A stretch of DNA of 55,609 bases, taken from Verrucomicrobiota bacterium (lineage in GTDB: Bacteria > Verrucomicrobiota > Verrucomicrobiia > Limisphaerales > SIBE01). The notes under the pieces were generated by a model, which saw only the letters and a list, made by a program, of their open reading frames with translations, was not told the DNA's origin and did not search any database. The stretch lies in assembly GCA_016871535.1 (NCBI GenBank), contig VHCZ01000011.1:1-55609 (forward strand), in the 5' to 3' direction. Both the position numbers and the translations under genes were made by a program. Shown in pieces: positions 1 through 55,609 of the stretch; position 1 is the stretch's first letter; each line of letters starts with the position of its first letter.

Positions 1-137
1 TTTTGCCTGGGGCTGCGTTGCTCCTCGGTCACAGCCCCACTGGCGGGGGATGCTCGCTCGTCGCGCCTTGCCCCAGGCCAAATTGGGCGCAACGAACGTG
101 AGCGTATTTACGAAACGGACCACTAAGTCGGCCTTTC
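1..137. repeat. Dispersed palindromic repeat, left-edge copy
   Basis: An inverted relative of this segment occupies 55470-55609. Shared blocks include GTTGCT, ACAG..CC, GGGAT.TGCTCG, a CGCGCCT block, and the stretch GAACGTGAGCGTATTTA followed by GGACCACT. Two further diverged relatives lie at 30028-30228. The short frame open through it reads as low-quality protein, so I treat the region as non-coding. Confidence 0.7.
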
Positions 138-197
138 TGGCCGCTTGCAGCTTCCTGCCGCCGGCTTACTCTTGTGTCACTAACTTCAAGCAACGCT

Positions 198-1445
198 ATG
201 AAACGCTTTCTCTATCTCAGTGGCCTTCTCCTTCTCAGCATCACGTCACTTCACAGCCAGCAGGCGGTCGAGCCGGTGGACTTGAGCAAGGCCCGCGAGC
301 TGATGCAGCGGCGCCAGCGGGGCGAAGCGCTCACGGCCGAGGAAACCGCTTACCTCGAACGCACCCGCGCCGAGCGGCGGAAACAAGCGGGGACTCCAAA
401 CGCCACGACGGGCGCTGCCGCCGACATCGATTGGGACAAAGCTCGCGCGCTCTTCCAGCGCAATCAGCGCGGAGATAAACTCACTCCCGAGGAAGACGCG
501 TACCTCAAGCGCGCGATGGCGGCCCGCAATGCCGGCGCGCGCGGCGCAGGCGGCGCTCGAACCGCAAATCAACGCCCGGCGCCCGAACATCTCACGCCGC
601 TCGCGGACATGAGCGCGACCGACCGTTACGAGGGCGAAGAGGGCGGCCTTTACGGCGGCGGACGCAACACTCCCCCGGAGCCGCACCGCAAAGCGGCCGA
701 GGCAGAATTGGCCAAGATTCGTCCGCTCAATGCCGAAGGCGAGCCGGACGAAAACGGCGTCATTGGTTTCGTGTCCATCAGCATGTCGAACGCGACCCAG
801 GAGTTTTCGCGCTTCAAACAAGTGGCCGACCAATCGCCCCTGAAGTCGCCCAAGGTCACCATCGTGGATTGCGCGCAAGGCGGGCAAGCGATGGCGGAAT
901 GGGTGCCGGCGGAAGGCCGTCCGTGGGAAGAAGCGCGGCGGCGGCTGGCGGCGGCGAGAGTTTCGCCGCGGCAAGTCCAGGTCGCGTGGATCAAACTGGC
1001 CAACAAAGCTCCGACCGGTTCGCTCCAGGAACATGGGCGCAAACTCGAACGCGACACGCTGGCGGTGCTGCACAACGCGAAGGCGCAGTTCCCGAATCTC
1101 CGCCTCGCTTATCTCGGCAGCCGTATTTACGCCGGGAACGCCACCGGACCCTTGAACCCTGAGCCGTATGCCTACGAAAGCGCCTTTCCCGCCCGCTGGC
1201 TCATTCAGCGCCAGATCAAAGGCGACCCGGAACTCTCGCTCACCAAAGCGCCCTTGCTGCTTTGGGGGCCGTATCTCTGGGCGGATGGACTGAAAGGGCG
1301 CAAACTCGACGATCTCGTTTGGGAGCGCGCGGATTTCGCCGGGGACGGCGTGCATCCGAGCAATTCGGGGCGGCAGAAGGTTGCGGAACAGTTGCTCCGC
1401 TTCCTCACCACGGACCCGCTAGCCAAGCCGTGGTTCGGGAAGTGA
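198..1445 (+). CDS. Exported SGNH/GDSL-type hydrolase-like protein
   Basis: A 415-aa protein. The ATG at 198 gives a clean signal peptide (KRF, then a Leu-rich core, cut near HSQQ). An in-frame ATG at 174 would add eight unlikely residues. Residues ~25-115 hold two similar Arg/Glu-rich stretches of the type LF-QRNQRG followed by LT-EE-AYL, probably coiled. The C-terminal half carries SISMSNATQEF, AQGGQ and the terminal DGVHPSNSG, which matches SGNH block V with its Asp and His. By family knowledge it would be an esterase or acetyl-esterase outside the cytoplasm; the substrate cannot be read. A second SGNH gene lies 760 bases downstream on the other strand. Confidence 0.75.
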   Translation: MKRFLYLSGLLLLSITSLHSQQAVEPVDLSKARELMQRRQRGEALTAEETAYLERTRAERRKQAGTPNATTGAAADIDWDKARALFQRNQRGDKLTPEEDAYLKRAMAARNAGARGAGGARTANQRPAPEHLTPLADMSATDRYEGEEGGLYGGGRNTPPEPHRKAAEAELAKIRPLNAEGEPDENGVIGFVSISMSNATQEFSRFKQVADQSPLKSPKVTIVDCAQGGQAMAEWVPAEGRPWEEARRRLAAARVSPRQVQVAWIKLANKAPTGSLQEHGRKLERDTLAVLHNAKAQFPNLRLAYLGSRIYAGNATGPLNPEPYAYESAFPARWLIQRQIKGDPELSLTKAPLLLWGPYLWADGLKGRKLDDLVWERADFAGDGVHPSNSGRQKVAEQLLRFLTTDPLAKPWFGK

Positions 1446-1449
1446 CGAG

Positions 1450-1515
1450 AGCAGTGGTCAGTTGTCAGTGGCCGGTGGCCAGTCACTGATAACGGTCATC
1501 AGGGGTCTCAGTGGT
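1450..1515. repeat. CAGTTGTCAGT/CAGTGGCCAGT simple repeat
   Basis: Imperfect short units of the form CAGTGGTCAGTTGTCAGT lie between the convergent SGNH and methyltransferase genes. A longer array of the same type is at 3539-3655. It ends within the last codons of the methyltransferase gene. No clear T-tract terminator is present. Confidence 0.7.
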
Positions 1516-2195
1516 CAGCGGTTGCTCGCTTTGCGCGCCTCGACCGTCAAGAGCAGCGGGCGTCCCAGGTATTTCGAAGCGGAGGGAATCTCCTCCACGA
1601 GTTTTGGGTCGCCGCAGAACTCGCGGACATTGACGAGGTCAAGTCCGGCCTCGTCGATCAGGTCGAGATAGTCGTCCACGGTGTGCCGCTCCGCTCCCAG
1701 CCGATATTCCACACCACCCCGTTCGAAGTTGGCTTCCGTTCCCGCCGCGGCCATTGCGGGATGGAACACCGAGAACACGAGACGTCCGCTCCGAGCCAGC
1801 GAAGCGGCCAGCCCGCGGAACAGCGTGCTCAATCCGATCAAGTGTTCACCCACCAAGGCGCATAAAGCCGCGTCAAAGGCGTGTGTTCGGAAGGGGAGTT
1901 GATCGTTCAGATCGGCTTGGACCAACGGAATTCCGGGATGTTTCCGCTGCGCCAGCCGAAGCATCTCGCGAGAAAAGTCCAACCCGACCGGTTTGCTTCC
2001 GTGGCCCAACATGAAATCGAAATGGCCGCCCGTGCCACAGCCTGCATCCAGGATACGCTCCCCCGGATGCGGTTGAAGGAGTGCCATCGTGTGCCGTCGA
2101 TCCAGGGCGACCAAAGGGTTCGGCGTCTGATCGTAGCTCGCAGACCAGAGATCGTAACCTGCGCGAACGCCGGGGCGGGTCAGTCGTTTGCTCAT
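1515..2195 (-). CDS. Class I SAM-dependent methyltransferase
   Basis: A 226-aa cytoplasmic protein. Motif I is ILDAGCGTGGHF at residues ~49-60. The acidic end of beta-2 is the D in VGLDFSREML, followed by VQADLNDQLPF and a DAALCALVGEHL strand typical of the Methyltransf_11 family. The N-terminus (GYDLWSASYDQTPNP) is the usual small-molecule methyltransferase opening. It transfers methyl from S-adenosylmethionine to an unknown small acceptor, possibly a quinone- or lipid-like molecule. The next gene on this strand ends 10 bases upstream of its start, so the two may be co-transcribed. Its 3' end runs into the simple repeat. Confidence 0.85.
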   Translation of the reverse strand: MSKRLTRPGVRAGYDLWSASYDQTPNPLVALDRRHTMALLQPHPGERILDAGCGTGGHFDFMLGHGSKPVGLDFSREMLRLAQRKHPGIPLVQADLNDQLPFRTHAFDAALCALVGEHLIGLSTLFRGLAASLARSGRLVFSVFHPAMAAAGTEANFERGGVEYRLGAERHTVDDYLDLIDEAGLDLVNVREFCGDPKLVEEIPSASKYLGRPLLLTVEARKASNR

Positions 2196-2205
2196 GTCAA
2201 CCGGC

Positions 2206-3528
2206 TCATTTCTCCAGATAACCCTCGAACGTGATCCAGCGGTCGTCTTGATTCTGGTAGGTGATCGGTTTCGGGTCGAGCCAATCGATCACGGTGTCTT
2301 TGATGGCGTAAGCGAAGAAATGATTTCCCGCCGGGCTGTAATGGCCGATGAAGTAGCGGCGGGCGTACTGGTCGAAAGGAATCTTGAAGTTCTTGAAATC
2401 CTCCACGTGAACCAGATTCATGTCGAAGTAACGGAACTGGCGTTCATTCAAGAAATCGACGATCTCCTGGTCGTAACGCGGCTTGCCGTCCACCAGCGGC
2501 CGCATGACGCGCGAGGGATCGAAGAGCACGATGAGCAGTTTCTTTCCGTGCCGGCCGGCAAAATCTTTGGCCTTCGTCAAGATGACCTTGGTGGCGGCAA
2601 AGCTGTAGCGGTCGAGCAGTTGCTGGATGAGCGTGCGTGAAGGCTGCGCGTCTTTCAGCGCCGCGGTGTCGAAGCCGAGGTGCGCCGCCAGTTTGCGGGC
2701 GCCTTCCAGATCGAGATCGCTCACGTTGCCGCGAGCATACATCATGAGGTTCAGCGCCAGGTCGTCCTTCAGCGCCTGCACGGTCCAATCCGGATCGGTC
2801 ATTTTGTACACGGATTCGGGTGTGGGCAGCCGGTTCTCGTGCTCCTCAAGCCGGCCGGTCCGGAGGTTCATCTCGATGTTGGCCCAGAAATTATTGTGGA
2901 ACGCGCGGCCGCCATCGTCGTTCCACCACGGATAAATCGCGGCGTGACGGCAGCGCAGGAGGCTTCGCACGTGATCGTCGCCCCAGATGTAGAAAATTAC
3001 ATACCTGGCGCCGAGGTGCGTTTGTTCCTCGCGAATCATCCGGCGGTACGCTTGATACGCGCCGAAGCCGCCCATCCCGAAGTTCCGGATCGGTTCGCCC
3101 AGATGTCCGGCCAAATATTCCTGCCACGTTTCGCTGTCGTTGACCTGATGGCACTGGGTGAAGCTGTCGCCGTAAGTGTTGATCCGGCAAGGCTTGTCCA
3201 CGTAGGCGTGCGCGGTTCGCGCGCCGTTGGACCGCGATGTCGAAATCGTCGAACTCCGGTTGATTCCATCCCTGGGCATGTAATTGCCGAGTCGATAACC
3301 GGTGATCGGATCGAACTTGGCCCAGGAAAGCTGCTTGGGGTCCAGAAAGACATCGAGCGTCTTCTTATCGACGACGCTCTTGCGGAGGTAGGTTTCAAAC
3401 GTCACCGGATCGGTCTGACCGAACGTTGTCTCCGCGGCGAACAGCAGGCAGCAGACGGTTACGCGCATGGAGACGGCTCGGCAGGGAATTCGCCTTGGGT
3501 CAACGGATGCCTTTCGATTTATCTTCAT
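2206..3528 (-). CDS. Exported SGNH hydrolase family protein
   Basis: A 440-aa protein. Block I is TYGDSFTQCHQV and block II/III includes NFGMGGFGAYQAYRRM. The end has IGHYSPAGNHFFAYAIK, where the block V His is expected. The family is esterase/acylhydrolase with a Ser-His pair. A hydrophobic stretch ending in FGQ follows a second ATG at 3468; starting there gives a shorter and more typical signal peptide (420 aa). Neither start has a clear ribosome-binding site. The simple repeat begins 11 bases upstream of the longer start. A broken copy of this gene's 3' end lies at 3690-3820. Confidence 0.72.
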   Translation of the reverse strand: MKINRKASVDPRRIPCRAVSMRVTVCCLLFAAETTFGQTDPVTFETYLRKSVVDKKTLDVFLDPKQLSWAKFDPITGYRLGNYMPRDGINRSSTISTSRSNGARTAHAYVDKPCRINTYGDSFTQCHQVNDSETWQEYLAGHLGEPIRNFGMGGFGAYQAYRRMIREEQTHLGARYVIFYIWGDDHVRSLLRCRHAAIYPWWNDDGGRAFHNNFWANIEMNLRTGRLEEHENRLPTPESVYKMTDPDWTVQALKDDLALNLMMYARGNVSDLDLEGARKLAAHLGFDTAALKDAQPSRTLIQQLLDRYSFAATKVILTKAKDFAGRHGKKLLIVLFDPSRVMRPLVDGKPRYDQEIVDFLNERQFRYFDMNLVHVEDFKNFKIPFDQYARRYFIGHYSPAGNHFFAYAIKDTVIDWLDPKPITYQNQDDRWITFEGYLEK

Positions 3529-3538
3529 ACGTCAAGCA

Positions 3539-3655
3539 GCGATCAGATTGTCAGTTGCCAGTTGTCAGTTGCCAGTTGTCAGTTGCCAGTTGTCAGTTGC
3601 CAGTTGCCAGTGATCAGTTGTCAGTTGCCAGTGGTCAGTGGTCAGTGGTCAGTTC
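3539..3655. repeat. Long CAGTTGCCAGTTGTCAGT simple repeat array
   Basis: About 115 bases of alternating TCAGTTG and CCAGTTG units, degenerating to CAGTGGTCAGTGGTCAG. Translated, it gives SVASCQLPV-type peptides in all forward frames, which marks it as non-coding. It is not a CRISPR array because there are no unique spacers. Confidence 0.85.
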
Positions 3656-3658
3656 CGC

Positions 3659-3685
3659 ATGACGTTTTACGTTTAACGTTTTACG
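3659..3685. repeat. ACGTTTTACG short repeat
   Basis: Three near-copies of ACGTTTTACG / ACGTTTAACG follow the CAGTTG array directly. This is a second simple-sequence class at the same site. Confidence 0.7.
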
Positions 3686-3689
3686 CTCC

Positions 3690-3820
3690 GGTTGTGCTGG
3701 GTCTGGCAAGGGATTGGCGCAAGGTCGAGCCAATCGTTCCCGGTGTGTTGGATGCACCGGTTCGATGGCGCAGGCGAAGAAAAGATTGCCCGGCGTGCTG
3801 GAATGCCCGATGAAGTAGCG
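3690..3820 (-). pseudogene. Relic of the C-terminus of an SGNH hydrolase paralogue
   Basis: The reverse strand reads RYFIGHSSTPGNLFFACAIE. After a one-base shift it continues NDWLDLAPIPCQTQHNR. The intact gene at 2206-3528 has RYFIGHYSPAGNHFFAYAIK followed by IDWLDPKPITYQNQDDR. Only about 40 codons survive. The rest is replaced by the start of the divergent M28 gene. I infer a former tandem duplicate. Confidence 0.75.
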
Positions 3821-3838
3821 TCAGATGACCCATCGATT

Positions 3839-6004
3839 ATGAAAACCAAGACTGTTGCCCGAACGCGGTTTGCCGTCTCGTTAACATTGGCCCTGAGCGC
3901 TTTTGTCATTCTCTCCAGCGCCTTTGCCCAAGCGCCGCCGGATAAACTCACCGAGATCGAAAAACAAATCCGATCGCTCCAGCAAGCGGTGGAGGAAATC
4001 CGCCGCGGCCGCGAACCGCAATCGACACCGCCCGGGGCGCGCCCGTCGGAGACGCCGTCGTCCAATCGCACCGCCGCCGCCGCCTCGGCATCGCGGACGA
4101 ACGATCCCATCGCTCGCATCCGCGACGAAGGCCTGAATCGCTCCCAGGTCATGCAGACCTTGAGCTACCTGACGGATGTGATTGGGCCGCGCCTCACGGG
4201 ATCGCCGAACCTGAAACGAGCCAATGAATGGACGCGCGACAAACTGGTGTCCTGGGGATTGAGCAACGCGAAACTCGAAGCCTGGGGGCCTTTCGGGCGT
4301 GGTTGGTCGCTCGAACGCTTTTCCGCGCAGATCGTCGAGCCCTACGCTTTCCCATTGATCGGCGCCCCGAAAGCGTGGACGCCTGGATTCAAAGAACCGA
4401 TCACCGCCGAAGTCGTCTTTCTCGACGCCCGGACCGAATCCGATCTGGAAAAGTACAAAGGCAAGTTGAAGGGCGCCATTGTGCTCACGAGTCCGCCGCG
4501 CGAGGTCCGCGCGCGCTTCGAGCCGCTGGCTGTCCGCATTTCGGAAACCAACCTGCTCCGGATGGCGAACTCTGCGGGATCGGGTTCCGGCGGCGGGCGG
4601 CGCGGTGCCACGCCTCCGTCGTCACCGCCTGTCACCGGGCGCCGAGGCGGCGCCGGTAGCGGCGGCGCTTATCTCGGCATCCTGGGCTCGGATGCGGAAG
4701 GCGGCGTGCGGCTCACGGAGGTGGTGGAGAACGGTCCGGCCGCAAAGGCAGGGATCATGACCGGCGATCTGGTGACCGCGGTCAGCGGCAAGGCGATTCA
4801 GAACTACGACCAGCTTGTTGCTGAGATTCGCGCTCGGAAAACAGGTGAGAAGCTCAAAGTCAAATTTCTGCGCGACGGGCAACCTCAGGAACTGGAAGCG
4901 ACCCTGGCGGAGCGCCCCGCCGCGGTTCCGACTGGAGGCCAGTTTGGTTTCCAGGGGCGTGTGCTGTCTTTCATCCAGCAAGAAGAAGCGGCGCTGGCGG
5001 TGAGTCCAAGTTCCAACGGCGACGGCGGAACGTTTTTCATCGCCCAGGCATCCATGCCGAGCGGGTCAGGCCGAGGCGGTTTTGGCGCTCAGCGTCCCTC
5101 GCCGTGGTTGACCAATGCCACGCCGATTCCGGCACAGATCACCCTGGCGGTCGAAGATTACAACCGCCTGGTCCGAATGATCCAGCAAGGCGAGAAATTG
5201 AAAATGGCTGTCGAACTGAAAGCGAAATTCCACGAGGACGATTTCATGGCTTACAACACCGTGGCGGAAATTTCAGGCAGCGATCTCAAAGACGAACTCG
5301 TCATGATCGGCGCGCACCTGGACTCGTGGCACTCCGGCACCGGAGCCACCGACAATGGCGCTGGGGTCGCTGCGACGATGGAAGCGGTGCGCATTCTTCA
5401 GGCGCTGAAGTTGGAACCGCGGCGCACCGTCCGGATCGCGCTTTGGACCGGTGAAGAGCAAGGCCTGCTGGGATCGAAGGCTTACGTGGCTCAGCAATTC
5501 GGGTATTACACGAACGTCACCAGCCGTAGCGAGTCCGGTTCTTCCGGCGAACAGAGCGACGGCAATTCAGCGAGTCAGCCGGCGCCGGGCAGTTCGCGCT
5601 CGACGCGCCAGCTTGTGCGGCATTCCAATTACGAAAAGTTCTCCGCCTATTTCAACCTGGACAATGGCACCGGGAAAATTCGCGGCGTTTATCTGCAAGG
5701 CAACGAAACCGTGCGCCCGCTTTTTCGGCGCTGGCTTCAACCGTTCAACGACCTGGGCGCCGAGACGCTGACCCTGAACAACACCAGCGGCACCGATCAT
5801 CTTTCCTTCGACGAGGTCGGCCTTCCAGGTTTCCAGTTCATCCAGGATCCGGTCGAGTACCCCACACGCACGCATCACTCCAACCAGGATGTCTTCGACC
5901 GCATCCAGGCCGACGACATAAAACAAGCCGCGACCATCATGGCCGCGTTTCTGTATCACGCCTCGACGATGGACGAAAAGCTGCCGCGCAAGCCGACGGA
6001 ATAA
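3839..6004 (+). CDS. Exported M28-family zinc metallopeptidase with PDZ domain
   Basis: A 721-aa protein. The ATG at 3839 gives a signal peptide (cut near FAQA) followed by a short coiled coil (~35-60). Residues ~100-270 resemble a PA-type domain. A PDZ domain lies at ~275-360 (YLGILG, then GPAAKAGIMTGDLV). The peptidase core follows: IGAHLDSW with the first zinc His near 492, TGATDNGAG with the bridging Asp, TGEEQGLLGS with the catalytic Glu near 539, and a late HHSNQDVFD His near 680. It would cleave N-terminal residues from peptides in the periplasm or outside. An in-frame ATG at 3692 lies inside the SGNH relic and is rejected. Confidence 0.92.
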   Translation: MKTKTVARTRFAVSLTLALSAFVILSSAFAQAPPDKLTEIEKQIRSLQQAVEEIRRGREPQSTPPGARPSETPSSNRTAAAASASRTNDPIARIRDEGLNRSQVMQTLSYLTDVIGPRLTGSPNLKRANEWTRDKLVSWGLSNAKLEAWGPFGRGWSLERFSAQIVEPYAFPLIGAPKAWTPGFKEPITAEVVFLDARTESDLEKYKGKLKGAIVLTSPPREVRARFEPLAVRISETNLLRMANSAGSGSGGGRRGATPPSSPPVTGRRGGAGSGGAYLGILGSDAEGGVRLTEVVENGPAAKAGIMTGDLVTAVSGKAIQNYDQLVAEIRARKTGEKLKVKFLRDGQPQELEATLAERPAAVPTGGQFGFQGRVLSFIQQEEAALAVSPSSNGDGGTFFIAQASMPSGSGRGGFGAQRPSPWLTNATPIPAQITLAVEDYNRLVRMIQQGEKLKMAVELKAKFHEDDFMAYNTVAEISGSDLKDELVMIGAHLDSWHSGTGATDNGAGVAATMEAVRILQALKLEPRRTVRIALWTGEEQGLLGSKAYVAQQFGYYTNVTSRSESGSSGEQSDGNSASQPAPGSSRSTRQLVRHSNYEKFSAYFNLDNGTGKIRGVYLQGNETVRPLFRRWLQPFNDLGAETLTLNNTSGTDHLSFDEVGLPGFQFIQDPVEYPTRTHHSNQDVFDRIQADDIKQAATIMAAFLYHASTMDEKLPRKPTE

Positions 6005-6203
6005 GACCTGAAAAGCAGTTCAGCCACAGAGAGCGCGGCGCGGCAACGCTGCAACCGAATCATTTTGGACTGTGGTGGGAAGCGAAGCGCCACGCCACTT
6101 TGGACAATCCGCCTGCGGAAAAGCGGGGCCGCCGCTACGGTCGATACGTTCCCACCCAAGCGCGACGTTTGCGTGGAGGGCTGGATTCTGGCAATTTCAT
6201 GGC

Positions 6204-6599
6204 GTGGACAGTTTCACGACCACGGTTGACATCGACAATCCTCCAAGCCTCCTGGAACGATTCGTCAGCGACTTCCCGGCGAATGCCGGAGAGTGGAGCC
6301 GAAGCGTCAACAAGCTGAACCGCTGGGAGGAGGAATACTTGTTGGTGGACGACCCCGACATGGAAAGACTGGCCGAGCATCGCAAGCGCGTGGAAGGGTT
6401 GATGTTTATGGGCCAGTTGTGCGCCATTGTGGCAGCGCATCCGATCCTGGGTGATGCAGAGACGGCGAGGATGGTGACGGCAACGCTGGAGGTGTTGCGT
6501 AACAAACTGCAAATGTTCCACCGAACCATGGCACGCGAGCGCGCCGAGGCCATTCTCAAAGAGGTTTTCCCTGAACCTGGACCTGGAGCGGCCCGTTGA
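6204..6599 (+). CDS. Hypothetical protein, helical, 131 aa
   Basis: A GTG at 6204 opens a 131-aa Glu/Arg-rich helical protein (LNRWEEEYLLVDDPDMERL, then a long helix to FPEPG). The frame is open from an ATG at 6072, but those 44 extra residues come from GC-rich, partly palindromic intergenic sequence and look non-protein. No family was recognised. No signal peptide or membrane segment is evident. It sits alone between the M28 peptidase and the propeller gene. Confidence 0.5.
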   Translation: MDSFTTTVDIDNPPSLLERFVSDFPANAGEWSRSVNKLNRWEEEYLLVDDPDMERLAEHRKRVEGLMFMGQLCAIVAAHPILGDAETARMVTATLEVLRNKLQMFHRTMARERAEAILKEVFPEPGPGAAR

Positions 6600-6681
6600 G
6601 GCGTTGTACGAGCGGAATATTGGTTCCGGATTGTTGCCATCTTGTCGAGGATGTCGCTAATGCCATCTGGCTGACGTTCTC

Positions 6682-6738
6682 ATTAGTGTTTATTCGTGTC
6701 CATTTGTGGTTCTCGAATTTTATCCGTGGTTCAGGGAT
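6682..6738. repeat. GTTTATTCGTGTCCATTTGTGG-type dispersed repeat
   Basis: A stretch of GTTTATTCGTGTCCAT followed by TTGTGGTT and TATCCGTGGTT. A related GTTTATCGGCGTTCATTGGC sequence lies at 42897-42932. From experience such stretches recur between genes in many environmental genomes. No function is known to me. Confidence 0.5.
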
Positions 6739-6785
6739 GCGCTTGGTTTCTATACTTGAGCCGGCGCTTCTGTTAGGGTTGGCCC

Positions 6786-7838
6786 ATGGTTGGATCACTC
6801 CTGACCCATTTGTTGGTTCCATGGTTGATGTGCCTCGACGCTCCTTTGAACGCGACGTTGGCCCAGGCCAGCGCTCTTCCCAAACCGGATCGAGAAACAG
6901 GCCCGCTCCCGGGCGTCACCTCCACGCAGGCCTGGCCGCGTTACACGCTCAAGATTGACCGGGCCTGGCAGTTGAACGTGCCGGGCGGCAAACCGTTCGA
7001 AGCGTCCGGGCTGCTCTGGACCCACGACGGCCAATTGTTGACGGTCGATAACTCCGCCGTCGGGTTGTACCGGATTCAGTTTTGCAAAGGCTGGCATTCG
7101 CTAGACCTGGAACTTTTGCCGGGCTTGTTTACCCAGCCGCAGCTTGCCTCCTTCCAGAATCAGAGGATCGGTCCTTACGACTGCGAAGGAATCGCGGAAG
7201 ATGCCGAAGGCCGAATCTACGTTTGCGAAGAAGGCAACCGCTGGATTCTGCGGGCTGATCTCAAAGCGAAAACTCTGGAGCGGCTGAAGATCGACTGGGA
7301 ACCGGTGCGCAAGTATTTTCACACCATCGACAGGAACGCTTCCTTCGAAGGCATCGCGATCGGCGGCGGCCACCTCTACGTGGCCAACGAGCGGGCGCGC
7401 GGACGGATCATTGTCGTCGATTTGAAATCGTGGAAGGTCATGGACGATTTCATGGTGCAGCCGCGCGGCAGCAAAGCCCGCGACGTGGATTACTCGGACT
7501 TGTCCTGGTTCGACGGCGCGCTCTGGGTCTTGCTGCGCGAAAGCCGTTGCGTGCTCCAGGTGGACCCGGCGACGCATCGTGTCCTGGCCGAATATGATTT
7601 CCGCGGCGTCGAGGATGACCCGGAATACATCTACTCGAAACGCTTCCCGACGGGCGTGATGGAGGGCCTGGCGGTCGATCGCGATTCCATCTGGCTGGTC
7701 ACGGACAACAATAACATGGGCCGCGTTCGCTTCCCGCGCGACGCGCGGCCGACGTTGTTCCGGTGTTTGCGGCCCGACGTGGAGCATCAGAATCAGGAGC
7801 AAGCCAGGAATCCCGCCGCCAAATTGAAGCCGAAGTGA
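6786..7838 (+). CDS. Exported phytase-like/SdiA-type beta-propeller protein
   Basis: A 350-aa protein with a hydrophobic start (LLTHLLVPWLM) and a likely cut after LAQA. It has propeller-like repeats: SGLLWTHDGQLLTVDN, DCEGIAEDAEGRIYVCEEG, ASFEGIAIGGGHLYVANERA, a WFDGALWVLLRES strand and GVMEGLAVDRDSIWLVTDN. These match the esterase-like-activity-of-phytase family or the related SdiA-regulated family. Glu residues in each EGIA motif are the likely metal or substrate ligands. Substrate and reaction are unknown. The upstream 180 bases contain a dispersed GTTTATTCGTGTCCATTTGTGG sequence. Confidence 0.7.
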   Translation: MVGSLLTHLLVPWLMCLDAPLNATLAQASALPKPDRETGPLPGVTSTQAWPRYTLKIDRAWQLNVPGGKPFEASGLLWTHDGQLLTVDNSAVGLYRIQFCKGWHSLDLELLPGLFTQPQLASFQNQRIGPYDCEGIAEDAEGRIYVCEEGNRWILRADLKAKTLERLKIDWEPVRKYFHTIDRNASFEGIAIGGGHLYVANERARGRIIVVDLKSWKVMDDFMVQPRGSKARDVDYSDLSWFDGALWVLLRESRCVLQVDPATHRVLAEYDFRGVEDDPEYIYSKRFPTGVMEGLAVDRDSIWLVTDNNNMGRVRFPRDARPTLFRCLRPDVEHQNQEQARNPAAKLKPK

Positions 7839-7865
7839 TCGCGGCGAGATCTGGACAGAATTCTC

Positions 7866-7999
7866 GTAGCGCAGGTTTGAAATCTGCCGTATCGCCGACT
7901 TGCACTCGGCTGCGCGACAAACTCACCCGACCGCACCGGATTAGCCGCCGTGCCTCAGATTTCAAATCTGCGATACGGCAGAGTGCAACTCTGCGCTAC
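7866..7999. repeat. GTAGCGCAG...CTGCGCTAC palindromic element, copy 1
   Basis: A terminal inverted repeat (GTAGCGCAG / CTGCGCTAC) encloses smaller inverted pairs around GATTTCAAATCTGC and GATACGGCAGAGTGC. It belongs to the same family as 31738-31871 and 45527-45660 but is diverged. It fills the 272-base gap between two genes. There is no transposase. Confidence 0.8.
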
Positions 8000-8110
8000 G
8001 TCGACGGATCACTGATAAACTCGTGGATGCACTGGCTGTGCGCGAAGCCGAAAAATGCGCTTGCGTCATCGCTGGCCGGGGCCAAAATCTACGGCCTGCA
8101 ACAACTTCCT

Positions 8111-11062
8111 ATGAAAACGATTCGTTCTTCGTCTTGGCTCCTCACGTTCGCACTCGGAACTTCAGCGCTTTCCCTGGCGCCAGTCGCGGTTCAGTCCCAG
8201 GTCATCGCGACGTCCAACACTGAGTTCTCCGGCAATCAAGGACAAAACGGTTGGTCGAATGGATACCGGAATTACACCGCGACCGCGGAAACCGAGAATT
8301 ACGATCGGAAGGCCGATTTCATTCCCTACGCCGGCGGCGCGGGCCAGGGGCCGTGGGACGGCGCGGGCCAGATGTGGACCGGCACGGCGTGGGATTTGAA
8401 CACGGCTTCCGCGGGGCCCTGGACGTTCCAGGGGCCGTCGAGCGTCCATCCGAACGGAATCAACAGCCCGCCGAACGAAGAACATTGGGCCATCCGGCGT
8501 TGGGAAGCCACGGAACTCACGGGCGAGAGTCTGGTGGCGATCGTCTGGACCGTGCGCAAGGAAAACACCGGCGGCGGCAACGGCGTCACCGGCGGCATCT
8601 GGATCAATGGAAAAAGGCTGGTGGCCGTCTCCATCCTGGGCAACGACGGACGCGGCGTCACGCGCACGAATTATGTCAGCATCAAACCGACCGACCTGAT
8701 CGACCTTGTGCTGACGCCCGCCGGGCCAGATGGAGGCCGCGGCGACGGTTCCGACGGTTCCATCACCACCATGCGAATTGAACTCGCGCCTGACACGGAC
8801 GCCGACCAACTCCCCGATGCCTGGGAGAATTTGTATGCGCCGGGCGACCTCGCCAAGTTGAAGGCCACAGGCGACGCCGACGCCGACGGTCTGACCGAAC
8901 TGGCGGAAATGCTCTTGGGCTCAGATCCCACCAAATCGGACACGGACGGAGACGGCCTGGCAGATGGCGTGGAAACCAACACCGGCAAATTCGTCAGCGC
9001 CACAGACACGGGCACCGATCCGTTCAAGAAAGACACCGATGGAGATGGCCGGAGCGACGGCGACGAAATCAAGGTTGCGCCGACGACCGATCCATTTGTC
9101 CGAGACACCGATGGCGATAATTTCCTGGACGGTTTTGAAGCGGCCGCCGGCCACAATCCCAAGGATGGCAACGATAATCCGGAGACAACCGCTATCGTCA
9201 AATCGCGGGACGAATTCTCCGGCGTGCAAGGCGAGAACGATTGGTTTTACGGATACCGCAACGTGACGGCGGATAAACAAGGCAACAAGGATTACGATCC
9301 CCAGACGGCCTTCGTGCCGTTCAAGCCGGAGGAATTTGTCGGCGCGCAATGGGATTTGAACACCGCCGCAGCCGGGCCCTGGGACGAGATCGGCAGGGAA
9401 ACCACCCACCCCAACGGCAGTAACAGCGGCCAGGTCCACTGGACGGTTCGCCGATGGGTGGCGAACAAAGTCACGAAGACCACGCCTTACGCGTTGGTCT
9501 GGCACGTCCGCAAAACCAATCTCGGCACCAGCGGCAATGGCGTGACGGGCGCGCTCCATATCAATGGCAAAGAAGTGGACAAGGCCGTGCTCGCCGGCAC
9601 CGATGGCGTCGGGGTCATCCGGGCTTATTACGCGAATCTTTCTCCAGGCGACATTGTCGATCTCGTGCTCCGACCGACCGGCGCAAACGGCCAGGACAAT
9701 GACGGCCAGGATGGCAGCGCGAACTGGCTCCTGATCGATCCGGTGGTTCCTGCCACACCGTTGCAGCCGGACGGAACGGTCTTTATCCCGGCCGGCGCGG
9801 GCGATACCGACGGGGACGGCATTCCGGACGCCTGGGAGAAAGTCTATTTTGCAAATGACCTGACCAAACTCTCCCGCACAGGAGACGCCGACAACGACGG
9901 CTTGAAGGATCCGGATGAGTTCGCCCGAGACAGCAACCCCACCCTGGCGGATACCGACGGCGACGGCCTCAACGACGTCGTGGAGACCGCGACCGGCAAA
10001 TTTGTCAGCGTGACCGACACCGGCAGCAGCCCGAAAAAGACCGATACCGACGGCGACGGGCGCAGCGACAAAGACGAGGTACTCGGCAAGCCGACCTCCG
10101 ATCCCAACAAACTCGACACCGACGGCGACGGTTTCTCGGATTCGGATGAAGTCACCGAGGGCACCGACCCGAATAACAAGGCGGACAATGTGCTGCTCTA
10201 CCTCATTGCCAATTCGATTACGGAATTCTCAGGGGTTCAGGGAACAAATGGGTGGTTCAATGGCTACCGGAATTTCACGGCCGACGGCGGCGCCACGAAT
10301 TACAATCCCACGGTCGATTTCATTGCTTACAAGGGCGGCCCCGGCCAGGGAACCTGGGATGGCGACGCTCAGCAATGGAATGGGGCCGCGTGGAATTTGA
10401 ATATCGGCGGCTCCGGTCCTTGGACTTCTCAAGGCGCGCAGGACACGCACCCCAATGGCGAAAACAGTTTCCCGAACGAAGAACACTGGACGGTGCGCCG
10501 TTGGGTTTCCACCGAACTGAGCAAAGTCACACCCGCCGCGATCAACTGGCAGGTTCGGAAAACGAATCTGGGTGGGGACGGTGTCTCGGGCGCCTTGTAT
10601 GTGAATGGCAAGCTGCTTGACTCCATCACGATCGACGGGCCGAACGGGACAAATCCAGTCCGGCGCGTTTACGCCAATCTGACCCCTGGCGACATCGTCG
10701 ATGTCACGCTTTCGCCGCAAGGCATCAACAATCGCACCGATGGTCGCGACGGCTCCATCACGTGGTTCACCGTGGACACGCGCATCCCGGCGAATTCGCG
10801 GCAACCGGACGGCGCGGTGTTCGTGCCTGCGGGGGCGCCTGCGGGAGTGAGATTCGAATCCACGACTCTCGACGCCGCCAGGAAACAAATTACGTTCGCG
10901 TGGAGTTCGTCACCCGGCGCCAGTTACACGGTCGAGGTTTCGGAAGATTTGAAGACCTGGAGCGTCCTCCGCGCCGGTTTGCCCAGCGGTGGCGCGAAAA
11001 CCACCTTCACAGAAAATGTCGATTCCGCCAAGCGGATGAAGTTCTATCGAATCCGGCAGTAG
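8111..11062 (+). CDS. Large exported Ca-binding triple-repeat surface protein
   Basis: A 983-aa protein. The ATG at 8111 gives a signal peptide (KTIRSS, a hydrophobic core, cut near VQSQ). Three ~185-residue copies of one domain lie at ~36-227, 362-545 and 700-888. Each opens with EFSG-QG-N-W--GYRN and contains HPNG, HW-(I/V)RRW and W-VRK-N blocks. Thrombospondin-type-3-like calcium loops (DTDGDGLADG, DTDGDGRSD) separate them at ~229-357 and 564-690. The last ~70 residues form the YTVEVSEDLKTW...FYRI module shared with five other proteins here. I infer a cell-surface or secreted binding protein; no catalytic motif is visible. Confidence 0.88.
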   Translation: MKTIRSSSWLLTFALGTSALSLAPVAVQSQVIATSNTEFSGNQGQNGWSNGYRNYTATAETENYDRKADFIPYAGGAGQGPWDGAGQMWTGTAWDLNTASAGPWTFQGPSSVHPNGINSPPNEEHWAIRRWEATELTGESLVAIVWTVRKENTGGGNGVTGGIWINGKRLVAVSILGNDGRGVTRTNYVSIKPTDLIDLVLTPAGPDGGRGDGSDGSITTMRIELAPDTDADQLPDAWENLYAPGDLAKLKATGDADADGLTELAEMLLGSDPTKSDTDGDGLADGVETNTGKFVSATDTGTDPFKKDTDGDGRSDGDEIKVAPTTDPFVRDTDGDNFLDGFEAAAGHNPKDGNDNPETTAIVKSRDEFSGVQGENDWFYGYRNVTADKQGNKDYDPQTAFVPFKPEEFVGAQWDLNTAAAGPWDEIGRETTHPNGSNSGQVHWTVRRWVANKVTKTTPYALVWHVRKTNLGTSGNGVTGALHINGKEVDKAVLAGTDGVGVIRAYYANLSPGDIVDLVLRPTGANGQDNDGQDGSANWLLIDPVVPATPLQPDGTVFIPAGAGDTDGDGIPDAWEKVYFANDLTKLSRTGDADNDGLKDPDEFARDSNPTLADTDGDGLNDVVETATGKFVSVTDTGSSPKKTDTDGDGRSDKDEVLGKPTSDPNKLDTDGDGFSDSDEVTEGTDPNNKADNVLLYLIANSITEFSGVQGTNGWFNGYRNFTADGGATNYNPTVDFIAYKGGPGQGTWDGDAQQWNGAAWNLNIGGSGPWTSQGAQDTHPNGENSFPNEEHWTVRRWVSTELSKVTPAAINWQVRKTNLGGDGVSGALYVNGKLLDSITIDGPNGTNPVRRVYANLTPGDIVDVTLSPQGINNRTDGRDGSITWFTVDTRIPANSRQPDGAVFVPAGAPAGVRFESTTLDAARKQITFAWSSSPGASYTVEVSEDLKTWSVLRAGLPSGGAKTTFTENVDSAKRMKFYRIRQ

Positions 11063-11189
11063 AAATTGCCCATATCCTGAAGTGGGGCGATTGTGTTCGG
11101 AATCAGCGTCTGAACACAGCGGAGGCTTTGAATCGCACCTCTGGTCCGAAACGAACTGCGAAAGCAGCTTGAGATTTGATCCAATTTGC

Positions 11190-11465
11190 AATTTGCTTTC
11201 TGGCCAGATTCAGGCACCTACACTTGTTTGCTCTTTCTCAACAAAGCGCCACAGCCTGTCTGCCGCTTTGTCAAAGTCGCTGACCTTGATAATTGGCGTA
11301 CAGCCGGAGTTGCTTCGGAAAGCGAGTTCCCAGTCGGCCAATTGAAGGCAACCGAGTGGCACTTTGTTATTGGGGCATCTGCGCCACTGTTTTTGAAGCT
11401 TTCCAAATTCCCGGATAAATTTGCCGATGTCACAGAGCGCGTGTTTCAAGGGCCGATTACGGCGT
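11190..11465 (+). pseudogene. Fragment of a type II restriction-modification N6 adenine DNA methylase
   Basis: The frame reads FWPDSGTYTCLLFLNKAP, then ATEWHFVIG and LKLSKFPDKFADVTERVFQG. This is the region joining the catalytic domain to the specificity domain in Eco57I/TaqI-class N6 methylases, where a TYTC-LFL strand is followed by a helix and D-----IFQG. No catalytic NPPY and no start survive. It runs into the 3' end of the pseudopilin gene. Local GC is lower than in the neighbours. Confidence 0.55.
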
Positions 11466-12164
11466 CGAGCGGTTTTCGTCCTGCGAAATCTCGTAAGCGC
11501 GCAGGTAATTGGTGCCGCCCTTGACCCACTTCACACTGGAGTCGCACATGAGGAAGTTCACTCCCGCCGCGCCGTGGTTGTCGTTCTTGTCGGGATAATT
11601 GTTGATCGCGCCGGTGCCCTGGCGGTCTCCATCGAAGATCAGATGAATATCCGATGGGCCGAAGACCTGGCCTTTGAGGCCGAAGGCGGTGCTCTTGTGA
11701 ACGTATCCCTGAACCGTGGTGTCCGTTTTCCGGATGACCCAGTTCATGAAGGCATTCGGCTCGTAGCTGACGCCGCGCAAATCGGAATTCTTGGTGTTCG
11801 CGCTGCGCGCCCTTTTGTACGGCGCCTGGTAGGTCAAATCCGTGAAAATCTGGCGTCCGCTCACCATCGATACGTTCGTGCCAATGAAATTGTCCGTGGA
11901 CGGACAGACAAACACGGAACGAGACTGGGCCGATTGAATGCAGTCTGGGACCATCCAGGTCAAGTCGTCACTGCCGTCCGTGGGCGTGCCAGACAACGTG
12001 CCTTTCGGGTCATCGTCCGCATACATGCGATGAGCGATGCCCATCTGTTTGAGATTATTCACGCAATGGATCACCTTGGCCTTGTCTTTGGCTTTGGCCA
12101 GCGAGGGCAGCAGCATCCCGGCGAGAATCGCGATGATCGCGATCACCACCAAAAGCTCGATCAT
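11457..12164 (-). CDS. Type IV pilin-like N-methylated pseudopilin, apparent frameshift at start
   Basis: The frame begins [20 protein letters not shown], the conserved pilin helix, and continues with the [20 protein letters not shown] stretch typical of the planctomycete/verrucomicrobial pseudopilins. The usual FTLIE is present as FTM but lies upstream of this ATG (in-frame [10 protein letters not shown]). The full leader is recovered from an ATG at 12207 if one base is removed from the G5 run at 12179-12183. The reading would then be [19 protein letters not shown], cut before Phe by a prepilin peptidase. The C-terminal part is a globular beta domain. The product would act in a type II secretion-like apparatus or as a secreted pseudopilin. 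Confidence 0.82.
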
Positions 12165-12207
12165 CGTAAACGCATCGAGGGGGAACGCGTTGGGATGGCG
12201 AACGCAT

Positions 12208-12512
12208 TGGACGTTCGCTGACGGGCTCTTTGTGGAAACAGGCGGAGCGCTTTTTATAGACTGAATTTCAGGGTTGCTGTTTTAGGTCTGTGCCAGAGTA
12301 GCAATCTCCCCGTGGTGAAACAAGCAGGAAGTCCTGGGGGTTTCTGGGGCTTGCTCCGTTCTGCGAATTTCCTTTTCAGGCTTCCGGCGAGATTTAGACT
12401 GCCCTCGCACAGCAGGCAGATCCTCGCCGGTGAGCCGAACCCCGATGCCCCAGCGTGATCCTATCGGTGGACAAAGCCGAATGTGCCAAACGCTTTCAAG
12501 ACCACACGACAC
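12208..12512. other. Intergenic, divergent promoter region
   Basis: About 300 bases lie between the divergent pseudopilin and TIG-protein starts. No credible gene and no repeat recognised elsewhere in the window was seen. Promoters for both genes should lie here, but I could not assign -35/-10 boxes with confidence. Confidence 0.5.
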
Positions 12513-15500
12513 ATGAGAATTCAATCACGCCCGGCGCCGCGAGCTGCCGCTTCTCCTTCTCCTAATCCTACTCGTAATCCTAATCATAATCTCTCCAACA
12601 GGATCAGGAGTAGGATTAGGATTAAGATTAGGAACAAGCCGCGGTGGCCCAACGGCACGCTTTCGGTCGGGTTCCCGCTTCTTGCGCTCCTTTTCCTCGC
12701 CAGCGGTTTTGATCTCGCTGCGCAAAGCAACACCACTTTTCCGCGCCAGCAAGTCCCCGCGATTCCTGGCCGGGTTAAGAGCTTCCAAGCTATGGCCGAG
12801 GCAGAGAAATCATTGCCGCCGATCTACCAACCGATTTCCGTGCCCCCCTTCAATTTGATCTCGGAGGCCACGCCGGAAAGCGCCGGTTTGTCCGCTGTCG
12901 TTCCGGGCGTGCCGCGTCTGGTCCGGAAAAACGTGGCGCCCGCGAACCTCCCTCCGCCTGCCCCGAAAGCCGGGTTCCTGGGGCTGGAGGACAACGACCG
13001 CGCGATCCCGCCCGACACGCAAGGCGCGGTGGGCCCGAACCACTTGCTGGTCGCGCTCAATTCTCAGGTGCGAATCCAGACGCGGACGGGCGAAGCGTTG
13101 AGCACCGTGACGCTCTTCCGCTTCTGGACCAATCTCGTGGACGGCGTGGTCAATACTTTTGACCCGCGCGTGCTCTACGACTCGGCGGCCGAACGCTGGG
13201 TTCTGGTTACGGGCGCGAACAGCCAGAAGACCAATTCACTTCTTTTGGTCGCCGTGTCCGAGACCAGCGATCCCACCGGGAATTGGTTCGGCCGGGCTGT
13301 GCCGGGCGACTCGTCCAAAGTGCACTGGGCGGACTTTCCAATCGTTGGGCTTAACGCCAAGTGGCTGGCGGTCACGGCGTCACTCTACACGGTTGGCACC
13401 AATAAATTCGGGCTCTCCCGCGTAAACGTGTTTGACAAAACCAGGCTTTACTCCGGCGGCGCCGCACCGATTTCGGCCACGACGTTCGACGACAAATCCG
13501 CGCCCGTTCTGGCGCCTTCGGTGGATTACGATCACAGCCATTCGACCATGTATTTCATCAACACCGTGAACGGGAATTCTTCGGGGAAAGGATTCCTTCG
13601 CCTCAGCACGCTTGGTGGCGAGCTGGGAGCGGAAGTTTATGAGGCCGGAATCGCCTTCCCCGCCACGACGAACACCTGGGCCGCATTTCCCAATCCGCAG
13701 GATTTCGCGCCGCAACTCGGCACCGAGAAGAAGATTCACAACGGCGATCATCGGATGCCCGGCAGCGTGGTTCTGAGGAATGGTTCGCTCTGGGTCGCGC
13801 ACAACGTGTTCTTGCCGACCGAGGCGCCCACGCGCAGTTCCGTGCAATGGTGGGAACTGGATCTGGCAGGCGATGTCCGGCAGTTCGGGCGCATGGACGA
13901 CGCCACCGGCAGAAACTTCTACGCTTACCCCAGTCTCGCCGTGAACAAGAACAACGACCTGTTGATCGGATATTCGCGGTTTTCCGACACGCAGTACGTG
14001 AGCGCCAATTACTCGTTCCGCGCGGCCACCGACCCGGCAAATACTCTGCGCGCGGACACGGTGTTGAAAAACGGCGAATCCGCGTATGTGAAAACCGTGT
14101 CCGGCACACGCAACCGCTGGGGGGACTACAGCAGCACCGTCGTCGATCCCATCAACGACCTGGACCTGTGGACGCTTCAGCAATACGCCGGCACGCGGAC
14201 CAACTCCTGGGCCACGTGGTGGGGGCGCTTCATCCTCGAACCATCCGGCGTGCCGCCTTCGATCACCTCCTTCAGTCCCGCGACCGGCGGCGCCGGAGCC
14301 ATCGTGACGATCATCGGAGCGAAGCTGACCGAAACGACGGCCGTCGCCTTCAATGGCGTCAACGCTACGGCCTTCACCGTCCATTCCTCAAGCCGTGTGA
14401 CCGCCATCGTTCCGCTGGGCGCTTTGACCGGCCCAATCCGCGTCACGACCGTGGATGGCGCGGCCACGACGACGGAGAATTTCACGGTGCTTCCTACGCC
14501 GGCCATTGCGGGCTTCGCGCCGGATCGCGGCGGACCCAACAGCACCGTCGTGATCACCGGAGCCAATCTCACCGGAGCCACCGGCGTGAAATTCAATGAG
14601 GTGAATGCCGCCGCTTTCAAAGTCGATTCCCCGACCCAAATCACCGCGACCGTCCCGGCGTCCGCCACGACGGGCCGCATTACCGTCACGACACCCAGCG
14701 GTGTGGCGACGAGCGCCGCAAGTTTCACGGTGACTTTGGAACCGGCCATCTCGCGGGTGACACCGGCCAATGGCGGAGTCGGCATGACGATCACGATCAC
14801 GGGCGCGAACTTGAATGTCGCGACGGAAGTTCGCTTCAACGGACTCCGCGCACTCCAGATGAGCGTGCAGTCCGCCACTCAAATCACAGCGACCGTCCCG
14901 CCGGGCGCCACCAGCGGCTTCATCGAAGTGATCGCGCCCAACGGCACGGCGCGCAGCCCCGAAAGCTTCGGCATCGTCCCCACGCCGATCCTTTCGGACT
15001 TCAGCCCGAAGAGCCAGTTTATCGGCGGAGCGATCACCCTCATCGGCGCGAACCTCACCGACGCTTCGCTGGTTCAGTTCAACGGGATTGTGGATCCGAC
15101 CTTCACGGTGGATTCCGCGAGGCAGATTACCGCGCGAGTCCCGGTCGGCGCGACCAGCGGCCAGATTACGGTGACGACGCCGGGCGGAACCGCGACGAAC
15201 GATCTGGCCTTCGTGGTTTTCCCTCCGCCCTCGAACGATCTCTTCATCAATGCGCAAACGATTGCCGGCACTTCCGGAAGCGTCGTGGGCAGCAACGTCG
15301 GCGGGACCAAGGAAACTGGGGAACCGGACCATTTGCCCGAAGACGCGCAATCTCTGGGCGGCCGGACGATCTGGTATCGGTGGATCGCGCCCGCCAGCGG
15401 CACGTGGAACTTTCACACCGCCGGCAGCAAGATCGACACGATGCTGGCGGTTTACACCGGCACGAGCGTCGCGCGATTGACGCCCGTCGCATCGAACGAT

Positions 15501-18023
15501 GACGCCGACTCCGGCACGGGCACGAGCAGCGTTTCCTTCGCGGCTGTTCTGGGCGCGGTTTATCAAATTGTGGTTTCCGGTTTCCGCGACACCTCCGGCG
15601 AAATCACCTTATCCTGGGCGAGCGCGATTGCCCGGCCGAACATTGACAATCTTAGTCCGAACAGCGGCCCCGTGGGGAGCGTCGTGATTGTGCTGGGCGC
15701 GAACTTTACGGGCGCCACCGAAGTAAAGTTCAACACCGCGGCCGCACCGGATTTTACCGTTGATTCGCCCAACCGAATCACCGTGCGCGTCCCCGCCAGC
15801 GCAAGCTCCGGGCCGCTCAGCGTGACCACGGCCCTTGGCGTCGCGTCGAGCACGACCCTCTTCACGGTGACACTGCCGGTGAGCAACGATCATTTCGCCA
15901 ATGGCCTTCTGCTGACGGGAACTTCGGGAACGATTTCAGGCGACAACACCGGCGCCAGCTTTGAACTGGGCGAACCCAGACACGCCAGCCTGAGCGCCGT
16001 GAAATCGCTCTGGTACCGCTGGACCGCGCCCACGAGCGGGCGATGGACTTTCGACACGCGCGGCGCCGCCTTCGACACCGTCCTGGCGGTGTACACCGGC
16101 GCTGCGCTCACCAACCTCGCCGTGATCGCGAGCAACGACGACGCGCAGGGCGCCACCACGAGTTCGCTGGCGTTCGATGCCGTGGCGGGCACGCTGTATC
16201 ATGTCGCGGTGGATGGTTACGCGACCGGCTTCGGAAAAGTCGTGCTCAACTGGACGTTTTCCGGAGACACGCCGAAGATTCAGAGTTTTACCCCGACTCG
16301 TGGCGACACCGGCTCCAACGTCACGATTGCCGGCGAGAATTTCGCCACCAACAGCGTGGTGGACTTCAACGGAATTCGAAGCGCCGCCGCGGTTGTCGAA
16401 TCGCCCACGCGCATTGTTGCCAAAGTGCCCGACAATGCCACGACTGGCCCGATCCGCGTGACGACGCCGCGCGGGGCTGCGCTGAGTTCGGCTTATTTCG
16501 TGGTCAGCAATTCCGACGCGCCGGACAACGATCTATTTTCTGACGCGAAGATGCTGACCGGAAACGCCTGGGTGACCGCGGGCCGAACCACCTCGGCGAG
16601 CAAAGAACCCGATGAGCCGGATCACGCCGGAGACACGGGCGGCCGGTCGGTTTGGTATCGCTGGACTGCTCCGGAGAACGGCGCCTGGATTCTCGGCGCC
16701 GCCGGCAGTAGCTTCGACACCATCCTCGCGGTCTATACGGGCGGCAGCCTGACGAACCTCGTGGTTGCCGCGGGCAACGACGACGCGGACGGCGCTGCCA
16801 CGAGCAAGGTGAAATTCCAGGCCAAGGCGGGAACGACTTACCATTTCGCCGTGGACGGCTTCAACGGCGAGAGTGGAAGTGTAATCTTGAGGCTGGTCCC
16901 CGCCGCCGAACCGAGAGTGGTCTATTCAACCGGGTTTGAAGCCGGCGAAGGTTACCAGGCGCAGCAACCGCTGGCGGGCCAGCAAGGCTGGAACAAATCC
17001 GGCACGGGCGGGCAGGCCATCGTCGTGAATCCTCTTTTCGGCGCCGGGCAGCAAGCGCAAGTCGGCGGGATTGTGGCCGGGCAAACCGCGCGCACCTCCG
17101 TCTGGAAACCCATCACCAACACACTGCCCGTCGTGGAATTCTCCACGGCGCTTCTGATCACCGAATCCACCAACGGCGAGAGCGACTTTTTCGATTTCGC
17201 CGTTTTTAACCCGGACGGCCAGCGCTTGTTCTCGCTCGACTTCGACAACTTCGGCTCACTCGTGAGTTACGAGTTGAATGACGGCGAAGGGACGCGCATC
17301 ACCGGCGTGAGTTTTGACAACAACCGCGTGTATCGACTCGCGATCTCGATGGATTTCCGAAACAACACCTGGAGCGCATTTCTCGATCAGGAAGTGCTCG
17401 TGACGGACCGGCCCATCACGACCTATGGCGCGGCGCTGCAACTCGGATTCATCGATGCCGCCTGGCTGACCGATAACACGCCCGGCGACAACGCCCTGGT
17501 GTTCGACAACTACCGCATCGTCGCCGAAACCAACGCGCCGCCGGCGATCTTTGCGCAGCCGCAGAACTTGACTGTCACCCAGGGCGCTCAGGCCATGCTC
17601 GGCGTCGCGGCGCGCGGCACGGAGCCGCTGACTTATCAGTGGCGATTCAACGACAAGCCCGTCACGGGCGCGACAAATGCCGTGTTGATTCTGAACAATG
17701 CGTTGGCGACTCAGGCCGGGGGTTACGTGGTCGAAATCAAAAATGAGTTCGGCGCCGTCGTCAGCCAGCCGGCGACCTTGTCTGTGAATCTCGCCGCGGC
17801 CGCCGCGTCGCTCAAACTGAGCGGCGGTCCGTTGCTCCCGGACGGGCGTTTCCCGCTGACCTTGACCAGCGCGCCTAGCGCATCATTCACGATCGAAGCC
17901 TCGACCGATCTCAGCCAGTGGACCGAAGTCGCGTCGGGGGTGAATACGAGCGGGACGTTCAATTTCTTTGACGACCGGGCGCGGACTTTTCCGCAACGCT
18001 TCTTCCGGGCCCGGCAGCGATAA
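12513..18023 (+). CDS. Giant exported TIG/PPC/Ig-domain surface protein
   Basis: 1836 aa from the ATG at 12513 (an ATG at 12483 would add 10). The hydrophobic signal core lies unusually late (~54-72). It is preceded by an Arg/Asn/Pro-rich stretch encoded by a hairpin repeat (12556-12635). A propeller-like region follows (~150-580, opening DNDRAIPPDTQGAVGPNH). Six IPT/TIG Ig-like domains come next: four in tandem at ~581-905, then ~1043-1122 and ~1253-1331. Three PPC-type domains alternate with the later ones, each with a WYRW-AP motif and a LAVYTG motif. A jelly-roll-like domain lies at ~1468-1673 and an Ig domain at ~1675-1760. The shared C-terminal module is FTIEASTDLSQW...RFFRARQR. I infer adhesion or matrix binding. 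Confidence 0.88.
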   Translation: MRIQSRPAPRAAASPSPNPTRNPNHNLSNRIRSRIRIKIRNKPRWPNGTLSVGFPLLALLFLASGFDLAAQSNTTFPRQQVPAIPGRVKSFQAMAEAEKSLPPIYQPISVPPFNLISEATPESAGLSAVVPGVPRLVRKNVAPANLPPPAPKAGFLGLEDNDRAIPPDTQGAVGPNHLLVALNSQVRIQTRTGEALSTVTLFRFWTNLVDGVVNTFDPRVLYDSAAERWVLVTGANSQKTNSLLLVAVSETSDPTGNWFGRAVPGDSSKVHWADFPIVGLNAKWLAVTASLYTVGTNKFGLSRVNVFDKTRLYSGGAAPISATTFDDKSAPVLAPSVDYDHSHSTMYFINTVNGNSSGKGFLRLSTLGGELGAEVYEAGIAFPATTNTWAAFPNPQDFAPQLGTEKKIHNGDHRMPGSVVLRNGSLWVAHNVFLPTEAPTRSSVQWWELDLAGDVRQFGRMDDATGRNFYAYPSLAVNKNNDLLIGYSRFSDTQYVSANYSFRAATDPANTLRADTVLKNGESAYVKTVSGTRNRWGDYSSTVVDPINDLDLWTLQQYAGTRTNSWATWWGRFILEPSGVPPSITSFSPATGGAGAIVTIIGAKLTETTAVAFNGVNATAFTVHSSSRVTAIVPLGALTGPIRVTTVDGAATTTENFTVLPTPAIAGFAPDRGGPNSTVVITGANLTGATGVKFNEVNAAAFKVDSPTQITATVPASATTGRITVTTPSGVATSAASFTVTLEPAISRVTPANGGVGMTITITGANLNVATEVRFNGLRALQMSVQSATQITATVPPGATSGFIEVIAPNGTARSPESFGIVPTPILSDFSPKSQFIGGAITLIGANLTDASLVQFNGIVDPTFTVDSARQITARVPVGATSGQITVTTPGGTATNDLAFVVFPPPSNDLFINAQTIAGTSGSVVGSNVGGTKETGEPDHLPEDAQSLGGRTIWYRWIAPASGTWNFHTAGSKIDTMLAVYTGTSVARLTPVASNDDADSGTGTSSVSFAAVLGAVYQIVVSGFRDTSGEITLSWASAIARPNIDNLSPNSGPVGSVVIVLGANFTGATEVKFNTAAAPDFTVDSPNRITVRVPASASSGPLSVTTALGVASSTTLFTVTLPVSNDHFANGLLLTGTSGTISGDNTGASFELGEPRHASLSAVKSLWYRWTAPTSGRWTFDTRGAAFDTVLAVYTGAALTNLAVIASNDDAQGATTSSLAFDAVAGTLYHVAVDGYATGFGKVVLNWTFSGDTPKIQSFTPTRGDTGSNVTIAGENFATNSVVDFNGIRSAAAVVESPTRIVAKVPDNATTGPIRVTTPRGAALSSAYFVVSNSDAPDNDLFSDAKMLTGNAWVTAGRTTSASKEPDEPDHAGDTGGRSVWYRWTAPENGAWILGAAGSSFDTILAVYTGGSLTNLVVAAGNDDADGAATSKVKFQAKAGTTYHFAVDGFNGESGSVILRLVPAAEPRVVYSTGFEAGEGYQAQQPLAGQQGWNKSGTGGQAIVVNPLFGAGQQAQVGGIVAGQTARTSVWKPITNTLPVVEFSTALLITESTNGESDFFDFAVFNPDGQRLFSLDFDNFGSLVSYELNDGEGTRITGVSFDNNRVYRLAISMDFRNNTWSAFLDQEVLVTDRPITTYGAALQLGFIDAAWLTDNTPGDNALVFDNYRIVAETNAPPAIFAQPQNLTVTQGAQAMLGVAARGTEPLTYQWRFNDKPVTGATNAVLILNNALATQAGGYVVEIKNEFGAVVSQPATLSVNLAAAAASLKLSGGPLLPDGRFPLTLTSAPSASFTIEASTDLSQWTEVASGVNTSGTFNFFDDRARTFPQRFFRARQR
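12556..12635. repeat. CCTAATC/GATTAGG hairpin repeat inside a coding region
   Basis: The left arm has repeats of CCTAATC and CGTAATC (12556-12592). The right arm has GAGTAGGATTAGGATTAAG (12601-12635). They share GAGTAGGATTAGGA in inverted orientation and can fold into an imperfect hairpin. It is in frame within the N-terminal region of the TIG protein, before the signal-peptide core. Confidence 0.8.
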
Positions 18024-18050
18024 CGCCTTGGTCTGCCGGAAATTGGCGTG

Positions 18051-18223
18051 GTAGGGACGGATTCCACTCCGTCCCAAATCAAGCCTTGAGGCAGATCGCC
18101 ACTCAGGAAGAGACGATGGACCCAACGGGGCCTTCAGGTTTTTCCTTGGTCCGTCTCTCCCTTCAAGAGACGTCTCAAGGATTCGTCAGGGACAGAGTGG
18201 AATCGAGTGGAATCCGTCCCTAC
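18051..18223. repeat. GTAGGGACGGATTCCACTC inverted pair
   Basis: GTAGGGACGGATTCCACTC at 18051 recurs in inverted orientation at 18189-18223 (GAGTGGAATCCGTCCCTAC), about 115 bases apart. It could form a long stem just downstream of the TIG gene. Confidence 0.75.
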
Positions 18224-18589
18224 CCAGTTCATGGAAGCCGCCTTGGCCTGATTATCATGCACACGGCCCATGAACCAGGTACGGCGAGTCCGTCCCGGCG
18301 AGCCGCTCCAACGTACGTGGAACACGTCCGACTCGGCTCGCTGGGGACAGGCTCGCCCTACCGTCAAGTTTTCCTGAGAATGCCTTCCTTGATGGCCGTC
18401 TGAATCTGGTTAGGCGGCACGTCTCTGGATCTCATGCTCGATTCTTCTGTCCCGAAAGTAAGGTAAGAGCCGGACGACTCGGCGGGCGATGCCTATCAAA
18501 CTTCGACGGCGTCGCGTCTGGCTAGACGGTGCGTGGAGCGCCCCGATGTAATCGTGCCGCAACTCGTCGAGGCGGGGCTGAAACCGAGA

Positions 18590-18722
18590 TGCAGGGAGGA
18601 GAGGGCTGGGGTGAGGGGGAACGCGGCGTCGAATTGCATAGTCACGGCTAAGAAGCCCTTCCTCGCGCGGAGAGAGGGAAGTCAATCCGAGTTGCTGACC
18701 GACACTCTTAATCGCGCCCCAG
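18590..18722. repeat. Composite dispersed repeat, minus orientation
   Basis: Read on the reverse strand it has GCGATTAAGAGTGTCGGTCAGC, then GACTTCCCTCTCTCC, then CCCCAGCCCTCTCCTCC. The same order and spacing occur on the plus strand at 47005-47175. The CCCTCTCC core is shared with 34622-34672. Confidence 0.7.
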
Positions 18723-18759
18723 CGACCAGGGCCATTGACAAAGTCGTGCAGAATTGACG

Positions 18760-20103
18760 TCAAACCACCTCCGGCAGCACCCATGGCTTGCGGTATTCCG
18801 GGCGGGTCCGCAGCTTGTTCGCTTCGTCGTCGTTGATGAATCGCTCGGTTTTCGGGTCGAGGAAAATCTTTCTTCCCACCCGCCAGGAAATGTTTCCCGC
18901 ATGACACAGCACGGAAGAAATGTGCCCGACGGTTTCGAGATCGGCGTTGGGTTTTTTTCGGCTCTTAACGCAATCGACGAAATTCTGGATGTGCGTGATG
19001 CCGCTGTTATCGCCGGAGCCGCGCGCGACCACTTTGTGCTGGGGATCGAACGCCTGCCAACTGCTGTTCCCGATCACGATGTACCCCTGGTCGCCGTAGA
19101 GCACGGCGCCTTCTTCATTCCCGTAATAGTCGTAAGGCGACCAAACCCGCATTTCGTAAGTGAGAATCTTGCCGGGGTTCCCGGCGTATTCGTAAGTGAC
19201 CTGCAAGGTGTCCGGCCATTCTTGCATGTCGTCGAAATACCATTTGCCGCCGCTGGCGCAGATCGCGGTGGGCAAACCCAGCGGCGGTTCGCCGAGCGCT
19301 TCGGTGGCCGTGCTCAACGCCCAGCGCGCGATGTCGAGCCGGTGCACGCCGTCGTTTCCCAGGTCGCCCGTGCCGTAGTCAAAAAACCAGCGCCAGTTGC
19401 CATGGAACCGGCGCACGTTGAAAGGCCGCTTCGGCGCCGGACCCAGCCAGGTGTCGTAATCCACGCCGGGCGGCGGTTCGCTGTCGGGCGGGCGTCCAAT
19501 GGAACCTTGTTTGGCGCTCTCCCAGCCTTTCGCGACGAGACAGCGGCCCAGTTTGCCGCTGCGGATGTACGCCATCGCGGATCGGAAATGCTCGCTCGTG
19601 CGCGATTGGGTTCCGAGTTGAATGATGCGTTTGTGCCTTCGGGCTGCGTCGATCATGCGCAAGCCCTCCTCCATGTTGTGCCCGTCGGGTTTCTCGACAT
19701 AAACGTCCTTGCCCGCGATGCAGCCCAGGATGGTCGGGATCGCGTGCCAATGATCCGGCGTGCCCACGACGAGGGCGTCGAGCTTGGAGTCCTCAACCAG
19801 CTTGCGGAAGTCGGTCTCCGTTTTCGGTTTCGTCCCTTGCGCCTTTTCCACACTCAACACGGCGCCGGCCAGCCGCCGTGAATCGATGTCGCAGATGGTC
19901 GCGACGTCGGCGTTCCGAAGTCCGGCGAAAGTTTGCATGAGATATCCGGCCCGGCCGCCGACGCCGATGCAGCCAACTTGCAAGCGCTCGCTGGCGGGCG
20001 CTTTGGAAACGGATTCGGCTCCGGCAACTCGCGATGCGACCGATATGGCTGCGGCGCTGCCCAGGGAAGTTTTAAGGAATTGTCTGCGAGGGATCGTTTT
20101 CAT
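18760..20103 (-). CDS. Tat-exported Gfo/Idh/MocA family oxidoreductase
   Basis: 447 aa from the ATG at 20103, preceded by AAGGAA at a good distance; an upstream alternative start is in repeat-rich sequence. The Tat signal is PRRQFLKTS followed by an Ala-rich core. The Rossmann fold is VGCIGVGGRAGY (~45-56). Catalytic EKP is present (VEKPDGHNMEEG). VVGTPDHWHAIPT precedes it and HRLDIARW follows in the C-terminal alpha/beta domain. It would use NAD(P)(H) to oxidise or reduce a sugar or polyol; being Tat-exported, it presumably folds with its cofactor first. The substrate is unknown. Two more family members lie at 30311 and 33505. Confidence 0.92.
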   Translation of the reverse strand: MKTIPRRQFLKTSLGSAAAISVASRVAGAESVSKAPASERLQVGCIGVGGRAGYLMQTFAGLRNADVATICDIDSRRLAGAVLSVEKAQGTKPKTETDFRKLVEDSKLDALVVGTPDHWHAIPTILGCIAGKDVYVEKPDGHNMEEGLRMIDAARRHKRIIQLGTQSRTSEHFRSAMAYIRSGKLGRCLVAKGWESAKQGSIGRPPDSEPPPGVDYDTWLGPAPKRPFNVRRFHGNWRWFFDYGTGDLGNDGVHRLDIARWALSTATEALGEPPLGLPTAICASGGKWYFDDMQEWPDTLQVTYEYAGNPGKILTYEMRVWSPYDYYGNEEGAVLYGDQGYIVIGNSSWQAFDPQHKVVARGSGDNSGITHIQNFVDCVKSRKKPNADLETVGHISSVLCHAGNISWRVGRKIFLDPKTERFINDDEANKLRTRPEYRKPWVLPEVV

Positions 20104-20606
20104 GGCTTTCCTTGTTTCATGGTGGATCTTGAAGAGGAAACTTAACTGGACCAGGCTTCCGGTGCCAGGATTTGCTTCCCCACGCTTCCCGACGCGCAAG
20201 TTTCCTTCGATCTCCCGGAGGGAGAGCTTCTGAGTGCTTGTTTCTGAAAAACGTGGCGCTGACGTAAGACCCGCTTTTCCGATTTGCCTGAGAATTCGGC
20301 CTCGTTACCTCGGCTGCTACGAACAGCGGTCATTCTCAAAACACGCTCTGAGCTGAGGGAAACGAGCAATCGAGGGCACGCCAGCGGATTACGCGCGGCT
20401 GATTCAAGAAGGAGCGCGAGCAGCTTGCCCGCGCGGGCTGCCTGAAGATCTCGAAGAAAGCCGGCCGGCAGGCTGCCCGCGCTCCTTTCGCCAGATTCTT
20501 GACTCAGCGGTGCGGATTACGCGCGGCAGCCGCAATTCTCTTTCGCTCCAGGCGAGCAATCCCTATCCTCCCTCGCAGCACACAACATCCAAACCTGAGA
20601 CGTCTT
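20104..20606. other. Intergenic region with palindromic repeats
   Basis: About 500 bases between divergent genes. The pair GGAGCGCGAGCAGCTTGCCCGC / GGCAGGCTGCCCGCGCTCC lies at ~20410-20488. GCGGATTACGCGCGG is directly repeated near 20386 and 20511. Around 20240-20330 is a repeat-like stretch. No gene is supported. Confidence 0.55.
20410..20488. repeat. GGAGCGCG-GCAGC palindrome
   Basis: An inverted pair of ~20 bases separated by ~40 bases, with GC-rich stems. It lies upstream of the lectin/CotH gene. Confidence 0.65.
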
Positions 20607-23600
20607 ATGCACCATGCTCGTCTTGTTCTCTGGGCAGCGGCCTGGCTCGCTGCTGCGCCCTTCGTCCTGGCCGCCAGCTACCCGCCCGGCAATTCCAATC
20701 AAATCTTCGAGTTCACAGACGCGACCGTCGATCTCGCTGATGGCACGCTAATCGGCTCAGATCAACCAGCAGGTTCGGGAGCTCCAGTGGCCGGTGTCTA
20801 TGGAAAAGCGCTTCGGCTGGCCGAGCGAAACGCGCCCCATGCCATCGGCTCCTTCAAACTCCCAGACCTGGATCCTGGCAACGTCATCAAAAGTTTCGAC
20901 CTCAAGTTCAATGTGATCATGGACACGCCGACGGGCGCAGCGTCGGGCGAAGGTTGGTCGATCAACTTCGGGCGCATCCCGAAGGACAACGGCACAGGCG
21001 AAGGCGGGTTCGCGCCGTTGCCAGGCGGTTTGACCATTGCCTTTGACACGCTCGACGCCGCCAACGATCCGCCTTCGATTGAAGTGTTCATCGGCGGGGT
21101 GAGCATCACCAATGTCCAAAGGTCGTTCCTATTCAGTCCGTCCAGCCGCGCGGTCGTGATCCACTGGGATTCGGCCGGCTTGGATCTGAGCTTTGAAAGC
21201 CGGCCGGTTTGCACAGACTTGCCGACGCCGGGCTTCACGCCGGGCGTGGGGGATCAGTTCGCTTTCACCGCGCGGACCACGACGACCGGCATGCATGTGA
21301 GCATAGACGATCTTCGGGCCACGACCCTCGCGGTTCCCGTCATCGACACCGGCGGGCCGATCATTTCGGAATTCGTCGCCAACAACAGCGAGTTCGAAGA
21401 CGAATTTGCGGACAAGCCAGGCTGGATCGAACTGATGAACGGCTCAGCGGCCTCGGTGGATTTGGCCGGATGGTATCTCACCGATTCCAAAGCCAATCTG
21501 ACGAAATGGAAAATCCCGGCCCTGACAATGACTCCTTACAATTATCAAGTCGTCTTCGCGTCGGGGCGCAGTCGCCAACTCTCCGCGACGAGCTTTTTGC
21601 ACGCGGGTTTCAACCTGGCCAGGAGCGGCGGTTACCTCGCGCTGGTGCGGCCTGATGGAAAGACGATTGCCAGCGCGTTTGAATACGGCCCGCAGGAGAA
21701 AAATGTGGCCTATGGGGAAAAAGGAACCGAACGCAAACGCGGCTACATGTATCCTGCGTCTCCCGGCACCGTGAACACAATGGTTCCCGCGCCGGCGTCC
21801 CTCAGTCCGGAACCGGAATTCTCGCATGCGGGCGGGTTCGTGAGCGAGCCCGTGACGCTGAGTCTGTCGGCCCCCAGTGTGCCCGGCGCAGAAATTCGTT
21901 ACACGCTGGACCGGACGGAGCCGGGACCGGCCTCGTTGCTCCTCACCAATTCGCTGTCCATCACGCAATTCACGACCGTCAAAGCGCGCGTCTATGCGCC
22001 GGGCCACCTGCCCGGTCGGGCGAGCAGCCGCACGTTCGTCCCGATGGATGCTTCGCTGGCAAACTACGCCGGCACGGGAAAAGTTTTCGATTCGAATCTG
22101 CCGCTGATTTTTGTGGACAGTTTCGGCGTCAACATCGATGGCTCCACCGGCGGCTCCCGGCCGTTTCGTCCCAGCTACGCCGTCGTGATTCAGCGCGACC
22201 CCAAGACCGGACGGGCCAGCCTGACCACGCCGCCTGAATATGCCGGGCCTGCGGGAGTCCACGTGCGCGGGGAAAGTTCGGCCGGCTTCGACCAGCGCAG
22301 CTATTCACTGGAATTGTGGGACGAAGCGGCCAGAGACCGCGACGCCAGTTTGCTCGGCATGCCCGCGGAATCGGATTGGGCGTTGATCGGCCCCTGGAGC
22401 GAGAAGACCCTGATGCGGAACAAACTGGTCTTCGATTGGATGATCGCGCTGCGCGGTGAAGACGGCACCTCGGTGCGCAGCCGGTTCGTCGAGCTGTTCT
22501 TCAATCAAGTTCGGCCCGTGGCGGGACGCGTCGGCTACACCAGCTACCGGGGCATTTACCTCCTCACGGAAAAACTCAAACGCGGCAAGGACCGCGTGCC
22601 GATCGAGAACCTCAATGACAAGACCGTCGATCCCGAATTGATCACGGGTGGCTACATCTTTCGCAAAGACAAGGATGACGCGTTGAAGAGCAACTGGACG
22701 ACTTCGCGATTCGCGATTCCGCTGCAGAGCTTCGATCCGGATCGTTTGAACTCGACTCAGCTTCTTTACCTGCGCACTAACATCAACTCGTTTGAGACGG
22801 CGCTCAACGGCGCGAACTTCCGCAACCCCACCAACGGCTACCGCGCATACATTGACCCGGACACTTTCATCGATGCGCAGTGGTTGCTCGAGATTTCCAA
22901 ACAGGTCGATGGCTACGTGTTCAGCACCTACTTCCACAAAGATCGCGCCGGCCGGCTGCGGGCCGGGCCGTTGTGGGATTTCAACATTTCGCTCGGCAAC
23001 GCGGATTACGCGACCGGCGACCGCGCCACGGGCTGGCTTTACGACAACGCCAACGGCGCCGGGCAACTCTGGTATCCGCGGCTCCACGCCGATCCCGATT
23101 ACAAACTGGCGCACTGGGATCGATATTGGCAAATGCGCCGAACGATCTTTGCCACCCAGAATGTTTTAGCCACGATTGACGGGCACATGGCGACGCTCCT
23201 CGACGATTACACGGGCGCCGTGAGCAATCGCGCCCCGGCGGAGATCCAGAATCCCGTCGCGCGCCATTTCCGAAAATGGCCGCGCCTGGGCACGCGCGAC
23301 TGGCCTAACCCCGCCGGCGAAACCAAGATTCGAACCTGGCAAGCGGAGGTGGATTATTTGAAAAACTGGATCGTGCCGCGCCTGGAATGGCTGGACGAAC
23401 AGAGTTTGCGCGCCGGGAGAGTTGTGTATCGCCCGCCCGTGTTCAGCCACGACGGCGGCCCGATCTCCGCGCCCGTCCAACTTGCCATCGAGCCCTATCG
23501 CCGCGTTCAACTCACCAATCAGTATCCGGAAGGCGACCTCTATTACACGTTGGACAGTTCCGATCCGAGGCTTCCCGGCGGCGACATCAGCAGCGCGGCT

Positions 23601-24638
23601 CTCAAATACTCCGGACCGATCAGCCTTCAATCTTCCGTCACCGTGAACACCCGGCTTTACTTCCAGAGGCAATGGACGCCGCTGGCCACGGCGACGTTCT
23701 TCTTCAACGCCGCGCCGGCGAGCGCCGCGAATCTGGTCGTTTCAGAAATCATGTATCGTCCCGCGCTGCCTACGGCTGCGGAAACGGCCGCGGGGCTGGT
23801 CGATGCCGGGCAATTTGAATTCCTCGAACTGCGCAACATCGCGAAACACGCGATCGATCTCTCCGGGGTGAAGCTGGTCAACGGCGTGGATTTCGATTTT
23901 GCCTTCGCTCCCGTGTCCGCCAGACTCTTGAAGCCCGGGGAATCCGTCGTGCTGGTCGCGGACAGGCGGGCTTTCTCGATTCGCTACCCGCAAGTTCCCG
24001 GCTCAAGAATCGCGGGCCAGTTTCGGGGCCGCCTGGACAACGCCGGTGAAACCATCGCGATCCAGGCAGCGGACGGCAGCATGATCAAGGAATTCCAGTA
24101 TGACAACAACACCCCGTGGCCGCCGCTGAGTGACGGCGACACCCTGAGCCTCGTGCTGAAGGAACCGGCCACGAACCCAAATCCCGCGGATCCTTCGCGT
24201 TGGATTCTGAGCGTGAGGACAGGCGGCACGCCCGGCGAGTCTGGGACCGGCGCGGACATTTTTGTCGGCGATCCGGCGAAAGACAGTGACGGCGACGGGT
24301 TGAGCGATCTTTTTGAATTTGCCACCGGTTCCGATCCGGAGAATCCCGCTTCTCGGTTCGGCCCCACGGCAGCCGTCGCGCCATTCGAGGTCAACGGCGT
24401 CAAGGCCAGCTACGTCACTCTGGAATTCCGTCGCCGACCGGCTGCGCGCGGCGTGAAGTTCGCGGTCGAATCGAGCCAGGACCTCCACTCCTGGAGCGCC
24501 GCAGATTCAAATCTGACTCTGATTGGCTCCAAGGAGAATCGCGACGGCACGGTCACCGACACGTATCGCGCCAATGCCGCGTTGCCCAACAGCGCAAACC
24601 GAACGATGTTTTACAGATTGAAGGTGCAGATGCAGTAA
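20607..24638 (+). CDS. Large exported lectin/LTD/CotH-kinase-domain protein
   Basis: 1343 aa from the ATG at 20607 (signal peptide HHARLVLW, Ala-rich core, cut near LAAS). Order: a legume-lectin-like beta sandwich (~28-238); a lamin-tail-like LTD domain (~249-345, GWIELMNGS...LAGWYLTDS); a chitobiase/hexosaminidase C-terminal-type Ig domain (~403-482, IRYTLDRTEPG); and a CotH-type kinase fold (~498-801, HVRGESSAGFDQRSY, RGIYLLTEKLKRG, GPLWDFNISLGN). A second chitobiase-like domain follows (~945-1035, YYTLDSSDPRLPGG), then a second LTD (~1042-1165), one Ca loop (DSDGDGLSD) and the shared C-terminal module (FAVESSQDLHSW...FYRLK). CotH kinases phosphorylate surface proteins in spores; the role here is unknown. 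Confidence 0.9.
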   Translation: MHHARLVLWAAAWLAAAPFVLAASYPPGNSNQIFEFTDATVDLADGTLIGSDQPAGSGAPVAGVYGKALRLAERNAPHAIGSFKLPDLDPGNVIKSFDLKFNVIMDTPTGAASGEGWSINFGRIPKDNGTGEGGFAPLPGGLTIAFDTLDAANDPPSIEVFIGGVSITNVQRSFLFSPSSRAVVIHWDSAGLDLSFESRPVCTDLPTPGFTPGVGDQFAFTARTTTTGMHVSIDDLRATTLAVPVIDTGGPIISEFVANNSEFEDEFADKPGWIELMNGSAASVDLAGWYLTDSKANLTKWKIPALTMTPYNYQVVFASGRSRQLSATSFLHAGFNLARSGGYLALVRPDGKTIASAFEYGPQEKNVAYGEKGTERKRGYMYPASPGTVNTMVPAPASLSPEPEFSHAGGFVSEPVTLSLSAPSVPGAEIRYTLDRTEPGPASLLLTNSLSITQFTTVKARVYAPGHLPGRASSRTFVPMDASLANYAGTGKVFDSNLPLIFVDSFGVNIDGSTGGSRPFRPSYAVVIQRDPKTGRASLTTPPEYAGPAGVHVRGESSAGFDQRSYSLELWDEAARDRDASLLGMPAESDWALIGPWSEKTLMRNKLVFDWMIALRGEDGTSVRSRFVELFFNQVRPVAGRVGYTSYRGIYLLTEKLKRGKDRVPIENLNDKTVDPELITGGYIFRKDKDDALKSNWTTSRFAIPLQSFDPDRLNSTQLLYLRTNINSFETALNGANFRNPTNGYRAYIDPDTFIDAQWLLEISKQVDGYVFSTYFHKDRAGRLRAGPLWDFNISLGNADYATGDRATGWLYDNANGAGQLWYPRLHADPDYKLAHWDRYWQMRRTIFATQNVLATIDGHMATLLDDYTGAVSNRAPAEIQNPVARHFRKWPRLGTRDWPNPAGETKIRTWQAEVDYLKNWIVPRLEWLDEQSLRAGRVVYRPPVFSHDGGPISAPVQLAIEPYRRVQLTNQYPEGDLYYTLDSSDPRLPGGDISSAALKYSGPISLQSSVTVNTRLYFQRQWTPLATATFFFNAAPASAANLVVSEIMYRPALPTAAETAAGLVDAGQFEFLELRNIAKHAIDLSGVKLVNGVDFDFAFAPVSARLLKPGESVVLVADRRAFSIRYPQVPGSRIAGQFRGRLDNAGETIAIQAADGSMIKEFQYDNNTPWPPLSDGDTLSLVLKEPATNPNPADPSRWILSVRTGGTPGESGTGADIFVGDPAKDSDGDGLSDLFEFATGSDPENPASRFGPTAAVAPFEVNGVKASYVTLEFRRRPAARGVKFAVESSQDLHSWSAADSNLTLIGSKENRDGTVTDTYRANAALPNSANRTMFYRLKVQMQ

Positions 24639-24652
24639 CCGGAGGGGAAGAA

Positions 24653-24727
24653 CTGGAGTGGTGGAGGGATGGAGTGTTGGAGTATCGGTATTCAGAGCTC
24701 CAAGACTCCAAGACTCCATTACTCCAA
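24653..24727. repeat. TGGAGT/ACTCCA hairpin repeat between convergent genes
   Basis: The left arm has TGGAGTGGTGGAGGGATGGAG and TGTTGGAGTAT. The right arm has CTCCAAGACTCCAAGACTCC and TTACTCCA. The arms are complementary overall and could act as a bidirectional transcription barrier between 20607-24638 and the MBL-fold gene. Confidence 0.75.
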
Positions 24728-24747
24728 TCCCGCGACTTCCGCGCCGC

Positions 24748-25755
24748 TCACGAGTACCACTTCCGCAAACGGACCTCGACGCTCACGTCCTTTCCGATGA
24801 GCTGTTTGAACCGATTCACGTCGCTGCTGGAGTAGTGATACGGATAGACGACCTTGGGACGAAACTCCCGCACCGCGCTGGCGGCTTGATTGATATCCAT
24901 CGTGAACGGCAGGTTCATGCAAACGAACGCCATGTCGATGTTCTGCAAGGCGCGCATTTCCGGGATGTCCTCTGTGTCGCCAGCCACGTAGATGCGCTTG
25001 CCGCCGATGGTCAGGACGTAGCCGTTGCCGCGGCCTTTGGTGTGGCCGGTGCGGCCCGGTGTGATGTTGTACATTGGAATGGCTTCGACAGTGATGCCCT
25101 GAACCTCGGCTTTGTCGCCATTGGCCATGACTTTGGTTTTGGCTTTCAAGTCGCTCGCCAACTGCTGATAAACCGCTTGCGGCGCGACAATTTCTGCGTT
25201 CTTCGCGTCAATCGCCGTGAGCGTCGCGGCGTTGAGGTGATCGCCGTGAATGTCCGTGATGAAAATAATGTTCGGGCGCGGCAGCCTCTGGAAACGCGTG
25301 CCGCCGCCGACCGGGTCGAAGTAGATGATTTTGTCCTTCCATCTCGCCGCGAAGGTCGCGTGATCGATCGGATACACCACGACGTCGCCGTCCGACGTCA
25401 CGAGATGATCGCCCGTCATCGGGGTGGGCGAGGCCAAGTGCATGGCGCGGTAGTATCGGACCGGCAGGTAAGGAGCCGTGGAATCCGTGTAACTCTGCGC
25501 CGCGGGCGCGGCGGGAAACGTGTAGAGCGGCGTCCAGGTGACCAGATCCGTGGAGACCTCCAGCCGCACGTTGTTATTCGTGGGAACATTGAGGCGCAAA
25601 AGGATTTCTCCTCCGGCTTGATGCTGGACGGCGGTAAAGCTCGGTCTGGAAGGGTCCGCGTTGGAAGTAAGCTGCGCGGTCACTGATGGAATAAGGAAGC
25701 TCAACGCCAATCCCAGCAGCGGGAGGGCGGGCGTGTGAATTCGCGGCATTTTCAT
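24748..25755 (-). CDS. Exported metallo-beta-lactamase-fold hydrolase with N-terminal surface module
   Basis: 335 aa. The ATG at 25755 has GGAG just upstream. After a signal peptide (cut near VTAQ) comes the shared module: VRLEVSTDLVTWTPLY ending VRYYRAMH (~60-105). The rest is a UlaG-type MBL fold: FITDIHGDHLN (metal ligands; the first His of HxHxDH is Asp here), GHTKGRGNGYVL, IYVAGDTED and a final PYHYSSSD. The family hydrolyses phosphoester, lactone or amide bonds; no substrate is evident. The fusion of the module to an enzyme is notable. Confidence 0.85.
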   Translation of the reverse strand: MKMPRIHTPALPLLGLALSFLIPSVTAQLTSNADPSRPSFTAVQHQAGGEILLRLNVPTNNNVRLEVSTDLVTWTPLYTFPAAPAAQSYTDSTAPYLPVRYYRAMHLASPTPMTGDHLVTSDGDVVVYPIDHATFAARWKDKIIYFDPVGGGTRFQRLPRPNIIFITDIHGDHLNAATLTAIDAKNAEIVAPQAVYQQLASDLKAKTKVMANGDKAEVQGITVEAIPMYNITPGRTGHTKGRGNGYVLTIGGKRIYVAGDTEDIPEMRALQNIDMAFVCMNLPFTMDINQAASAVREFRPKVVYPYHYSSSDVNRFKQLIGKDVSVEVRLRKWYS

Positions 25756-25950
25756 AACTCCGATCTCGAATGGTTTTGGTTTTTGGTTAATGATTCCTGG
25801 CTTGATTCCCAGTAAGTAAACCCAAATGCCGCACGCGTCAACGGTGTGCGCCAGCCAGGTGTCTCAATAGTCTCAATGTGGGAGGTTTAACCGCGAGGGC
25901 GGTTCCCGCCGTCCCGCGGTACGGCGAGCCTGTCCTCAGCGAGCCGAATC
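25756..25950. other. Intergenic region with GGCGAGCCTGTCC repeat
   Basis: About 195 bases upstream of the MBL gene. Near 25918-25950 is TACGGCGAGCCTGTCCTCAGCGAGCCGA, a relative of the palindromic sequence at 18337-18362. No gene is present. Confidence 0.5.
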
Positions 25951-27024
25951 CTACTTCTCCGGTTCGGCTGTCACAGCCGTCTCCTTCGTCTCCTTGGCGT
26001 AAGTCTTCTGCACTTCCGCCGCGATGGCGCTCAAATCGTCGATGAGCGTGTTTTTCGCCTCTTCGCTGACTCCTATTTGCTGGAGCACACGCCGGGCATC
26101 GTTGACCACCACCAACACTTCCCCCTCAGTCAAGTTGCCGCAGTTCACGATTCGGTTGAAGTCCAGAGCCAACTGGAATTTCTGCTGATACGTGAAAGTT
26201 TTGCTCGGCCACGCCGCGGCCAGATCATCGACCAGCTTGGTCACTGATTCAAAAGAGGGCAGATTCGGCGTACGGGCTTTGTCTCCCCCTCCGCTTCGGC
26301 GCAGAAATGCCATGCCCGGAATCGAATCGAGCAGCGAGTTCAGAATCTGTTGCCGCTGCGAGGAAGTGACGGGCGGCTTCTTGATCCCATGGAAGATCAG
26401 GGCTAATCGCTCGATGGATTGCCGCTGCGCCGGAGTGAGCGCCAGGCGCGATTGTGAATTCGTGGAGTTCGGAAGGAGGAAGTTGGTCGTGCCCGGCGGA
26501 GACGCGAAGCTGTTGCTGCCCGTCTGACCGTTCGTCGTCATGGTCGTGTAACCGGGGAGATTGGTCAGCGTCGGCGCGAAACGCGCCGCGTTCGTGCCGT
26601 AGCCGGCGCGCGGCACAGCGTTCGGGAACGAATACGGGTTGGGCGCAAAACGGTTCCCCGGCGCATAGTTCGTGGGTGCGAAGCCGTTCGTGGCGAATCG
26701 AGCGCCGGGCGCGAAGTTCGTGCGATAAGGCCGGTTTGGGACGTAGCGTCCGCCTGGCAAATAGTTCGTCGGTCCAGGCGCAGGCGCATAGCGATTTGGC
26801 GCCGCGCCAGGCGGAGTGTTCGTGAAGTAGGATCGCCCCGCGGGCAGTCCGGGCCGTTGCGGGAAATTGGTCACCGCGTTGGTCAGCGCCGGATTTCGAT
26901 ACGGGGTGAGCGGGCGTGCCGGGTAAGGTTGCCGTGGCGCGTAAGGTCCGGGCTGATATCCTTGGCCAAGCACCCATGCCGAAAAAACCACCACTCCGGC
27001 CGCTGTCGCGCACGCTCGATTCAT
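25951..27024 (-). CDS. Secreted Pro/Asn/Tyr-rich repeat protein
   Basis: 357 aa from the ATG at 27024 (a TTG at 27072 would add 16). The signal peptide is NRACATAAGVVVFSAWVLG. Residues ~20-190 are low complexity, with recurring RF(A/P)-N-YAPG, PNRPYRTNFAPG and TNYLPGG stretches, so probably extended. The C-terminal ~170 residues form a regular helical region (LTPAQRQSIERLALIFHGIK through VQKTYAKE). No catalytic motif or known family was recognised. The upstream gap carries dispersed repeats. Confidence 0.72.
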   Translation of the reverse strand: MNRACATAAGVVVFSAWVLGQGYQPGPYAPRQPYPARPLTPYRNPALTNAVTNFPQRPGLPAGRSYFTNTPPGAAPNRYAPAPGPTNYLPGGRYVPNRPYRTNFAPGARFATNGFAPTNYAPGNRFAPNPYSFPNAVPRAGYGTNAARFAPTLTNLPGYTTMTTNGQTGSNSFASPPGTTNFLLPNSTNSQSRLALTPAQRQSIERLALIFHGIKKPPVTSSQRQQILNSLLDSIPGMAFLRRSGGGDKARTPNLPSFESVTKLVDDLAAAWPSKTFTYQQKFQLALDFNRIVNCGNLTEGEVLVVVNDARRVLQQIGVSEEAKNTLIDDLSAIAAEVQKTYAKETKETAVTAEPEK

Positions 27025-27382
27025 AAGACGAAAACGTAACCGAAAGCTCCTTCGCGGCTGCGGGGTTGTCAACCTTGGAGTATGCCCTCAGTTGAGGGTG
27101 GGGCCAGGCTCCCGCCGAGCCAATGCCATCGAAGAAAGGCTTCGCAGGAGCGTCGCCCCACCGTCGTTAACTGAGAGGATACCAGCGGTGCAGGACAGAA
27201 TTCCCCGTAGCGCAGACTTGGAGTCTATCAGTACCGCCCGAAATCGTCGCAAGCCACGACGCTTTTTCGGAACGCGGCTGTGTGCGCAGCACCAGCCGCA
27301 GCCGCCCGTCAGTTCCAACGCGCTGCGGTTGGGTCTTCGACCACAGCCGCGCTCCCTTTGGTTTGCGGCCTTGCCGATCCGA
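27025..27382. other. Intergenic region built from three repeat families
   Basis: Positions 27086-27176 hold a GGTGGGGC...GCCCCACC palindrome (second copy at 31612-31692). Positions 27204-27225 hold a partial GTAGCGCAG element. Positions 27270-27362 hold a GGAACGCGGCTGTG...CCACAGCCGCGCTCC inverted pair. No gene is supported. Confidence 0.65.
27086..27176. repeat. GGTGGGGCGACGCTCC palindromic element, copy 1
   Basis: On the reverse strand it reads GTGGGGCGACGCTCCTGCG, then TTCTTCGATGGCATTGGCTC, then GGGAGCCTGGCCCCACC. The copy at 31612-31692 has the same order. A CAGTTAAC-type flank is shared by both copies. In both places a GTAGCGCAG sequence follows. Confidence 0.8.
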
Positions 27383-28648
27383 TTAGGGTTCGAGCGCAGC
27401 GTGCACCTCGGCCGGTTGATCCAATCGGACCCAGCCAATGGTGCGGCGGCGGCCGGCCTCCAGCCTTGCGGAGTCTGGCGTTGCCGCGAATTCGACAGCG
27501 TTTTCCTTGCCCTTCAGTTCGAACCCTTGCAGGGCGTCGCCCGCCACGAACCGCGCCGAATTCCAGGTCAGTCCAACGCGAACGGGAGCATTATGATCGG
27601 CCTGGCCCGCGTTAATCAAATCCACTTCAACAAGTCCAGGTTTGGGGCGCCGGAGTTCAACCCGCAAGCCAGGTCGCGGCACCTGGCCGTCCATCACGGC
27701 AGCGAGGGTTGGCCAGGACCAGTTGAGCGTGTCCCCTTCGACTGGCAGCCGATACCAGATTACGCCCGTCAGTGCCCGCGGGCGGTCGTTGATCCAGCGA
27801 GCGATGAGTTCGGCCATGGCTTGAGGATCCGCCCGCACCTCGCGCAGTTGCGTGCCTTCCGGCCACAGCTTCGCCGGACCTTCGGCGGACAAACCCACGA
27901 ACTTGCCGCCGCGGTCGAATGCGATCTGGTAACCGTAAGTGGGGAGAGCGACGCGGAAGGGCTTGCTCAGGCGTCCGGCCTTCTCGACCGCGCGCTTCGC
28001 TTCGGTCGGATCACACAAACTGAACGGCGCACGCGCGTCGCGTGGCCGGGCGAGCGAATGCACTTGCAGGACGTAGCCGTCGGCGGCGGCGATGAGGCGC
28101 TTGAACGCGGCTCGGTTCAGCCATGATGGCAGCGCGGTGATGGTGACCGGCATGGGCGCGACGCGGTTGCGGATGGCCTCCACCCAGACGCGGTACCCGT
28201 CCAGCTTCGATTCTGCAGCGTCGAAATCGATTTGCAGTTCGGCAGGGTGAAGCCCGTGGCTCTTCGCGGCCTCGACCAATGAAACCGCCAGATCGGCGAG
28301 ATACCGAGTGCGCTGGTCCTCCTCCGCGAAGGGTCCCGCGAAAGGCCCGACGCGCAAGGCCAGGCCGACCGGGCGGCCGCTGCTGCGCAGGGCCGCGTAA
28401 TCGAGCGCCACGCGCGTGACGTGCGGCTGCTTGCTCCGCCAGGTGACCTCCGCGTTCAGAGCGACCAACTCGGCGAAGGCCTCCGCGCGTTCCGCGATGG
28501 CATCTTCCAATGACGGCGTCCAGGATCGCTGCCAGACATAAACCTCGCTCGGCATAACTCCGCGAGCGCGTTTGTTCTCACGCGGCCAGGCAAGAAGAGC
28601 GGCCAGGACGCCTGCGCCGATCAGGAAGAGGGAAACAAAGCGTTTCAT
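27383..28648 (-). CDS. DUF3142-like membrane-anchored/exported protein
   Basis: 421 aa from the ATG at 28648. The N-terminus KRFVSLFLIGAGVLAALLAW is a signal peptide or anchor. The next block, VYVWQRSWTP, with an internal LQIDFDAAESKLDGY and ITALPSWLNR, matches what I recall of the DUF3142 family, whose fold resembles a TIM-barrel glycosidase. ALPTYGYQIAFDRGG and GVIWYRLPVEGD follow. The C-terminal ~100 residues form a beta sandwich (VEVDLINAGQADHNAP). Function is unknown. The start is 41 bases from the divergent TPR gene. Confidence 0.65.
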   Translation of the reverse strand: MKRFVSLFLIGAGVLAALLAWPRENKRARGVMPSEVYVWQRSWTPSLEDAIAERAEAFAELVALNAEVTWRSKQPHVTRVALDYAALRSSGRPVGLALRVGPFAGPFAEEDQRTRYLADLAVSLVEAAKSHGLHPAELQIDFDAAESKLDGYRVWVEAIRNRVAPMPVTITALPSWLNRAAFKRLIAAADGYVLQVHSLARPRDARAPFSLCDPTEAKRAVEKAGRLSKPFRVALPTYGYQIAFDRGGKFVGLSAEGPAKLWPEGTQLREVRADPQAMAELIARWINDRPRALTGVIWYRLPVEGDTLNWSWPTLAAVMDGQVPRPGLRVELRRPKPGLVEVDLINAGQADHNAPVRVGLTWNSARFVAGDALQGFELKGKENAVEFAATPDSARLEAGRRRTIGWVRLDQPAEVHAALEP

Positions 28649-28689
28649 CTCGCTTTCAATGCGCGGCAACTTTCGATTCCGGACCGGGC

Positions 28690-29790
28690 TTGTCGAGGAG
28701 AAATGAGCCGAACCCGGTAACCCCTCCAGTCAACGACAGTGAGCCGAACAATGCTTTCCTGTGTTCGCGTCTGGGGAATCTGTTCCGCGCCTGCGGCAAG
28801 ACTGCCTGGGCGAGCGAGTGGTTCGAAAGGACGCTGCGGCTGGATCCCAGCGACATCGAAGCGCGCCACCATCTTTTCTCGATGGCTGCAGATGCGGAGG
28901 ACATCCCGGCAGCGTTCGATCATGCGCTTCGTTTGGTCAAAGATCTGTCGGATGGAAAGCAGGCCGAGAAGCCCGAACTGACCGAAGCCCTGGCGGTGGA
29001 TTTCGTAGAGATATTGCGCGGCGCGCCTGACGAATTCCGGGACCTCGCCGCTGCCGAGGCATCCAAAACTCCAGCCACGCTTGAGGCCAGGTTCCTCCTG
29101 TCCCTTCTCGAAGCGGAAGGCGACGAAGATGAAATGATCGACGACGCGGTGGAGCGACTCTTGAACGGAGACATCCAAACACTGCCTGCAACCATGCCTA
29201 CGAAAGAATCCGACGACGAACTCGAGCCTGCGGTCGAACTGATCCCTTCCTTGCAAGAATTGGTGATCGCCCAGGGGCTCAAGGCCGAGAAACTGCAGCT
29301 CGCTCTCGAAGTAAACGAAGGTCAGAAGCAGGTCAGAGTTCTGGACCGGCGCTCGGTCCCGCTTTACGACGGCGAGAAAGCCGTATTTTGGGAAGCGCCT
29401 CCGCTGCGCGAAATGTTTCGGGGAGGCCGGCAGCCGCCTCCGGACTCCGAGATGAATCGATACCCGCCGGAATACTCCCTCTATTTCTATCTGATCGAGA
29501 ATCACGTCTTGTTGCTGAGCGATCAAATAGGCGACCGAACCGATCAGGAATTGGAGGAAGTCTATTCCTTGCTGCGCCGCCGGCCGGATGGCAAGAGCCT
29601 GGGAACGGTTCACGATGCCCTTTGGCAAGCCGCCGCGTTGCTGCTTGGCACGTACGCGCTGAGCCAGGCGGAGTTTGAGGCGATCTTCGGTCAATTGGCC
29701 CGTTCGGCGCGGCACTGGGCGCAATCCCCCATCTCGCGCAACTATCTCGGCTATCTCAGGAAGACTTTCGGGGGAGAGTCGCCGGATTGA
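28690..29790 (+). CDS. TPR-containing hypothetical protein
   Basis: 366 aa if translation starts at TTG 28690; no ATG or GTG is available before the conserved part. GNLFRACGKTAWASEWFERT and LRLDPSDIEARHHLFSMA form a TPR hairpin at ~25-65. An acidic helical region and a C-terminal domain (~190-366, YSLYFYLIENHVLLLSDQIG) follow and were not recognised. There is no signal peptide, so probably cytoplasmic. The frame begins in the middle of what would normally be a TPR array, so the 5' end may have been lost. Confidence 0.68.
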   Translation: MSRRNEPNPVTPPVNDSEPNNAFLCSRLGNLFRACGKTAWASEWFERTLRLDPSDIEARHHLFSMAADAEDIPAAFDHALRLVKDLSDGKQAEKPELTEALAVDFVEILRGAPDEFRDLAAAEASKTPATLEARFLLSLLEAEGDEDEMIDDAVERLLNGDIQTLPATMPTKESDDELEPAVELIPSLQELVIAQGLKAEKLQLALEVNEGQKQVRVLDRRSVPLYDGEKAVFWEAPPLREMFRGGRQPPPDSEMNRYPPEYSLYFYLIENHVLLLSDQIGDRTDQELEEVYSLLRRRPDGKSLGTVHDALWQAAALLLGTYALSQAEFEAIFGQLARSARHWAQSPISRNYLGYLRKTFGGESPD

Positions 29791-30310
29791 CCGCCGAGCA
29801 TTCCTGGCTCGATCTTTAGGGCGCGCGCAACCCCGATAGGAATCTGCTTTTCCACCGCCGACAAAAACGTTCGTTCCGCAAGTCACGCCTTCCAGTTTCA
29901 ATGCGGAACCATCTGGTAGCCGAACCGCAGGCTTCGGCCACAAAGGAATCACGGAGGAAAGGAAGACAGCGGCCAAGACCGACATCACCACTGAGAGCGT
30001 GTCCGAAAATTCCGCGGGGTCCTGTTTTCGCGCCAAAGGCCGGATGGCGAGGCGCAACGAAGGAGAATATCCTCCCTGGATCTTCGACTGAGGAGCAACG
30101 AAGCCAGGCGGCCTTTGGCGCGAAAACCCTCCGGGCGGCGGGTCTTTTGTCCGTGGCCTGCGTTGGCTCGGTCCTTACAGCCCGCGTTGGGGATGCTCGG
30201 ACCTCGCCGCCTTGGCCACAGCCAAAATCCCTCGCCGCAGGACCCCGCGCAATTTTCGGACACGCTCTGAGGCAGTTTTCCTCTGAATCCTCAAAGAACT
30301 AATCCTGTTT
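29791..30310. other. Intergenic region holding a MITE-like palindrome
   Basis: 520 bases without a supported gene. Most of it is the nested inverted repeat at 29994-30271. The minus-strand frame running through here from 28645 is antisense to the TPR gene and rejected. Confidence 0.7.
29994..30271. mobile_element. MITE-like nested inverted-repeat element
   Basis: The outer ends GAGCGTGTCCGAAAATTCC (29996) and its inverted partner ending GGACACGCTCTGA (30271) pair over ~30 bases, including GCGGGGTCCTG. Inside, CGCGCCAAAGGCC pairs with GGCCTTTGGCGCG (30036 / 30110). The rest (30143-30228) is a TTTTG...CAAAA palindrome related to the window-edge repeats. It has no coding capacity and no obvious target-site duplication. 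Confidence 0.65.
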
Positions 30311-31561
30311 TCACGCCACTCGCCGCACGACACGGCCTTCGCGATAGGCGCGATTGGCCATGTGCGCGGCTTCGGCGGCCAGGACGCCGGCTTCGGCGGG
30401 CGCGCTGGGTTTTTTGCGCGCGCGAATCGCGTCGAGCCAATCGGTCAAGTGCAGCAATTCGCCGTCGGGTTCCTTGAAGAAATCCGCGCCGCGCGGACCG
30501 GAACCCAGCACGATTTCTTTCGGTTCCAGTTTGCGGCCCGATTCCGGATGAAGTTCAAGGCGCCCGCGGTCGAGGTAAAGCGTCGCATTTTCGCCCATGA
30601 TTTCGGTCATGGCCCGGTTGCGCGCATTGACAAACGTGCCCTCAAAGTAGATCTGCAATCCTTTGTCCGGATACTGGAGGAACGTCTGGATCGTGTCCGG
30701 CGTTTCCCACACGCCTTTGGTCGCGAAGTGATCGCCGACGGTCGTCGCGGCCGCCGGCATGCCGAGATCGAGGAGCCAGTTCACGCCGTCCAGCCAGTGT
30801 ACCATGAGATCGGTCAGAATGCCGCCGCCAAAATCCCAGAACCATCGCCAATTCCGGAATCGATACGCGTCGAAAGGCTGTTCCGGCGCGGCGCCCAAAA
30901 ATTTTTTCCAATTCAAATCCTCGGCGCGGATCGAGGGAACGCTTTTCTGGAACGGCAGGAAATTTCGATTCCACGTGAGATGGACCTTGTGAATCTTGCC
31001 CAGCACACCTTCCTGAATCATTCGGCGCGCCTTGTGAAACTGCGGCATCGACCGCTGCTGCGTCCCGACCTGCACGACGCGATGGTAGCGGTCCTGCGCG
31101 GCGACGACCGTTTTGCCGTCGTCGCGGCTGTGCGTGAGCGGTTTCTCGACATAGACATCCTTTCCGGCGGCGCAGGCATCGATGGTCATTGGAACGTGCC
31201 AGTGGTCCGGCGAGCCGATGAGCACAGCGTCCACATCCTTGCGTTCGAGCAGTCGTTCATATTCATGAGTGGCGAAAGCGCCGGCGTCCGCGATCTTCTT
31301 CGCGGCCGAAAGATGGGCGTCGTAGATGTCGCACACGGCGATGATCTTGGTTTTGGGAATCCTCGTCAGGACTTGCATCAGACCCCGCGCGCGTCCTCCG
31401 GCGCCGATCACACCGATGTGAATTGTGTCGTTGCTGACGGCTGCGCGGGTCAGGCTAATCGCGGGCGCCAGAGCGGCCGCAGTCGAGGCGAGGCTGGTTT
31501 GCTTCAGGAATGCGCGGCGATTCAGGAATAACTTGGGGGAGGAAGGCGGTGCCTTTTGCAT
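30311..31561 (-). CDS. Tat-exported Gfo/Idh/MocA family oxidoreductase
   Basis: A 416-aa protein. The Tat signal is NRRAFLKQTS with an Ala-rich core. The dinucleotide-binding motif is IGVIGAGGRARG (~49-60). LIGSPDHWHVPMTIDA, then YVEKPLTHSRDDG with catalytic Lys, then DFGGGILTDLMVHWLDGVNW complete the fold. Length is typical of the planctomycete/verrucomicrobial exported group. It lies alone, with a repeat-rich gap on each side. The substrate is unknown; sugar-derivative redox is the family norm. Confidence 0.92.
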   Translation of the reverse strand: MQKAPPSSPKLFLNRRAFLKQTSLASTAAALAPAISLTRAAVSNDTIHIGVIGAGGRARGLMQVLTRIPKTKIIAVCDIYDAHLSAAKKIADAGAFATHEYERLLERKDVDAVLIGSPDHWHVPMTIDACAAGKDVYVEKPLTHSRDDGKTVVAAQDRYHRVVQVGTQQRSMPQFHKARRMIQEGVLGKIHKVHLTWNRNFLPFQKSVPSIRAEDLNWKKFLGAAPEQPFDAYRFRNWRWFWDFGGGILTDLMVHWLDGVNWLLDLGMPAAATTVGDHFATKGVWETPDTIQTFLQYPDKGLQIYFEGTFVNARNRAMTEIMGENATLYLDRGRLELHPESGRKLEPKEIVLGSGPRGADFFKEPDGELLHLTDWLDAIRARKKPSAPAEAGVLAAEAAHMANRAYREGRVVRRVA

Positions 31562-31611
31562 GATCGAATTGTCCGCGGAATAGCACTCGAATCAAGCGTG
31601 GATTGGCAACC

Positions 31612-31692
31612 CCTCAGTTTAACAACGGTGGAGCGACGCTCCTGCGGAGGTTTCCTTCGATGGCGTTGGCTCGGCAGGAGCTTCGCCCCACC
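31612..31692. repeat. GGTGGGGCGACGCTCC palindromic element, copy 2
   Basis: The order CAGTTTAACAACGGTGG, GCGACGCTCCTGCG, TTCGATGGCGTTGGCTCGG and AGCTTCGCCCCACC matches the reverse strand of 27086-27176, with scattered mismatches. Confidence 0.8.
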
Positions 31693-31693
31693 T

Positions 31694-31886
31694 TACTGTG
31701 CAGACCGTGGGATTGACGACAGATCGACCGGAGAACGGTAGCGCAGATTTTCAATCTGCTGTATCGCCGATTTCCAATCGGCAGGGCGCCGGCAAGTCCC
31801 AGCGGGCTCGGACTGGGAGACGCCCCGCAGAATACAATTCTGCGATACGGCAGAGTGCAACTCTGCGCTACGAGCTTTGTCGTCCA
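31694..31886. repeat. 193-base duplicated segment, copy A, with GTAGCGCAG element
   Basis: It matches 45483-45675 along its full 193 bases with only a handful of substitutions (for example GAACGGTAG versus GAACCGTAG). The core 31738-31871 is the GTAGCGCAG...CTGCGCTAC element. The left flank TACTGTGCAGACCGTGGG and the right flank GAGCTTTGTCGTCCA are also shared, so more than the palindrome was copied. Confidence 0.92.
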
Positions 31887-32042
31887 TCCCGCGGACCAAG
31901 CAGTAACTACCTAAACCGAGGGGATACGGTGGATTACGGTGGATTGTACTCGAAACCTTAGACTTTGAACTCCACTCCCGGTCGGCGTAAGCTGGCGCTC
32001 GAAAAACCTGAACGACTAAACCTGCCCTGGAAGGAGATCGTT

Positions 32043-33341
32043 ATGCGCGCCGATGCTCAGAACAATTTTGGCTCCGTGAATCGCCGCGAATTCGCGCGTC
32101 TTTTTGCCTGGGGTGGCTCGGCCGCTGTTTTTGCCCGGACCGGCTTCACGTGGGCGCGCCCCGCGTTGCCCGGCACGCCGGCGGCGCCCGACGAGAAATT
32201 CTGGCTGCAAGTCCGGGAGCAGTTCGTCATGCCGCCGGATCTCGGCGTGCTCAATGCCGCCAATCTCTGTCCCTCGCCGGCGCCCGTGCTCGAAGCGATG
32301 TACGGCCACACCCGCGACATGGACCGCGATCCGTCGTTCCAGAATCGCGTCCAGATGAGTGAGGGCAAAGAAGCGACGCGCCGGGCGCTGGCGGAGTTCC
32401 TTCGCGTCACGCCCGAGGAAATCGTCATCACCCGGAACACCAGCGAAAGCAACAATCTCGTGTCCAGCGGCGTGGATCTCAAACTGGGGGACGAAGTGTT
32501 GTTGTGCTGGGACAATCATCCGAGCAACCTGGCGGCGTGGCAGGAGAAATCGAAGCGCTGGGGGTTCACGATCCGCCTCGTCGAGCAGGTGAATCCGCAC
32601 CCCGGATTCGATTATTACCTCGATGCGTTTTCCAAGGCGATGAGCGCGCGCACGAAGATGCTTGGCTTCACGCATCTCACCAGCACCGTCGGCGATTTGT
32701 TTCCGGCGAAAGAACTTTGCCGGTTGGCCCGCGAACGCGGCATCCTCACGCTGGTCGATGGCGCGCAGTCGCTGGGACTCCTGGACGTCGATTTACGCGA
32801 GATGCAACCGGATTTCTACACAGGCAGCGCGCACAAATGGCCGTGCGGTCCCAAAGAAGTGGGCGTGCTTTACATCAACAAATCCGCACAACCGAAAATT
32901 TGGGCGAGCATTCTGAGCGCCATGCCGGGCGCGGTCGGGATCTCGAAAACCTTCGAGGCGTTCGGCCAGCGCGACGAGCCGGCGATCATGGGCTTCGGCC
33001 GCGCGCTCAAATTTCAGAGCGAGATCGGCCGGGGCGCGATCGAAGCCCGCGCGCGGCAGTTGACGCAAATGCTTCTCGAAGGGCTGCGGAAAATCGAAGG
33101 CGTGAAGATCTGGACGAGCCTGGAACCGGCGCGGTCGGTCGCAGTGGTGTCGTTCCGGCCCGGGAATCTCGACATCGGAAAACTTTCGGCGGCGTTGTAT
33201 GCGAAACATCGCATCGGCTGCGCGACGCGGCTTGGGTCGGATCGTCCGGGCATCCGGTTCTCACCGCATTTCTACAATACGACGGCGGAAATCGACCGCG
33301 CGCTGGCCGCGATCAAGCAGCACATGGCCAGCGGGGTTTAA
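32043..33341 (+). CDS. Tat-exported class V aminotransferase (PLP)
   Basis: 432 aa from the ATG at 32043, with AAGGAG eight bases upstream; the in-frame ATG at 31965 is rejected. The Tat signal is NRREFARLF. The aminotransferase fold shows VITRNTSESNN (~137), LCWDNHPSNLAAW, FTHLTSTVGDLFPA, LVDGAQSLGLLDVD (the Asp that holds the pyridine N) and TGSAHKWPCGPKEVG, whose Lys forms the PLP aldimine (~282). The closest group I recall is isopenicillin-N-epimerase/cysteine-desulfurase-like. The reaction is unknown. It is unusual in being exported by Tat with its cofactor. Confidence 0.9.
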   Translation: MRADAQNNFGSVNRREFARLFAWGGSAAVFARTGFTWARPALPGTPAAPDEKFWLQVREQFVMPPDLGVLNAANLCPSPAPVLEAMYGHTRDMDRDPSFQNRVQMSEGKEATRRALAEFLRVTPEEIVITRNTSESNNLVSSGVDLKLGDEVLLCWDNHPSNLAAWQEKSKRWGFTIRLVEQVNPHPGFDYYLDAFSKAMSARTKMLGFTHLTSTVGDLFPAKELCRLARERGILTLVDGAQSLGLLDVDLREMQPDFYTGSAHKWPCGPKEVGVLYINKSAQPKIWASILSAMPGAVGISKTFEAFGQRDEPAIMGFGRALKFQSEIGRGAIEARARQLTQMLLEGLRKIEGVKIWTSLEPARSVAVVSFRPGNLDIGKLSAALYAKHRIGCATRLGSDRPGIRFSPHFYNTTAEIDRALAAIKQHMASGV

Positions 33342-33342
33342 C

Positions 33343-33371
33343 GTAGGGCAGGCATCCTGCCTGCCCTGTAG
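33343..33371. repeat. ACGTAGGGCAGGC hairpin after the aminotransferase gene
   Basis: AGGGCAGGC-ATCCT-GCCTGCCCT makes a 9-base stem just after the stop codon, without a clear T tract. A second AGGCATGCTTGCCTGCC hairpin lies at 33475-33492, and a relative is at 55449-55477. It may act as a terminator or as a dispersed element. Confidence 0.65.
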
Positions 33372-33504
33372 TTTGGTCGAAGACCGCGTCCGTCCACAAA
33401 GATTGCAACGAAGTTAACGACGAAGACAGTCTTGAGTGGCACTTTGGAAGGCTCTCAGAACAATCTCCAGGAGCAGGCATGCTTGCCTGCCCAAAAGGCA
33501 AAGG

Positions 33505-34647
33505 TTAGATCAGATCCCACGGCTTTCGGGCTTTGCGCTCAAGCAATGCCGCAGCTTGCGGGTCGTCAAGGATCTGTTCCTTGTCCGGATCCCAGCGAAT
33601 TTTCCGGCCACCGACTTTGTAGGAAATATTTCCAAGATGCGCGACGATGGTTGACTTGTGCCCGATCTCGACATCCGCCACGAACCGTTGCCGCGACCGC
33701 ACGCAGTCGATGAAGTTGCGCGCGTGCAGATCGGTGCAGTCGCGGCCGGCGACCGATTTGGGTTCCCCGCCGCCGCGCGCCGCCGGGAAGATCTCATAGC
33801 CGACCCGGTCGGAAAAAATTGTGCCTTTGGCGCCGTAGAACGCTTCGCCATGAGGACGGTCGTGAGCGCCGGAGGCGTTGTACGGGACCCGTCCGCCGGG
33901 CAGGCGCGGCCCCGTGCCAAAGCCGTTGAGCTGAATTCCCTCGTAGCTCAGGACCCAATCTTTGTACTCGTACGTCACATGGAGAACGTTCGGCGTGTCG
34001 ATCATGCTCTTCGGTCCGTGCAATCCCCCCACCCCCATCGCGGACAGCGGCCGATCATCATGCATCACTTGATGCACGGAATCGAGCCGGTGCGCGCCGA
34101 AGTCCGTGATGAACCCCCCTGAGTAATCATAGAAACGCCGGTAAGTGCGAAAGCGCAGGTTATTGAAGGGAACCTTGGGCGCCGGTCCGAGATACATGTC
34201 CCAATCCAGGCTTTCCGGCGGATCGGAATCCGGAGGCGGGCCGCCCGCGGCCGTATAGACCGTGGAATAGTTGCAGACATGCACGAAATGGACTTCGCCA
34301 ATCTGGCCGCTCTGGATGATGTCCTCGACCTCCTTGTAATGCGGGGCAGAGCGGTGCTGGAGGCCGGTTTGCACGACCCGGTTATAACGCCGGGCTGCTT
34401 CGACCATCGTGCGGCCCTCGCGGATCGTGAGGCCCAGCGGCTTCTCGACAAACACATCCTTGCCCGCCTGACACGCCAGCAGGGTGGGAATCGCGTGCCA
34501 GTGATCCGGCGTCGCGACGACGACGGCATCGACTTCCTTCATTTCAAGAATTTTTCGGAAATCGCGAAATGATTGGGCGGTTGCTCCGGCCCATTGTTTG
34601 GCCGAAATAAAGACGGCCCTCCTCCTCTCCCCAGCCCTCTCCTCCAC
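33505..34647 (-). pseudogene. Gfo/Idh/MocA oxidoreductase missing its N-terminus
   Basis: 380 codons are open, but the Tat signal and the GxGxxG dinucleotide loop are absent. Homology begins around FRDFRKILEMKEVDAVVVA and continues normally through TPDHWHAIPTL, VEKPLGLTIREG, GGFITDFGAHRLDSVH and the C-terminal domain to KPWDLI. The preceding codons (EERAGERRRA) come from a CCCTCTCC palindromic repeat at 34622-34672. Without the nucleotide loop it should not bind NAD(P). I infer deletion or recombination at the repeat. Confidence 0.82.
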
Positions 34648-34672
34648 TTCATGGAGGAGAGGGAGTTTCGCC
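34622..34672. repeat. CCCTCTCCTCC...GGAGGAGAGGG palindrome
   Basis: TCTCCCCAGCCCTCTCCTCC, then TTCATGGAGGAGAGGGAG. It is shared with 18590-18620 and 47126-47170. It sits exactly at the broken 5' end of the oxidoreductase gene. Confidence 0.8.
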
Positions 34673-34738
34673 GTTGGAGATCGGGTGCGCCTCCATCGTG
34701 GCCGTCGGTTTGAGCATCCGTGAAAGCCGCCGGACCTT

Positions 34739-35992
34739 TCAGAAGAACGGAGTCTCGGGCTGGAGTTCGCCGGTCATCAGGGTGCGGACGTGATTCTCAA
34801 CGGCCTGTTTCAGTCCATTGAACGTTCCGGGAAACTGGCCGTTGTTGTCGGCGTAGCCTCCCTCCAAAATCGAGACCACCCGCCCGCCGCTGAAGGCATC
34901 CGCGATATCCATGACTTTGCGCGTCAGGAGCGAATACCCGCGCGCCGTCAATCCCAGGCCGCCCATGAGGTCGCCTTTCTTGCTGTCGAACCCCGCGCAA
35001 ATCAGAATCAGATCGGGTTTGAATTCCTTCGCCAGGGGCAGCATCTCATTCTCCCATTCGCGGAGAAAGCCGTCGTTGCCCGGATTTCCCGTCATGAGGC
35101 CGTGGTGGGATTCATCGCCGCCGGAATAGAAGCCGCCCGCGCAGGTGTCGTAGAACAGAAACGCCGGGTCGTTCCCGACAAAGAACTGCGTGCCATTGCC
35201 ATGATGGTAATCCCAGTCCACGATCATGACACGTTTGATGAAATTCGGATAGCGTTCCAGGGCAAAGCGCCCCGCGATGACCGCATTGGCGTGACAACAG
35301 AAGCCGTAGGAATAGCCGCTGTTGATCTGATGGTGGCCCGGCGGGCGGATGTTGCAAAAGGCATTTCGGATTTTGCCCTCGCAGACATCTCGCACCGCGC
35401 CCAGAACGTGCGCCGTGGCCAGATCCGCGATCACGCCGATTGGTTCCGTGGCCCCGTGGCCCTGGTCAATCGGAATCGAATGAATGCCCTGGATGTGAGC
35501 CGGGGTGTGGACCATGGCGATATACGCGCCTGCGTCGGGCACAGGCTCAATCGGAGCCAGCTCGCCGAGCAATCCTTGATCCTTCAGTTGCTGGTTGATC
35601 GACAGGACGCGCTGCGGCACTTCGGCGGAATTCTGGTAGTAATTCGCGAAACGCGGATCGAACGCGTAGCCGGTTTGCCAGGTGCCGGCCGATTGCAGGT
35701 TCGGCGCCCGTTGCGGTTGGAGAATGCGGAAGAACTTGGTGCGCTCGCTGATGGTCAGGCTGGCGGCCAGCCGATTCGTCGTGGCGAGATAAACTCCGGC
35801 CGGGCGCCAGGGACCGTGCAGCGAACTCGTCTCTTCAAGTGTGTAGCTTCGACCTGGAGCAGCCTCCCAGGCGATCACGACGCCATTTTGCTGGGCGCGG
35901 ATGACCGAGCAACGAAGGCTGTTCTGTCCGTGTGCCATCGTGCTGAAAGAGAGTGCCACGAGCACAAGCGTCGCCTGGAGAGCGCGGGCCAT
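34739..35992 (-). CDS. Exported histone-deacetylase-superfamily hydrolase with N-terminal module
   Basis: A 417-aa protein. The signal peptide is ARALQATLVLVALSFSTMA, cut near HGQ. The shared beta module spans ~35-92 (YTLEETSSLHGPW...TKFFRILQPQ). The arginase/deacetylase fold follows: NIRPPGHHQ (~214-222, His dyad), DWDYHHGNGTQ with zinc ligands D261 and H263, CAGFDSKKGD with D336, and ILEGGY (~376-380). All catalytic residues are present. The family removes acyl groups from amines (acetylpolyamines, acetyl-lysine). A secreted, module-tethered form is uncommon. The targets may be extracellular acetylated amines or amino sugars (inference). Confidence 0.9.
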   Translation of the reverse strand: MARALQATLVLVALSFSTMAHGQNSLRCSVIRAQQNGVVIAWEAAPGRSYTLEETSSLHGPWRPAGVYLATTNRLAASLTISERTKFFRILQPQRAPNLQSAGTWQTGYAFDPRFANYYQNSAEVPQRVLSINQQLKDQGLLGELAPIEPVPDAGAYIAMVHTPAHIQGIHSIPIDQGHGATEPIGVIADLATAHVLGAVRDVCEGKIRNAFCNIRPPGHHQINSGYSYGFCCHANAVIAGRFALERYPNFIKRVMIVDWDYHHGNGTQFFVGNDPAFLFYDTCAGGFYSGGDESHHGLMTGNPGNDGFLREWENEMLPLAKEFKPDLILICAGFDSKKGDLMGGLGLTARGYSLLTRKVMDIADAFSGGRVVSILEGGYADNNGQFPGTFNGLKQAVENHVRTLMTGELQPETPFF

Positions 35993-36177
35993 TTGGGTCG
36001 AATGGAGCTAGGGTTGTTCGAGCGCTGTTATAAATAACTCATAATCGGCGCCTTTCAAGGAAACTTTAGCTTGGCCTGAACGATTCGATCCCATGTCAGC
36101 CAAGCGGGGCGATTCGCGCAGAGAACGAGGCACTGCGAAGCCGTACCCGAAGAGGATGAAGGATTGAGGATGGGCGT

Positions 36178-36256
36178 ATGTAGTCCCGGCTTCAGCCGGT
36201 CGGGCGATGGAAAAGCCGAACGCGTTGGATAGGTCGCTCTAAAGGCGGGAACTACG
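36178..36256. repeat. GTAGTCCCGGCTTCAGCCGG...GGCGGGAACTAC palindrome
   Basis: GTAGTCCCGGC at the left pairs with GCGGGAACTAC at the right, and CGGCTTCAGCCG is a small inner hairpin. It lies in the 274-base gap between the HDAC-like and Uma2 genes, which has no gene. Confidence 0.65.
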
Positions 36257-36266
36257 CGCAACCGAA

Positions 36267-36740
36267 TCAGGCGAAAATTTGAGCCAGCGGAATTTCGATG
36301 CCCACGGTCTCATCGCGCAAGGTTCCTTCCGAACACGCGCGGCTTCCGCCCGAGGCCGGGAAGACGGACACAACGCGCGTGGCCGGCTCAACGAGCCAGC
36401 ACGATTTCACTCCGTGCCGGCCATATTCGCGGATCTTGTCCACCAACGGCTGGAGATTCTGCTTTGGGGAGAGGATTTCGATAACCAACGCGGGAGGGAT
36501 GGTCACTTCGTCTTCATCGGTCAACCAGTCCGAAGACAAACTCCCTTTGGGGTAGAGACAAATGTCAGAGATGGTCTGCCATCCGTCCAGGTTGAGCGTC
36601 AACTGCTGGTGGATTGAAAAACGGTCATTGAACCGGTCCAGCAACACGCTCAGGTTGTGCGACGCGCGGGAGTGGTTTCGACTGGGCATTGGGCGATCCT
36701 CCTGAATCTCGTCGCTCGTGAGGACGGGAATCGTTTTCAT
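36267..36740 (-). CDS. Uma2 family PD-(D/E)XK endonuclease-like protein
   Basis: 157 aa from the ATG at 36740, with AGGA just upstream. The Uma2 (DUF820) pattern is present: ISDICLYPKG with the catalytic Asp, LVIEILSPKQN with Glu, then KIREYGRHGVKSCWLVEP, where the family has a K...Y..GV..YWLV block. It is a small restriction-like nuclease fold of unknown biological role, often present in many copies. No partner gene is evident; the DUF1501 gene ends 37 bases upstream. Confidence 0.85.
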   Translation of the reverse strand: MKTIPVLTSDEIQEDRPMPSRNHSRASHNLSVLLDRFNDRFSIHQQLTLNLDGWQTISDICLYPKGSLSSDWLTDEDEVTIPPALVIEILSPKQNLQPLVDKIREYGRHGVKSCWLVEPATRVVSVFPASGGSRACSEGTLRDETVGIEIPLAQIFA

Positions 36741-36777
36741 GGTCCTGTTTAACCGCGAACCCTGACGCAAGGGGGAG

Positions 36778-38145
36778 TCAGATCAGTTCCTGCAGCGGCT
36801 CGATTCCGGAATCGACGAGGTATTGCGGCCGGCCCTGGATGTCCTTGACCGTGGCCGTGCGGACGTCGATGCCCAGATTGTGGTAGAGGGTCGCGAAGAT
36901 TTCCTGGAATTTCACCGGGCGTTCCGTGACTTCGCCGCCGACGCGATCCGTCGCGCCGATCACCTGGCCCGTGTGCATGCCGCCGCCGGCGAGCAACGCG
37001 AAATTCACCTGCGGCCAGTGATCGCGGCTGTTCATCTTGTTGATCCGCGGCGTGCGTCCGAATTCGCCCCACACGATTACGGAAACGTCTTTGTCCAGGC
37101 CGCGTTCGTGCAAGTCCGTCACCAGCGCCGACAGACCCTGGTCCAAAAGTGGAAACTCTTCCCGCGATTTCGGGAAATTCATTCCGTCCGCGCCGTGCCA
37201 GTCCCATCGGCTGTAATTGAGCGACACGACGCGCACGCCCGCTTCGACGAGCCGCCGGGCGACCAGGAAATTCCGGATCATTTTGGGCGCGCCATCGCGC
37301 TCGTACTTGGGATTGTTCTGGCCGTAGCGTTCGAGAATTCTGGGATCTTCCTTGGAAAGGTCCAGGGCATCGACCAGTCCCGTGCCGGAGAGAATCCCCA
37401 TCGCTTGGTGATTGAAATGGTCGAGACCCTCCATCATGCCGCTCGTGTCCGCGGTCCGCCTGAATTGATCGAACGCCGTCCGGAGCCGGTCGCGATCACG
37501 CAGCCGCTCCAGCGTGATGCCCTGCAAAATCATGTTCTGAGCCTTGGCGTTCGGATCTTTCGCGACCAGGTTGATTGGCGCGTGAACCGGGCCGATGAAA
37601 CCGCCGTTGCCCGGCTCGCCCCAGGTGCGGTTGCCCGTTGGATACATCAGCGCAACATTCGCGGGCACGCCCGAATTCGACCCTTGAACCCTGGACACCC
37701 ACGCACCGAACATCGGCCATCCGCCTTGAGGCGTTTGCTCCCGCCGTTTGTGCCCGGTCATGCACTGGTAGCAGTCATGGTCGCCGTCCGAATCCGCGAT
37801 GGAGCGGATCAACGCGAACTTGTCCATCATTTGAGCGAGCCTGGGGAAGTGCTCGCAAATCTCGATGCCGGGAACGTTGGTTTTAATGGGCCGGAATTCG
37901 CCCCGATATTCGGACGGCGCGTCGGGCTTCAGATCGAACATGTCGAGGTGCGGCGGGCCACCCGGCAGATAAATGTTGATGACCGCCTTGTGCGCACGGC
38001 CGGAGCCGGCTTCGGCCTGGAGCGAGAACAGTTGGCTCATCGACAGGCCGCCCATGGCCATGCCGCCGATTTTGAGGAAGTGCCGGCGGGAGATGCCGTC
38101 GCAATGATTCTGCCATGGGTCAGGTTTTCCAAGAATCGTCAGCAT
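36778..38145 (-). CDS. DUF1501 (sulfatase-fold) Tat-exported protein, orphan
   Basis: 455 aa from the ATG at 38145. The Tat motif SRRHFLKIGGMAMGG lies at ~20-35 after the typical short leader. Family motifs are NIYLPGGPPHLDMFDLKPDA, SDGDHDCYQCMTGH, VSLNYSRWDWHG and VIVWGEFGRTPRIN. The fold is alkaline-phosphatase/sulfatase-like. In Planctomycetes and Verrucomicrobia it is usually paired with a DUF1549/DUF1553 (cytochrome-like) gene. No such partner is present on either side, so the pair has been separated or lost here. Confidence 0.92.
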   Translation of the reverse strand: MLTILGKPDPWQNHCDGISRRHFLKIGGMAMGGLSMSQLFSLQAEAGSGRAHKAVINIYLPGGPPHLDMFDLKPDAPSEYRGEFRPIKTNVPGIEICEHFPRLAQMMDKFALIRSIADSDGDHDCYQCMTGHKRREQTPQGGWPMFGAWVSRVQGSNSGVPANVALMYPTGNRTWGEPGNGGFIGPVHAPINLVAKDPNAKAQNMILQGITLERLRDRDRLRTAFDQFRRTADTSGMMEGLDHFNHQAMGILSGTGLVDALDLSKEDPRILERYGQNNPKYERDGAPKMIRNFLVARRLVEAGVRVVSLNYSRWDWHGADGMNFPKSREEFPLLDQGLSALVTDLHERGLDKDVSVIVWGEFGRTPRINKMNSRDHWPQVNFALLAGGGMHTGQVIGATDRVGGEVTERPVKFQEIFATLYHNLGIDVRTATVKDIQGRPQYLVDSGIEPLQELI

Positions 38146-38276
38146 AATGCGGCCTTTTGTTCGAACGGGCTTGCCGGGATTCAAAATAGCTCAGCAGTGC
38201 GAAAATCCAAGAGCTTTGTTTTGTTCCCGGCGAAACCTCTCTCTCCGGCATCCTGGACGAAGTCCGCCATGACGTG

Positions 38277-39374
38277 CTAGCCTCCGGTTATGACAACCCA
38301 CGGAAGATGAGGAGAGGCATGCGATGGTTGGTCGGGATAATCGGCGCAGGGATGTTGCTGTTTGGCCTTCTCTGCCTCCTCGATCGTGTTGTTCAACAGC
38401 ATCTGCACGATCGAGAAGATCGCGATCCAGAGCAGATACACGAAGGCCGTCGGCGCCCACTGCCGCATGACATCGACGCGGCTGACGCGTTCCTGGCCTT
38501 CCTCCTTTTTCGGATTCAGATCGGCCAATGGCACGTGCGTGCGCTGGACCTGCTGAATCGTCGCGAGGTCCATCCCGCGCAACACGAATTCCCGGCGGCG
38601 GATTTCTTCGTTAATGGCCCGCTCGACTTGCTCGCGCAACTCCGTGTCCGCAAGATTGCCCGACCAATATTCAACGCCTTTCGCGGGATCGGGGACGAGC
38701 GTTGCCGTCACACCGGGCCGCACAATCCGTTTCTCGATATCGGCCGGAATCAGAATCGCCGCGAACAACTCCGACGCGTGGCCGTTGACGGACACTTCCT
38801 TTCCGCCCCGCAAATACGCCCGCAACTCCTGCGTCAACGTCGCCCATTCCATGTCAGGCTTCAAACCCGCCGGCAATTCGGCGCGCTGAAAACGGCGGCG
38901 AGGTTCTTCAAACGCCGGCGCCGCCGGATCGAGGAACGGCTGCAGTTGTTCCAGATAGAACTTCTGGCCGCCCTGCCGCTGAAAACGTTCGAGCGCGTCG
39001 GGCGTCGTCGCCGACAATTCCCTTAATAAGGGTTCGATGGATTTGCGCGCCGCGCTCGTTCCGGAAACCGCTTGCGCCGGCGGCCCGGAAGTCGCGGAGC
39101 GGTTCTGGCTGTGCTTGCGCGCGTAGGCCTGCAGTTCCTGAATGACGCGGCGTTGATGGTTCTTCTCCAGCGCATCCACGGCCACGCGCTCGAATTGTCC
39201 GGACGGGTCCACGAGAACAAAGTGGCGCGTCGGTGTGCCTTTCTTTTCCAGCCAGACCGGCACCTGCATTGAGCCGAAGATGATGGCCGGAAACAGAAAC
39301 AGCCCGATCCAAAAGCCTTTGGTCTTGGCGTTCTCCAGGTATTCGCGCAAGGCGATCAAGAATGCGTATTTCAT
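38277..39374 (-). pseudogene. ABC-2 type permease, truncated at its C-terminus
   Basis: The start overlaps the ATPase stop by four bases (ATGA), so the pair is translationally coupled. The N-terminus KYAFLIALREYLENAKTKGF and the first membrane helix (FWIGLFLFPAIIFG) match NatB-type permeases, followed by the usual large extracellular region. Homology stops at YLLWIAIFSIVQMLLNNTIEE. The next 38 codons are unrelated, and the remaining membrane helices are absent. At the joint (~38383) the plus strand shows the start of an unrelated membrane gene (MRRGMRWLVGIIGAGMLLFG at 38310). The exporter is probably non-functional. Confidence 0.82.
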
Positions 39375-40327
39375 CGAAAACTGGCCTCCCGTGCCTCGGG
39401 TCCGACCAACCGCACGAAAACGTCGTGCAGGGACGGCTCGGATTGATCGAAACTTCGCAGCCGAATCCCCCGGGCAAAACAGGCCTGGAGGACGGTTTGC
39501 GGATCTGCATTGTCTCGCATTTGGATTTCCCAGCGGCCTGCGGAATGGCCGGCGGTTTCGCCGGCTCCGTTGGCCATCGGTTTGATAAACTCGACCTCGG
39601 CCAGGCTTCGGATCGGCTCCACGTCGTCGCTGGTCTCGATCAAAACGCGGCGCGGGACGGTCCGTTTCGCCTCCGCGAGGGTGCCGTCGAAAATCTTCCG
39701 GCCGCGGGCGATCAGCAAAATCCGTTCGCACAAACGCTCCGCGTGCTGCATGACGTGCGTGGAAAAAATCACCGTGCGCTGGCGGCGAGCCAGGTCGCGA
39801 ATGATTTCCTCCATCACCTGCTGGTTAACCGGGTCGAGGCCGGAGAACGGTTCATCGAGAATCACCAGTTCGGGATCGTGAGCGATCGACGCCAGAATCT
39901 GCACCTTCTGGCCCATGCCTTTGGACAGCGCGTCGGTAGGTTTCTCGGCGAAATCCTTCAGCCCGTATTTTTCGAGCAACTCAAACGCCCGCCGTCGCGC
40001 CTCTCCACGTCTCACGCCTTTCAGCGTCGCGAAATAGGCGATGATCGACCAGGCCTTCATCTTCTTGTAGAGCCCCTTTTCCTCCGGCAAATAGCCGATC
40101 CGGTTGCGGACTCTGAGCGCGGAAGGCTGGCCAAGCACGGTGATGGCGCCGCTGGTGGGTTTGATGATTTCCAGAACCATCCGAATCGTCGTGGTCTTGC
40201 CCGCGCCGTTGGGGCCGAGAAATCCATAAATGGAACCCGCCGGAATTTGCAGGCTCACGTCATCCACCGCTTTGAAGCCGCCGTAGAACTTCGTGACGTT
40301 GCGGAGATCGAGAACAATGTTTTGCAT
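39371..40327 (-). CDS. ABC transporter ATP-binding protein (NatA-like)
   Basis: A 318-aa protein. The Walker A is GPNGAGKTT (~38-46), Q loop near YLPEEKG, signature LSKGMGQKVQ (variant of LSGGQ), Walker B VILDEPFSGLDP and switch His in STHVMQHAE. The C-terminal ~100 residues resemble the DUF4162-type extension of NatA exporters. It would drive the permease encoded by the next gene, which overlaps by four bases but is truncated. All ATPase motifs remain intact. Confidence 0.93.
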   Translation of the reverse strand: MQNIVLDLRNVTKFYGGFKAVDDVSLQIPAGSIYGFLGPNGAGKTTTIRMVLEIIKPTSGAITVLGQPSALRVRNRIGYLPEEKGLYKKMKAWSIIAYFATLKGVRRGEARRRAFELLEKYGLKDFAEKPTDALSKGMGQKVQILASIAHDPELVILDEPFSGLDPVNQQVMEEIIRDLARRQRTVIFSTHVMQHAERLCERILLIARGRKIFDGTLAEAKRTVPRRVLIETSDDVEPIRSLAEVEFIKPMANGAGETAGHSAGRWEIQMRDNADPQTVLQACFARGIRLRSFDQSEPSLHDVFVRLVGPEAREASFR

Positions 40328-40395
40328 GGCGAATGATGAAACGCTTTCGCGAGTTCAAGCAGTTACTATTTGCGAACCGGAAAATAAGCGCAGAT

Positions 40396-42912
40396 TCATG
40401 GTGTCACCTCTTCCATTCGCGGCGCATCGAAAGTTCGCCCGCCCTGGCTGTGGGTCGCTTTGATCACTTTACCCCGCCCATCTTTGACGAATTTCACCTC
40501 CGCCACCGCGGATTTCCAAAAAAACTCGGTTTCGGATTTCGGGAAGATTTCAAACTTCGGCTGGCCGGTCAACTGAGCGAACAATCGAGCGCCTTCCCGC
40601 GTGACCCTCATGATGCTCTTGCCCTGGCCGTAGTCATATTTCCCCACATACGCTTGCAGCGCTTCGGGCGCGAGCTTTGCCATCGGAGCGTCTTTGATCC
40701 GAGCTGCGTCGATCATCAGCCCGCCCTGGCGGTGTATGGCTTTCGTCACTTCCCCGTTGTCGTTCTTCACGAAAGTCACTTGCGCATCGACGATTTTCCA
40801 AAAGAACTCCGTCTCCGATTTGGGAAAGATTTGGAATTTCGGCTGGCCGGTCAGTTGCGCAAAAAGGCGATCGCCTTCCCGCGTCACCTCCAGCACCGCG
40901 CTGCTGTAGTCATATCGGCCCACGATGGCATCGAATCCCTTCGGCGACACGGCGGCATTGGCCTGAAGCGCCGCGCGCGGTTCCATGTTCTTCCACAGAG
41001 CCATCTCAGCGATGTCGCGGGCTCGCGCCGTGGGATCGAGGCCCGGCGGCGGCGCCGCGGCATTGGCCAGCACGACCACGGTGAAATTCTCCTTCGGGAA
41101 ACGGAGCAAATAGCTGAGGAATCCCTGCAACCCGCCGCCGTGCGCAATCTCCGTCAATCCCCGCTGCTGCGAGATCGCCCAGCCGTAGCCGTACCCCTCG
41201 CGCGTCTCCCCGCCGGACTTCAGATCGCCCGCGGTTTTGACCGGCGTGAAGGCCGCTTTCAAGGTCGCCTCGCCGAGCACTTTTCCATTGAACAGGGCTT
41301 CGTTCCACTTGAACAAGTCTTCGACCGTGGAGTAGAGCGCGCCAGCGCCACCGGCCCGCGACATGTTCCAGTCGAGCGCTTTCTTGAACGCGCCGCGCTC
41401 ATAGGTGTAGCCGGTCGCTTCGTGTTCCAGAATGTCGGTGGCGTTGTGGACGCCTGTGTTATTCATCCCCAGCGGCTCAAAGAAATGCTGCTTCAGAAAA
41501 TCCCCGTAGCTCGCGCCGGCAACTTTCTCGAGGATGGCGCCGAGCAGGAAATAGCCGGAGTTGTTGTAGGACCATTTTTCACCGGGCGCGAAATCATACG
41601 GATCGTTCTTGAACGATTTGATCAAGTCCTCCGGCTTGACCGGGACCGTTACCGTCTCGAAGAAGTCCGGTTTGCTGGTGTAGCTGTGAATGCCGGAGGT
41701 GTGGGTGAGCAAATGATGGATCGTCACTTCGTCCCCGCGCGGATAATCGGGAATGAACTTCGACAATTTGTCGCTGACGCTGAGTTTGCCTTGCTCTTGA
41801 AGCTTGAGAATGGCCGAGGCGGTGAATTGTTTGGAAATCGAGCCGATGCGGAATTTCGTCTCCGGCGTGATCGGGACGCGATGTTCCAGGCTGGCGTAAC
41901 CATAGCCTCTCTTCAGCAGAATCTTTCCCGCCTTGGCCACGAGCATGGCCGCGCCGGGCGAGAGCCCTTTCACGACGTCTTTGGCCCCCGCGTCCAGCCA
42001 CTGTTCGAGTGTCGGAATCGGCGCGTTCGGGTCGGCGCCTTTGGCCAGGAGCATCTCGACGACGTTCGTGTATCCCCGCGTCCGTGCCGCGTGGAGCGGT
42101 GACAGACCAACCTTGTTCGTCCTGTTGACGCTGACCCCACGCGCCAGGATTTTTTGCAGGGCCTCCGCATCGCCGGTCGCCGCCGCGCCGACGAGCTTGT
42201 CTGCCAGGCTCTGCTCGCCCAGACGGCGGAACACGAAACCCCAGCTTGCGCGCGCGTTTTGGACTTTCAGCAAAAGCCGGTTCTTGCCGCGCTGCAAGTC
42301 GAGTTGCACCAGATCTTCGTCTTTGCGGGCCGGCCGGCCGGCAAGATTCTCATGGGCGAGTTTGCCGTTCAGCCAAACCTTCACCGCGTCATCCGAACCG
42401 AGGCCGGCCAGCACCCTGGACGCCTCCGGCATTTCGATCTCGGCATAGGCGTAAGCGGTGACGAATTCTTTGCTCCCGAAGGGCGCCGTCAGATCGACGA
42501 TGTCTTCGGGGGAATGGATGAGCTTCCATGCGTACTGGGAATCGCCGAGCTTGAGTTTCGCGCCTGCGGTGGCGTGGATTTGCGCTTCGCCGCCGGCCCT
42601 TGCAAGAAGATCGGATTCGAAGGCCTTCCTTTGGGCGGCATCGTCCGGGTCGGAGTCCGCCTGGCTGACGGGGACGGGGCCCAGGATCAGCCAGGTCTTG
42701 AGAAACTTGTTCGGCTCCAGGTCTGAGTAGGTTGCCGAGTCAGCCGCCCGGGCGATCTGCACAAACAGCGCCAAAGCCGCCAGCAGTGCGGTGCAAATCA
42801 CAGCGGCGATTGTTGATTGGCGATTGGCGAGAGAATTCCCCGATCCGAGAGGGGAAGGGGTGGGTTCGTGGGGATGGAACTGTGGTGTGTTCACGTGTTT
42901 ATCGGCGTTCAT
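40396..42912 (-). CDS. Exported serine hydrolase (beta-lactamase class C fold) with ankyrin repeats
   Basis: An 838-aa protein. The N-terminus has a hydrophobic signal segment late (~35-55). The first ~30 residues are encoded by intergenic-type repeats, so the true start is uncertain. Residues ~65-230 form a beta domain. Ankyrin repeats follow at ~237-296 (GLSPLHAARTRGYTNVVEML). The catalytic domain (~310-640) has SISK (nucleophile Ser, Lys +3), the YNNSG Tyr and an AHGGGLQG third motif. Two near-identical DUF3471-like beta domains form the tail (~660-737, ~750-828; both contain RLFAQLTGQPKF). It would be a D-aminopeptidase or esterase; the substrate is unknown. Confidence 0.88.
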   Translation of the reverse strand: MNADKHVNTPQFHPHEPTPSPLGSGNSLANRQSTIAAVICTALLAALALFVQIARAADSATYSDLEPNKFLKTWLILGPVPVSQADSDPDDAAQRKAFESDLLARAGGEAQIHATAGAKLKLGDSQYAWKLIHSPEDIVDLTAPFGSKEFVTAYAYAEIEMPEASRVLAGLGSDDAVKVWLNGKLAHENLAGRPARKDEDLVQLDLQRGKNRLLLKVQNARASWGFVFRRLGEQSLADKLVGAAATGDAEALQKILARGVSVNRTNKVGLSPLHAARTRGYTNVVEMLLAKGADPNAPIPTLEQWLDAGAKDVVKGLSPGAAMLVAKAGKILLKRGYGYASLEHRVPITPETKFRIGSISKQFTASAILKLQEQGKLSVSDKLSKFIPDYPRGDEVTIHHLLTHTSGIHSYTSKPDFFETVTVPVKPEDLIKSFKNDPYDFAPGEKWSYNNSGYFLLGAILEKVAGASYGDFLKQHFFEPLGMNNTGVHNATDILEHEATGYTYERGAFKKALDWNMSRAGGAGALYSTVEDLFKWNEALFNGKVLGEATLKAAFTPVKTAGDLKSGGETREGYGYGWAISQQRGLTEIAHGGGLQGFLSYLLRFPKENFTVVVLANAAAPPPGLDPTARARDIAEMALWKNMEPRAALQANAAVSPKGFDAIVGRYDYSSAVLEVTREGDRLFAQLTGQPKFQIFPKSETEFFWKIVDAQVTFVKNDNGEVTKAIHRQGGLMIDAARIKDAPMAKLAPEALQAYVGKYDYGQGKSIMRVTREGARLFAQLTGQPKFEIFPKSETEFFWKSAVAEVKFVKDGRGKVIKATHSQGGRTFDAPRMEEVTP

Positions 42913-42932
42913 TGGCGTTCATTCGCGGTTGA
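42897..42932. repeat. GTTTATCGGCGTTCATTGGC repeat at gene overlap
   Basis: GTTTATCGGCGTTCATTGGC followed by TTCATTCGCGGTT. It encodes both the last codons of the response regulator and the first codons of the serine hydrolase. A relative lies at 6682-6738. Confidence 0.6.
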
Positions 42933-43576
42933 CCCGAATTCTTGGAAGGCACTCGGGACTCTCCCGCCGCATCAGGAATCTCAAATCGATACCCGATATC
43001 CCGGATGGTGTGGATGAAGGTCGGGTGCCGCGGATCGGGTTCGACCTTGCTCCGCAGCGTCGTCACACAACGGTCCACGCTGCGGTCCGTGACGATCACG
43101 TCGTTGCCCCAGACCGCGTCGAGAATGCTGTCGCGCGTCAGAGCGCGGCCGGCGCGCTTCACGAAATATTCGAGCAGCCCGAATTCCTTGCCCGTGAGCG
43201 CGACTTCGGCGCCGTCCCGCGTCAAGCGATGCGAATCAAGGTCCAGCCGGCAATCGCCAAATTCATAAACGGTGGACTCCAGCGCCTGCCGGCGGCGCAA
43301 GAACGCCTTCACGCGCGCGAGCAGTTCCCGAATGCTGAACGGTTTGGTCACGTAATCGTCCGCGCCCAACTCCAAGCCGCGCACGATGTCCTCCTCCTGG
43401 CCTTTCGCGGTGAGCATCTCGATGGGCATGTCCAGGTTTCGGCCTCGCGCCAGGCGGCAAACTTCGTAGCCGTTCATCTTGGGCAGCATGAGATCCAGGA
43501 TCACGAGATCCGGCGGATTAGACAGCGCTGCGTCCAAACCCTCCTGCCCGTCGCGCGCCGTCTTGCGACCAGTCAT
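42899..43576 (-). pseudogene. OmpR-family response regulator lacking its N-terminus
   Basis: 225 codons. The receiver domain starts inside helix 1 (ARDGQEGLDAAL). The phosphorylated Asp remains (LVILDLMLPKMNG), as do MLTAKGQE and VTKPFSIREL. Strand 1 and its acidic Mg-binding pair are missing. The winged-helix DNA-binding domain is complete (ALTGKEFGLLEYF, DRSVDRCVTTLRSKV, IRDIGYRFE). The 5' side is fused to a TolB-like gene fragment. No histidine kinase is adjacent. It probably cannot be phosphorylated normally. Confidence 0.82.
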
Positions 43577-44399
43577 ATTGTTGAAGCGGACTCGAGAATG
43601 CCTCCTCCACCGGGAACTCTTTCCGTTCGCCGCCGGCCATCGACACCGAGATAAATCTTCTCTGTCCCTGTTGCACGACGAACATCAGTTTCTGGCCATC
43701 CTTCGACCAGACCGGATGGGATTGCAATCCGGGCATCCGATCGGGCGCCAGGCGGCGGGGCCGCTCCAATATTTCGCCCGTTTGAAAATCCACGGTCGCC
43801 ACATAGACATCCTCGGAGGGCTTGCCTTCCGTGTAATAAAAGCTCCCCTCTCGAGTGAATGTGTATGGCGAGATCTCTCCGACATTTGATTTCAACAGTT
43901 CGGGTTCGCCCGCTGGTTTGCCATCCCGAAGCGAAATTCCCCACAATCCCGTTGCGCCGCTGCGGGAACTCGAAAAGAGAAAGCTTTCATCTCCGGGGAA
44001 CCAGCCGACCACGTCTTGGACTTCCCTTTCGATCAATATTGTATCGCTGCCCGATTCCGTGTCGATGACGGAAATTTTTCGTTGACTCTCACCGCCTTTG
44101 CCCAATCGGCAAGCCAGGTAACGCCCGCTCCAGGAGAGGCGCATTGTCATTTGCGACGCAGGCTTCCAGCGTTTGATTTCTTTCATCGTTCCGGTTTTGA
44201 CCTCCAACCAGCCGATGGCGGTGCTTCCCTCCTCCCCGGACCACACCTGCGTGAGCAATCGCGCACCCTCCGGCGACCAACCGTGGATCCATGGGTAGGC
44301 ATCCTTCTTCTCATAAACCTTCCTTGACTTGTATCCTGACTTCGCCGCCGTACTGCAACCGCTACGATTACACGCGCACTTACGCGCTGGAGTTGGCAC
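43518..44399 (-). pseudogene. TolB/WD40-like propeller fragment, both ends missing
   Basis: The supported part is ~43560-44325. Propeller blades are visible: [67 protein letters not shown]. The last blade stops at LQQYDWSQDG, where sequence of the response regulator begins in another frame. The N-terminus is lost at the joint with the methyltransferase. Such propellers often form the C-terminal half of exported or kinase-linked proteins. The remaining codons at both ends are read-through. Confidence 0.72.
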
Positions 44400-44890
44400 T
44401 GCTCGGCGTGGATGAAGCAGGGCTGGTCAACTTGCGCCAGGCGATGTTGAGCTGCACCGTCGAGAATCGGACCAAGGAACTTCTGAAGCTCAATCCCGCC
44501 TGGCACAAGGCCATCGAAGCGGCTGACCAACAGCCTTTGCTGCAAAGCATTCTCCGCTATCTGGAGAGCCAGAAGGAATTGGACTTGCTCAACAACGACG
44601 GCATCCCGCGCATGGTTCGCGGCTATTTTTACGAAATGGCGTGCGTCATCGCCGAGTGCGCGCGCGTGCTGAAGCCGGGAGCGCCGATGCTCATGGTGAA
44701 CGACAACGTGCGCTACGCCGGAGTGAGCGTCTCGGTGGATGTGATTCTGTCTGACCTCGCGCAGAAGCTGGGCTTCAAAGTGGAGCGAATCCTCGTTTTG
44801 CCGAACGGCAAAGGAAACAGCAGCCAGCAAATGGGCGCGCATGGCCGCAATCCGCTGCGCAAATGCGTTTGCCTCTGGCGCAAACCATGA
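44291..44890 (+). pseudogene. DNA methyltransferase missing its N-terminus
   Basis: The supported part starts ~44325. [20 protein letters not shown] is motif IV (SPPY, the amino-methyltransferase catalytic loop). It continues with [20 protein letters not shown] and ends [13 protein letters not shown]. The SAM-binding N-terminal part is absent. The first ~11 codons are read from the opposite-strand propeller fragment. It would methylate adenine or cytosine amino groups in DNA if whole. No restriction gene is adjacent. Confidence 0.75.
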
Positions 44891-44899
44891 GGGTGTTGG

Positions 44900-44980
44900 T
44901 TGCCCGAACTGCCCGACATCACGATTTACATCGTACCGCTGGAAGCCCCAGTCAGAGCCGTTAAAGCGTTACAAGGTTAA
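44900..44980 (+). pseudogene. Relic of the N-terminus of an Fpg/Nei DNA glycosylase
   Basis: From TTG 44900 the frame reads LPELPDITIYIVPLEA and then a stop at 44978. PELPDI at the very N-terminus is diagnostic of formamidopyrimidine/endonuclease VIII glycosylases (the Pro is the catalytic nucleophile). Only 26 codons survive. The following bases (VKALQG, IVES) look like decayed continuation. Confidence 0.65.
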
Positions 44981-45152
44981 ATCGTTGAATCAGTCCCGTG
45001 AACGGTCTGAACCGGCTGGTCAGGATACACGGCACTGGCGAAGCAGGGCGGAATGGTGTTCAATAGCAATCGAAACAACGATGGCGAACGCCCATGAATG
45101 AGCCTTCCTCCTATTCCGAGAATCCGCGCGGTCTGAAGCGTTCCACGACGAG

Positions 45153-45356
45153 ATGGGCCTCGCTCCGGCCGACACTTACGATCCGCTGATCGAAGCGTTC
45201 AAAAAGGACATGGACCGAACGCTCTTACGAGAGAACTTGAAACTGACACCGGCGCAGCGGGCGCAGAAATTCCTGGACTTTGCCCGTTTCGCGGACGAAC
45301 TGCGGGAAGCCGGCAGGCGAGCCAGAGCAAAAGATCCTTCATGGGGGTTGAAGTGA
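45153..45356 (+). CDS. Small protein upstream of a nucleotidyltransferase (67 aa)
   Basis: 67 aa, helical: IEAFKKDMDRTLLRENLKLT, then QRAQKFLDFARFADELREAG. From memory, small proteins with TLLRENLKLT and an F---LR-AGR tail occur just upstream of nucleotidyltransferases in several phyla, which suggests a two-gene module. The next gene would start GTG 45353, overlapping this stop by four bases (GTGA). Intact here, but the partner is broken. Confidence 0.6.
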   Translation: MGLAPADTYDPLIEAFKKDMDRTLLRENLKLTPAQRAQKFLDFARFADELREAGRRARAKDPSWGLK

Positions 45357-45530
45357 CATGCCAACAGATTTTTAAGGAGTTCTTCAATCGCTCACTCGAC
45401 ACGACGTCAATTCATCCTCATCGGCGGGGTGGCTGCGATCATCCATGGCTCGGCGCGGCTGACCTTCGACATTGATGTGGTCTACTGTGCAGACCGTGGG
45501 ATTGACGACAGATCGACCGGAGAACCGTAG
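45353..45530 (+). pseudogene. Truncated, frameshifted nucleotidyltransferase (MNT/AbiEii-like)
   Basis: GTG 45353 reads TCQQIFKEFFNRSL. After a shift, a second frame reads RQFILIGGVAAIIHGSARLT and then FDIDVVY. GG----HG-AR-T-D-D is the nucleotidyltransferase core. The gene ends where the 193-base duplicated segment begins (45483). The first codons of that segment (YCADRGID) still resemble a continuation, so the boundary may lie slightly inside it. Confidence 0.7.
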
Positions 45531-45675
45531 CGCAGATTTTCAATCTGCGGTATCGCCGATTTCCAATCGGCAGGGCGCCGGCAACTCCCAGCGTGCTCGG
45601 ACTGGGAGACGCCCCGCAGAATACAATTCTGCGATACGGCAGAGTGCAACTCTGCGCTACGAGCTTTGTCGTCCA
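45483..45675. repeat. 193-base duplicated segment, copy B, with GTAGCGCAG element
   Basis: Near-identical to 31694-31886. The core palindrome is 45527-45660. The left flank is continuous with a nucleotidyltransferase gene fragment, which suggests this is the source locus. The right flank is followed by a GCGCACGC-rich palindrome also seen at ~53478 in inverted form. Confidence 0.92.
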
Positions 45676-45789
45676 GGCGCCCGATTGCGGCGAGGCGCCG
45701 CACGCAGCACGCGAGGCGCGTGCGCTCCCCATGAAGGAGTGTGAAATATCCGGGCTACTGTAGAGGGCTAGGGGGCTAGGGCTGGCGCT

Positions 45790-46941
45790 TCACTTCCTCC
45801 CTAACCCGAACTGATCGCCCGCGCGAACCGGCCGGTCTCCTTTGAAAACAATTTCCAACATTTTCTCGCTCTGCACGGCCCGGCCTTCTTCGTCTTTCAA
45901 CTCGGCCACGGTCCTTCGCGTCGCCACCTCGATCACATCGCCAGTGGAAGGATAGGCGTAGCGGCCGTCGATGCTGAACGTGATCCAGCCAGGTTGATCC
46001 CGCACTTCCAGGGTCGCGACTTGCTTCGGTGGCAACACGGTGTTGTCGAAGATGTGCATGCGGCTGTTGTGCGCGTCGGTGAGCCAGATTTCCTTTTCGT
46101 CCGGCGTCAAGCCGACGCCATGGCTGGGGCAACCGTGCCGCTTGGTCGGGCCTTTGTTGTAGCCTTGCACTTCGACGCGATGAAGCATTTTGCCCGTGGT
46201 CAAATCGCCGATCTCAAATCCAAGCAGATCGTTGACGTTCACATAACAGAGCGTCCCCCGGCCATTGACCGTGAATGGCCGGATCGCGCTGCTGAACGGT
46301 CCGACCTCGCGCAGCACGGAATGGGTCTTGGTGTCCGTGACCCGGAGCAAGGGCGACTTCAGTCCAGCCAGGAAAGCGTGCTTGCCGTCGAGGCCGTAAA
46401 TCGTGTTGTGCGCGCCGGATTTGGTCACAATCTTTTTGATAATCTCGCCCGTGAGCGCGTTGACGACGTGCCAGTGCTCCTTCTCCAAAGACGGCAAATA
46501 CATCACCTTTCCATCGGGCGACAGCGCCATGCGGTCGCATCCGCCTTCGTAAGATTTTTCCCAAAGAATCTTTTCGGTGACCAGATCGAGGCAGGTCAAG
46601 TATTTGAGCGTGCTGATGTAAATCCGTTTGGTGTCGGCGCTCGCGCAAACGCCTTTCACGTTGAGCGGTTTCTTGTCGTCATCCAGACCGGCGGTTGGAA
46701 TGCGCTTCACGAAGCGGTGCCCGTGGTCGATGTCGAAGACGATCAGGCCGTGCCCGCCATATTCGAGGTAATTGCGGATGCCAGGTTGAGCCACGTAAAG
46801 GAGCCGGCGCTCGCCGGATTTGGCCGCATCGGCTGCGAAGCATGATCGGAGGCTCGGTCCGCTGGATTGCAGCCACATGAGAACGCCCAGGGAAAGCGCG
46901 ATAACGCTTGGGCGCCGGCAGGAAGGAATAGTTCGAGTCAT
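45790..46941 (-). CDS. Exported YncE-like beta-propeller protein
   Basis: 383 aa from the ATG at 46941 (a TTG at 46950 is less likely). The signal peptide has a VIALSLGVLMWL core, cut near CFAAD. Seven-bladed propeller repeats are visible: GLIVFDIDHGHRFVKRI, RIYISTLKYLTCLDLVTEKI, MALSPDGKVMYLPSLE, GKHAFLAG, VGLTPDEKEIWLTDAHN, ITFSIDGRYAYPST. It matches the YncE/surface-antigen propeller group, possibly binding DNA, quinoid cofactors or proteins outside the cytoplasm. No catalytic motif was seen. Confidence 0.82.
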   Translation of the reverse strand: MTRTIPSCRRPSVIALSLGVLMWLQSSGPSLRSCFAADAAKSGERRLLYVAQPGIRNYLEYGGHGLIVFDIDHGHRFVKRIPTAGLDDDKKPLNVKGVCASADTKRIYISTLKYLTCLDLVTEKILWEKSYEGGCDRMALSPDGKVMYLPSLEKEHWHVVNALTGEIIKKIVTKSGAHNTIYGLDGKHAFLAGLKSPLLRVTDTKTHSVLREVGPFSSAIRPFTVNGRGTLCYVNVNDLLGFEIGDLTTGKMLHRVEVQGYNKGPTKRHGCPSHGVGLTPDEKEIWLTDAHNSRMHIFDNTVLPPKQVATLEVRDQPGWITFSIDGRYAYPSTGDVIEVATRRTVAELKDEEGRAVQSEKMLEIVFKGDRPVRAGDQFGLGRK

Positions 46942-47004
46942 AGGGATCAAGGTTTGCTGGTGACGAATCGTGCCGAGTCAGCCGGGGAATTTCAAGAACG
47001 CCGT

Positions 47005-47175
47005 TGGGGGTGCGATTAAAAGTGTCGGTCAGCGACTCCAATAGACTTCCCTCTCTCCCGGGGAGGAACGAGTGGGGAGAGAGTTGGAGAGAGGGGTTTC
47101 TTGGAAACATCAGAAGCGAGCCAACACCCTCCTCTCCCCAGCCCTCTCCTCCTTTCGGGAAGAGAGTGAGAAACT
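47005..47175. repeat. Composite dispersed repeat, plus orientation
   Basis: GCGATTAAAAGTGTCGGTCAGC, GACTTCCCTCTCTCCC, then CCTCTCCCCAGCCCTCTCCTCC with a GGGAAGAGAG return arm. Same order as the reverse strand of 18590-18722. It fills the gap between the propeller and nucleotidyltransferase genes. Confidence 0.72.
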
Positions 47176-47216
47176 CTTCGTCGCGGACGGCGCCGCTTGT
47201 CTCCAGTAGCTGCGAC

Positions 47217-47888
47217 TCACGACGCCGGAGCGCTGCCGCGCAGACGGGCGATTTTCTGGCGGATTTCCTTCAAGATCGAAGTGAGTTCGCGCTGGTCCGA
47301 TCCGGGAAGGTATTCGCACAGGACGTTCAGAAAGAACGAATCCTCATGCTCGGTTCGCGAGACAAGCTGGACGAGGTCGGCCTCATAAATGGCGGCGCGG
47401 TCGAGGTCGAATTGGCGATAGAGGCTGGGGAGCGCGAAAAGCTTGAGCAAGATCAGGCCTTCAACGGTCGCCGTGCGGAGCTGGCCGACGGTATAGGAGA
47501 GTTCGGTCGCGTATTCCCGCGTAATCTTCCCGAAGAAAGGGTGCTCGTAAAACAACAAGTCCACGCGCAAACCGTGAAAATTGCCTTTGGCGAACATGTC
47601 GTTTCGCTCGGTGAGTTCTAATTCCGGGATCTCCAGAAGATGCGGAGCGGCCAGTATGAGGTCCAAATCCTCGGTGTTTCGCCCGGGCACATGTTGCAGG
47701 AGAGCAATCCCTCCAACCACGACGAACGGGATATTCCGCTGCCGCAGCAACAGCAGAAAATCGTTCATCGCGCGGGCGTAGTCCGATTCCATCGCGCCCG
47801 ACCACTTAGCTGGATTGGCCGCATGCGCCAACTGAATAATTCGCCCCGCATCGAACGGTCGAGCAGGATGGCTGGCCACGGCTCTCAT
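47217..47888 (-). CDS. Nucleotidyltransferase-fold protein (AbiEii/MNT-like)
   Basis: A 223-aa protein. The core FVVVGGIALLQHVPGRNTED, followed by DLDLI, gives the GG, H, R-T and D-D pattern of the family, with a third acidic residue in VDLLFYEHPFF. The C-terminal half is helical (GLILLKLFALPSLYRQFD). An internal ATG at 47792 is an alternative start and places the GG motif closer to the usual position. Some relatives are toxins of type IV systems that modify tRNA or nucleotides; no antitoxin neighbour is visible here. It is divergent from the PA14-type gene. Confidence 0.8.
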   Translation of the reverse strand: MRAVASHPARPFDAGRIIQLAHAANPAKWSGAMESDYARAMNDFLLLLRQRNIPFVVVGGIALLQHVPGRNTEDLDLILAAPHLLEIPELELTERNDMFAKGNFHGLRVDLLFYEHPFFGKITREYATELSYTVGQLRTATVEGLILLKLFALPSLYRQFDLDRAAIYEADLVQLVSRTEHEDSFFLNVLCEYLPGSDQRELTSILKEIRQKIARLRGSAPAS

Positions 47889-48090
47889 GCTGCGCAGATC
47901 CTACCGTGCATCCGGTCGCGCTGCAACCTCGTGGCCTGAGCTTCTGAGTAATCTCTTGACCAGAGCCAGCCAAGATTCGCTGCCAAATCGACCCAATATC
48001 TGCGGAGCCGTCCATTTTTCGGCGGATTGTGATGGAAAGAATGTCAGATCCAAGGTAAGAATTGCGCGGCAAGTGGCTAAAATCTCGCTT

Positions 48091-51000
48091 ATGAACTCGA
48101 CACTCCATCACGCATGTCTCACGAACCCCGTCCTGTGGTCCCTTCTCGTCTCTGCCTCTTGCGTTGTGAACGACGCCCGGGTTCTGGACAACTTTGATGA
48201 CAACAAGAAATCCGACTGGAAAGACTTCACCTTCCAGGCCGGGTTCGGGATTCCGTCCGAAACCGCCGGGCAATTCAAGTTCGTCCAGCCGCCGGCCGGC
48301 CAGGCCATCTTTTCGGCCAGCACGAAAACCTCCGAGACCTACACGCTGCAAGATGGGCGGACGATTGAGTTTCGCGTCGATCTGGTGAAGGGCAACGGCA
48401 AGGACGCGTTCGCCGTGCTGGCCTTTATCCCCACGGCGTCCAGCGTGAACACGCTGGCCGGCTATGGCTTCGCGAAGTCCACGACCGACATTTTGATCAC
48501 GAAGGGCATTGGCAAATATTTTGTGAACGAAAATCCTGCCGAGCCGCTCAAGAATGAGAACATCACGCTGGTGCTTTCGCTCACAGGCCAAGGCACGAGC
48601 GTCCTCATCAACGCCAGGGTCCTGGACAAAGACAACAACAACGCCGTGATTTTCGACCGGACGGTGACCGACACCCCGGGCGCGGACGTGTTGCGGAATG
48701 GCACGGACAGCCCGGCGGCGCCTTACTTCGGCGCCGGCAATTTCGTGCTGTATTGCTACCAGGACTTCGACCGCAGCGCGCCGCAGGACACTTACGAAGT
48801 GACTTACGACAACGCCGAAGCGTTCGTGCTGGACCACACCGTGGTCGATGATTTCAACGACAACACGAAGACCGATTGGAAGGATTTCACCTTTGTTACG
48901 GGATTAGGGTTGCCAACGGAAACGGGCGGCCAATTCAAATTTGTCCAGCCGCCGGCAGGCCAGGCGCTCTTTTCCGCCAGCACCAAGACCTCGCGCACGT
49001 TCGATCTCGTGGAAGGCGAGCGCCTCGAACTCCGCGTCGATCTGGTCAGCGGGAACGGCAAGGACGCGTTCGCGGTCATGGGTTTCATCCCGACGACGAC
49101 GGGCGCGGACACGCTCGCCGGCTACGGCCTCGCCAAATCGACGACCGATATTTTGATCACCAAAGGCATCGGCAAATATTTCCACAACGAGAATCCGACC
49201 CCGGCGCTCAAGAACGAAAAGGTCACGCTTGTGCTGTCTCTGGAAGGGCGAGGCACCAGCGTCATCATCAATGGCAAGGTGTTGGACAAGGACAACAACA
49301 ACGCCGTCATCTTCGAGAAGACTTACGTGGACACCGCGGGACCGGACGTGCTGCGGAACGGGACCGACAATCCGTCCGCGGCGTATTTGGGCAGCGGCAA
49401 TTTCGTCTTGTATTGTTATCAGGATTTCGACCGGAACGCGCCTCAAGACTCCTACGAAGTCATTTACGACAACGCCGAAATCTGGGCGCCGCCCGTCGCC
49501 GCGAACACGCCCCCGGTGATTTCCGAAGTGAAGCCGGCTGAGTTCGCCAACTTCTTGCCCGCGTCCACGCCAGTTTCCTTCAAGGCGACGGACGACAAAC
49601 CCCTGGACAACGCAAAGATCGAAGTCAGTTTGAACGGCAGCGCGCTCACGAGCGCCACCGGCTTGACGATCACCGGCGCGGGCAACAGCCGGACGGTTTC
49701 ATTCGGCGGCCTGGCCGCGAACGCCAATTACGCGGTGGAAATCAAAGTGACGGACTCCGACAACGCTTCCGCAGGTTCGACGCTTTACTTCGACACCTTT
49801 TCGCCGAACAACCTGGTGATCGAGATCGAGGATTTCAATTTCGGGGGCGGCCAGTTCGTCGATAACCCGATCGTGATCCCCGAAGGCACCGGGCCGCAGG
49901 CGAAGGCATACGCCAATCAGGCCGGCGTTCAAGGCACAGACTATTCGGACACGCGGACGAGCTTCCAGAACGTGCCGTATCGCCCGGACGACTACGTGCG
50001 CATGCGGCAATCGCTCGACCTGACCCGCGACAAGTTCACCAAAGCGGGCGGTTCAGCGGCCTCGGTGTTCGACTATGACGTCGGAGACATCGTGGCGGGC
50101 GAATGGATGAACTACACCCGGACTTTTCCGGCAGGCACCTACGAAGTGTATTTGCGCGAGTCGCTCGTCAACGGCACGCAAGTCGAGGCGGTCTTGGAGA
50201 AAATGACAAGCGACCGCTCTCAGCCCAACCAGACCACGCGCACACTGGGTTCTTTCCTGGCTCCGCGAACCGGATATCTCCTGCGGAACATTCCGCTCAC
50301 CGATGGCCTGGGCAAAAGCAAAGTCATCGTCCGCCTCTCCGGCCTCGAGACGCTGCGGTTGCGTCAAGTGTCCTCCGCTCCGTCGGACGGCGGGATTTTT
50401 CAGAATTACCTCGTGTTCGTGCCGGTGGCGGATCCGGGGCTTCAGCGAGCCACGGTAACGGGAGTTTCCCCGGCGCATGGCACGACCGTGGAATCGGCGA
50501 CGCCTTTCCTGCAAGCGACGATTCAGAATCGCGACACCACCGTCAAAACCAACAGCATCGCCTTGCGCGTCAACAACGCCGTGGTCACCCCCACGATCCT
50601 CAGCGACGCCAATGGCGCGACGGTGGGTTATGCGCTGTCGCCGTTGCCGCCGCCGAATTCGACCGTCACCGCGCGGCTGACCTTCAGCGACAACCTCGAC
50701 GTGGCGCAGACGAACGAATGGAGGTTCACGCTGACTTACAAAGCGCTCGACACGTCGATTCGAGTTCCAGGGCCTGGTTTGGCGCGCGGCCTTAACTTGC
50801 GATTGGTCCAGGCGCCGCAAGGCTCGGCCTTGGAAAACAGCCTCCAGCGCGCGGAGAATCAACTCGCCGCCAACTCCACAATTCCCGCTGCGATCTCCAC
50901 GAATTTCACGGCGGACGTCATCAACTTTAACAAGACCGAAGGGCCGCGCGGCAACTTCGAGAACGACGCCGTCTTGCCTCACCTCGACCCGGCGGGCAAC

Positions 51001-51552
51001 GGCTTGGACGATTTCGCGGTCGAAATCACGGCCTACCTTGAATTGTCAGCGGGCATTCATCGCTTCGGCGTGGTCTCGGATGACGGCTACAAGATTTCGT
51101 CGAGCCGCAATATCAGCGACGCCTCGGCCACACCGCTCGAATTCCACAATGGCGGTCCGGCGAACGAGACGTTTGACTTCGTCGTCCCGGAGTCCGGCCT
51201 TTATCCGTTCCGGATGGTATGGTACGAACGTGGAGGGGCCGGGTATGCCGAATGGTTTTCGGTGGATATCGCGACCGGCGAACGCACTTTGATCAACGAT
51301 CCCGCGAATGCGAAAGCGGTCAAAGCCTACCGGACCGTGACTCCAGCGCCGGCCGTGAGACTTGAAACCGCGCTCGCCGTGACCGGGCCGTTCGCCGCCG
51401 AAGCAAGCGCCATTGTGGACGCTCAAGTCCGCACAATCACGATCCCGCTTCCGCGCGAAGCCGCACGCTTCTTCCGGATCAATTCAGACGCGCCGAAGAA
51501 GATTTCGTCGATCAAGATCGCCGGGAACCAGATCGTCATTGCGTACCAGTGA
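48091..51552 (+). CDS. Large exported duplicated-domain/PA14-like surface protein
   Basis: 1153 aa from the ATG at 48091; the upstream open frame is rejected because it lacks a signal. Two ~214-residue tandem copies of one beta domain lie at ~30-243 and 250-463 (D-FDDN-K-DWKDFTF, QFKFVQPPAGQA, LDKDNNNAVIF, VLYCYQDFDR in both). An Ig-like domain (~474-570) and a carbohydrate-binding-like region (~579-783, IEIEDFNFGGGQF, VGDIVAGEWMNYTRTFPAG) follow. Another Ig-like domain (~791-884) and a PA14-like domain (~949-1070, HRFGVVSDDGYKISS, WYERGGAGYAEWF) come next. The end is a diverged copy of the shared module (ARFFRINSD). A likely glycan-binding surface protein. Confidence 0.88.
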   Translation: MNSTLHHACLTNPVLWSLLVSASCVVNDARVLDNFDDNKKSDWKDFTFQAGFGIPSETAGQFKFVQPPAGQAIFSASTKTSETYTLQDGRTIEFRVDLVKGNGKDAFAVLAFIPTASSVNTLAGYGFAKSTTDILITKGIGKYFVNENPAEPLKNENITLVLSLTGQGTSVLINARVLDKDNNNAVIFDRTVTDTPGADVLRNGTDSPAAPYFGAGNFVLYCYQDFDRSAPQDTYEVTYDNAEAFVLDHTVVDDFNDNTKTDWKDFTFVTGLGLPTETGGQFKFVQPPAGQALFSASTKTSRTFDLVEGERLELRVDLVSGNGKDAFAVMGFIPTTTGADTLAGYGLAKSTTDILITKGIGKYFHNENPTPALKNEKVTLVLSLEGRGTSVIINGKVLDKDNNNAVIFEKTYVDTAGPDVLRNGTDNPSAAYLGSGNFVLYCYQDFDRNAPQDSYEVIYDNAEIWAPPVAANTPPVISEVKPAEFANFLPASTPVSFKATDDKPLDNAKIEVSLNGSALTSATGLTITGAGNSRTVSFGGLAANANYAVEIKVTDSDNASAGSTLYFDTFSPNNLVIEIEDFNFGGGQFVDNPIVIPEGTGPQAKAYANQAGVQGTDYSDTRTSFQNVPYRPDDYVRMRQSLDLTRDKFTKAGGSAASVFDYDVGDIVAGEWMNYTRTFPAGTYEVYLRESLVNGTQVEAVLEKMTSDRSQPNQTTRTLGSFLAPRTGYLLRNIPLTDGLGKSKVIVRLSGLETLRLRQVSSAPSDGGIFQNYLVFVPVADPGLQRATVTGVSPAHGTTVESATPFLQATIQNRDTTVKTNSIALRVNNAVVTPTILSDANGATVGYALSPLPPPNSTVTARLTFSDNLDVAQTNEWRFTLTYKALDTSIRVPGPGLARGLNLRLVQAPQGSALENSLQRAENQLAANSTIPAAISTNFTADVINFNKTEGPRGNFENDAVLPHLDPAGNGLDDFAVEITAYLELSAGIHRFGVVSDDGYKISSSRNISDASATPLEFHNGGPANETFDFVVPESGLYPFRMVWYERGGAGYAEWFSVDIATGERTLINDPANAKAVKAYRTVTPAPAVRLETALAVTGPFAAEASAIVDAQVRTITIPLPREAARFFRINSDAPKKISSIKIAGNQIVIAYQ

Positions 51553-51984
51553 TGCGCAAACTCTTTCCCAAAAGCGCAGCTCGCCGCCAATGAACCGGGC
51601 ATGCGGAGTGCCGGTCTCCAACCCGGCGGATTTCGGCGACGCCTTGTCATTGCGCCGGGTCGGAGACCAGCGCTCCGGTTTATGGGAAGCTCCCACGGCC
51701 TTCGAGCCATGCACATGGCCCATGAACCTGAGATTGTGCGGGCCGCAGCCTTCAGGCTGCTTCCACGCACTCTCCGGAGTCCAGCGCTGAAGCGGCCTAA
51801 AGGCGCCTAACGGCCACGGTCCGGAACGGTTACCCTGAAAGCAGTAGCACGTCGTTGAATTCCAAGGGGCGTAACTTTCATGCGAAGTGGTGTCCCAGAA
51901 TTGGGATGGGGGATTCATGGGGAAGGCAGCCTTCCCGTCACGCGTTCCAACCGCTCAGCCTACGCGATTTCCTTTCCATCGGTG
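51553..51984. other. Intergenic region with palindromes
   Basis: 432 bases between convergent genes. Positions 51603-51679 hold a GCGGAGTGCCGGTCTCC...GGAGACCAGCGCTCCG inverted pair. CACATGGCCCATGAACC near 51713 recurs near 18258. GCAGCCTTCAGGCTGC is a small hairpin. No gene is supported. Confidence 0.6.
51603..51679. repeat. GCCGGTCTCC/GGAGACC inverted pair
   Basis: GCGGAGTGCCGGTCTCCAAC pairs with GTCGGAGACCAGCGCTCCG around a ~25-base centre. It lies about 50 bases after the stop of the PA14-like gene and could block transcription. Confidence 0.65.
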
Positions 51985-53394
51985 TTACGGATTCCGCGTC
52001 TGGCGGACCAACTCGGTCATTTTGGCGGTCAAGAGGCCTTCGATCTTGGTCCGAAAAGGCCCGTAAAAACCGTAATAGATGAGCGACGATTGCGCTTCGT
52101 AACCGCCCTCTTTCAAAATCCGCACAGACGGAATGTAGCACGGCACTTCGTAGGCGTAGCCGACTGGCCAGGGCTGGTCCGCGGCGAACAGGCGCTTGAA
52201 GCGGATGCTGTAATCAACCACGACTTCGCCGCCCATCGCGAGGAAGGTCAGGTCGTCGCCAATGCGGATTGCTGCCAGCGGAAGTGGGACGCCCGTCGGC
52301 GGCTTTTTGCCGGCGGCGAGATTTTTGAGATAGAGTTCGGCGCGACTCTTGACGTACGCGTCCTTGCTTTGCGCGTCCTTTTCGAGTTGCTCGCGGCCGG
52401 GCGGATCCTCTAACGGGAGTTCCAGTTCCTCGAACGCAAGTCTCAGCCGGCCTTCGACAGGCCGCATTGGGCGGTTGAGCACGCCGAGCACCGTGCCGGC
52501 CAGCTCCACGCCATGGCGTTTGGAATCCAGGAGCGTGCCCCGCGGCGAAGGATTGGAATCCGCGCCCATGCCTGTCAGATAGATTGCCGTCGTGCCGGGA
52601 TAAAGCGACTCGATGTGCTGGCGGGCGTAGGCCATGTAATCGCCTGAGACGATGTAAAAATCGTCGCCCGCGATGCTCGTCCCGTGGCAGGCGTAGCCAA
52701 ACACAACCGCGCGCACGGTGTTGTTCGTGCCTTTGACCTTCAGGACATTGACGTCCCAATCCACTGGGCCGTCCGGGTTCTCACCGAACACGACGGCGTC
52801 GTCGCGATACACGCGGCGGTTCATCGCGAAGGCCGCGCGGCCAATTCCGTGTTCCAGCAGGGCAGGCTTCAAGTCCGCCAAAGCAGCGCCGGCGACTTCG
52901 ACGAGTTTCTGGCGCAGCATCGCGCTGTACCGGCGCACGCGCTGCGCTTCCTGATCCGAATAGTGGTACATCGTCTCCAGCGTGCCTTCCAAAACCGGCG
53001 CGGAATGCGTGTGGCTCGAGACAATCATGACTTCGCCGCGCTTGAGTCCGTGCTTGTCTTCGATCTCCTGGAGGACGGGCGCGGTGAATGCGCGGCTGAC
53101 TTCGCAGTTGTCGAGCGAAACGAAGACAATCCGCGTCCCTGAAGCGCTTTTCAACGCCATGGCTTGAACCAGCAGCGGGTGATCGAGTTTGTCGGCGGCC
53201 TTTTTGCGCGCGGCGTAACCCGCCAGCCAGATCGGAAGCTCCGGCGTCACGTCTCGCACGGCGAGGCCGACCTGCAGAGCGCTGACTGGCTCAGCGGCCA
53301 GGAGAAAATTAGCCGTAAGCGCCGAGGCGCTAAGGAAAAAGCCGAATTGCAGTAGAGCGTGCGCGAGCCATGAGAGGCGTTGAGGGCGGTTCAT
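51985..53394 (-). CDS. Exported neutral/alkaline ceramidase-like hydrolase
   Basis: 469 aa from the ATG at 53394 (a longer frame upstream crosses a repeat). Signal peptide core near LLQFGFFLSASALTANFLLA. The N-terminal domain of neutral ceramidases is recognisable: GLAVRDVTPELPIWLAGYAA, FVSLDNCEVS, VMIVSSHTHSAPVLEG (zinc ligand His residues), YACHGTSIAGDDFYIVSGDY, YLTGMGADSNPSPRG. The C-terminal part contains FLAMGGEVVVDYS and YEVPCYIPS. The family cleaves amide bonds in ceramides; in bacteria many members act on other lipids or peptides. It is short of the C-terminal Ig domain found in larger members. Confidence 0.87.
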   Translation of the reverse strand: MNRPQRLSWLAHALLQFGFFLSASALTANFLLAAEPVSALQVGLAVRDVTPELPIWLAGYAARKKAADKLDHPLLVQAMALKSASGTRIVFVSLDNCEVSRAFTAPVLQEIEDKHGLKRGEVMIVSSHTHSAPVLEGTLETMYHYSDQEAQRVRRYSAMLRQKLVEVAGAALADLKPALLEHGIGRAAFAMNRRVYRDDAVVFGENPDGPVDWDVNVLKVKGTNNTVRAVVFGYACHGTSIAGDDFYIVSGDYMAYARQHIESLYPGTTAIYLTGMGADSNPSPRGTLLDSKRHGVELAGTVLGVLNRPMRPVEGRLRLAFEELELPLEDPPGREQLEKDAQSKDAYVKSRAELYLKNLAAGKKPPTGVPLPLAAIRIGDDLTFLAMGGEVVVDYSIRFKRLFAADQPWPVGYAYEVPCYIPSVRILKEGGYEAQSSLIYYGFYGPFRTKIEGLLTAKMTELVRQTRNP

Positions 53395-53639
53395 GGGGCT
53401 GTGCTTAGCGGTTGCCACGCGTGCGCGCAACTCAGAAACGATCATTCGGGCATTCTGGAAGCGCATGAAGCGCATCCGGGGAGCGCACGCGCCCTCGCGC
53501 GCAGTGGTTGGCGCCCTCGCCAACCACCTTCAGTCGGACTGAATCGGCCGACTCAGTGCCATGGTTTCAACGACGTTCCGACCGGCGAAGGCGCCGGTCG
53601 GGACACGCGGGGGCGCGTGTGGTCCCCGATTCCCAGGAC
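53395..53639. other. Intergenic region with GCGCACGC palindrome
   Basis: 245 bases. GGGGAGCGCACGCGCC at ~53478 recurs in inverted form near 45712-45730. GGTTGGCGCCCTCGCCAACC is a hairpin at ~53506. ACCGGCGAAGGCGCCGGT (~53580) is another. No gene is supported. Confidence 0.6.
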
Positions 53640-55436
53640 TCACAGAACTTCATCCCAAATCTTCCGATCCTTGAGCATCACCTCTCGGAGCAGGCGGATG
53701 GGCGGCGCGCCGTGGCGCAACATCTCGTCGTGAAATCGTTGCAGCGAGTAACGGGCGCCTTCCTGCTTTTGGTAGTCGCGACGGAGTTTCAGAATCTGCA
53801 GCTTGCCCACGGTGTAGTAGAGGTAGCCGGGATCGAACGTGCCGCGCAGCGCTTCCTGGCGCGCCGGCTTCGGTTCATAGTAACAGTTCTCTTCGAAAAA
53901 TCTCGTCGCGTCGTCGAGCGACATGCCTTCGCAGTGCGTCTTGATCGACACGCAAAGGCGGCAGAGGCGAAGCAGCGCTTCATCCGATTGCGCCAGCCGA
54001 TATTTCAACGCCTTGATGCGGTCTGCCGGGGACGCGTTGCGCACGGCCGCGGCGCCGAATCCTTCATCGATCATCATTTGCTCGGTGTAATGCGCCCAGC
54101 CTTCGACGAACGCGTAGCTGGTGAATATCTTCTCCAGCCTGGTCGCCGCCGAGGCGTTCAAGCACAGGAATTGCGTGTAGTGGCCGGGATAAGCCTCGTG
54201 AATCGAGACGATGTCAGTTGTGTAGTAATTGAATGCCGTGAGCCATTCCTCCTTTTGCTTCGGCGTCCAATGCTTCTCCACGGGCGTGACGTAGTAATAC
54301 GCCTCGGTGGCTTTCGTCTCAAAGGGCCCCGGCGTATCCATGGAAGCGAAGCTCGTCGCGCGAGCGAACTGCGGCGTTTCGTCCACACGCGCGCGCACTT
54401 CCGAGGGCAGGGTGATGATCTTGCGGTCGATCAAGAATTGCCGGATCGCTTCGAGATTCTTTCGCGTCTCGGGAATCAGGCCGTCCTCAGTCGGATGGTC
54501 TTTCTGAATCTCGCGGAAGACTTCAATGGGCTTGCGCGAGGGATCGATCTGGTGAGCGGTCTCGGCGAAAATCGCTTGTTCGCGCCGCAGCTCTTGCAGG
54601 CCGATTTCGAGGATTCGTTCGGGCGACAGAGCAATCAACTCCTCGACCATGAGCATCTTCTGGTATTTCTCGCGGCCGAGGGCGTAGCGCGTGTGCGACC
54701 TGGGCAGTTGCTGGACTTCGAGCCACGCGACGTAGCCCCGCAACTCCGAAATCGCACACTCGTTCGCCCCTTCAAAAACCGCTCGCAACGATTCGTTCTT
54801 GAGTCCCCGCAAAGCCTCGACCAAGTCCTTGCCCAGAAACGCCGCCGCGCCGTTGGCGACTTCAAGGGCGGTCTCGACGTAAGGTTTGGCCAGGGACTCC
54901 GCCAAATTGGCTTTCGCGGCAGCCATGACTTTCGGCGCTTCGTTCAGAATCGCGATCACGGACCGCACGCGATCTTCGAGCGGCGCGAAGTTGCGTTTGA
55001 CGTAAATGTTCACGTCGAACGCGCCGGCGTAGGTCATGGGGTTCTTCGTGAAGATGGCCATGTCTTCAAATTTGAAAATCTCGCTCTGGATCGCGGCGCG
55101 GAGGATGCGGTAATCGTAGAACGCCTGGCGGCTCAAGGCGCCGGTCTTCAACTCCGCCAACTGCTGTTCAAATCGCTTGAGGCGGGCCAACTCCGCGTCC
55201 AACGCGGCCCGACTGAAATCGGTTATCTTTCCGTCGTACTCATGGAAACCGAGCGCAGTTCCGGTTTGGGGTCGGAAGGCGAGATAACCCGCGAGAAACT
55301 CTTCCGAGACGCGAGTGAATTCCGCGTCGGCGCTGCCGGGACGAAAGGCTCCAGGGATCGGCACGATGCCGGGGGGCGCGTGCTGGGCGCAGCCCGCCAG
55401 CAGCAAAAAAAACAGAGAAACCGAGAAACTCTTCAA
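53640..55436 (-). CDS. DUF885 family metallopeptidase-like lipoprotein
   Basis: 598 aa from TTG 55436, the only start that retains the lipobox LLLAGC (Cys at ~16), so the protein should be lipid-anchored. DUF885 motifs are present: HEAYPGHYTQFL (HExxxGH-like zinc site), FVEGWAHYTEQMM with the third ligand Glu, and LRGTFDPGYLYYTVGKLQI near the end. The fold is M32/thermolysin-like and members are probable peptidases of unknown specificity. A hairpin repeat (55449-55477) sits 13 bases upstream of the start. Confidence 0.9.
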   Translation of the reverse strand: MKSFSVSLFFLLLAGCAQHAPPGIVPIPGAFRPGSADAEFTRVSEEFLAGYLAFRPQTGTALGFHEYDGKITDFSRAALDAELARLKRFEQQLAELKTGALSRQAFYDYRILRAAIQSEIFKFEDMAIFTKNPMTYAGAFDVNIYVKRNFAPLEDRVRSVIAILNEAPKVMAAAKANLAESLAKPYVETALEVANGAAAFLGKDLVEALRGLKNESLRAVFEGANECAISELRGYVAWLEVQQLPRSHTRYALGREKYQKMLMVEELIALSPERILEIGLQELRREQAIFAETAHQIDPSRKPIEVFREIQKDHPTEDGLIPETRKNLEAIRQFLIDRKIITLPSEVRARVDETPQFARATSFASMDTPGPFETKATEAYYYVTPVEKHWTPKQKEEWLTAFNYYTTDIVSIHEAYPGHYTQFLCLNASAATRLEKIFTSYAFVEGWAHYTEQMMIDEGFGAAAVRNASPADRIKALKYRLAQSDEALLRLCRLCVSIKTHCEGMSLDDATRFFEENCYYEPKPARQEALRGTFDPGYLYYTVGKLQILKLRRDYQKQEGARYSLQRFHDEMLRHGAPPIRLLREVMLKDRKIWDEVL

Positions 55437-55448
55437 CAGCGTCTGGCC

Positions 55449-55477
55449 AACGTAGGGCAGGCTTCCAGCCTGCCTGC
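55449..55477. repeat. ACGTAGGGCAGGC hairpin upstream of the DUF885 gene
   Basis: GGCAGGC-TTCCA-GCCTGCC stem, a relative of 33343-33371. It lies in the presumed leader of the DUF885 mRNA. Confidence 0.65.
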
Positions 55478-55609
55478 GTCGGCTAAGTGGTCCATTTCAT
55501 AAATACGCTCACGTTCGCGGCAAGGGATTTTTCGGCCAGACGAGGCGCGAGCGACGAGCATATCCCGAAGTGGATCTGTAAGGAGCAAGCAACGAAGTCT
55601 GGCGAAAAA
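55470..55609. repeat. Dispersed palindromic repeat, right-edge copy
   Basis: An inverted relative of 1-137. It contains AAATACGCTCACGTTCGCGG, a GGCGCGAGCGACGAGCATAT block, GTGGATCTGTAAGGAGC and a terminal GGCGAAAAA that pairs with an internal TTTTTCGGCC. Confidence 0.75.

Follow-up and report, generated by a model that had tools for sequence, protein, structure and literature searches.

A predicted exported histone-deacetylase-family enzyme with a reshaped core in a Verrucomicrobiota bacterium

Classical deacylases of the histone deacetylase (HDAC) superfamily have been studied chiefly as enzymes of the cell interior. In a stretch of 55,609 nucleotides from a Verrucomicrobiota bacterium (contig VHCZ01000011.1 of assembly GCA_016871535.1; ‘the window’ in what follows), one open reading frame had been annotated as a secreted member of this family, with a complete active site and a ‘shared surface module’ at its N-terminus. 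Such a gene raises the question of whether a bacterial HDAC might leave the cytoplasm in a working form and, if so, upon what it might act. The reading that we consider reasonably probable is that the protein leaves the cytoplasm and is a zinc amidohydrolase with a competent active site, of the class-II-like HDAC type (cluster 1), predicted to act as a short-chain N-deacylase.

Gene, fold and active site

The coordinates, strand and frame given in the initial annotation are correct (the stop-to-stop frame adds merely five codons upstream of the start), and the product, judged from its sequence, is a classical zinc deacylase of the HDAC superfamily (Table 1). The Pfam Hist_deacetyl model (PF00850) matches residues 124-384 with 162.2 bits, against a curated cut-off of 27.9 (E 2.4e-47). 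A phmmer search of the PDB matched 128 sequences, the top one being HDAC6 (E 5.9e-65, two domains), with Burkholderia 5ji5 as a single-domain match at E 2.2e-36. An AlphaFold model built from an alignment of four rows, which is of modest quality (pLDDT 66.0, pTM 0.67), is plainly of the HDAC kind, matching 5ji5 (Z 30.6, 2.8 A over 278 residues) and, at Z near 29-30, HdaH, HDAC6 and HDAC10.

Table 1. Features of the HDAC-family gene (positions in the window)
Feature	Position	Strand	Evidence
Whole gene, HDAC-family enzyme, 417 aa	34739..35992	-	ORF and translation; PF00850 E 2.4e-47
Signal peptide, residues 1-22 (predicted)	35927..35992	-	heuristic; coding in ortholog, dN/dS 0.24
Beta-sandwich module, residues 23-95	35708..35926	-	common to other window proteins; model pLDDT 79.6, six strands
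Catalytic part, residues 105-417	34742..35680	-	Pfam, phmmer against PDB, structure comparison
RPPGHH, residues 216-221, foot-pocket motif and His dyad	35330..35347	-	alignments
C233-H234, replacing hydrophobic/aromatic residues of other HDACs	35291..35296	-	no Cys233 and no His234 in 81 others
D259-W-D261-Y-H263-H264, charge relay and zinc ligands	35201..35218	-	alignments
Remodelled segment, residues 282-303: C284 for conserved His, K+2-ligand strand apparently missing	35084..35149	-	alignments; dN/dS 0.025 (residues 280-310)
D336, zinc ligand	34985..34987	-	alignments
EGGY, residues 377-380, catalytic Tyr380	34853..34864	-	alignments

The active site, which had been described as complete, is indeed so, in that the RPPGHH motif, all three zinc ligands and EGGY are present, and residues H220, H221, D259, D261, H263, D336 and Y380 are identical in all 81 of the other HDACs aligned. 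Klebsiella HdaH served as the reference for residue mapping (its numbering is that of the published KpHdaH, with RPPGHH at 139-144 and EGGY at 310-313), and in this alignment the dyad, the charge-relay residues, the zinc ligands and the catalytic tyrosine all agree. Section 13 of PMC11532494 treats the combination of RPP with EGGY as the mark of short-chain deacetylases; both motifs, which also define cluster 1 (class II), are found here. The fold, the active-site residues, RPPGHH and EGGY are thus common to the window protein and to cluster 1 bacterial deacylases and class II HDACs such as KpHdaH and HDAC6 (classes as given in the same survey). Unlike these, the window protein adds a predicted signal peptide and an N-terminal module, has a short L2 loop, a shortened Y289-D336 segment and cysteine for histidine at position 284, and seems to lack the strand with the ligand of the second potassium ion. 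It also lacks an L1 loop of the 1b type: by eye, the L1 insertion of HdaH (sub-cluster 1b) has no counterpart in the region that separates two conserved stretches, F-x-x-x-Y/H and E-x-P.

Export, the N-terminal module and relatives

The signal peptide was called by a heuristic that looks for a positive n-region, an uncharged hydrophobic h-region and small residues at -3 and -1. Applied to 1053 internal start codons, it gives 86 hits (8%), and among 27 core-type cytoplasmic HDACs it gives none. In the window protein, whose n-region has a single arginine, it places a Sec-type cleavage site after MARALQATLVLVALSFSTMAHG, between AHG and QNS. The ortholog (L062; JACPRI010000342.1, from the Verrucomicrobia MAG NC_groundwater_675), which is 86% identical and equal in layout, retains a signal-like N-terminus, so that the signal peptide claimed at the outset is borne out as a prediction, and these findings support predicted export by the Sec route. 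Comparison of the two genes codon by codon gave a dN/dS of 0.11 overall, indicative of purifying selection; by region, the values are 0.24 (residues 2-22), 0.17 (module) and 0.073 (residues 105-417). The whole frame is maintained, and with it the N-terminus.

An iterated HMM search of all frames in the window (first additions at E 0.00075; final pass at 1.6e-22 or better for three large plus-strand proteins) located the module at the extreme C-termini of the products of 7763-11062, 12483-18023 and 20499-24638 (all +), along with a weak match in 24748-25755 (-; E 0.019). The sharing of the module with other proteins of the window is therefore real, while nothing in these data justifies the word ‘surface’. 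Neither Pfam nor NCBIfam names a family for residues 23-95, many genomes of the order contain stretches that resemble the module (best E 7.6e-8), and the module modelled alone is predicted to be a six-stranded beta structure (pLDDT 79.6). Foldseek with this model found nothing in the PDB at E 0.001 or better; in the VIA structure comparison, domains of FN3 and Ig type matched weakly, at Z no higher than 7.0, a likeness that may reflect a common arrangement only. Among the carriers, 12483-18023 encodes 1846 residues with six TIG / choice-of-anchor Z repeats and an Ig domain before the terminal module, and 20499-24638 encodes 1379 residues with CotH kinase, lamin-tail and Fn3-associated domains before it. 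The product of 24748-25755 has a signal-like start, the weak module copy and then a metallo-beta-lactamase domain (PF12706), from which layout two metallohydrolases of the window may share an order of signal, module and enzyme.

That HDACs are normally cytoplasmic, as the initial annotation had assumed, proves too simple for the phylum: 21 of 45 class-II-like homologs (ortholog excluded) look exported, with Sec, Tat or lipoprotein signals, a fraction that is not a census, since resemblance to the query decided which homologs were included. Eighteen of these were labelled by rule and three (L006, L033 and L070) by eye after the rule had missed them; of the eight rows that joined the set afterwards, L099, L100, L109 and L110 likewise received the export label by eye. 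The curated NCBIfam Tat model placed L005, L035 and L036 above its cut-off (3 of 10 proteins) and did not confirm L033, L099 or L100. HDACs with predicted export signals are thus frequent in Verrucomicrobiota among the homologs examined, and are not unique to the window protein.

A maximum-likelihood tree built from 58 rows puts the window protein in a clade of eight (support 100/100), six of which look exported; with the eight further rows it falls in a clade of 11 (100/99), with eight exported-looking and three cytoplasmic-looking members. (L004, which is the same protein as L062, and L002, L065, L026, L015, L017, L030 and L031 were dropped before alignments and trees, and 16 core-type rows and L076 from the trees only.) On the larger tree the export label requires eight changes, against a mean of 21.0 for shuffled labels (none of 500 as low as 8), and at least six of the changes are forced by strongly supported branches, so that export has apparently been gained or lost repeatedly. 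The initial annotation had named, as evidence against its own reading, clustering with cytoplasmic enzymes that lack the N-terminal module; only the second half of this applies, since the relatives in the clade do lack the module but mostly carry export signals. Exported-looking HDACs of the class-II-like type, from Verrucomicrobiota and elsewhere (L033, L035, L036, L063, L099 and L100), share with it a well-supported clade, a short L2 and export signals; they differ in having no module and in keeping the core strand, and are about 40% identical to it (a figure taken from L063).

A survey of 320 genomes in the order gave matches at E 1e-25 or better in 15 of them, with residues 1-417 covered only in the window genome and in one other (G001); within the family, the full-length form is found in two of eight genomes. 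The window genome has a second, short HDAC as well (L001, a frame of 298 residues), of a type common in relatives: 56 of 58 genomes match at E 0.001, module-only matches included. Viral contigs yielded one HDAC (L065, 31% over residues 209-381) and five weak phage matches, none of the window type.

Other architectures were encountered among these homologs. L110 (106-2232, -) is a frame of 709 residues in which a signal-like stretch is followed by some 300 residues that match nothing in Pfam and then by a complete HDAC domain; L089 (5798-7786, -) is a lipoprotein-like fusion of FGE-sulfatase and HDAC domains, beside an MBOAT O-acyltransferase gene. L083 (1372-2424, +), a plasmid HDAC of Methylobacterium indicum, is annotated from a non-standard start, with a Tat-like stretch (RRGFAAGSAALALAAG) in the upstream frame for which the curated Tat model gave no confirmation; the annotated start may have cut off a signal.

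A literature search, which left most subscription journals outside its reach, turned up no exported bacterial HDACs besides the type IV secreted enzymes of Legionella. Neither ‘signal peptide’ nor ‘periplasm’ appears in the main text of PMC11532494, the large survey of bacterial enzymes; it describes Legionella LphD (cluster 3) as type IV secreted. By that description alone, LphD resembles the window protein in being a bacterial family member that leaves the cytoplasm (as predicted for the latter), and differs in being an effector delivered into host cells and in belonging to another cluster. Of two further papers, one concerns how class IV HDACs, most of them eukaryotic, are targeted (PMC13325672), and the other merely uses HDAC inhibitors (PMC8517400). 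If an exported class is real, the extracellular deacetylation of proteins or metabolites becomes testable.

The reshaped core

The segment from Y289 to D336 comprises 48 residues in the window protein and its ortholog and 52-61 in the 81 other HDACs, a shortening that the initial annotation had overlooked. Position 284 is cysteine in these two proteins and histidine in 80 of the 81; position 282 of the window protein is also uniquely changed, and the stretch after EGGY is longer in the same two proteins only. The GxGxxxNxPL strand of the eight-stranded parallel sheet (HdaH 226-230) cannot be aligned in the window protein: its positions are occupied in 73 of 75 rows and are gaps in the window protein and the ortholog. 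Within this strand lies Tyr227 of KpHdaH, described in section 12 of PMC11532494 as a ligand of the structural K+2 ion; the corresponding position is a gap here. For HDAC8, both potassium sites have been proposed (PMC4016748) to stabilise and activate the enzyme. A different stretch may stand in for the strand: the model is at pLDDT below 50 there (residues 285-303), and the shortest core-type rows are only 4-5 residues longer. A sequencing fault is unlikely, given the strong constraint on this region (dN/dS 0.025 over residues 280-310).

If an exported class exists, the reshaped core offers a natural test of the need of HDACs for the second potassium site. It is tempting, if speculative and on balance doubtful, to place the enzyme in an unrecognised extracytoplasmic branch of HDACs with several gains or losses of export, and to suppose that in this genus the strand with the K+2 ligand was shed, so that the enzyme would work without the second potassium ion in a potassium-poor exterior, the region being stabilised by the new residues C233, H234, C284, H296 and H297. 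The idea that exported HDACs in general are adapted to potassium was rejected, because the serine position of the first potassium site is still serine in most exported rows.

The L2 segment (H162-V200) spans 39 residues in the window protein and ortholog, 29-31 in the nine other members of the clade, 45-54 in class-II-like rows outside it and 40-41 in core-type rows. With its substrate-side loops shortened, the active site is probably more open than that of HdaH or ApaH.

Function and genomic setting

If the exported deacylase reading is right, the signal peptide would lead the protein into the Sec pathway, and the beta-sandwich module would stand ahead of the enzyme outside the cytoplasm. The enzyme would take short acyl groups, most likely acetyl, off amines: H220 and H221, which are present, would activate the zinc-bound water and Y380, also present, would stabilise the intermediate, while RPP and EGGY would keep the foot pocket small (both mechanisms being borrowed from the family). 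The candidate substrates would rank, in order of preference, as acetylated peptides or proteins, which are preferred to polyamines, then small amides, then acetylated glycans.

Of the extracytoplasmic deacylation proposed initially, predicted export with an intact active site is supported, while the acetylpolyamines that had been put forward for assay are not favoured. An exported polyamine deacetylase, rejected as the lead idea, is given only a slight chance: ApaH and HDAC10 share the superfamily, RPPGHH and EGGY with the window protein, but the glutamate gatekeeper and extended L2 loop that section 16 of PMC11532494 gives as criteria for polyamine deacetylases (cluster 4), as well as the PIS of ApaH/HDAC10, are absent from it, its gatekeeper site reading L342-M343-G344 with no PEG or PIS motif. 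An exported small-molecule amidase, akin to the cluster 1 dimethoate and propanil hydrolases and with a site opened by the loss of loops, is unlikely, if the foremost of the alternatives. The short L2, the shortened Y289-D336 segment and the likeness of the predicted structure to 9gkw (Z 29.9) and 9gku (Z 29.4) would suit it; the dimethoate and propanil hydrolases, however, carry RPA (PMC11532494, section 13) where the window protein has RPP. Deacetylation of extracellular glycans or amino sugars is quite improbable, although an exported HDAC-FGE fusion in the genome G403 lies beside a gene for an MBOAT O-acyltransferase and one with a carbohydrate-binding domain, both distant kin from another clade: the genes adjoining the window gene include no glycan enzyme, and no glycan deacetylase with the HDAC fold is known.

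Two further readings deny export or activity. That the protein is cytoplasmic, its N-terminus being no signal, has very little likelihood; the call comes from the heuristic only, the n-region has one arginine and three members of the clade are without signals, but the other carriers of the module either bear signals or are large proteins of secreted type, the ortholog has retained the N-terminus and most of the clade looks exported. The unusual C233, H234, A235 (a position that is Asn in 71 of the 81 other HDACs) and C284 lie near the active site, so that activity might be changed or lost, and these unique changes (233-235, 282 and 284), together with the apparently missing strand, could point to an exported binding protein that has retained the HDAC fold in inactive form. 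This is the least probable of the alternatives, given that all catalytic and metal residues are kept and that the catalytic part evolves under a dN/dS of 0.073.

The neighbours of the gene give no pointer to the substrate of the favoured exported deacylase. On its two sides, in the window genome and in that of the ortholog alike, are genes for a class V aminotransferase and for a Gfo/Idh oxidoreductase, in changed order; in the eight genomes of the family (its own included), the aminotransferase occurs in four and the Gfo/Idh gene in seven. An operon function built on this pair was rejected, and no functional link is claimed, because both genes occur in relatives without the enzyme. A promoter scan found none; terminator-like sites number 4, against 1.7 expected. 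The Gfo/Idh gene itself (33505-34647, -) looks truncated, being without about 71 N-terminal residues (the signal and dinucleotide-motif region) of the 94%-identical copy in G001. At its 5' end (34621-34662) lies a GC-rich, near-palindromic repeat, of which the genome has a second copy with 3 mismatches.
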